From: Candidatus Tanganyikabacteria bacterium
Lineage (GTDB): Bacteria; Cyanobacteriota; Sericytochromatia; S15B-MN24; VGJW01
Length of the DNA stretch: 33,009 nt
Direction: 5' to 3'
Assembly (NCBI GenBank): GCA_016867235.1
Contig: VGJY01000032.1
Coordinates: 1 to 33,009, forward strand
The position numbers were made by a program, and so were the translations under genes. This document shows positions 1-33,009 of this stretch, piece by piece. The notes under the pieces were generated by a model. The model saw only the letters and a list, made by a program, of their open reading frames with translations. It had not been told where the DNA came from and made no database searches. Each line of letters starts with the position of its first letter. Position 1 is the first letter of the stretch.

Positions 1-419
1 CCTTCAAGGCATTGCCGCCCGTCATGGCCTACAGCTAGGATCGGCTCAGGAAGCGCATCCTGGAATGCCGATCGAGCTCGGTCACTGATCGGCACATGGT
101 CCGGCGCGGAGTCTGTAACCGATACGATTGCGCGGCGAGCGCAAGAGAAGATAGACCGCACCTACTTGAGCGAGCGGGGCGGAACCGATCCACAGTCGGG
201 AAATCCCTGACCCGTCCGACCGAAGCCCAGATCCCTAGGATCGCATCATATACTGCGTCGCGCCTTGGTCCCCTCTGTCCTTGGTCGGGTAGGCGCCGCG
301 CGACAGCCCTCGGCCGGGACGAAGAGCTCGATCATTCGTCGTCAGCGGGCCTCGACAACCCAGGCCGCGCCCGATTAGCATTGGCGAGAGTCGGGTGAGA
401 CAAGCCAAAAGGGGGATGC

Positions 420-596
420 CTAGTGTCCCGCCTCGAAAACTCCTTGTGCTTTCGCCCGGCCCTTTTCGCCCCTGGCTTCGTTGCCCGGGAGCTTGTGTAC
501 CCGCGCCGCTTCAAGTACACGGCGCTCCCGGGCGCCTCGCCATGGACGAAAATTCCTCGCGGAAAGCACCAACGAACTTCCGCGGCGGGACACTAG
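420..596. mobile_element. MITE-like palindromic element flanked by CTAG
   Basis: The element is bounded by CTAG at 420-423 and again at 593-596. Directly inside these are perfect inverted ends TGTCCCGCC (424-432) and GGCGGGACA (584-592). The inverted similarity continues inward almost to the centre: TGCTTTC/GAAAGCA, TTTTCG/CGAAAA, GCCCGGGAGC (483-492)/GCTCCCGGGC (524-533) and GTGTAC (495-500)/GTACAC (515-520). The whole 177 bp can therefore fold into one long imperfect hairpin. It encodes no protein. Terminal inverted repeats, a short flanking duplication of a palindromic target and the small size are typical of a MITE. CTAG is a target type used by some IS5-group elements. No transposase with matching ends lies in the window. 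A structured RNA or a large palindromic repeat is the alternative. Confidence 0.6.
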
Positions 597-870
597 ATCA
601 GGCACTCACCAAAATTCTCTTACTCCGAGGCGGGCGGTAGACGCGTTAGATGATCGCGGCCCTGGCCCGAGGGCCCCGGGGCTCCGGGGGGGGGTAACGG
701 GAACCCTGAGGCCGGTCGGGGCCCCTGCTGTCAAGGCAAAGCCGTGCCCCTCCCACGCGTGGCCGGGAACAAGCTCGGGTGAACAAGAAAAATCCGATGC
801 CGAGGCAGGGGCAGGACGCGATCGAATAACAGGCGTCCAGTCCTGCGCAGCGCGGGCGCCTGCCCCCGAT

Positions 871-898
871 GGGGACCCCTGAGGCGCCCAGGGGCCCC
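871..898. repeat. GC-rich hairpin
   Basis: The arms GGGGaCCCCT (871-880) and AGGGGCCCC (890-898) can form a stem of about nine base pairs with a nine-base loop. There is no T-run on either side, so this is not a standard terminator. No gene next to it gives it an obvious role. Confidence 0.35.
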
Positions 899-963
899 CG
901 GACGGCCCCTAGGGCGGCAGGGCTCGCACCCCGCTTCTGGGGGCCGGCAACTGGCGATCGGGT

Positions 964-969
964 ACCGGA
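964..969. repeat. Target-site duplication, left copy (ACCGGA)
   Basis: ACCGGA directly abuts the left end of the IS and is repeated exactly at 3487-3492 beyond the right end. Six bases lies within the 4-8 bp range known for IS21-family insertions. Confidence 0.85.
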
Positions 970-1020
970 TGTCCCCCGTCAACCATTTCTTCCGGGAAAA
1001 CGACAACTATTTCTTCCGGT
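970..1020. repeat. IS21 left end with internal repeats
   Basis: The end starts TGTCCCCCGTCAACC and contains two copies of an ATTTCTTCCGG-type repeat (984-994 and 1009-1019), each preceded by CGTCAAC or CGACAAC. It aligns with the reverse complement of the right end over about 50 bp with one 1-base gap. Repeated motifs inside the ends are a known IS21-family trait and are taken to be transposase binding sites. Confidence 0.8.
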
Positions 1021-1102
1021 GGAAAAGTAGCAGTAGTAGCCAGGGGTGGGGGGGCCGGGGGGCGGGGAATCCCCCGGAGTGGATATCTTCCCGCCGGCGG
1101 GG

Positions 1103-1894
1103 CTATTCGTCCTGGTCTCGATCCGCCTGAGATCTTGTCTTGGCGGTGTCTGCGCGGTAACTCGGGACGTTGAACTCGAGGATGGTCGAGTGGTGGACTA
1201 CGCGGTCGATCGCCGCGGCGGTAGTCATGGGGTTCTTGAAGATCTGGTCCCACTCGCTGAAGAGCAGGTTGCTGGTGATGATCATCGACCGCCGCTCGTA
1301 GCGCTCGGCCATGAGCGTGAAGAGCACCTCCATCTCGTCTCGGTCCTGCTTGACGTAGCCGATGTCGTCGAGGATGACGACCTCGAAGGCGTCGAGCTTG
1401 GCGAGGGCCCTGGGCAACTCGAGGTCGCGCTTGGCCGCAAGTAGATGCTGGACGATGTCGTAAGTCGGGGCGAAGAGCACGGAGCGGCCGGCCGCGACAA
1501 GGTCGTGCCCGATCGCGCAGGCGGCGTGACTCTTGCCGACGCCGGGCAGGCCGAAGGCCAGGATGTTGTCGGCACGGTCGAGGAAGTGGCCGCGAGCCAG
1601 TTCGCGGATCTTGGCGACGAGCTTGCGCGGGAGGCGGTTGAGATCCAGGGTCTCGAAGGTCTTGGCCACTGGGAGCTTGGATGCTCGACGCAGCCGCTCG
1701 ATGCGACGGTCCTTGCGATCCTGCGCTTCCATCTCGAAGACCTCGACCAGGGTATCCAACGCGTCGGCCTGGCCGGCTGCGGTGAAGCGGGTGAATGCCT
1801 CGGCCGCGACGGTCGGGAGCCGAAACTGGCTTGCGAGTTCGGCGAAGCGCTCAGCAAGCGCTGGGGACGGTGGTGACTTGGTTGAACTGGGCAT
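1103..1894 (-). CDS. istB: IS21-family helper ATPase IstB
   Basis: IstB is the AAA+ ATPase (DnaC/DnaA-like) that assembles on target DNA and activates the IstA transposase. The 263-residue protein has the family's usual length. It shows Walker A GLPGVGKS (residues 115-122), Walker B VVILDD (172-177) and a sensor-like ITSN segment near residue 205. The ATG at 1894 has an AGGAG Shine-Dalgarno six bases upstream, which lies inside the end of istA. The two genes overlap by 44 bp, as is normal for the family and consistent with translational coupling. The frame is intact and ends at TAG 1103-1105, about 83 bp inside the left IS end. Confidence 0.95.
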   Translation of the reverse strand: MPSSTKSPPSPALAERFAELASQFRLPTVAAEAFTRFTAAGQADALDTLVEVFEMEAQDRKDRRIERLRRASKLPVAKTFETLDLNRLPRKLVAKIRELARGHFLDRADNILAFGLPGVGKSHAACAIGHDLVAAGRSVLFAPTYDIVQHLLAAKRDLELPRALAKLDAFEVVILDDIGYVKQDRDEMEVLFTLMAERYERRSMIITSNLLFSEWDQIFKNPMTTAAAIDRVVHHSTILEFNVPSYRADTAKTRSQADRDQDE

Positions 1895-3374
1895 GGCAGG
1901 CTCCTGACAGCAGCTCGTCGTAGCCGAGCAAGTTGGGGACCAACGGGGCGACCGGGTCGGTGACCGGCCTTATAGCGGGCTCGACCAGGGCTTTGACGTC
2001 GCCGTACTCGAACGGTGTGGCCTCCTCTAGGAGGAGCTCCAGGGCCGTATCGACCTCGGACTCCATCGTGGTGGCGGCGAGTTGGAGGATGCGGACGTAC
2101 TCGATGTCGGCCCGCGTACCGCGCCACGAGCACAGGGCGTCGTAGGCCAGGCGGAAGGTCAGCGCCGGGAAGAGATCCTCACGGTAGCGGTACCGCGCAA
2201 AGGCCCCCGGCTTGGCCACCAGCGAGTGGATGATGTGGCGGTAGTCGATCCGGTGGCCACTCTTGCCACGCAGGCGAGGGAAGGCCTCGACGCGGCGGCC
2301 GCGGTAGAGGACCTCGATGAAGTCCGCGTGGACGCGCGCCGTGACCTCGTGGCCGATGAGCCGCGACGGCACCGAGTACGAGTTGTCGAGCACACGGATG
2401 CAGCTCCATTTGCGGACCCTGGTGCGCACGTCGGTGTAGGTGGGGACGGCCACCGCTGGCAGTGGCTTGAGCAAGTGCTGCTCCAGGGCGAACAGGTCTT
2501 GTTTGCGGCGGTTGAGGCGATCCACGACCACCTGCAGGAAGGCGCGGTAGTCCTCCTGGCTCTCGAAATCGCGGCTCCCCCGCACGATGAGAGCCTGCTC
2601 CATGGCCGTCTTGATCGTGTCGTGGGCCTTCTCCACGACGCCGTTCTCGTTGGACTTGCGCACGCGGATGCGTGTCGACCGGACGCCGTAGTGGTCCATG
2701 AATGCCTTGAATCGCCGATTGAGGGCCCGGCCGCCCTCGTGGCCGAGCTGGTGGGTGGCGGCCGAGAGGTTGTCCGTCCGCCAGATCTCGGTGACGCCGC
2801 CGATGTCCCAGGCTGCGCTTTGAATGCCGGCAGTCAGGGCCTCGAAAGTCTCGCTGAACGTGACGTTGGCCCAGCGGCGGCCGCTATGGCTCAGGACCAG
2901 CTCGAAGATCAGGTGGGGAAACGCCTCGCCGCGGATGGTGACGCCGAGCTCCTCGGCGTGGGTGAAGTCGATCTGCGACTCTCGGCCCGGCGGGTGCTCC
3001 TGCGGGAAGAAGACTTCCTTCTCCGGTCCGGCGAGCGCCCGCCAGTAGCGCATGCGCCGCTGAAGCGTCCGGATCTGGCCCGCCTGGTAGCGGCCGGGGA
3101 ATCGCTCTTCCAGACACTCGAAGACGGTGGTCGCCAGGAGCTTGCCCTTCTCGTCAGCCTGCAACAAGGGCACCACCACTTGCTCCCAGACCTCGCCGAA
3201 GGGATCCTTGCGGGTCCGCCAGTCGTGCGGTGCCCGCCCGAAAGACGGCATTCCTTGCCGCTCCCACTTTCTGGCGGTTCGCGCCGACATTCCGGCCGCT
3301 GCCGCGGCCACTTCCTGTGTCTTGCCTTCCATACGCCCGCGTCGATACAGCCCGATCTGCTCATCCGTAACCAT
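1851..3374 (-). CDS. istA: IS21-family transposase IstA
   Basis: IstA is the DDE transposase that cuts and joins the element ends. The 507-residue protein starts with a helix-turn-helix region (residues 5-40, including AAGMSARTARKWERQG). The RNase H-fold core follows, with the catalytic triad visible as D136 (SQIDFTH), D201 (WRTDNLS) and E248 (NGVVEKAH). I chose ATG 3374 because the protein then begins MVTDEQIGLYRRG, typical of IstA, and an AGGGA lies about 10 bases upstream. A GTG at 3410 would add 12 residues that do not look conserved. The stop overlaps istB. Nothing looks truncated. Confidence 0.95.
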   Translation of the reverse strand: MVTDEQIGLYRRGRMEGKTQEVAAAAAGMSARTARKWERQGMPSFGRAPHDWRTRKDPFGEVWEQVVVPLLQADEKGKLLATTVFECLEERFPGRYQAGQIRTLQRRMRYWRALAGPEKEVFFPQEHPPGRESQIDFTHAEELGVTIRGEAFPHLIFELVLSHSGRRWANVTFSETFEALTAGIQSAAWDIGGVTEIWRTDNLSAATHQLGHEGGRALNRRFKAFMDHYGVRSTRIRVRKSNENGVVEKAHDTIKTAMEQALIVRGSRDFESQEDYRAFLQVVVDRLNRRKQDLFALEQHLLKPLPAVAVPTYTDVRTRVRKWSCIRVLDNSYSVPSRLIGHEVTARVHADFIEVLYRGRRVEAFPRLRGKSGHRIDYRHIIHSLVAKPGAFARYRYREDLFPALTFRLAYDALCSWRGTRADIEYVRILQLAATTMESEVDTALELLLEEATPFEYGDVKALVEPAIRPVTDPVAPLVPNLLGYDELLSGACHAQFNQVTTVPSAC

Positions 3375-3435
3375 GGGATTGTTGTCCCTGGCTGAACACG
3401 GGCGCCGCACGATGCGGCTGTCACGGGCGGCCGGC

Positions 3436-3486
3436 GACCGGAAATTCTAACTGTCGTCGTCCGGCAGTTCTAATTGTCGCCGATCA
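3436..3486. repeat. IS21 right end with internal repeats
   Basis: Read on the minus strand from 3486 inward, the end starts TGATCGGCGACAATTAGAA and contains a second CGACAGTTAGAATTTCCGGT unit. On the plus strand the two units appear as TTCTAACTGTCG and TTCTAATTGTCG. They match the left-end units base for base at the CGACA and CCGG cores. Confidence 0.8.
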
Positions 3487-3492
3487 ACCGGA
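3487..3492. repeat. Target-site duplication, right copy (ACCGGA)
   Basis: This is an exact copy of 964-969 and directly follows the right end of the IS. It fixes the element boundary to the base. Confidence 0.85.
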
Positions 3493-3630
3493 GGCAGGAA
3501 CATACCGCCCGGCCCCGGCAAGGCCCGTCCACGGGCAACCTGGAGAGCCGTCCTCCCTTCACCGAAGCTAGGGACGCACGCCAAACGCGGCGGCAGGTGC
3601 TTAACCTGGTTAATCGCTGGCCGACCAGGC

Positions 3631-3668
3631 TGTTACCCATGGCGATTTGTTACCCACCATGTTACCCA
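3631..3668. repeat. Three copies of TGTTACCCA near the tRNA
   Basis: TGTTACCCA occurs at 3631-3639, 3649-3657 and 3660-3668, within 38 bp, just beyond the 3' end of the tRNA-Leu gene. No gene overlaps it convincingly. The position beside a tRNA would suit recombinase arm sites or a decayed integration site, but no integrase gene is visible. Confidence 0.4.
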
Positions 3669-3714
3669 AGGCCCGTTTTTCGCCAATTGCCGTTCTTGCC
3701 GAAACCCGCTCTAG

Positions 3715-3795
3715 TGGGGGAAGAGGGACTCGAACCCTCACGCCTCGCGGCGCCTGATTTTGAGTCAGGTGCGTCTGCCATTCCGCCACTCCCCC
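3715..3795 (-). tRNA. tRNA-Leu (anticodon CAA)
   Basis: Read on the minus strand, the gene starts GGGGGAG at 3795 and ends CTTCCCCCA at 3715, giving a seven-pair acceptor stem (one G-U) with discriminator A73. The anticodon stem is CCTGA/TCAGG around the loop CTCAAAA, so the anticodon is CAA and reads UUG. A long GC-rich variable arm makes it class II, as expected for leucine. The T arm is GAGGG-TTCGAGT-CCCTC. The 3' CCA is not encoded (ACTAG follows), so it must be added after transcription. Confidence 0.95.
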
Positions 3796-3811
3796 GGAGT
3801 GTCAGGCCGTC

Positions 3812-3820
3812 ATGATACCA
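3812..3820 (-). promoter_or_regulatory. Possible extended -10 promoter of tRNA-Leu
   Basis: On the minus strand TGGTATCAT ends 17 bases before the first base of the mature tRNA. This matches an extended -10 (TGn plus a TATAAT-like hexamer). No good -35 hexamer is visible upstream, which extended -10 promoters can tolerate. Confidence 0.35.
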
Positions 3821-3929
3821 GGGGTTCCGGGCCCGGGCCTTCACGCAATCTTCTCGACCCCTCCGCTGCCGGCCACGGCCGGCCGGATCATACGCTCGGA
3901 GATCCAGGGTCAAGCGGAGGAGAGTCGGA

Positions 3930-4172
3930 GTGGACGATACAGTCGATCGGCGCGCGCCCGCGCTGATGCTCGCCCAACTGGCGCACGAGATACAGGTCTG
4001 GCGCGAGGGGGGCGCGCCCACGCGGGTCCCCGGGCCGCTTTTGCAGGCGATGGCAGCCATGCGGGCCCGGCCCGGGCACCTGTGCCACGGCGAGGCCGGC
4101 GGGAGCGTGCCGCGGCGCGGCACCGAGCCGCTCCAGGAGGCGGCCGCCCAGCCGCAGCCCGGTCCGGCCTGA
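3930..4172 (+). CDS. Small hypothetical protein, 80 aa
   Basis: This is a short frame starting at GTG with a strong GGAGGAG Shine-Dalgarno about 10 bases upstream, which is the main reason to accept it. The N-terminal half (DDTVDRRAPALMLAQLAHEIQ) could form an acidic amphipathic helix. The C-terminal half is Pro/Gln/Ala-rich and probably disordered. I see no signal peptide, membrane segment or known motif. It lies between the divergent tRNA-Leu and the next hypothetical gene. GC-rich DNA makes open frames by chance, so this could be spurious. Confidence 0.4.
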   Translation: MDDTVDRRAPALMLAQLAHEIQVWREGGAPTRVPGPLLQAMAAMRARPGHLCHGEAGGSVPRRGTEPLQEAAAQPQPGPA

Positions 4173-4243
4173 AGCCCAGCAGCGGAGCGCCGTCCCGGAA
4201 ACCCGCAACCTTCAACGAATTTTTACCTGGAGCAGACAAGGAT

Positions 4244-4276
4244 CCCGGGTAAGTTATCTACAATAGACCCGGGAGG
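4244..4276 (+). promoter_or_regulatory. Inverted repeat overlapping a Shine-Dalgarno
   Basis: Perfect 7-bp arms CCCGGGT (4244-4250) and ACCCGGG (4267-4273) flank a 16-base AT-rich loop containing TACAAT. The right arm covers the first three bases of the GGGAGG ribosome binding site (4271-4276) of the following gene. In RNA this hairpin could mask the site. In DNA it could be an operator around a -10 element. Confidence 0.4.
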
Positions 4277-4285
4277 ATGCGGCAA

Positions 4286-4906
4286 GTGGCGACAGTCCAG
4301 GGTGCGGCAAGCAAGATTCAGGCTCCGACGCAGATCGAGGCCCCCAAGGCCCCTGCGCGGAAGGCCAAGGTCGAGGGCGTCGATCCCCGGCCGGAGATCG
4401 ACAGCGTCGCCCTCACCGGCGTCGCGACGCACGACGGCCAGGCCATCCAGACCGCCACCCGCGCGAAGGGCGTGCCCGACGCTGAGGTCAAGTACCGCCA
4501 GGCCCTGCGCGAGTTCCTCCGCGGCGGCGCCGACTACAAGGGCGCCGAGAAGGTTCTTGGCGACTCCGGCGTGGCCGCCAAGGAAATCGCCAAGATCCAG
4601 GCCGAGGAAGCTTCCAGCTACTTCCGGATGAGCCGCGACGAGTTCGTCCGCACGGCCGACGAGCACATGACGCTATCGGCCCGCTTCGGCCCCAAGCCGC
4701 GGCCGCAAGCCGTCATCCGGCTGGAGTCCCTCAAGCGCAGCGCCCACACCGCATTCGAGGGCGCCGTCCGCGCCGACGCACTGCTCGGCGGACTGGATCC
4801 GCAGCGCGGGCAGGACCTCGCGGCGATGGAGGCGGTCCTGCTCCGGATGGGCTTCCCCAAGGACCAGGTCGTCATCAGCAGCCGCCAGGCCAAGCCGGCG
4901 CTGTAG
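4286..4906 (+). CDS. Hypothetical protein, 206 aa
   Basis: I do not recognise this family. The protein is soluble, with no signal peptide or membrane segment. The first 50 residues are Ala/Pro/Lys-rich and probably disordered. Residues 60-200 look mainly helical (VKYRQALREFLRGGADYKGAEKVL and later alternating charged and hydrophobic stretches). GTG 4286 is preferred because GGGAGG (4271-4276) lies nine bases upstream. An in-frame ATG at 4277 touches that site and is too close. The gene converges on the GH57 gene at 4965. Its expression may be affected by the inverted repeat at 4244-4276. Confidence 0.6.
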   Translation: MATVQGAASKIQAPTQIEAPKAPARKAKVEGVDPRPEIDSVALTGVATHDGQAIQTATRAKGVPDAEVKYRQALREFLRGGADYKGAEKVLGDSGVAAKEIAKIQAEEASSYFRMSRDEFVRTADEHMTLSARFGPKPRPQAVIRLESLKRSAHTAFEGAVRADALLGGLDPQRGQDLAAMEAVLLRMGFPKDQVVISSRQAKPAL

Positions 4907-4918
4907 ACCAGGGCCCTG

Positions 4919-4951
4919 GCCGGCCCGGTACCTCGGGCTCGCGCGGCCGGC
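4919..4951. terminator. Weak hairpin between convergent genes
   Basis: GCCGGCC (4919-4925) can pair with GGCCGGC (4945-4951) across a 19-base loop in the 58-bp gap between two convergent genes. There is no T-run. An inner CCCG/CGGG pairing competes with it, so this is a weak call. Confidence 0.25.
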
Positions 4952-4964
4952 ACTGAGGCCGGAA

Positions 4965-7094
4965 TCACCTCTCTTCCGCGCGGACTTCCTGCGTCAGCGT
5001 CGTCGTCCAGACGCCGCCCGGCGCCAGTTCGAAGTGCCAGTGCGGCATGACTGCGGTGCCCTGGTAGACGCGTTCGAAACCCGCCTCGCTCTGAGAGATG
5101 GTCTCGATGGGCACGCGCCACACCGTGGTCGGCTCCGCCCAGCGCAGCGCCCAGGTCAGGCCGCGCGCCGCGTCCCGCGACGCCACCTCGGTGACGGCCG
5201 CGAGTTCGGCCTCTGCCTCGTCGCGGCCGTCCGGCAGCGAGTTGTTGAATTCGACGCCGAACCATAGCGCCACGGGCCTGTCGCCGGCGTTGCGCACCTC
5301 GTAGTCGGCCTGGAGGCGGGCCGCGTCGCCCGGCACGGTCAGGCGCTTGGTCAAGGTGATCGGCCAGAACTCCTGGCCGACCCAGACGTGGCCGTCCCTG
5401 CGGAGGGTGACCACCACGCGGTCGGCCTCCCGCGCCACGCTCGCCTCGTAGGCCTCGATGACGAAATCTCCCTGCTCCCCGTACGTCACGTCGCGGAACG
5501 ACCCGAGGTGGCTGTCCGGGTGCAGGAAGTGGTCCAGCAGGGAGACCCGCCGGTACCAGTCGTAGTGGAGGCGCTTTTCCAGGCCTTCTTCCTTGGTCAG
5601 TATGAGCTCGTGGATGGACCTCGCGCTCCCCGCCTCGGCCGCCTGCGCCGGGATCGCCCGGGGCAGTTTCGCGTGGTAGGCCTCCCGGCGCCGAGCCAGG
5701 GTGTCGAGGAGGTTGCATGCCGCCGGCTTGTAGTCGAGTTCGAACAAGGCCCCGCCCCGGCACGTGAAGTACGCGTTCTGGACGTGGTTGCGGACCAGGA
5801 CCTCGGGACTGCCGTCGCCGTCGAAATCCTCCACGCGAGCTTCGAGGAACGGCGCGTCCCGGTGCGCGAGGCGATCGCAGATGCGCTCGGCCTCGAGCAG
5901 CGCGCCGTACGCCGCCCGCCGGAGGTGCGGCAAGTACAGCCCGCCGAACACGCCATGCCAGTAAGGATCGTTGGACTGCCCGCGCCACAGGTGGTGCAAG
6001 GCGGCGACCCAATCGTCCGAGAACGCCCCCGGCTCCTGGGCGTCGCCGCCCGGCACCAGCACCTGCCGGGTCTGCATCGCTTCGGCCACCTGCGCGGCCA
6101 CGGCGAGCATCTTCTTGTGGAGGTTGTTGGCCTCGGGGTAACGCACCAGGAAGTGCCGCCAGAAGCCGCCGCGCAGGAAGGCGTCGCCGTGCGTCTCCTG
6201 CGCCTTCTCGTAGGCCGCCTGCAGGTCGGCCGGCAAGGCCCAGCCCTGCATCTCGCGGTAGGTCCCGGCCGGCAGGTAGATGCGCCCCCAGGGCCGGTAG
6301 CGCGCCCGGTACGCGGCGGGCGTCGTGGGCACGATCCAGTCGGCGTTTTCCTCCAGCAGGGTGAAGAACTCGTCCAGCCAGCCGGCCTCGTAGACCGTGC
6401 GGTGCGTCCCGGGCCAGACCCCGAACTTCTCGCCGCTGTCGATCGCCACGACGAGCCGCGAACCGTCCGGCGTCGCGGCCTGGCGCAGGTAGTCGATCGC
6501 CTTGCGCGGCGACTCGAACGGCAGGAGCCGGCAGAATTCCTGGTTGAGCGGGAAGATCTGCAGGTACTGGCCCTGCTCCTCGCTCTGGTAATAGCCGAAG
6601 AGCTCCGCCCCGCGCAGGCCCGCCGCCCGGAACAGCGAGTCGTCGAGGCAGGTCCACGCGACGCCGGCCTCGGCTATCGGCCGCACCAGGTGCGGCTCCC
6701 AGACCCGCTCGGCCAGCCACATCCCCTCCGGCACCGCGCCCAGGAGGCGGGCGAGGGCCTGCTTGTGATAGACGATCTGCTCGACCTTGTTGTCATCGGG
6801 GATGATGGCAAGAATCGGCTCGTAGTGCGCTCCGGCGAGCAGCTCGACCTGGCCCGACACCACCAGCTTCTTCAGGCGGCCAAGTAAGTCCGCGCGCTGC
6901 GCCACCAGCCACTCGAGCAGGTACCCCGAGTAGTGCAGCGTGACCTTGATGCCCGGGTGGCGTTCCAGAACGGCCAGAAACGGCGCATAGGCCTTGTCGC
7001 AGGCCTCGGCGACCACCCAGTCGAGATTGCCGAACGGCTGATGGTTATGCAGGCCGAACGCGAGGTGGAGCTTGGGTTGCTGTCCGAGGAGCAT
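4965..7094 (-). CDS. GH57 4-alpha-glucanotransferase/alpha-amylase-like protein
   Basis: The 709-residue protein has the length and layout of the GH57 4-alpha-glucanotransferase/alpha-amylase type (Thermococcus litoralis-like), which acts on alpha-1,4-glucans in the cytoplasm. Family blocks are clear: HNHQP (residues 16-20), GQVELL (81-86) and WLAERVWEP (126-134) with nucleophile E129. The C-terminal half carries the beta-sandwich domains seen in this type (for example VRNHVQNAYF). The catalytic-acid block reads IDSGEKFGVWPGTH (218-231), where I recall the usual form as DDGEKFG. The Asp directly before GE is Ser220 here, with an Asp one residue earlier. Activity is therefore uncertain. No signal peptide. 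ATG 7094 lacks a strong Shine-Dalgarno but lies 28 bp after the upstream GH57-like gene, so the two form an operon. Confidence 0.88.
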   Translation of the reverse strand: MLLGQQPKLHLAFGLHNHQPFGNLDWVVAEACDKAYAPFLAVLERHPGIKVTLHYSGYLLEWLVAQRADLLGRLKKLVVSGQVELLAGAHYEPILAIIPDDNKVEQIVYHKQALARLLGAVPEGMWLAERVWEPHLVRPIAEAGVAWTCLDDSLFRAAGLRGAELFGYYQSEEQGQYLQIFPLNQEFCRLLPFESPRKAIDYLRQAATPDGSRLVVAIDSGEKFGVWPGTHRTVYEAGWLDEFFTLLEENADWIVPTTPAAYRARYRPWGRIYLPAGTYREMQGWALPADLQAAYEKAQETHGDAFLRGGFWRHFLVRYPEANNLHKKMLAVAAQVAEAMQTRQVLVPGGDAQEPGAFSDDWVAALHHLWRGQSNDPYWHGVFGGLYLPHLRRAAYGALLEAERICDRLAHRDAPFLEARVEDFDGDGSPEVLVRNHVQNAYFTCRGGALFELDYKPAACNLLDTLARRREAYHAKLPRAIPAQAAEAGSARSIHELILTKEEGLEKRLHYDWYRRVSLLDHFLHPDSHLGSFRDVTYGEQGDFVIEAYEASVAREADRVVVTLRRDGHVWVGQEFWPITLTKRLTVPGDAARLQADYEVRNAGDRPVALWFGVEFNNSLPDGRDEAEAELAAVTEVASRDAARGLTWALRWAEPTTVWRVPIETISQSEAGFERVYQGTAVMPHWHFELAPGGVWTTTLTQEVRAEER

Positions 7095-7122
7095 GGCTTG
7101 GTAGGCCCTTGCGGGCCCCCAA

Positions 7123-8790
7123 TCATATCACGCCGCCAGGCCCCATCCCGCTCCACGGCCTGTGCCCGGGCGGCGCGTCCCGGGCCGCCAGGTGCTGGTC
7201 GGCCGACAGCAACCCCAGGTCGATCGACTGGAACGGGTTATCCAGCGCCTCGTAGCGCTCGAGCAGCGGCGTGTCCATTTCCTCTGGATTGGCCGTGTCC
7301 AGCATGTAGGCCAGACGCCGGAAGCGGTCGAGGTGCTCGCGCACGCGTTCGGCGGCGTAATCGAGCTCTTCTCCGCCGCGGCCGATCATCTCCGGCCACT
7401 CCCCGGCGATCAGCAACAGGGCCTCGCGGGTCGCCTGGGCGAGCATGCGCACGAGGAGGGGGTTGCCGACCCCGCCGAAGCGATCGGCCAGGGACTCGGC
7501 GTGGTCGAGGGTCGTCGCGACCGCCTCCCAGTACCAGGTGGTATTGTCCGCCTGCCAGACCCGGAAGTCCCCTTCGCCCTCCCACGACGACGGCGTGAGG
7601 TCGGGCAAGCTCTGCAACTGATGGCGGTGGACCGCCTCGGCCCCGCTCTCGAGCTTGATCCCGGCCGCATGCGCCTGCCGCACGAACTCGGTAAGCCACG
7701 GCACGCCTTCCGGCCAGGCGCTGAAGCGGCGGGCATCGAGCGTCAGGCAGAGCACGCCGCCCCGGCCCGTACGGTCCTTGTGAGCCGCGAGCAACTCCCG
7801 TGCGCGCACCACCGCCGCGGCCGCCTGGCGCTTCCAGAGTCCCTCCGCCTCGGACGGGTCGTAGCGCCGCGCCTGCGCGTCGTGGGGGGCCGCTCCGACC
7901 GTGATCTCGAGGGCGCCGGGACCGGCCGCCAGGTCCGGCGGCATTCCGCCGCGGCGCCAGTACCGCCGTCCGAGCGGATCGGCCGGCCCGAAGTACTCCG
8001 GCTGTCCGGCGAACGAGTCGACGAACGCAGCAAACTCGCCATGCCGCACCAGGGCCACCAGGCCGTCCGACAGTCGCTGGGGATCCAGGGCCGATCGCGG
8101 CGCGCCTTCCATGCCCGGTAGGCCCGGCATCGGCCCGCGCAGCGCCTTCTCCCCGACGAAGGTGTAGGTAACCCCCGAGCCCGTCAGGAGATCGTTGATG
8201 CTCTCGCCTTCGGCCCCGGGCGCCACCGCGCCGCCCGGGAGCCACATGCCCGCGACCGCGTGCTCGAGGTGCTGCTCGGCCGCCCGCAGGCCCTGCAGCA
8301 CCTGCGCCCGGCGGGCCGACACGCGCGGCAGGAGCGGCAGGACCGCACCCGTGGCCGGGTACGCGATGGCCTCGATGGCACCCGCGTGCTCGACCTCCCG
8401 CAGCGACCGCACGAGGTCGCGCCGGTGCTCCTCGAAGAACGCCAGCAGGACGCGCTCGTCGCGCGCTTTCTGGGCCACGGCCGCGGCGGCCAGATCGGCG
8501 TCGGCCGACCGGGCGTCCTCCTCCGCCTGCGAGAGGCGCCGCAGCATGAATTCCTCGAACCCGGTGCGTAGCAGGAGATCGGATAGCTGCTCGGCGACGA
8601 GCGGCGAGAGCGCCACCGTGAACCGCGGCGCGATCCCGCCGGCCTGCAACTCCCGGATCGCTTCGAGAACGGGGACGATGCCGTCGCAGATGGCCCGGTA
8701 GAGCTGATACTCCCCGAACGGCCACATCCCTGCCCGCCGCACGTACGGGACGTGCAGCAGGATCGCGATGGCCAGGGACCCGATGGGCAT
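7123..8790 (-). CDS. GH57 branching-enzyme-like protein, active site degenerate
   Basis: The 555-residue protein follows the plan of GH57 1,4-alpha-glucan branching enzymes (TK1436 type). It has an N-terminal HVPYVR block (residues 13-18) and a C-terminal SSWEGEGDFRVW...TTWYW block (about 399-418), followed by LAQATREALLL and GEWPEMI, all typical of the family. The catalytic blocks are altered. The usual HAH is LLH, and the nucleophile block WLPE is WLPG (residues 183-186), so the Glu is missing. The acid block DTELFGHWW reads DARRFSAWP, keeping only D352. I infer a non-catalytic or repurposed homologue, perhaps a glucan-binding or regulatory partner of the next gene. ATG 8790 has a GAGAGG Shine-Dalgarno. 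The shared 55-bp block lies just upstream. Confidence 0.8.
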   Translation of the reverse strand: MPIGSLAIAILLHVPYVRRAGMWPFGEYQLYRAICDGIVPVLEAIRELQAGGIAPRFTVALSPLVAEQLSDLLLRTGFEEFMLRRLSQAEEDARSADADLAAAAVAQKARDERVLLAFFEEHRRDLVRSLREVEHAGAIEAIAYPATGAVLPLLPRVSARRAQVLQGLRAAEQHLEHAVAGMWLPGGAVAPGAEGESINDLLTGSGVTYTFVGEKALRGPMPGLPGMEGAPRSALDPQRLSDGLVALVRHGEFAAFVDSFAGQPEYFGPADPLGRRYWRRGGMPPDLAAGPGALEITVGAAPHDAQARRYDPSEAEGLWKRQAAAAVVRARELLAAHKDRTGRGGVLCLTLDARRFSAWPEGVPWLTEFVRQAHAAGIKLESGAEAVHRHQLQSLPDLTPSSWEGEGDFRVWQADNTTWYWEAVATTLDHAESLADRFGGVGNPLLVRMLAQATREALLLIAGEWPEMIGRGGEELDYAAERVREHLDRFRRLAYMLDTANPEEMDTPLLERYEALDNPFQSIDLGLLSADQHLAARDAPPGHRPWSGMGPGGVI

Positions 8791-8837
8791 TCCGGCAGCC
8801 TCTCAATCCCACAATGCAGCGCGCGCCGCGGCGAAGT

Positions 8838-8892
8838 CAAACCTTCCCCGTTTCTTAGAACTCCCTTAGCGGTCCCTTTACCGATTTTTCGG
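8838..8892. promoter_or_regulatory. Shared 55-bp upstream block, copy 1 (11-bp periodic boxes)
   Basis: This block lies between the divergent genes at 8790 (minus) and 9006 (plus). It matches the reverse complement of 15597-15651 at 44 of 55 positions with no gap. On the plus strand CTT occurs at 8843, 8854, 8865 and 8876, exactly 11 bp apart, within boxes CCTTCC, TCTTAGA, CCTTAGC and CTTTACC. Direct repeats at one helical turn are the known layout of operators bound by PhoB/OmpR-family response regulators, and cyanobacterial Pho boxes (CTTAACCT-type repeats, 11-bp period) look similar. The regulator itself is not in the window. Confidence 0.6.
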
Positions 8893-9005
8893 CCGTTTCT
8901 CCGACAACCCGGACAGGAAGCCTGAGACCGGTCCAATCATGGGTGGAACCGGTGATCCCGGCCGCTTCTCCCGGCCGAGATCGTGGGAGCAGGGAGTCGC
9001 GTATT

Positions 9006-10622
9006 TTGGCCGTCAGATTAGAGAATCCGGTTACCGGCGCATCGATCCGGCGCTTGCGATCGACGAACGTCGGCTCCACGTCCGTGCAGGGCGGAGGCGG
9101 CGTTGCCAAGCCGAAGACCGTCTGGATTCCCAGCCCCAACTTCAGCAGCCGGCCGGGCGGCGCGGGCGACATCGACACCATCGTCCTCCACCACACCGCC
9201 GGCGGCGGCACGGCCGAGAGCGTCGGGCGCTACTTCCAGAACCCGAGCGCGCAGGTGAGCTCGCACTACATCGTGGGCAAGGACGGCACGATCGTGCAGT
9301 CGGTGCCGGACGGCAAGCGGGCCTGGCACGCGGGCACCAGCACTTTCAAGGGCCGCAGCGACGTCAACGATTTCTCCCTGGGCATCGAAATAGTCAACCG
9401 CGGGGACAACCAGGACCCCTACACCGACGCGCAATACGAGGCGCTCGCCGACCTGGTGGCCTGGATGATGAAGACCTACGACGTGCCCTGGGAGCGCATC
9501 ACCGGCCACAAGGACGTGGCGCTGCCCAAGGGTCGCAAGGTCGATCCGTCCAACAACTTCAGCTACGACCGCCTCAAGCGGGAGGTCATGCAGCGGCTGG
9601 GCGGCCAGGCCCCCGGGCCGCGGCCCGAGCCCAAGCCGGAGCCGAAACCCGAACCCGGCCCCAGGCCCGGCCCCGGCGGAACCTACGTCGTGCGCAAGGG
9701 CGACTCGCTGTCGCTCATCGCCAAGCGCGAACTGGGCGACATCAACCGCTGGCCCGAGATCTACGAACTCAACCGGGACAAGATCAAGAACCCGAACCTG
9801 ATCTATCCCGGCCAGGTGCTGCGGTTGCCGGGCACCAGGCCCGAACCGAAGCCCGAGCCGAAGCCGCAGCCCAGGCCGGAACCCAGGCCGCAGCCGCAGC
9901 CGGTTCCGCCGCCGGTGGGCCAGCCGCCGCGACCGCAGCCGGTCCCGCCGCCGGTGGGCCAACCGCCGCAACCGCAGCCGAATCCTCGGCCCTGGCCGTG
10001 GCCGAGCCCGAATCCGAATCCGGGCCCCGACCCGCGGCCGATCCCGCGGCCGGTGCCGCCAGGCGGCAGCCCGATCCCGGGCCCCAATCCGCGGCCCTGG
10101 CCGTGGCCGAGTCCCGGCCCGAATCCCGGACCGAACCCGGGCCCGAACCCGATCGCCGGCCAGGAGGACAATCTCGGCTGGGGCATGCGCTATGCCGGCT
10201 CCCTGCTCAAGGGCATCGAGAGCATGAAGTCGTCGGTGTACCTCTCGGAAGGCGTCGCCGGCGGCTACATGGGCGGCGTGGGCCGCGTCGGCTTCGGCCA
10301 GTTCTTCGGCCTGCTCAAGGCCAACTTCCTGACCGCCGCCATCACGTCCGGCGTCTCCAACGTGCTCGATCTGGTCCGCGGCAAGACCGACCCCAAGCAC
10401 GCCCTGGTCAACTTCGCCACCGACACCGCCGCCTACACCGGCATCGGCGCGGCCGCCACCGCCATCGGCGGCGCGGTCGGGTCGATCGTCCCGGGCCTCG
10501 GCACCATCGTCGGCATCGGCGTCGGCGCCGTGGTGGGCTTCGGCCTCTCGTGGTTCTACGAGAAGTTCCTGCGGTCCAAGGCGCAGACCAGGGTCGCGCA
10601 GGTGGCCGGCCTGCCCGGCTAA
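9006..10622 (+). CDS. N-acetylmuramoyl-L-alanine amidase with LysM, Pro-rich linker and Gly-zipper domain
   Basis: The N-terminal domain is a zinc amidase of the Amidase_2/AmpD type that cuts the peptide from peptidoglycan glycan strands. Likely zinc ligands, numbered from TTG 9006, are H62 or H63 (VLHHTAG), H168 (GHKD) and D180 (KVDPS). A LysM domain follows (226-275, YVVRKGDSLSLIAKRE to LIYPGQVLRLPG), then about 120 residues of Pro-rich repeats. The C-terminal domain (395-538) has a glycine-zipper hydrophobic stretch (TGIGAAATAIGGAVGSIVPG) and is paralogous to the protein at 14844-15521. No signal peptide is visible, odd for a wall hydrolase. TTG 9006 has AGGGAG nine bases upstream; an upstream GTG at 8943 gives 21 more residues and cannot be excluded. 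The stop overlaps that of the convergent gene. Confidence 0.88.
   Translation: MAVRLENPVTGASIRRLRSTNVGSTSVQGGGGVAKPKTVWIPSPNFSSRPGGAGDIDTIVLHHTAGGGTAESVGRYFQNPSAQVSSHYIVGKDGTIVQSVPDGKRAWHAGTSTFKGRSDVNDFSLGIEIVNRGDNQDPYTDAQYEALADLVAWMMKTYDVPWERITGHKDVALPKGRKVDPSNNFSYDRLKREVMQRLGGQAPGPRPEPKPEPKPEPGPRPGPGGTYVVRKGDSLSLIAKRELGDINRWPEIYELNRDKIKNPNLIYPGQVLRLPGTRPEPKPEPKPQPRPEPRPQPQPVPPPVGQPPRPQPVPPPVGQPPQPQPNPRPWPWPSPNPNPGPDPRPIPRPVPPGGSPIPGPNPRPWPWPSPGPNPGPNPGPNPIAGQEDNLGWGMRYAGSLLKGIESMKSSVYLSEGVAGGYMGGVGRVGFGQFFGLLKANFLTAAITSGVSNVLDLVRGKTDPKHALVNFATDTAAYTGIGAAATAIGGAVGSIVPGLGTIVGIGVGAVVGFGLSWFYEKFLRSKAQTRVAQVAGLPG
9897..9974 (+). repeat. Two 39-bp tandem repeats in the Pro-rich linker
   Basis: Near-identical 39-bp units start at 9897 and 9936 and encode the 13-residue unit QPVPPPVGQPP(R/Q)P. 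A second repeat further on, encoding NPRPWPWPSP, occurs at about 9981 and 10086. The low-complexity linker is likely to vary in length between strains. Confidence 0.8.
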
Positions 10623-12436
10623 CCCCCGGACTCGATGAGGGCGTACCCGTAGGGCTCGAGGTCCTCGCCCGCGCGTACCTGCCGGCCTGACGGCAGATAC
10701 GCGTCGACGGCCGCGCCGGGCCAGGCATACTGCAGCGGCAGTTGCTTGCCGGACAGGCTCTTGACCACGGCCACGCGCCCGCGGCCGAGCGTCCAGGTGC
10801 GGAACTCGACCACGGGCTGGCAGAGCACGCCGTCCAGGGCGACCGGCACCGTCGATCCGGCTCCCAGGCGGACGATGGCCCGCTCCCCGGCCCGCACGTC
10901 GAAGACCTGCGCCATCCGCCCCACCTCCAGCACCGGTCCGATCGCCGTATCGCCCGGCTCGGCGAGCGGGAACCGCTCGGTGCGGCCGCCCACCGAGAGC
11001 TCCAGCGCCCCGGCCGCCCCCGGTTCGGCCTGTCCGCGCAAGAAAATCGGCGAAAGGAGCAACGCCCCGTCGCCGCCAAGGGGGAACGCCACGGGCTTGC
11101 CAGGTTCCAGCAGCGCGAACCACGAGCCCGCATAGGGCCCGCTGCCGCGAATGCCCCGCGGCCCGGAGGTCGCGCGGGCCGCGAATGCCCGCTGCGCCGC
11201 GCCCTCTCGCGCCGCGAGGTACCGGGCCGCGATCGGCTGCCCCTGGAGCAACTGCAGCGCCGCCAGACCGAGAGCCGTGGCCTCGCACCCCGCGCCAGGT
11301 CCGGCGCCGCCGGGACCCAGGCCGTCGCTCACCCGCCCCGTGGCCTGGTCGTACACCGGCCGGCCGGTGGCATTGTCTCCGAGCAGCCAGGCGCCATGCA
11401 GTCCGGCCAGCCGGAAGTAGGCATCCTTGCGGGTGGCGCGCCCGAGCGCAAGCAGGCCGCGCACGGTCGGTTCCAGGTTGTAGGCGATCTGCGGGTAGGT
11501 CCGGGGCGCCGGGGCGAAGCCCCAGATCGGCCCGCCCGCGATCAGCACGTGCACGGACCACGCCGCGGCCTCGCGTTCGGCCCCCGCCAGGAAATCGCGG
11601 CGCGCCAGCGCCATGCCGGCCTCGGCCAGCGCCGCCACCTGGTACGCGCCGTAGGCGTGCCACAGCGCCGGGTTGCGCGTCGGCAGGTGCGCCTGGTACG
11701 GAAAGAGGCCCGGCTCGCCTGCCTGCCGCTGCCCGATCGCCTCGGCCATCTCGGCCAGCAACGGGCTCGAGCGACCGGCCCGCGCCAGTTCGGCCAGGCC
11801 CAGCACGACCGCCCCGGTCTGCGCCGCCGAGCCGGAAATCAATCCGGCGCCGTCCCTGGCACGGCCGAACGCCGTGGCAGAGAGTTCCGCGGCGTCCAGC
11901 ACGCGGGCCCGCAGCGGATCGGCCCCCGGCAGCACGCGGGCGGCCGTGGCCAGCGCCCAGAAGGCCCGTGACGCGGGCCAGTCCAGCCCGACAGGCCCCG
12001 TGGGCGAGCCGTCGCCCGACAGGCCGTACGCGAAGCGCCCGTCGGCCGTCTGGGCCACGAGCAACGATTCCAGGGCCTCGGCGGCCCGCCTGCGCGGATC
12101 GGCGGGTGCCTCCAGGTAGAAGCTCGCGACGCGCGCCACATCCTCGGTGCGCGCCAGGATGCCGGTATCGGGATCCGGGAGCGGCTTGCCTTGCCAGGCC
12201 GCCGCCCAGACGGCGCGCCCGCCGCGCAATGGCACGCGCAACGCTTCGAGATGGGCCGCGTTGACCGGGCCGTCGGTCGCGCCGCCCCGCGCACCGGCGC
12301 ACATCGGGACGGCGAAAAGGAGGCCCACCAGCGAGCCCCCGAGCCAGGCGGAAGAGACCAGGAAGCGCCGTCGCCGGCTCGCGAGCCGCGCCGGACCGGC
12401 GGCGCTCCCTTCGGGCCGGTAGCTCCGCAGTTCCAC
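10619..12436 (-). CDS. Membrane-anchored helical-repeat protein, unknown function
   Basis: I do not recognise a named family. The 605-residue protein has a basic N-terminus (SRRRRF) and one hydrophobic segment (about residues 25-47) that can act as a signal anchor, so the rest is probably outside the cytoplasmic membrane. Residues 90-420 contain repeated paired-helix segments with aromatic turns (DWPASRAFWALATAARV, NPALWHAYGAYQVAALAEAG, QIAYNLEPTVRGLLALG). These resemble an alpha/alpha toroid as found in some glycosidases and lyases. The last 150 residues look beta-rich. GTG 12436 starts one base after the stop of the upstream glycosidase gene (TGACGTG), which points to coupled translation. 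The context suggests polysaccharide metabolism at the envelope. Confidence 0.7.
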   Translation of the reverse strand: MELRSYRPEGSAAGPARLASRRRRFLVSSAWLGGSLVGLLFAVPMCAGARGGATDGPVNAAHLEALRVPLRGGRAVWAAAWQGKPLPDPDTGILARTEDVARVASFYLEAPADPRRRAAEALESLLVAQTADGRFAYGLSGDGSPTGPVGLDWPASRAFWALATAARVLPGADPLRARVLDAAELSATAFGRARDGAGLISGSAAQTGAVVLGLAELARAGRSSPLLAEMAEAIGQRQAGEPGLFPYQAHLPTRNPALWHAYGAYQVAALAEAGMALARRDFLAGAEREAAAWSVHVLIAGGPIWGFAPAPRTYPQIAYNLEPTVRGLLALGRATRKDAYFRLAGLHGAWLLGDNATGRPVYDQATGRVSDGLGPGGAGPGAGCEATALGLAALQLLQGQPIAARYLAAREGAAQRAFAARATSGPRGIRGSGPYAGSWFALLEPGKPVAFPLGGDGALLLSPIFLRGQAEPGAAGALELSVGGRTERFPLAEPGDTAIGPVLEVGRMAQVFDVRAGERAIVRLGAGSTVPVALDGVLCQPVVEFRTWTLGRGRVAVVKSLSGKQLPLQYAWPGAAVDAYLPSGRQVRAGEDLEPYGYALIESGG

Positions 12437-12437
12437 G

Positions 12438-13634
12438 TCAGTCCGCGAATTCGGCCAGGCGGATGCGAAAGTGCTCGTCGGGCGCTTCGTAGTAGGCCTC
12501 GGGGCTCAGATCCGCAAGGACCGAGTTCGTGGCGGCGGCCCGCAAGGGACGCCGTTGCCGGGCGAAGGCCCGGAATGCCGCGGCGGCGGGCTTCTCGCTG
12601 CCGTCGGCCCGCAGCAGGCCGAAGCTCCGTTCGGGGAGCCTCTCGTCGAACGGCGGTCGCTCGCAGACGTCCGCGGCGACATCCGAGTAGCAGTACACGA
12701 AAGCCCCGGCGGCACCGCCCTCCCAGAGGCCGCTCAACGTCTCGCCGAGGTACTCGGCGGCCTGCTCTTCGGACACGAGGTAGGCGGTGCGATGCGTCTG
12801 CCCTTCGTGATAGTCCTCGAAGCGGGACTCGGCGCCCCGGGAGACCATGGGCCGGCCCAGGTCCATCGCAAGCACGCGCCTGGCCGCGAGATGACCGGCC
12901 AGATTCGCCACGAAGAGCACCTCCTGCGGATCCGGTCCCATGTCCCTGACCCGCAGCCCCACCATGTCTTCCGGCGCGCTCATATCGTCCGGGCGAATGC
13001 GGTCGCGCAGCAGATCTTCGGCCCCAACGGTGTACAGCGCCGGATGGCGCGGGTCGAGGCGCTTGACCTCCCCGCCGATCAAGGCGTTCCAGAGCCACAT
13101 CGCTTCGCGGTTCGTCGGCTCCACGACGCGGCCCAGTTCGCTGCCCACGCACCACCCCCAGAGCGCCGGATGGTCCCGGTAGCGCGGCACGACTTCCCGC
13201 AGGAGGTTGACCTGGGCGCGGAGCATCGCGGGATCGGCCAGCAGGTCGCGCACCCTGCGTCGCACCCGCATGCCGATGGACACGCGCCGCGGCAAGGGAT
13301 CGGCGTCATCCTGCTCGTCCCGCAGCGTCCACCAGGGCAGCCAGTTGACGCCGCACTGGTGGCCCGAGAACAGCACCGGCAGCACCTTCAAGCGGTTGGC
13401 CGCCGCCAGGTCGAACACCGCGTCGAGTTGCCGGAGCGCCACGTCGGACACCAGATCCGGCCGGGTCTGGAAATCCTCCCAGATCAGCGGCAGGCTGACG
13501 GCCTGCGCCCCCAGGGCGCGAATGCGTGCGAAATCCTTGCCTATTTCCTCGGCATCGAAGGCCTTCCAGAACTCGAGGCCCTTGGTCCGGGGCCAGTAGT
13601 GGAGGCCGAGCAGGAATCGCGAGGCGGCCGGCAA
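12438..13634 (-). CDS. Clan-A-like (TIM-barrel) glycoside hydrolase
   Basis: The 398-residue protein looks like a (beta/alpha)8 glycosidase of the GH5/GH2/mannanase kind. The N-terminus runs LLGLHYWPRTKG, and the strand IRALGAQAVSLPLIWEDFQ fits strand 2 of such barrels. A likely acid/base Glu is E166 in WGWCVGSEL, at the place of the usual NE(P) motif. E269 in VSRGAES is a candidate nucleophile, but I cannot align it with certainty. There is no signal peptide, so it should act in the cytoplasm on imported oligosaccharides. Translation starts at TTG 13634, ten bases after the stop of the ABC ATPase gene, and the Shine-Dalgarno is weak. The exact GH family and substrate are not readable by eye. 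Confidence 0.7.
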   Translation of the reverse strand: MPAASRFLLGLHYWPRTKGLEFWKAFDAEEIGKDFARIRALGAQAVSLPLIWEDFQTRPDLVSDVALRQLDAVFDLAAANRLKVLPVLFSGHQCGVNWLPWWTLRDEQDDADPLPRRVSIGMRVRRRVRDLLADPAMLRAQVNLLREVVPRYRDHPALWGWCVGSELGRVVEPTNREAMWLWNALIGGEVKRLDPRHPALYTVGAEDLLRDRIRPDDMSAPEDMVGLRVRDMGPDPQEVLFVANLAGHLAARRVLAMDLGRPMVSRGAESRFEDYHEGQTHRTAYLVSEEQAAEYLGETLSGLWEGGAAGAFVYCYSDVAADVCERPPFDERLPERSFGLLRADGSEKPAAAAFRAFARQRRPLRAAATNSVLADLSPEAYYEAPDEHFRIRLAEFAD

Positions 13635-13643
13635 GGGAGGCCC

Positions 13644-14732
<1,089 letters not shown>

Positions 14733-14785
14733 CAGTCCTTTCGACTCGAAGGGGCGATCCGACGAATCTTACCACGCTGCATTCA

Positions 14786-14831
14786 CCGTTCACCAACGGA
14801 CTCGGAGGGCGAGCAGTGCCCGCCCTCCGAG
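14786..14831 (-). terminator. Tandem hairpins downstream of the Gly-zipper gene
   Basis: CTCGGAGGGCG (14801-14811) and CGCCCTCCGAG (14821-14831) form a perfect 11-bp stem with a 9-base loop, 13 bp after the stop of the minus-strand gene at 14844. A second small hairpin, CCGTT-cacc-AACGG (14786-14799), abuts it. Neither has a U-run, so this may be a Rho-independent-like terminator or a 3' stabilising structure. It separates the Gly-zipper gene from the ABC ATPase operon. Confidence 0.55.
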
Positions 14832-14843
14832 GAGAGTCGTGAG

Positions 14844-15521
14844 CTACCGGGGCAGCGTGGGCGCCAGGTAGCCGTTGGTCGGCTGCTGGTAGTAGCTGCC
14901 GGGCGGGGTGGGCGGGAGCGCCGTCCCGGAGTTGCTGCCGACGCCGGAGAACTTCGCCGCCAGGCTCTGGGTGATGCCCGGACGGATCTTGTCTTCGTAC
15001 AGCTTGCCGAAGAGGAAGCCGCACAGGGCGCCGACGCCCATGCCGATGATGGTGCCGATGCCGGGCACGATGCTGCCGACCATGCCGCCGATCATCGTCG
15101 CGGAGGCGCCGATGCCGGTGTACGCCACGGTGTCGGCCACCGTGTTCGCCAGGAACTGCGTCCCGCTGGACTTCCCGCGCACAAGGTCGATGAGGTTCGT
15201 GAACACCGACATCGCGCCGGAAATCAGGAAATTCGACTTGAGCAGGCCGGGCAACGAGCGCAGGCCGGCGCCGGCGACCCCGCCGATGCCGCCCATGCCG
15301 TAACCGCCGCGATAGCCGCCCGAGAGCCCCTCGTAGGCGTAGCGCGAGTACTGGGAGAACTGCATGGCATCCTTGGCCGCCCGCAACTGCTGGAACGAAC
15401 TGATGACCGGCACGGCCATCCGCATCCCGCCGATGTTGTCATCGTTGGCAAAGCCGCCGAGCAGACCGCCGCCTGGCTGGGCGCCCTGGACCGCGCCGCC
15501 GGGAACCGCGCTGATCGCCAT
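14844..15521 (-). CDS. Gly-rich protein, paralogue of the amidase C-terminal domain
   Basis: The 225-residue protein has no named family that I know. From about residue 60 to 185 it matches the last 140 residues of the amidase at 9006-10622. Shared landmarks are LLK(S/A)NFL, a conserved LDLVRGK/IDLVRGK, ADT(V/A)AYTGIGA, AT(M/A)IGG(M/A)VGSIVPG and a final YE near the end. The hydrophobic glycine-zipper part could insert in or lie along a membrane. Before it is a Gly/Tyr-rich stretch (GLSGGYRGGYGMGGIGG), and the C-terminus is Pro/Gln/Tyr-rich (PPTPPGSYYQQP). No signal peptide is evident. ATG 15521 has an excellent GAGGAGGGAG Shine-Dalgarno. The upstream gap holds copy 2 of the shared 55-bp block. 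Confidence 0.85.
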   Translation of the reverse strand: MAISAVPGGAVQGAQPGGGLLGGFANDDNIGGMRMAVPVISSFQQLRAAKDAMQFSQYSRYAYEGLSGGYRGGYGMGGIGGVAGAGLRSLPGLLKSNFLISGAMSVFTNLIDLVRGKSSGTQFLANTVADTVAYTGIGASATMIGGMVGSIVPGIGTIIGMGVGALCGFLFGKLYEDKIRPGITQSLAAKFSGVGSNSGTALPPTPPGSYYQQPTNGYLAPTLPR

Positions 15522-15596
15522 GTTGAGACTCCCTCCTCTAGGGGGGTGCTGTCCACCACCTGGGGTACTTCGACAAGGTCACTATCGCGATGCTCT

Positions 15597-15651
15597 CCGG
15601 AAAATCGGTAAAGCGACAGCTAAGGCCGGCTTAAAAAATGTGGAAGGTTTG
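15597..15651. promoter_or_regulatory. Shared 55-bp upstream block, copy 2 (11-bp periodic boxes)
   Basis: This block lies between the divergent Gly-zipper gene (start 15521, 75 bp away) and the S9 peptidase gene. Its reverse complement aligns without gaps to 8838-8892. The CTT boxes keep the 11-bp spacing, except that one is TTT. In both places the block has the same orientation relative to the Gly-zipper-domain gene, so it probably belongs to that gene's promoter, although it could serve both directions. Confidence 0.6.
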
Positions 15652-15725
15652 CGTCCAGGCTCTCTGCCGGGACGACTTTGGCGTGTGCCCGCCGTGTGGG
15701 GTAAGCTTACCGAGGAGGTATGCAA

Positions 15726-17570
15726 TTGGCCGTCCAGCACGACACGCGTCGGCCCGTGCGGTACGCCATCGAGCAGTATTACGCCATCCGCAAGACGCGG
15801 GGGGCGGCATTTTCGCCTGACGCCGCGGACATCGCGTTCATCTCCAACACCACCGGCACGGGCGAAGTCTGGCGGGTGCCCGCCACGGGCGGGTGGCCTC
15901 ACCAGGTGACGATCAGCGGCCGAAACGTCCACCAGGTCAGCTGGAGCCCCATCGGCGACACTCTGGTATTCACGGCCGATCACGACGGCGACGAGAATTT
16001 CGAACTCTTCAAGGTCCCCAAGTCCGGCGGGCTTCCCGCCGCCCTGGGCGAAGCGCCGGGTGCGCAGGCGCATTTCGGCGACTGGTCCCCGGACGGCCGG
16101 CAAGTCGTCTATGCCTCCAACAAGCGCAATCCCGCGTTCTTCGACCTGTACATCCTGGACGTCGAGACCGGCCACGAGCGCATCCTGTGGCAGGACGATC
16201 ACGTCAACATGGCGCTCACCTGGTCGCCCGACGGGCAGCACGTCCTGGCCCAACGATTCGAGCAAAACGCCAACCAGGATTTCTTTCTGGTCGACGCGCA
16301 TACCGGCGCGGCGCGCCACCTCACGCCTCACGAGGGCCTGGTGCGCCACTTCGGCGGGGTCTGGGAGCCTGGCGGGCGCGCTTTCCTCTACCTCACCGAC
16401 AGCGGCCGCAACTACATGGGCCTGGCGCGCATGGAAATCGCGACCGGCACCTGGGAGTACGTCGAGGAACCGCCGGCCGACGTCGTCGAGGTGGCGCAGT
16501 CCCGCGACGGGCGGTGGCGCGCGCTCACGGTCAACTGGGGCGGCAACTTCGTCCCGCAGGTGGTCGGCTTGCACTCCGGCGAGCGCCTCGTGCTGGGCGA
16601 ATTCTCGCTGGGCGTCACCTCCGAGCTCGCGTTCTCGCTGGCCGGCGATCGCCTCGCCTTCTATCACGAATCCGCCCGCACCTGCCGGGACCTGTGGGTC
16701 GTGGACCTCCCGCCGGCGGGGGCGGCCGCTGGCGGTCACCGCGGCTGCCGCCAGGTGACGTTCTCCAACGTCGGCGGCATCCCGGCCGACGACCTGGTGA
16801 TGCCCCAGAGCCTGGGCTACCGGTCCTTCGACGGCCTGGAAATCCCGTGCTTCCTGTTCGTGCCGCACGGCGGGCGGCCGGACGGCACCTTGCCCGCGGT
16901 CGTCTGGCCCCACGGCGGGCCCGACTACCAGGTGACCAACAACTTCTACCACTGGTTCCACGTGTTCACCGGCGCCGGCTACGTGGTCCTGGCCCCCAAC
17001 TTTCGCGGCAGCACCGGGTACGGCAAGGCCTACCAGAGCCTCAACCAGAAGGACTGGGGCGGCGCGAGCTTCCGCGATCTCATCGCCGGCGCCGACTACC
17101 TGGTCGAGAGCGGCTGGGCCGATCCCCGCAAGCTGGCGGTCGTGGGCGGCTCCTTCGGCGGGTTCATGGCACTGACCGCCGCCACCCGCGAAGCCGACCG
17201 CTGGGCCGCCGTGGTCGAGTTGTTCGGCCCCTCGAACCTCTTCACGTTCATCGAGAACACGCCGGCATGGTGGAAGCCCTACCTCTACGAGATGGTCGGC
17301 CATCCCGAACGCGATCGCGAGCAACTGGCCGAGCGCAGCCCGGTCAACTTCCTCGACCGGGTCAAGGCACCGTTGCTGGTGATCCAGGGAGCGCACGACC
17401 CGCGGGTGACCAAGACCGAGTCCGACCAGGTGGTCGAACGCCTGCGCGCCCTGGGTCGCGACGTCGAGTACCTGGTCTTCGAGGACGAAGGGCACGGCTT
17501 CTCGCGCACCGCCAACGAGATACGCGCCGCCCGCTCGGTCGTAACCTTCCTGGATCGGCACTTGAGTTGA
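15726..17570 (+). CDS. S9 family (prolyl oligopeptidase-type) serine peptidase
   Basis: This is an acylaminoacyl-peptidase/dipeptidyl-peptidase-like S9 enzyme that cleaves short peptides. The N-terminal 350 residues are a beta-propeller with repeated WSPDG-type blades (SWSPIGDTLVF, DWSPDGRQVVYASN, TWSPDGQHV). The alpha/beta-hydrolase domain has HGGPDYQ as oxyanion region and the triad S476 (GGSFGG), D558 (GAHDPRV) and H590 (DEGHGF), numbered from TTG 15726. TTG is preferred because AGGAGG (15713-15718) lies seven bases upstream. An ATG at 15720 is only one base from it and would add two residues. No signal peptide, so probably cytoplasmic. The stop overlaps the next gene's start (TTGA). Confidence 0.93.
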   Translation: MAVQHDTRRPVRYAIEQYYAIRKTRGAAFSPDAADIAFISNTTGTGEVWRVPATGGWPHQVTISGRNVHQVSWSPIGDTLVFTADHDGDENFELFKVPKSGGLPAALGEAPGAQAHFGDWSPDGRQVVYASNKRNPAFFDLYILDVETGHERILWQDDHVNMALTWSPDGQHVLAQRFEQNANQDFFLVDAHTGAARHLTPHEGLVRHFGGVWEPGGRAFLYLTDSGRNYMGLARMEIATGTWEYVEEPPADVVEVAQSRDGRWRALTVNWGGNFVPQVVGLHSGERLVLGEFSLGVTSELAFSLAGDRLAFYHESARTCRDLWVVDLPPAGAAAGGHRGCRQVTFSNVGGIPADDLVMPQSLGYRSFDGLEIPCFLFVPHGGRPDGTLPAVVWPHGGPDYQVTNNFYHWFHVFTGAGYVVLAPNFRGSTGYGKAYQSLNQKDWGGASFRDLIAGADYLVESGWADPRKLAVVGGSFGGFMALTAATREADRWAAVVELFGPSNLFTFIENTPAWWKPYLYEMVGHPERDREQLAERSPVNFLDRVKAPLLVIQGAHDPRVTKTESDQVVERLRALGRDVEYLVFEDEGHGFSRTANEIRAARSVVTFLDRHLS

Positions 17571-18169
17571 CCGATCTGCCGGTCCTGGTCGGGCAGTTGC
17601 ACGCCAGGCTCGATCAGGCGCTCGGTGAATCCCTGGGGCGCTTCGCGCAGGTGCCGACCCGCTGCGGGCCCGGCTGCGACGCGTGCTGCCACTACCCGGT
17701 GCAGGCGTCTCTCGCCGAATGCTTCGTCATCTACCGGCAGCTGCCGCCGGGCGCGATGGACCGGGTCCACGCCTATCGCGACGCCTTCCTGGCGCGCTAC
17801 GCGGAGCGGGGCGAGCCCAGGGACGACGAGGAGGCGGCGCTGCTGGGCTGGGGGCTGCCATGCCCTTTGCTGGTGGACGGCCGCTGCTCGGTCTACGATT
17901 GCCGTCCCATCGCCTGCCGCGCCTGCCACAGCTTCAGCGATCCCGCGCTATGCGCCCAGGTCCGCTCGCGGGTCATGCGGGATCCCGGCTGCCGCGACCT
18001 GGCCGACCAGGCGCTGCACCTCGCCCACCAGCTCGAGGATGCCCTCAGCCTGCCGCGCCGCACGACGCTGCTGCCGTTTCTGCTCTACGCCCTCGACCGG
18101 GAAGACGGCGCCACGCCGGAAGACCGGCTGGCGGCGCTGGCGCGGCGCCTGGCCGCGCCGGCCGGCTGA
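17567..18169 (+). CDS. YkgJ-type cysteine-cluster protein
   Basis: The 200-residue protein has the Cys pattern of the YkgJ family (predicted zinc- or iron-chelating): CGPGCDACC near residue 32, then PCPLLVDGRCSVYDCRPIACRACHSF in the middle, plus further cysteines (ALC, PGC). The sequence LLVDGRCSVYDCRPIACR is especially typical. The function of the family is not established; a role in metal-site or [Fe-S] handling is usually suggested. The chosen TTG at 17567 overlaps the S9 peptidase stop as TTGA, so translation is probably coupled. No Shine-Dalgarno is clear. The tail is helical with no membrane segment. Confidence 0.85.
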   Translation: MTDLPVLVGQLHARLDQALGESLGRFAQVPTRCGPGCDACCHYPVQASLAECFVIYRQLPPGAMDRVHAYRDAFLARYAERGEPRDDEEAALLGWGLPCPLLVDGRCSVYDCRPIACRACHSFSDPALCAQVRSRVMRDPGCRDLADQALHLAHQLEDALSLPRRTTLLPFLLYALDREDGATPEDRLAALARRLAAPAG

Positions 18170-18276
18170 TCGGCCTGCTTGATGACGCTGGAGGCCTGCA
18201 CCTCCACGGTCTCTACGGCCCTGGGCAACGCCCGCGAAGTCGACCGGAAGGTCAGGGGACCAGCGATTTCTAAAAG

Positions 18277-18825
18277 CTAGGGCTTCTGGAGCAACTGCCC
18301 GGTCAGGGCGTCGACGACGTACTCGCCCTCGGGCGCATTGAGGGTCCACTGCAGGCGGAACTGCGGATTGGCCTCGCCGAGACTGAGGTCGTGGACGCGG
18401 CGGCTCTTGAGCCCGTTTTTCTCGGCGATGGCGACGGCCTGCTTGCTGTCGATGTTGAAGCTGCCGCTGAGGATGGGGCGGGCGGCGGGATCCTTGCGGA
18501 TCTTGTACGTCTTGGTGCGCGAGCCGTCCCAGACGACGACGAGGGCCTCTTCCCGCTTGGCCGGCGCATAGAACGTATACGCCCAGTCGCCCGCCATGTA
18601 GCCGGCTTCGATGTCGGTCCCCTCTATGCGGGCGAGGCTCGCGGCGCCGTCCCACGGCCGGGCGGCCGACTGCGCGGCGAAGAGGCCGTCGCGGGCGGAC
18701 GCGAAGCCGACGGCCTTGGCGGCCACCTGGCTCATGGCGGTCACGGGCGCGATGTGCACGTTGCCGAAAGCGCCGCAGCCGGCGAGCAGCAGTGCGGCTC
18801 CGAGGCCCCAGGCGAAGTGTCGCAT
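18277..18825 (-). CDS. PepSY-like lipoprotein
   Basis: The 182-residue protein starts with a lipoprotein signal peptide (MRHFAWGLGAALLLAGC, lipobox LAGC), so it should be anchored to a membrane by a lipid on the Cys. The C-terminal half resembles a PepSY domain: FNIDSKQAVAIAEKNG, then a strand with FRLQWTLNAPEGEY and the closing VVDALTGQLLQ. PepSY domains are thought to inhibit or regulate peptidases outside the cell. ATG 18825 has a strong GGAGGAAGGG Shine-Dalgarno. The frame stays open upstream for another 74 codons, but that part lacks any signal and lies in the intergenic gap. The gene is divergent from the one at 18965. Confidence 0.85.
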   Translation of the reverse strand: MRHFAWGLGAALLLAGCGAFGNVHIAPVTAMSQVAAKAVGFASARDGLFAAQSAARPWDGAASLARIEGTDIEAGYMAGDWAYTFYAPAKREEALVVVWDGSRTKTYKIRKDPAARPILSGSFNIDSKQAVAIAEKNGLKSRRVHDLSLGEANPQFRLQWTLNAPEGEYVVDALTGQLLQKP

Positions 18826-18837
18826 CCCTTCCTCCTG

Positions 18838-18866
18838 TTTACCAGATATTAACGCCCCCTTAAGAA
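18838..18866. promoter_or_regulatory. Three TTA boxes at 10-11 bp spacing
   Basis: TTTACCAG (18838), ATTAACGC (18848) and CTTAAGAA (18859) follow each other at 10 and 11 bp in the gap between divergent genes. They resemble the boxes of the shared 55-bp block, but the flanking sequence is not conserved. This could be another site for the same kind of regulator, or chance in an AT-richer promoter. Confidence 0.3.
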
Positions 18867-18964
18867 TACCTCCGAAAGGCCTGCCGGGTAAAGAGGAGTT
18901 GGGGGGAACGCACCTGGACTGGATCCATGCCGAGCACGAGGCCGCCCCGACCGCCGGGGCGGCG

Positions 18965-20119
18965 ATGCAGCGCGATCCGCGCCAGTCCTCGCGCTCGGGG
19001 CCCCTGCCCCGGCTACCGCTATGGCCGCACGATCCGCCCGCCGGCACCGTGGAAGCGCTGCCGCCGGCTCATTCCCTGCCGCCTCACTGGAGCTTCACCG
19101 CGGCCGCCTTCACGGTTTTCGCCGAGATCGGCTCGGCGGTCGGAAGCCGCGAGCGGCAGCGCAGGCCGGAGACGCCGTTGCCGCCCCGCCCGCCGGCGCC
19201 CGGCGCCGGCCACGGCCTCGCGTTCGCGATCAGCGCGGCCTTTGCCGAGGGCCGCATCGCCGTGGGCGCCGCAGGGCGGGCCGGCGGCGCGCTTGCCGCC
19301 GATGCCCGCAACGGCAAGGCCCTCGCGGGCCCGAGGCCGGGCTGGGAACACCTGCCGGAGGTCGTCGTCGCCGGCCTCCTGCGCGACGCCGGGGCGGGCG
19401 ACGTCGAAGTCCGCCGCTTCCTGACGTTCGGGGCGGCGATGAACCGCGGCCAGGATCCAGACGCCCTCTGGCTGGCGGCCCTCGACGCGCTCCGCCTGGC
19501 GCCCTGGCTGTTCGATCCCGACTCCGTGGCCGACGCGGCCCAGATCGCCGACGCATTGCGGGCCGCCCGCCTGTCGGTCTCGCCGTTCGCCGACGCCCTG
19601 GCCTGGCGTGCCATCTCGCTGCACCTCTTCCTCCCCGGTCCCATCTCCGCGGCCGTCGTCTCGGGAGAAGGCGACGCCCCCGAGTTGCTCGCGGCCCTGT
19701 CCGCGCTGGACCCCGCCACCGGGGCCAGGCACTTCCCCCTGCTGTGCGCGCCGCGCACGGCCGGCCGCTGGGTGCGCATGCTGGCCGTCCCCGGCCGCGC
19801 CCGGATTGCCAACCTGGCTCAGGTGCCGCTCACCGTGGACGGCGCCGTGCGCCGCGCCGGGGAGGCCCTGGGCGTCACGCACACCCGCGGCCTCCCGCTC
19901 GAGGCGGTGAGGCCCCACATCCAGGCCGTGTGGCAGCAGGACGTCGCCACGGGCGGCGCGGTCGGGCCGCCGGGCCTCGAAGGCACCGCCGCGGCCCTGG
20001 AGCCGGCGCTCTCGTACCTCGGCCGCTGGGGTTGCGGGCCCTGCGGGCGCGCCGGCCACAGGCGGCCCGTGGCAGACGTCTGCGCCGCGTGCACCCTCCC
20101 GGAACCGCACCGATGCTAA
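18965..20119 (+). CDS. Candidate HhH-GPD-type DNA glycosylase-like protein
   Basis: The assignment is tentative. The segment AVPGRARIANLAQVPLTVD followed by GAVRRAGEALGV resembles the helix-hairpin-helix plus catalytic-Asp region of endonuclease III relatives (PG...A...VD..v.R). The C-terminus begins YLGRWGC and has five cysteines (CGPC, CAAC, final C), similar in place to the [4Fe-4S] loop of those enzymes but with different spacing. No catalytic Lys is seen in the hairpin. The N-terminal 100 residues are Pro/Ala-rich. A zinc-ribbon protein of other function is the alternative. The start is uncertain: ATG 18965 lacks a Shine-Dalgarno, and TTG 18899 lies upstream in frame. The next gene begins ten bases after the stop, so the two are probably co-transcribed. 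Confidence 0.6.
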   Translation: MQRDPRQSSRSGPLPRLPLWPHDPPAGTVEALPPAHSLPPHWSFTAAAFTVFAEIGSAVGSRERQRRPETPLPPRPPAPGAGHGLAFAISAAFAEGRIAVGAAGRAGGALAADARNGKALAGPRPGWEHLPEVVVAGLLRDAGAGDVEVRRFLTFGAAMNRGQDPDALWLAALDALRLAPWLFDPDSVADAAQIADALRAARLSVSPFADALAWRAISLHLFLPGPISAAVVSGEGDAPELLAALSALDPATGARHFPLLCAPRTAGRWVRMLAVPGRARIANLAQVPLTVDGAVRRAGEALGVTHTRGLPLEAVRPHIQAVWQQDVATGGAVGPPGLEGTAAALEPALSYLGRWGCGPCGRAGHRRPVADVCAACTLPEPHRC

Positions 20120-20129
20120 AATGTAGACC

Positions 20130-21881
20130 TTGAAGCGGCAAGCGTACCTGGCGGCCGAGTACGGGCCCTTCCGCTGGCAGGACAAGCCGGCGGCGACACA
20201 GCGCGCCGCCTTCGCGTTCCCCAATGTCTACCACCTCGGGATGAGCAACCTGGGGTTCCAGCTCGTCTGGCGGCACGCCCACGAGCACCCGGATACCTGC
20301 GCGGAGCGGGTCTTCCTGCCAGATCCGGACGAGGACGCCACGCCGCTTTCCCTGGAAACGGGCCGCAAGTTGCGGGACTTCGACGTCCTGGCCTTCGCGC
20401 TCTCGTACGAGCAGGACTACCTCAACGTCCTGCGCATGCTCGACCTCGGACGCATCCCGCGTCGCGGTGCCAGCCGCGACCGGTCGCACCCCCTGATCAT
20501 CGCGGGCGGTCCGGCGCTCTGGGGCAATCCGGAGCCCGTGGCGCCCTTTCTCGATGCCATCGTCATCGGCGACGGCGAGGAGGCCATCGGCCGGATCCTC
20601 GACACGGTTCGCGACCACCGGGGCGCAAGCCGGCCGGAAGTGCTCGCCGCGCTCGGGCGCCTGGCTGGCGTTTACGTGCCGGCCCTCTACGAGCCCGTTT
20701 ACTCGCCGGACGGCTACTTCGAGGGGCTGGAACCGCTGGGCGACGCGCCCAGCCACGTCGAACGCCTCTGGGTGAGGGACGTGGATCGATTCCCCGCCGA
20801 GAGCGCCGTCCTCACCCCCCACACCGAGTTCGCCGACACGTACCTGATCGAGATCGCTCGCGGCTGCTCGCGGGCCTGCCGCTTCTGCATGGCCGGCTTC
20901 ATCACGCGTCCGGTCCGCTACCGGCAACTGCCCGAACTGGTGAGCCAGGTCGATCGCGGCCTGCGACACTCGCGCAAGATCGGCCTGCTGTCTGCCTCGG
21001 TGTCCGATCACCCTGATCTGATGGCCCTCGGCGAGCACCTCCTGACGCGAGACGTCCGGCTGTACATGTCGAGCATTCGCGCCGACGCCATCACCCCCGA
21101 ATTCGTGCGCCTGCTGCGGCACGGCGGTCTCAAAAGCCTCACGGTGGCGCCCGAGGCCGGTAGCGAGCGCATGCGGGCCCGCATCAGCAAGCACCTCACG
21201 CACGCCGAACTCATGCGCTGCGTGACGTATGCCGGCGCGGGCGGCATGACCGGTGTCAAGTTCTACGTCATGGTCGGGTTGCCCCACGAGACCGACGAGG
21301 ACATCCTCGCGATCGTCGATCTGCTGAACGACACGGTGAAGACCGGCCGTCCCCTGGGCATGCGGCAGTTCGTCATCGACCTGCACCCGTTCGTGCCCAA
21401 GGCGTTCACGCCCTACCAGTGGGAACCGCAGGCGTCACCCGAACGCTTCGAGCGGATCTTCGACCTGCTGCGCCGCCCCCTCGCCAAGCTAGGCGTACAG
21501 ACGCGCTTCGACTCGCCGGCCTGGGCGATCGTGCAGGAGCTACTGGCGCGGGGCGACCGGCGCAGCGGCGACGTCATGGAGACCGCCCTCGCGGGCGGCG
21601 GCAACCTGTCGGCCTACCGCCGCGCCATCCGCGACCACGGCATCCCGCGCCGCTTCTACGACGGCGCGCCCACCCCCTGGGATCACATCGCGAGCGGCAT
21701 GAGCACCCGGTTCATGGTCCTCGAAGCCATGAAGGCGGAGAGCGAGTTGCAGAGCCCGCCCTGCCCCATCGTCGCCCCGTTGCCGCTCTCCGCGGTCGAG
21801 TGCCGCCGCTGCGGAGTGTGTCAGGCCCTCGATTTCGAGCCTATCGAAACGGCCGTTAGGATGCCATTGGCGAGGGTATAG
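20130..21881 (+). CDS. B12-binding-type radical SAM protein (TIGR03960-like)
   Basis: The 583-residue protein has an N-terminal Rossmann-like half of the type preceding radical SAM cores (PNVYHLGMSNLGFQLVW, LIIAGGPALWGNPEPV, FLDAIVIGDGEEA). The SAM core carries the cluster motif CSRACRFC (C246, C250, C253) that binds [4Fe-4S] and S-adenosylmethionine. Further core landmarks are SVSDHPD, SSIRADAITPE, LTVAPEAGSERMR and MVGLPHETDED. A CRRCGVC pair lies near the C-terminus. This matches the uncharacterised family often found alone or fused to a DUF2344-type domain; the substrate is unknown to me. The start is TTG 20130 without a clear Shine-Dalgarno. It is read together with the preceding gene. 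Confidence 0.88.
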   Translation: MKRQAYLAAEYGPFRWQDKPAATQRAAFAFPNVYHLGMSNLGFQLVWRHAHEHPDTCAERVFLPDPDEDATPLSLETGRKLRDFDVLAFALSYEQDYLNVLRMLDLGRIPRRGASRDRSHPLIIAGGPALWGNPEPVAPFLDAIVIGDGEEAIGRILDTVRDHRGASRPEVLAALGRLAGVYVPALYEPVYSPDGYFEGLEPLGDAPSHVERLWVRDVDRFPAESAVLTPHTEFADTYLIEIARGCSRACRFCMAGFITRPVRYRQLPELVSQVDRGLRHSRKIGLLSASVSDHPDLMALGEHLLTRDVRLYMSSIRADAITPEFVRLLRHGGLKSLTVAPEAGSERMRARISKHLTHAELMRCVTYAGAGGMTGVKFYVMVGLPHETDEDILAIVDLLNDTVKTGRPLGMRQFVIDLHPFVPKAFTPYQWEPQASPERFERIFDLLRRPLAKLGVQTRFDSPAWAIVQELLARGDRRSGDVMETALAGGGNLSAYRRAIRDHGIPRRFYDGAPTPWDHIASGMSTRFMVLEAMKAESELQSPPCPIVAPLPLSAVECRRCGVCQALDFEPIETAVRMPLARV

Positions 21882-21922
21882 TCGGATAGCCTGTCGGGGG
21901 TTCGAGAGGGTATCTTACTCGC

Positions 21923-23473
21923 ATGCGCTGTCCCGGTCTTGCCTACGTCGCCACGCTCTCCGGAGTGCTCCTCGCCGCTCCTGCCTTCGCGCAGGGCGAC
22001 GCCACCAGTAGCGCCCCGGCGGGTCCCTCCGCGGAGACCATGGCCGACCTGGCGCCCAACCATTGGGCCTACAACGCCATCAAGCTCCTGATGGAGCGCT
22101 ACCGCGTCATGGGCGGCTTCCCCGACAAGACCTTCCGCGGAGAGAAGGGCGTCAGCCGCTACGAACTGGCGGCCGCCCTCGTGCAGATCATGGACAAGCT
22201 GGACGCCAAGGGCTCCGAACGCGTGGCCCCGTCCGATCGCGACCTCGTGGACAAGCTGCGCAAGGAGTTCACCAGCGAGATCGGCCAGGTCTCGGCGATC
22301 CGCACTCAGACCCAGGAACTGGGCAAGAAGGTCATCACGCTCGAAACCGACGTCAAGGATCTCAAAGGCTGGAAAGACGGCTTCCAGATGCCCAAAATAG
22401 TCGACAAGGTCAAGGGCCGCGTCGACGTGTCGCTCATGGACGATCCGGAGGACAAGCTCTTCCCCTACTGGACCACGTCTGCGCAGATCTCCGTGTCGGG
22501 CAAGGTGAGCGACAGCGTCTCGACCTCGTTCTCGCTCTCCGGCGGCCAGGCCGCCCGGCAGATCAGCGTGTCGCCGGCCATCGCCGGCGCCGACAAGCCG
22601 CCGTCCAGCGCCCTGACGCTGGGCGGCAACGCCGCGCTCTCGGCCAAGTTCCCGGGAGATCTCAACTGGACCACCCAGTTCGGCTACTTCAAGCTCAGCG
22701 GCCTGATGGGCATGCGCGGCTACGCCGGCCACTGGTGGGACGGCATCATCGGCAGCGGCCTGGCCGAACCGTCGGCCAACCCGTCGCGCAGCGGCGCCCG
22801 CGACATGGCTCTGGGCACCAAGCTCACCTGGGGCGGCCTGGGCGTCGCCGCCGGGGTGAGCAGCCAGATCGCCGCCGCGTACACGGGCTGGGACTTCGGC
22901 TTCGGCAACATCAATCTGGTCGCCGACACCGACCACGACAGCGTCAACCTCGAGCGCGTGCTCGCCGCGAAGAACCGCGACCGGCCGTATGCGATGGCCA
23001 CCAGCCTGAACCTCGGCAGCGAGCAACTGGGCCTCGTGCTGCGCGGCGGGGTCAAGGGCACCGGCAACTTCTTCACCGAGGGCGCCTATCAGCCCTTCGC
23101 GGCGGTGCAGACCGTCTTCAACATCGGCGGCGTCGAGATCGCCGCCGGCACCGACTTCAAGATGGGCACCGAGAAGACCAGCCCGACGCAGCAGATCCGG
23201 CCCGCGGCGTACGTCTTCGTCCCGGCCTTGCACCCGCAATTGCCCACCATCCTGTTCGGCGTCGTGGACGTCGAGACCCTCCAGGGCGGCGGCGGCAAGC
23301 CCGGCGGGCCGGGCTCGCTGCTGGGCGACAAGTCGGGCATGACCCTGCAGTTCGGGTACGATAACCCCATACTGCCCAACCTCACGATCGAGGCGGATTA
23401 CCAGCAGGATGTCCTCTTCTCGGACAAGTACGACGGCTGGGGATACGCCGTCTCCACCGGCGTCGAGTTCTAG
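21923..23473 (+). CDS. SLH-domain porin-like outer-membrane protein
   Basis: The 516-residue protein starts with a Sec signal peptide (cleavage expected after APAFA, residue 23). One SLH domain follows (about 36-92, ADLAPNHWAYNAIKLLMERYRVMGGFPD to YELAAALVQIMDKL). Next is a charged coiled-coil-like stretch (100-140), then about 370 residues of alternating strands with many Gly, Ser and aromatic residues, ending in Phe (STGVEF). This is the layout of cyanobacterial SLH porins, where SLH binds the wall and the barrel sits in the outer membrane. The ending is typical of barrel proteins recognised by BamA. It implies a diderm envelope. ATG 21923 has GAGAGGG upstream. Confidence 0.9.
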   Translation: MRCPGLAYVATLSGVLLAAPAFAQGDATSSAPAGPSAETMADLAPNHWAYNAIKLLMERYRVMGGFPDKTFRGEKGVSRYELAAALVQIMDKLDAKGSERVAPSDRDLVDKLRKEFTSEIGQVSAIRTQTQELGKKVITLETDVKDLKGWKDGFQMPKIVDKVKGRVDVSLMDDPEDKLFPYWTTSAQISVSGKVSDSVSTSFSLSGGQAARQISVSPAIAGADKPPSSALTLGGNAALSAKFPGDLNWTTQFGYFKLSGLMGMRGYAGHWWDGIIGSGLAEPSANPSRSGARDMALGTKLTWGGLGVAAGVSSQIAAAYTGWDFGFGNINLVADTDHDSVNLERVLAAKNRDRPYAMATSLNLGSEQLGLVLRGGVKGTGNFFTEGAYQPFAAVQTVFNIGGVEIAAGTDFKMGTEKTSPTQQIRPAAYVFVPALHPQLPTILFGVVDVETLQGGGGKPGGPGSLLGDKSGMTLQFGYDNPILPNLTIEADYQQDVLFSDKYDGWGYAVSTGVEF

Positions 23474-23481
23474 GACGGCCA

Positions 23482-23558
23482 GTCGGCCTGCCTGCTTCGT
23501 TGCGCAGAGGCCGACCGGTCCTCACGTACCGCCCGTGTACGCTTCGGCCCGGTCGGCC
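23482..23558 (+). other. Mutually exclusive hairpins after the porin gene
   Basis: GTCGGCC (23482-23488) can pair with GGCCGAC (23509-23515). That segment also forms part of a stronger 10-bp stem, GGCCGACCGG (23509-23518) with CCGGTCGGCC (23549-23558), which has CGTAC/GTACG inside and TTT after it. The strong form could terminate porin transcription. The alternative pairing gives an attenuator-like choice. Confidence 0.4.
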
Positions 23559-23630
23559 TTTCGCGCGCCTCGCATCCAGGCCGCCTGGCCATGCCTAGAA
23601 ACACCTTGTCGCTTCGTTTCGCAGAGGCCG
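23494..23630 (+). repeat. Pair of 20-bp direct repeats, 117 bp apart
   Basis: The 20-bp sequence starting GCTTCGTTGCGC occurs at 23494-23513 and again, with one mismatch, at 23611-23630. Each copy leads into a hairpin. The pair frames the gap between the porin gene and the next lipoprotein gene. Confidence 0.6.
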
Positions 23631-23666
23631 GCGCCACTCGATTTTGGGTGGGGCCGGCGTCTCTGC
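23621..23666 (+). other. Long hairpin before the lipoprotein gene
   Basis: The arms 23621-23637 and 23648-23666 pair through GCAGAG/CTCTGC, GCCGGC/GCCGGC and CCAC/GTGG. The stem is about 17 bp with small bulges, and it ends 17 bp before the ATG at 23684. It is probably a 5'-leader structure or a repetitive-element hairpin. Confidence 0.5.
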
Positions 23667-23683
23667 CGGCCCGGGAGTGGGCG

Positions 23684-24400
23684 ATGAGGAGGGCCTGGGG
23701 GGCTCTCGTCCTCGCTCTCGCCCTGACGGGCTGCCCGTGGTTCGACACGCCGGTGGCGGGCGGTTCGGTCGAGGGCAAGGTGCAGTTCGGCGGCCGGCCG
23801 GCGCCCGGCAAGGTCGTGACGTTGCTGGTGGCGCAGGGCGGATCGTTCGTGACGGCCCAGCCGGCGACGGCTTCCACCAACGTGCTGGGCGACTACCGGT
23901 TCACCGGCCTCAAGGCCGGCGCCTACAAGGTCACCTACGTATCCCAGGCGGTGCCCGACGGCAACAACGTCAAGCGCGATCCCAACGAGATCGGCATCTG
24001 GCGCACCAAGGCCCGCGACGTGTCGAGCAGCGCCGGAGTGCGCATGCCCCCCTTCGACGTGGCATACAACGGCCTGATCTACCCGGCCACCGGCATCGCG
24101 TACGTCGCGGGCAAGGGGCTCCCGCTGCCGTTCCACTGGTCGACCCACCTCCAGGCCCAGAAGTACCAGCTCATCATCTACGCCAACGACCTCGGGAAAG
24201 AGCCGTCGCACTTCAAGTCCCGATGGGAGTCCCACCCCACCGCCCTCTACGAGGACGACGTCCGCACCGGGAAGTACTCCTGGGAGGTCGTCATCGACGC
24301 CGGGGAAGCCGGCGAAGGCCGCTCCCTGGTGCGTCGCCTGGACATGGGACCGCCCAGTGCGAACCCGGGAACCGGCGAGCCCGGCATCCCGACGCCGTGA
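23684..24400 (+). CDS. Lipoprotein with carboxypeptidase-regulatory-like domain
   Basis: The 238-residue protein has a lipoprotein signal (MRRAWGALVLALALTGC, lipobox LTGC). A beta-sandwich like carboxypeptidase-regulatory domains follows at about residues 28-85 (SVEGKVQFGGRPAPGKVVTL to YRFTGLKAGAYKVTY). The second half (about 120-225) looks like a further beta domain (HWSTHLQAQKYQLIIYA, GKYSWEVVIDAG). It is probably a surface or periplasmic structural or binding protein with no enzyme motif. ATG 23684 is chosen for the lipobox and the GGGAG about seven bases upstream. The same frame is open upstream to 23591, but that part crosses the hairpin. It converges on the pilin operon with a 30-bp gap. 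Confidence 0.82.
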   Translation: MRRAWGALVLALALTGCPWFDTPVAGGSVEGKVQFGGRPAPGKVVTLLVAQGGSFVTAQPATASTNVLGDYRFTGLKAGAYKVTYVSQAVPDGNNVKRDPNEIGIWRTKARDVSSSAGVRMPPFDVAYNGLIYPATGIAYVAGKGLPLPFHWSTHLQAQKYQLIIYANDLGKEPSHFKSRWESHPTALYEDDVRTGKYSWEVVIDAGEAGEGRSLVRRLDMGPPSANPGTGEPGIPTP

Positions 24401-24430
24401 CGCCAGCGGTCGGTACGGAGGCCCGCTCCG

Positions 24431-26491
24431 CTACCGCATCCCGCTGACCGACTCGGTCGAGTCGTACCGGAAGCTGCGGCGGTGGATGTACTGGCCGCTG
24501 ATGGGCACGTTGGTCGTGAAGTAGATGCGCGACGCCGTGGCGGGGTTGCCGAGCGGATCGGTGGTGGGATCGACCATCGGGCCGCGCCAGCGCAGCGGCA
24601 CCCTGTAGCGCGGGTCGACCAGGTTGGTCTCGCCGGGCCAGCCACTCGCGGCGCTGATGACGAACGATCCGGAGGCGTCCACGAGCGCCGAGAAACTGGA
24701 TTCGAAGCTGGTGGAGGCGTCGTGGTCCTGCTTGCCGGTGCACTCGTAGACGCCGACCTGGAAGCTGCCCACGTCGTAGCACGGGTAGTCCCAGTTCTGG
24801 TCCGGTCCGAAGTACAGTTCGTTGGCGTTAGCGCGCCGCGGGTCGAAGTAGGTGTTCTGCGGCGCGGGCACGCCCGAAGTCGCCAGCAGCCGATCGATGT
24901 CGATGCGGTGGAACGTCCAACCCGTGCTCGAGATCTTGCGGCCCTTGGTCTGCTGGTCGACCGCGGGGATGGAGTACGACGCCCAGATCAAGAAGGTCGC
25001 GGTCGCCGCCCGGTTGCTGAAGTACGCGTCCCGCGTGGGTACCTGCTCGTACAGGTAGACGTAACGTTCGGACGCGATCGGCGTCCACGTGGTGGTCGGC
25101 GAACCCGGCGGCCGGATGACCTTGCTCATCGGGTTGATCGACTCCCAGTTGAACCCGCGGTTGCCGTCGGCGCGGAAGACCTGGCCGCGGATGTCGGTCC
25201 CCTGGCGCAACACGCCGTTGGCGGTGCCCAGCACCGCCGGGAACTGGCGATCGTCCTTCTGCGGGAACGTGTACGTGGCCAGGTCGGCGACGGCCATGCT
25301 GCGGTTCCAGGCCCCGAGGGTCTTCACCAGGATGTACTTGGTGCGCATCTCGGCCGGCCGGTACTTGAGGGTCGTCGTGCCGGGGATGCGCTCGATGCGC
25401 CCTTCTGGCACGGCCGCCACGAAGAACTTCAAGAAGTTGAACTTGCTCTTGTTGGCGTTGTAGCCGAGTTCGGCGGCGGCCGGTTGCTCCCACGACTCGG
25501 TGCCGGTCGAGGTGACCGGCGGGAAGTAGTCGCGCAGGTCCAGGCGCACGTAGACCGCCACCTTGCGGCCGTCGGGCAGGCGGTACATCTTCTTGTAGAA
25601 CGGCGTGTTCCAGACGTAGCGCGGCGTGGTCGTGACCTTGTCGTCGGCGCCCGCGTACTCGCTGTCGGCATTCGGCCAGACCGATGTCGCGGGGATCTCG
25701 TAGTCGGTCGAGGCCACCGAGTTGATCGGCAGCACCTGGGTGTACCAGAAGTTCTGCGTCACGACGCCCGTGACGTTGGTATCGCCCATGTACTGGGCGG
25801 TCTTGGGGTTGTTGGGCTTCTCGCCGGCGATGACCATCGGGAAGACGAAGTCCTTGTCCGAGGTGTTGTTGGCATTGCGGCCGTAGTAATACACGTCGGC
25901 GACGTTGCTTTCCCGCGGGACGTACCACCAGCCGTTTGTCAGCGTCTGGTCGGAACCCGACCACTTGGTCGAGGGCGCGGTTGCCGTCCACCCGACGCCG
26001 TCAGCCGTCTTGTAGCCGCCGCCATAGGCGGAGGTCGGGGCGAGATAGTGCGTCCAGTTGCCGAACGGCGGCCAGTTGCGGGCGTTGGAGATCAGGTCGA
26101 GGTTGCGCAGGGGATCGGCGCCGTACGAAGTGGTGCCGACCTGGTTGATGTAGACGTCCCCGGGCACGCAGGCCGCATTCGAGGTCGCCTGTACCACCTC
26201 GGGGCACGCGACGATCTTCTTCTGGTCGAGTTGCACGAGGACGTCGTTGGTCCCGATCGTCCAGATCGCCCCGGCCAGGACGTCCAGATCCCGGAAGATC
26301 TCGACTTCCGCGAGGTTGAGGCCGATGTCGGCGTCGTTGGAAAGGCTCGCCACCAGGGCCGAGGTCTTGGCGCCCTTCATGTCAGTGAGGATGCGGGCGA
26401 TCAGGCCGCCGGCCAGCATCATCACCACCACGCTGACGAAGAGCGACAGCGCGAGCGTGAACCCGCGTTCGCGTGACGGCGCATTCCGCAT
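24431..26491 (-). CDS. PilX-like large minor pilin-associated protein
   Basis: The N-terminus (SRERGFTLALSLFVSVVVMMLAGGLIARI) is of PilX type: a basic residue and Gly followed by a long hydrophobic helix, with no Glu at position 5 of the mature form. PilX-type proteins belong to the priming or tip complex of type IV pili. At 686 residues this one is several times longer than usual PilX (about 200). The extra part is rich in Tyr, Trp, Thr, Asn and Asp, probably beta-structured, and could be an adhesin-like tip domain. ATG 26491 follows directly on the stop of the pilW-like gene (TAGATG). The gene is last in the pilV-pilW-pilX order, which is the usual order of minor pilin operons. Confidence 0.8.
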   Translation of the reverse strand: MRNAPSRERGFTLALSLFVSVVVMMLAGGLIARILTDMKGAKTSALVASLSNDADIGLNLAEVEIFRDLDVLAGAIWTIGTNDVLVQLDQKKIVACPEVVQATSNAACVPGDVYINQVGTTSYGADPLRNLDLISNARNWPPFGNWTHYLAPTSAYGGGYKTADGVGWTATAPSTKWSGSDQTLTNGWWYVPRESNVADVYYYGRNANNTSDKDFVFPMVIAGEKPNNPKTAQYMGDTNVTGVVTQNFWYTQVLPINSVASTDYEIPATSVWPNADSEYAGADDKVTTTPRYVWNTPFYKKMYRLPDGRKVAVYVRLDLRDYFPPVTSTGTESWEQPAAAELGYNANKSKFNFLKFFVAAVPEGRIERIPGTTTLKYRPAEMRTKYILVKTLGAWNRSMAVADLATYTFPQKDDRQFPAVLGTANGVLRQGTDIRGQVFRADGNRGFNWESINPMSKVIRPPGSPTTTWTPIASERYVYLYEQVPTRDAYFSNRAATATFLIWASYSIPAVDQQTKGRKISSTGWTFHRIDIDRLLATSGVPAPQNTYFDPRRANANELYFGPDQNWDYPCYDVGSFQVGVYECTGKQDHDASTSFESSFSALVDASGSFVISAASGWPGETNLVDPRYRVPLRWRGPMVDPTTDPLGNPATASRIYFTTNVPISGQYIHRRSFRYDSTESVSGMR

Positions 26492-27472
26492 CTAGATCGC
26501 CCCCGGCATCGTCACATTTTGCGCGTACGCCTTGCCCCTGAGCGTGATCGGCGTCATGTGCCAGCAGGGGGACTTGCCCTCCTGGCCGCAGTCGGCGGGG
26601 GCGTTGACCGCCACGGCGATGCTGCTCGAACCGGTCCTGAGGTACTGGTTCAGGGGATCGCCCATCTGCAGCGAGATCTCCACCCAGTAGGGCGAGAGCG
26701 GGCCTTCCGAGCTGTAGGGGTGCGGGTTCTGCCACGTGAAGATGGGCGAATCGGTGTTGGCCGCGTGGCCGAAGACCGTGATGTCGGAAATCTCGCAGGT
26801 CTGATTGCCCACCTTCTTCTTGGTCGCCACGAAAGTCAGGACGGATCGGCTGGCGGGGTGGGCCCCGAAGGTAGACCACTTCTGGCTCATGTCCAGCCAC
26901 TTGCCCTGGGTGGAATCCGCGCTGAACTCGGTGCAGTCCATCTGCACCCGGATCAGCCGGTACCACAGCTCCTTCCATGCGTTCTCCGCGGTGCTCGGCT
27001 TGGCGATGTCAGCCGGACCGGGGTGGCGCATCCAGCTGACGTAGCTGGGCGAGGCGAGCGATCCGGTCATCATCGTGATGCTGTCGGTAGCCAGCGGTCC
27101 CGAGCTGTCGGTATAGCCCGTGAACGGCGGGAACTTGACGGCGGCGTTCTCCAGGAACGGCCCGGACGTGACCAGGGGGTATGTGAGCTTGCCGCTGGGC
27201 AGGCCCAGGGCGATCGACTCCCCGTCCACCTTGAGGCCGGATTCGAAGCCCACCTGGGTGTAGTGGTAGAGATAGCGCGAATTGCGAATGTCGTCGGAGG
27301 CCTTCGTGATGGCCTGGCGGCCGTCGTTCATCGCCGAGGAGATCGCCTCGCCCTTCGCGGCCACGCGCCCGTAGGTGGTGAGCAGGAAGAAGGCGGCACT
27401 CATGACCACGGAGAACACCGCCGCCCCGACCGTGATCTCGATCAGGCTGAAACCGCGCCGCGCCTTGGTCAT
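26492..27472 (-). CDS. PilW-like minor prepilin
   Basis: The 326-residue protein begins MTKARRG-FSLIEITVGAAVFSVVMSAAFFLL, a type III prepilin signal to be cut by PilD after Gly7, with Glu at position 5 of the mature protein. The following hydrophobic helix packs in the pilus core or pseudopilus. Its length and place in the operon fit PilW. The remainder is a soluble, mostly beta domain with Cys237 and other cysteines possibly forming disulphides. ATG 27472 has a GAGGAGG Shine-Dalgarno five bases upstream. Upstream in-frame codons exist but carry no signal. The leader holds two G7 tracts. Confidence 0.87.
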   Translation of the reverse strand: MTKARRGFSLIEITVGAAVFSVVMSAAFFLLTTYGRVAAKGEAISSAMNDGRQAITKASDDIRNSRYLYHYTQVGFESGLKVDGESIALGLPSGKLTYPLVTSGPFLENAAVKFPPFTGYTDSSGPLATDSITMMTGSLASPSYVSWMRHPGPADIAKPSTAENAWKELWYRLIRVQMDCTEFSADSTQGKWLDMSQKWSTFGAHPASRSVLTFVATKKKVGNQTCEISDITVFGHAANTDSPIFTWQNPHPYSSEGPLSPYWVEISLQMGDPLNQYLRTGSSSIAVAVNAPADCGQEGKSPCWHMTPITLRGKAYAQNVTMPGAI

Positions 27473-27496
27473 TAGAGCCTCCTCGGGGGAGTGAAG

Positions 27497-27513
27497 CCCC
27501 CCCGAGCCCCCCC
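27497..27513 (-). promoter_or_regulatory. Two G7 tracts in the pilW leader
   Basis: On the minus strand two GGGGGGG runs separated by CTC lie 25-41 bases before the pilW-like ATG. They contain four G3 units, enough for a G-quadruplex. Alternatively they could pair with the CCCCC just before the Shine-Dalgarno. Such runs also change length easily by slippage. Confidence 0.4.
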
Positions 27514-27596
27514 GCCGTGCCTTCCGTGACGGTCCGCCGGGCATCCCTGCCCGCTGTCGGGCTCACGAACAGCTGCCGAGGCAGCCGGTAAGTGCC

Positions 27597-28601
27597 TCAC
27601 TTGCGCTGGACCCTCCCCACGACGACCAGCGAGGCGGAGGCGATCTCCTGGTCGGGCTTCTGGTTATCGACCAGGAAGGTGCCGTCGTTGGCGTAATCGT
27701 CGATGCGGTACACGCGGGCGACCAGGACCTTGGACGTGAAGTGCGGGTAGTAGTACGGGCTGTCCGCCCCGGCCGACGACCGCTCGCGGACGTAGACGCG
27801 CCCCGTCATGGTGGAGTCGGCGGCATGCTTCCTGGGCCCACCCGTGTCGTTGGCCGCCGGGATGCAGCTGTCCCCGATGAGGTACTTCAGGGCCGCGGGG
27901 GGCTTGAGAGGGTCGTCGTCGTACTCGGTCGACTTCTGCTTGATCGAGTCCCGGACGTTCTCGACTATTTCGGTGGACGGGCTGGAGCCCAGGATGCTGG
28001 GGATCCCGAAGAGCTGGAGGCGCACGGCGTACTTGGGCGGGTTGTTGGTCCCGCTCTTGAGTTCCTCCTTGATCTCGGTCCAGGTGGGATACGCCGAGGG
28101 CTCCGTGCCGATCAGCTCGCCGCCGGCCCGGTAGAAGCGGTTGCGGTAGAAGAGCGTCTGCCGGATGTACGCGCCCGCGCCGCTGTAGACGGAATCCTTG
28201 AAGCCCGAGGGAATCGGGTTGCTGTCCATCAATGCCACGTCGGTCGTCCACGGCAGGGCTTTCATCTCGCGCTTCTCGGCGACCGGATCCACCGGCGCGT
28301 CCAGCGGGAAGTTGTTGAAGTAGTACTGCGAGACCGTCATGTTCTCGGACTTGAGGTAATAGCTCCGGCCGCGCGCCTGGGGGGCCGTGTCGAACACCAT
28401 GGCGTTCTGGGTCACGATGTTGACCAGCACTTCGTCCATCTGCTGCTGCGCGAGGTTGATCGCGAACGGCCGATCCTTCGTCTTCTGCTGGTTGATCGTG
28501 TAGGTCGAGATGACGGTGCTCATCCCGAGGATCACGATCGCGACCATCATGGCGGCGAAGACGTTTTCCAGGAGGCTGAAGCCCTTCTCCACTCGTCTCA
28601 T
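27597..28601 (-). CDS. PilV-like minor prepilin
   Basis: The 334-residue protein starts MRRVEKG-FSLLENVFAAMMVAIVILGMSTV, a prepilin signal with cleavage after Gly7 and Glu5 present. PilV-type proteins take part in initiating type IV pilus assembly. It is first in the minus-strand order PilV, PilW, PilX. The C-terminal part has mixed strand and helix segments and ends SASLVVVGRVQRK. ATG 28601 has GAGGG about seven bases upstream. Longer in-frame starts up to 28757 lie in the divergent promoter region and carry no signal. A gap of 124 bp separates it from the PilW-like gene. Confidence 0.85.
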   Translation of the reverse strand: MRRVEKGFSLLENVFAAMMVAIVILGMSTVISTYTINQQKTKDRPFAINLAQQQMDEVLVNIVTQNAMVFDTAPQARGRSYYLKSENMTVSQYYFNNFPLDAPVDPVAEKREMKALPWTTDVALMDSNPIPSGFKDSVYSGAGAYIRQTLFYRNRFYRAGGELIGTEPSAYPTWTEIKEELKSGTNNPPKYAVRLQLFGIPSILGSSPSTEIVENVRDSIKQKSTEYDDDPLKPPAALKYLIGDSCIPAANDTGGPRKHAADSTMTGRVYVRERSSAGADSPYYYPHFTSKVLVARVYRIDDYANDGTFLVDNQKPDQEIASASLVVVGRVQRK

Positions 28602-28717
28602 TCGCCCGCCCTCACTGTGTACTACCCGGATTAAAGGGGTAACAAACGGTGACGCGATGCCTCCGGTATGGTACGAGGAGGAAGACCCACAACCGGAGCT
28701 TCGGAGGGAGCCAGGGA

Positions 28718-30010
28718 ATGGCAAACCAGCGGCGGACCCGCACGGGTCCCCGCGCACGCGCTGCCGGCATCGTCGTTGCCGGCCTGCTCGGCGTCTGCCT
28801 GGGCGGCGCTTCGGGCGCGGCTACCGGCTTCATGCTGCGGCCCGACAACAGCGAAGCCATCGCCACGACCGAGGGCGGCGACCGCGATCCGCTGCGTGGC
28901 GGGCCATTGCCCTTCCTCAACTTCGACGAGTTGCGCACCGACCTCACGCTCCTGCTCATGGGCGTGGATGCCACCGGCGGTCGCGGCCGGGACGGCCTGA
29001 GAGCCAACTCCGACACCATGCTGCTCCTGCGCCTGGCGCCGAGCGAAGGCAAGATCTACGCCCTGTCGCTGCCGCGCGACACCCGGGTGCGCATTCCCGG
29101 CCATGGCACCTTCAAGCTCAACGCCGCCGAGGCCTGGGGCGGCCCCGATCTGGCGGCCCGCACCATCTCCAACCACCTGGACGTGCCCATCCACCGCTAC
29201 TTCGTGATCTCCCTGGAGGGCGTCATCAAGGCGATCGACGCCATCGGCGGCGTGGATATCACGGTTCCCAAGGCCATGGACTACGACGACTGGGCCGGCA
29301 AGCTGCACATCCACCTCAAGCCGGGGCTGCAACGCCTCACGGGCGAGCAGGCCGAAGCGTACCTCCGGTTCCGCAAGGACGAACTCGGGTCCGACGTGGC
29401 GCGCGTACAGCGCCAGCAGGCCTTCCTGATGGAGGCCGGCAAGCAGTTGCTGCAGCCGGCGGTCATCCTGCGCGTGCCGGAGCTATGGAGCGTCCTCCAG
29501 CATCACGCGCAGACCAACCTCGACATGGCCGAGATGCTGCGCATCGCCCGCTGGGCCCGGCACCTCGACGCCGGAGAGGACATCACGATGACGGTCCTGC
29601 CCGGCGACTACAGCATGATCAAGGGCGTCAGCTACTGGACGGCCGACGCGGACGCCATCGCCCCGTTCCTCGACGCGCACTTCCGCGAGGCGCCCGCGGG
29701 CGCGGCGGCCGCGCCCGGCCGGGCGCGCGTGGTCATCTGGGACGCTACCGGCCGCCGTCCCAGACTCAAGGACCTCGAGCGGCAGTTGCGCGAGGCCGGC
29801 TACGCGGTCTGGGCCGTCGAGCGGCGCAAGACCCGCGCCCTGACCAGCCGCATCATCGTGCAGCGGGGAGACGTCCCGGGCGGCCGCCAGCTGGCGGGCA
29901 CGCTCGGCATGACGGAGGTCTTCCAGGCCGGCGTCGGCGACCTCAACTCGGACTTCACCCTGGAGCTGGGCGAGGACTGGTCGGGAGATGCGACCGAATC
30001 GGTGAGTTGA
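28718..30010 (+). CDS. LytR-CpsA-Psr (LCP) family wall-polymer ligase
   Basis: LCP proteins transfer undecaprenyl-linked glycopolymers onto peptidoglycan. The 430-residue protein has a basic N-terminus, one membrane segment (about 17-40, GIVVAGLLGVCLGGASGAATGF) and then the LCP domain (about 70-240). The domain includes LTLLLMGVDA, NSDTMLLLRL, SLPRDTRVRIPGHG, KLNAAEAWGG and LTGEQAEAYLRFRKD. The last 90 residues match a LytR C-terminal domain (ARVVIWDATGR to IIVQRGD). ATG 28718 is preferred, with GGAGGGAG upstream; longer starts lie inside the promoter region shared with the divergent pilV-like gene. The stop TGA abuts the stop of the convergent gene. Confidence 0.92.
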   Translation: MANQRRTRTGPRARAAGIVVAGLLGVCLGGASGAATGFMLRPDNSEAIATTEGGDRDPLRGGPLPFLNFDELRTDLTLLLMGVDATGGRGRDGLRANSDTMLLLRLAPSEGKIYALSLPRDTRVRIPGHGTFKLNAAEAWGGPDLAARTISNHLDVPIHRYFVISLEGVIKAIDAIGGVDITVPKAMDYDDWAGKLHIHLKPGLQRLTGEQAEAYLRFRKDELGSDVARVQRQQAFLMEAGKQLLQPAVILRVPELWSVLQHHAQTNLDMAEMLRIARWARHLDAGEDITMTVLPGDYSMIKGVSYWTADADAIAPFLDAHFREAPAGAAAAPGRARVVIWDATGRRPRLKDLERQLREAGYAVWAVERRKTRALTSRIIVQRGDVPGGRQLAGTLGMTEVFQAGVGDLNSDFTLELGEDWSGDATESVS

Positions 30011-30514
30011 TCAGTCCAGGTAGAAGGTCGTGACGACCTTGTGCTTCTCCTGAGCGTACCGCACCGACTCCTGGAGCGTGGTCGAGGAGTGGTACAGGAA
30101 GCAGATCAGCTGCTGGCAGGAGTCGATAATCTCCTGGTTGCACATCTGCGACGCCTGGGCGAGGGTCAGCAACCGGCGCTCGGAATGCTCGCGCACCACC
30201 GGCAGAGCCTGCAGCAACTCCTGGCTCTCGGCCGATTGCTGCGAGAGCGTCTGGGGGAGCACCACCTGGAGGTTGCCCGGGTTGGCCCGCTGGACGCCCT
30301 TGATGACCGCCGAATTGGTGCCGGCGGCGCCGCTGGTGATGATGGTGTTGCCCGTCAGGGCGAGCGCGTAGGCCAGCATCTCGATCAACTGCTGGTGCGT
30401 CAGGGAGATGTGGCGGGTGCCGAGGATGGCGATCTTCTTGTGGCCAGACGACTGGATCGTCTGGAGCTCCTGCATGAAGGCGTCTACAGTGACCGGGATG
30501 TTGGTCGTGTCCAT
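30011..30514 (-). CDS. SLOG/DprA-like protein of cyanobacterial type
   Basis: The 167-residue protein has a Rossmann-like SLOG fold pattern: KKIAILGTRHISLTHQQLIE, then NTIITSGAAGTNSAVIKG, then LQVVLPQTLSQQ and a final ICFLYHSS. I recall the same pattern from short cyanobacterial proteins annotated as DNA recombination-mediator protein A-like. It lacks the extra domains of true DprA (about 300 residues or more), so a role in DNA uptake should not be assumed. Nucleotide or ligand binding at the GTR and TSGAAGTN loops is likely from the fold. ATG 30514 has only a distant G-run upstream. It faces the LCP gene tail to tail with no gap. Confidence 0.82.
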   Translation of the reverse strand: MDTTNIPVTVDAFMQELQTIQSSGHKKIAILGTRHISLTHQQLIEMLAYALALTGNTIITSGAAGTNSAVIKGVQRANPGNLQVVLPQTLSQQSAESQELLQALPVVREHSERRLLTLAQASQMCNQEIIDSCQQLICFLYHSSTTLQESVRYAQEKHKVVTTFYLD

Positions 30515-30605
30515 GTCTCGGAAAGTGCCCCCACGGTGCTACGGCGTCGGTTGCGTCCCTGGACTTGCGCGACGGCCATACTAGCATGAGTGATACCATC
30601 AGTCG

Positions 30606-32879
30606 ATGAAGCGTCTCAATCCGGCTCAAGACCGCGCCGTGCGCCATCCGGGCGGTCCGCTTCTCGTGCTGGCCGGGGCGGGCTCCGGCAAGACGCTCGT
30701 CCTCACCGAACGCATGGCGCGCCTGGTCCGCGAAGGGGCCGCGCGACCCTGGGAAATCCTGGCGGTGACCTTCACGAACAAGGCCGCCAGGTCGCTGCGC
30801 GAACGGCTGTGCGGGATCCTGTGGCCCCGGATGACGCCCGAGGAGGTCGCCAAGGAGGCGCGGGGCCTGTGGATCGGCACATTCCACAGCTTCTGCGCCC
30901 GCATGCTCCGCATGGAGGCGGGCAAGTTACCTTCCCCGTATGGTCCGGGCTTCAGCATCTTCGACGAGGACGATCAGACCCGCGCGATGCGCGAAGTGCT
31001 CGCCCACCTCGAGATCGACACCGACGACCTCTCGCCGCGGACGGCGCTGTCGGCCGTCTCACGCGCCAAGAATGCCGGCAAGGGACCCGAGCGGGTCGCC
31101 CAGGAGGCGCGCAATTTCAGGGACGAAGCCGTCGCCGAGGTCTACGAGCGTTACCAGGCGCACCTCGAGAGGCTCAACGCCCTCGACTACGACGATCTGC
31201 TCGTCCTCGCCGGGCGGCTCCTGGCCGAGCGTGAAGACGTGCGGGCATACTGGCAGACGCGTTTCAAGCACGTCCTGGTCGACGAGTACCAGGATACCAA
31301 CCTCGCGCAGTACCGCCTGGTGACGGCACTTGCCGCGCAGCACCGCAACCTCACCGTCGTGGGCGACGTCGACCAGAGCATTTACTCCTGGCGGGCGGCC
31401 GACTTCCGCATCATCCTGCGTTTCGAGCAGGACTATCCCGACGCGGCTCGCGTCACCCTCGAGGAAAACTACCGCTCGCGGCGCCCCATTCTCGAAGTCG
31501 CCAACAGCGTCATCGCCCACAACGTCGAGCGCTACCCGAAGAACCTCCGCCCGACGCGGCCGGGCGACGATCCGGTCGTCCTCCATTGCGCCGCCGACGA
31601 GCGAGACGAGGCGTGGTGGGCGGTCGAACGCATCCTGGAGTTCAGAGCGCAGGGCCGTGGCCTCGACGACTTCGCGATCCTGTATCGGACCAACGCGCAG
31701 TCGCGCGTGTTCGAAGAGGCGCTCGGGATCCGGGGCATCCCGTATCGGCTGGTCGGGGGCGTCAAGTTCTTCGATCGCAAGGAAATCAAGGACGTCGTCG
31801 CCTACCTGCGCCTCCTGGTGAACCCGCGAGACGACGTCGCGTTTTGGCGCATCGTCAACGTGCCGCGACGGGGCATCGGCGGCACGACGCTCAACCGGTT
31901 GCGAGACAACGCCGCCACGGCGGGACTCTCCCTCATGGCGGCGGTGGAGAGCGCGGCCTTCGCGGGCATCGGGGCGGCCGCGGCGCGGAAACTCGCCGAG
32001 TTCGGCTCGCTGATGGCTGCCCTGGGCTCCGAGGTGCAGCATCTGACGCCCGAGCAGGTCATCCGGCGCGTCCTCGAAGAGTCGGCCTACCTGGCCGCTC
32101 TCGCGAAGGATGACAGCGAGGAAGGACACGCCCGCGTCGAGAACGTGCGGGAACTCCTCACCCGCGCCGCCGAAATGCTCGAGGTGGGCGAGGCGGTGAC
32201 ACTCGACGAGTTCCTCAACTCGGTTCCGCTGCAAGGCGCCGACGACGCACCCGCGGAGGTGGGCGACGCCTCGGCGGGCCGGGTGACCTTGATGACGCTT
32301 CACTCGGCCAAGGGCCTGGAATACCCCGTCGTGCTCCTGACGGGGCTCGAGGAGGGCGTACTCCCTCACATACGGTCCCTGGGGGAGCCCGAGGCCGAAG
32401 AGGAGGAGCGGCGGCTCTGCTACGTGGGCATCACGCGGGCGGCCGACCGGCTGTTCCTGAGCCACACCGAGGCGCGGCATCTGGCCGGACAGTTCCGCCG
32501 CAACCTGCCGAGCCGCTTCCTCTCGGAAATCCCGCGCCACCTGGTCGAGCGTACCGAGTCGCCGGCCCTGGCCCGCTACCTGAAAGCTCGGGAGGCCCTC
32601 AACGAACGCGAGGCGGCCGTGCGCTGGGCCCGGTTCGAGAACGACCTCGAGGACCGGCGGAGACAGGTTTCGGAGGCCGATCTGGTGTGGACCCAGGATT
32701 TCGATGCCGAACCGCCGGCCTTCGCCGTGGGCGACCGGGTCGCGCACCCGAAGTTCGGCCCCGGCGAGGTGGCCGAGGTCATGACCGATCGCCGCGGCGT
32801 GGTGACGCTGGCGATCGCCTTCGACGACGCCGGCCGCAAGATCCTTGATCCGAAGTTCGCGGCGCTGACGCGGCTCTAG
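30606..32879 (+). CDS. pcrA: UvrD/PcrA-type superfamily 1 DNA helicase
   Basis: This is a 3'-5' DNA helicase of the UvrD/PcrA group, acting in repair and replication restart. The 757-residue protein has the family length and motifs: NPAQDRAV (Q-motif), GAGSGKT (24-30), TFTNKAA, GTFHSFCARML, VDEYQDTN (D226/E227), GDVDQSIYSWRAAD, EENYRS, TLHSAKGLEYPVV and YVGITRAADRL. The last 45 residues (FAVGDRVAHPKFGPGEVAEV) form the small Tudor-like tail known to contact RNA polymerase in PcrA/UvrD. ATG 30606 has no clear Shine-Dalgarno. Whether it is PcrA, UvrD or a paralogue cannot be told by motif alone, so the symbol is provisional. Confidence 0.93.
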   Translation: MKRLNPAQDRAVRHPGGPLLVLAGAGSGKTLVLTERMARLVREGAARPWEILAVTFTNKAARSLRERLCGILWPRMTPEEVAKEARGLWIGTFHSFCARMLRMEAGKLPSPYGPGFSIFDEDDQTRAMREVLAHLEIDTDDLSPRTALSAVSRAKNAGKGPERVAQEARNFRDEAVAEVYERYQAHLERLNALDYDDLLVLAGRLLAEREDVRAYWQTRFKHVLVDEYQDTNLAQYRLVTALAAQHRNLTVVGDVDQSIYSWRAADFRIILRFEQDYPDAARVTLEENYRSRRPILEVANSVIAHNVERYPKNLRPTRPGDDPVVLHCAADERDEAWWAVERILEFRAQGRGLDDFAILYRTNAQSRVFEEALGIRGIPYRLVGGVKFFDRKEIKDVVAYLRLLVNPRDDVAFWRIVNVPRRGIGGTTLNRLRDNAATAGLSLMAAVESAAFAGIGAAAARKLAEFGSLMAALGSEVQHLTPEQVIRRVLEESAYLAALAKDDSEEGHARVENVRELLTRAAEMLEVGEAVTLDEFLNSVPLQGADDAPAEVGDASAGRVTLMTLHSAKGLEYPVVLLTGLEEGVLPHIRSLGEPEAEEEERRLCYVGITRAADRLFLSHTEARHLAGQFRRNLPSRFLSEIPRHLVERTESPALARYLKAREALNEREAAVRWARFENDLEDRRRQVSEADLVWTQDFDAEPPAFAVGDRVAHPKFGPGEVAEVMTDRRGVVTLAIAFDDAGRKILDPKFAALTRL

Positions 32880-33009
32880 TGGTTACTGCGTCATAAACCT
32901 TAATCGGGCGCTCGGAGAGGAGGCGGGGGGAGCGCTTGGGCTGGGGCTGTCGGCGACGCTGTGATTGATGTACATGTCAGGGCCTTCGCCCTATGATTGG
33001 CTGGCGCCA
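32880..33009. other. Intergenic end of window
   Basis: No gene is visible. Directly after the helicase stop, 32881-32899 is an imperfect palindrome (GGTT...AACC, with inner TG...CA pairing). At 32979-32992 a small hairpin AGGGC-CTTC-GCCCT occurs without a T-run. Either could mark the start of another element beyond the window edge. Confidence 0.3.

What the first reader, a model, noticed from the sequence alone, without database searches (positions are those of the whole stretch)
4965..8790. Tandem GH57 pair, both changed at catalytic positions
The branching-enzyme-like protein lacks the nucleophile Glu (WLPG for WLPE), the first His of HAH and the Glu in the acid block, while its C-terminal family blocks remain. 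Its neighbour keeps the nucleophile (WLAERVWEP) but reads DSGEKFG where I recall DDGEKFG. A clear pseudo-enzyme next to a possibly altered partner suggests a two-subunit glucan enzyme, or two glucan-binding regulators, rather than ordinary glycogen metabolism.
Basis: partly seen in the sequence, partly recalled or inferred. Interest (0 to 1): 0.6.

Follow-up and report, generated by a model that had tools for sequence, protein, structure and literature searches.

The report
Paired disabled starch-remodelling enzymes
Two neighbouring genes in an uncultured relative of cyanobacteria encode glycogen-remodelling enzymes that kept their shape but lost key catalytic residues; one has been conserved in that disabled form across a whole bacterial family, which suggests a new, non-catalytic job such as glucan binding.

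Summary
P2 (7123-8790, minus) is a GH57 branching-enzyme homologue. It lacks the nucleophile (Glu183 to Gly), the first active-site His, and most of the cleft; it keeps the acid Asp. P1 (4965-7094, minus) is a GH57 4-alpha-glucanotransferase homologue with an intact nucleophile, but its Ser220 sits exactly at the general acid/base Asp214 of the solved enzyme 1K1W. Both models keep the GH57 fold.

The tandem is old: intact versions occur in Sericytochromatia, Vampirovibrionales and Desantisbacteria. The dead P2 is a 100%-supported clade shared by all five sampled genomes (four genera) of the window's Tanganyikabacteria-like family. The one pair close enough to test is under purifying selection (dN/dS about 0.05-0.2). 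In P1, Glu123 and Asp214 are invariant in 72 of 72 relatives outside the order; inside it Asp214 is lost in two genomes and Glu123 in two others, where P2 is intact. A second intact GH57 branching enzyme and a GH77 cover the chemistry in the window genome.

Best reading: a redundant glucan-remodelling operon kept as non-catalytic glucan-binding proteins. Binding, complex formation and inactivity are inferred. "GBE-like" and "4AGT-like" GH57 proteins are published; the tandem with alternating losses appears new.

The parts
7123..8790 (-). P2: GH57 branching-enzyme homologue, 555 aa, predicted catalytically dead (pseudo-GBE)
   Evidence: ORF; Pfam BE_C 56 bits and partial GH57; aligns to 3N8T/5WU7/3P0B over its length; AlphaFold model TM 0.83 to 5WU7
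4965..7094 (-). P1: GH57 4-alpha-glucanotransferase (TLGT-type) homologue, 709 aa, nucleophile kept, acid/base replaced
   Evidence: ORF; Pfam GH57 + AmyA-A_glucT_m + AmyA-gluTrfs_C; 441.6 bits to 1K1W; model pLDDT 90.8, TM 0.94 (target-normalised) to 1k1x
7095..7122 (-). 28-bp gap between P2 stop and P1 start, consistent with one operon
   Evidence: same-strand gaps of 48-93 bp in five relatives
8233..8235 (-). P2 Gly186 (GGC) at the nucleophile position Glu183 of TK1436
8758..8760 (-). P2 Leu11 at the first His of the HxH motif (His10)
7735..7737 (-). P2 Asp352, the retained general acid (Asp354 of TK1436)
7729..7731 (-). P2 Arg354 replacing Glu356 of the DTELFG block
6708..6710 (-). P1 Glu129 (GAG), the retained nucleophile (Glu123 of TLGT)
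6435..6437 (-). P1 Ser220 (AGC) at the general acid/base position Asp214 of TLGT

Best explanation
P2 and P1 descend from an intact, probably co-transcribed alpha-glucan remodelling pair: a GH57 branching enzyme followed by a GH57 4-alpha-glucanotransferase. In this order of Sericytochromatia other enzymes (a second GH57 branching enzyme, a GH77 glucanotransferase) can do the chemistry, so pressure on catalysis was released while the proteins were kept. In the window's family P2 became a fixed pseudo-enzyme with the GH57 fold, the WPxGE and Trp407/Trp416 substrate-side residues and the helical C-terminal domain. In the window's own lineage P1 then lost its general acid (Asp to Ser) while keeping its nucleophile and the other active-site residues checked, so it should bind an alpha-1,4-glucan but cleave it very poorly or not at all. 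I propose that the two now act as non-catalytic glucan-binding proteins that scaffold or regulate the active glycogen enzymes, possibly as a complex. Shown: gene pair, residue changes, clade-wide conservation, purifying selection in one pair of relatives, intact alternatives elsewhere in the genome. Inferred: inactivity, glucan binding, complex formation, regulatory role.
For: Catalytic positions lost in both. The dead P2 is a 100/100 clade of five genomes (four genera) with a long stem, 833-892 bits to its own profile for the four full-length copies against 320 for the next, intact relative; the 25 best non-family loci all keep HSH/WLPEC/DTEL. In P2, 53 of 145 columns conserved in intact relatives stay identical in four family members, and 13 are replaced by one and the same new residue, including His10Leu and Cys184Gly. 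G001 against G004: P2 dN/dS 0.05-0.22 in its N-terminal part and 0.08-0.10 in its C-terminal part, P1 0.05-0.14, branching enzyme 2 0.03-0.07. P1 of the window deviates at 8 of 91 near-invariant columns, no more than intact relatives G001 and G006 (8 each); G008 deviates at 2, one of them the nucleophile. Folds intact. GH57 acid/base D352N and nucleophile E256Q mutants of Aquifex amylopullulanase were crystallised with bound glucans (PDB titles). Dead P2 occurs with an intact second GH57 branching enzyme in G000, G001, G002 and G004, while G007 and G008, which have no such second copy, keep P2 intact; GH77 is present in all 11 genomes.
Against: No binding, activity or interaction data. Loss of catalytic residues does not always abolish activity: the GH13 amylase BmaN1 is active with an aberrant triad (PMC5347038). 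P2 evolves clearly faster than branching enzyme 2 in the same genomes, which also fits slow decay. Asp214 is intact in P1 of G001 and G004, so P1 in the family need not be dead. dN/dS comes from one pair of relatives and does not include the window's lineage. G003 is 64% complete, so its lack of a second branching enzyme means little.
Confidence: 0.5

Rival explanations
1. Two-subunit enzyme: P2 is a non-catalytic subunit that presents or positions glucan for a catalytically competent P1, as ISA2 does for ISA1 in plants. In the window, P1 would retain weak or altered activity despite Ser220.
For: Tandem order and spacing conserved over three families. G001 and G004 combine dead P2 with P1 intact at all catalytic residues; G007 and G008 combine P1 lacking Glu123 with intact P2. 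ISA1/ISA2 shows that a noncatalytic paralogue can be conserved as a subunit (PMC12510319).
Against: In G000 and G003 both proteins have lost a catalytic residue. P1 occurs without P2 in G005 and G006 and apart from it in G002, so P1 does not need P2 everywhere. No interaction evidence.
Confidence: 0.22
2. Slow decay: redundancy removed the need for either protein, and the pair is drifting toward loss without a new function.
For: Intact alternatives present. P2 branch lengths are about five times those of branching enzyme 2 between G000 and G001. Losses at different catalytic residues in different lineages look like relaxed constraint: 4 of 74 deviations fall on the two catalytic columns against about 1.6 expected by count.
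Against: Open frames of full length in the sampled family members, apart from G004 whose P2 is split over two contigs; purifying dN/dS in the one testable pair; 53 conserved positions kept and 13 uniformly replaced; P1 64-66% identical across three genera.
Confidence: 0.2
3. New chemistry: P1 with Ser220 or P2 with Gly186 acts on a different substrate or by another mechanism that does not need the missing carboxylate.
For: Active glycosidases with aberrant catalytic residues exist (PMC5347038). P1 keeps nucleophile, both His, Glu79, Trp120, Trp357 and Glu216.
Against: S, N and D occur at the same position among close relatives, which does not suggest a fixed new mechanism. P2 lost most of its cleft, and its cleft loops are modelled with low confidence.
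Confidence: 0.05
4. Sequence or assembly error in a metagenome-assembled genome.
For: The named genomes of the order used here are metagenome-assembled.
Against: P2 changes recur in five assemblies. Ser220 and Gly186 each need two or more base changes from the usual codons; frames and GC3 are normal.
Confidence: 0.03

Closest known systems
[quoted passage not shown]
   Same: Each protein on its own fits the definition: related to the branching-enzyme or 4-alpha-glucanotransferase specificity, with one catalytic residue missing.
   Different: The paper describes the groups separately; the parts read give no taxonomy below Bacteria and mention no gene pairing. Whether the window's proteins fall in the same clades could not be tested (sequences are in a supplement not readable here).
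Thermococcus kodakarensis GH57 branching enzyme TK1436 (3N8T)
   Same: P2 has the same fold (TM 0.83) and BE_C domain, and keeps the acid Asp, His12, Trp407 and Trp416.
   Different: P2 lacks Glu183, His10, Cys184, Tyr233, Trp270, Glu356, His360 and Trp361.
Thermococcus litoralis 4-alpha-glucanotransferase TLGT (1K1W, 1K1X, 1K1Y)
   Same: P1 has the same three-domain architecture and fold (TM 0.94, target-normalised) and the nucleophile, both His and Glu216.
   Different: General acid/base Asp214 is Ser220.
Plant isoamylase pair ISA1/ISA2 (PMC12510319)
   Same: A noncatalytic paralogue conserved with a glucan-active relative; non-catalytic roles are documented and attributed to glucan binding.
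   Different: Isoamylase-class debranching enzymes that form complexes; here the family is GH57, the reactions differ and no complex is shown.

Membership tests
GH57 (Pfam PF03065) | GH57 profile match above curated cut-off and GH57 fold | tested here: met
   P1 150.4 bits; P2 34.6 bits over a partial stretch, cut-off 21.2; Foldseek to GH57 structures
Active GH57 enzyme | Catalytic Glu (strand 4) and Asp (strand 7) both present | tested here: not met
   P1: Glu present, Asp replaced by Ser. P2: Asp present, Glu replaced by Gly
GH57 4-alpha-glucanotransferase (TLGT type) | GH57 + AmyA-A_glucT_m + AmyA-gluTrfs_C; Lys in the acid block (DDGEKFG) | tested here: met
   P1: three domains; Lys223 kept; the Lys signature is from PMC6037648
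GH57 4-alpha-glucanotransferase (TLGT type) | 4-alpha-glucanotransferase activity | not testable with these tools
   Needs purified protein; the acid/base is missing, so P1 is not filed as this enzyme
GH57 branching enzyme | BE_C C-terminal domain | tested here: met
   P2: PF09210, 56.1 bits
GH57 branching enzyme | Glu-Cys at the nucleophile site, Leu in the acid block, HxH motif | tested here: not met
   P2 reads WLPGG, DARRF and LLH; Cys and Leu signatures from PMC6037648
[quoted passage not shown]
   definition in PMC6037648
GBE-like / 4AGT-like GH57 proteins | Falls in the published GBE-like or 4AGT-like clades | not testable with these tools
ISA1/ISA2-like heteromeric glucan enzyme | Physical complex of a catalytic and a noncatalytic subunit | not testable with these tools
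   Only gene adjacency shown

The most novel reading that the evidence does not exclude
A bacterial two-protein glucan sensor or scaffold built from two former GH57 transferases, in which the lineages of one order disabled either the branching-enzyme half, the glucanotransferase half, or both, while keeping the pair. It would be a prokaryotic counterpart of the plant ISA1/ISA2 noncatalytic system.
Probability: 0.3. Interest if true: 0.6.

Novelty: new variant of a known kind. Interest (0 to 1): 0.42.

Why it matters
Single GH57 proteins without catalytic residues have been catalogued but, in the literature held here, none was found with an assigned function. A tandem in which either member, or both, has lost a catalytic residue while the genes stay together gives natural comparisons (dead/intact, intact/dead, dead/dead) that make the role of GH57 pseudo-enzymes testable. 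It also warns against annotating these genes as active branching enzyme and amylase in uncultured genomes.

Tried and rejected
Simple assembly error: rejected because of recurrence and multi-base codon changes. A fusion of P2 in G002 (open frame of 975 aa): probably only an upstream open frame, because homology starts at the Met of MSERALV. A recent decay of P2 in the window alone: rejected by the family-wide clade. The two catalytic losses being fixed together: rejected, since P1 keeps both catalytic residues in G001 and G004. Whether Asp214 was lost once or twice in the family: unresolved (AU test p 0.15 for holding G000+G003 together in P1; a GH77 tree gave 59/69, but a wrong frame was taken for G001). 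Literature on GH57 pseudo-enzymes by that word, or on such a gene pair: nothing beyond PMC6037648. Gene neighbourhood as a functional clue: weak; only a MalK/UgpC-like ATPase is conserved near the pair in the family. Prediction of the two-protein complex was not available.
Full report
**What is there.** Two adjacent minus-strand genes, 28 bp apart, encode P2 (7123-8790, 555 aa) and P1 (4965-7094, 709 aa). Pfam gives P1 the full 4-alpha-glucanotransferase architecture (GH57, AmyA-A_glucT_m, AmyA-gluTrfs_C), and P2 a partial GH57 match plus the branching-enzyme C-terminal domain. P1's only PDB match by sequence is 1K1W (441.6 bits); P2's matches are the GH57 branching enzymes 3N8T, 5WU7 and 3P0B/1UFA, and then 2B5D, titled alpha-amylase AmyC.

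**Residues.** In the alignment to 1K1W, P1 keeps the nucleophile (Glu123, here Glu129), but Asp214 is Ser220. Glu123 and Asp214 are stated to be nucleophile and general acid/base in PMC5347038. P2 has Gly186 for Glu183, Leu11 for His10, Gly for Cys184 and Arg354 for Glu356, and lacks Tyr233, Trp270, His360 and Trp361. It keeps Asp354 (Asp352), His12, Trp407 and Trp416.

**Fold.** AlphaFold models (mean pLDDT 80.3 for P2, 90.8 for P1) match branching enzyme 5WU7 (TM 0.83) and 1k1x (TM 0.94, target-normalised). In P2 the low-confidence segments 218-228 and 269-306 lie in the region of the lost cleft loops.

**Relatives and names.** The genome (6.12 Mb, G000) belongs to a small class of the cyanobacterial phylum. 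Matching records name its relatives as Sericytochromatia, with a Candidatus Tanganyikabacteria genome (G002) in the same family. Handles used: G001-G004 same family; G005-G009 same order. P1 occurs in the sampled genomes of the order and in none of the other eight genomes of the class. P2 sits directly upstream of P1 in G000, G001, G003, G007, G008 and G009; in G004 the gene is cut by contig ends, and in G002 the two genes are 3.7 kb apart and on opposite strands. Intact pairs are also adjacent in a Vampirovibrio and a Desantisbacteria genome, and flank a GH15 gene in L099 (named only as an uncultured cyanobacterium); L100 (Vampirovibrionales) has a similar-sized gene in the same place, not itself scanned. 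The ancestral setting is thus probably an alpha-glucan operon.

**How the losses are spread.** Dead P2: G000, G001, G003 and G004 (Gly at the nucleophile; G004 scored on its N-terminal part) and G002 (Glu kept, but His10, Glu356 and the cleft lost). Intact P2: G007, G008, G009, G010 and the Vampirovibrionia-type genomes checked. The dead sequences form a 100/100 clade with a stem of 1.66 changes per column, and no other genome of 386 sampled in the phylum scores near them (320 bits or less against 833-892 for the full-length members). In P1, Glu123 and Asp214 are each 72/72 outside the order. Within it: Asp214 to Ser (G000), Asp214 to Asn (G003), Glu123 to Gly (G007 and G008), Glu216 to Ser (G002) and Glu216 to Ala (G007). 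So Asp214 is lost only where P2 is also dead, and Glu123 is lost only where P2 is intact.

**Not plain decay.** The window P1 differs from 91 near-invariant columns at 8 places, the same as intact G001 and G006; G008 differs at only 2, one being the nucleophile. G001 and G004, the only close pair, give dN/dS of about 0.05-0.22 for P2 (by part and method), 0.05-0.14 for P1 and 0.03-0.07 for branching enzyme 2. In P2, 53 of 145 columns conserved in intact relatives are kept and 13 carry one shared new residue. But P2 also evolves about five times faster than branching enzyme 2 between G000 and G001, and across the order the catalytic columns of P1 changed at least as often as other conserved columns (4 of 74 deviations, about 1.6 expected). 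The safe statement is that the requirement for catalysis was released while the protein was kept; selection for loss of catalysis is not shown.

**Why catalysis could be released.** The window genome has an intact GH57 branching enzyme on contig 256, next to a DUF4912 gene, two further GH57 genes, and a GH77. Dead P2 goes with such a second branching enzyme in G000, G001, G002 and G004; G007 and G008 have no such second copy and keep P2 intact. G003 is too incomplete to score.

**Mechanism.** Best-supported: non-catalytic glucan-binding proteins. GH57 amylopullulanase mutants at the acid/base (D352N) or nucleophile (E256Q) were crystallised with bound glucans (PDB titles; the roles of these two residues are inferred from the GH57 pattern), so a protein like P1, natural Asp to Asn or Ser, is expected to bind without turnover. 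The plant ISA1/ISA2 complexes are a documented case of noncatalytic subunits shaping alpha-glucan structure (PMC12510319). That analogy is a lead; no binding or complex was tested.

[quoted passage not shown] P1 and P2 fit those definitions one by one. The tandem arrangement and the alternating losses within one order were not found in the papers held. Hence a new variant of a known kind, of moderate interest.

**Limits.** The named relatives of the order are metagenome-assembled; there is no second genome of the window's genus; dN/dS rests on one pair; the number of Asp214 losses is unresolved.

Noticed in passing
window 8943-10622 (+) and 14844-15521 (-): A hydrophobic, glycine-rich C-terminal stretch of the LysM/amidase protein resembles the separate 225-aa ORF, which has no Pfam match; similar ORFs lie near the pair in relatives (cluster 7).
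   Followed up: partly
window 13644-14732 (-): MalK/UgpC-like ABC ATPase, conserved near the pair in several genomes of the family.
   Followed up: partly
window 12438-13634 (-): A 398-aa ORF reads like a TIM-barrel glycoside hydrolase but has no Pfam or NCBIfam match.
   Followed up: no
window 1103-3410 (-): IS21-type transposase with an apparent IstB-like helper close to the contig end.
   Followed up: no
window 4277-4906 (+): 209-aa protein with no Pfam match, convergent with P1 and conserved beside it in G001 and G004.
   Followed up: no
L064:9546-11591 and L065:9515-11605: Intact P2 of G007 and G008 carries a 133-137-aa insertion, low-complexity by eye, after the residue matching position 101 of the aligned window frame.
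   Followed up: partly
L099:2150-8175 and L100:1-5642: In L099 a GH15-type gene lies between the intact branching enzyme and glucanotransferase genes; L100 has a gene of similar length there.
   Followed up: partly
G000-G009: Only weak GT5 glycogen-synthase matches (best E between 1e-4 and 1e-18) in the order, against 5e-61 in G010; the chain-elongating enzyme there is unclear.
   Followed up: no
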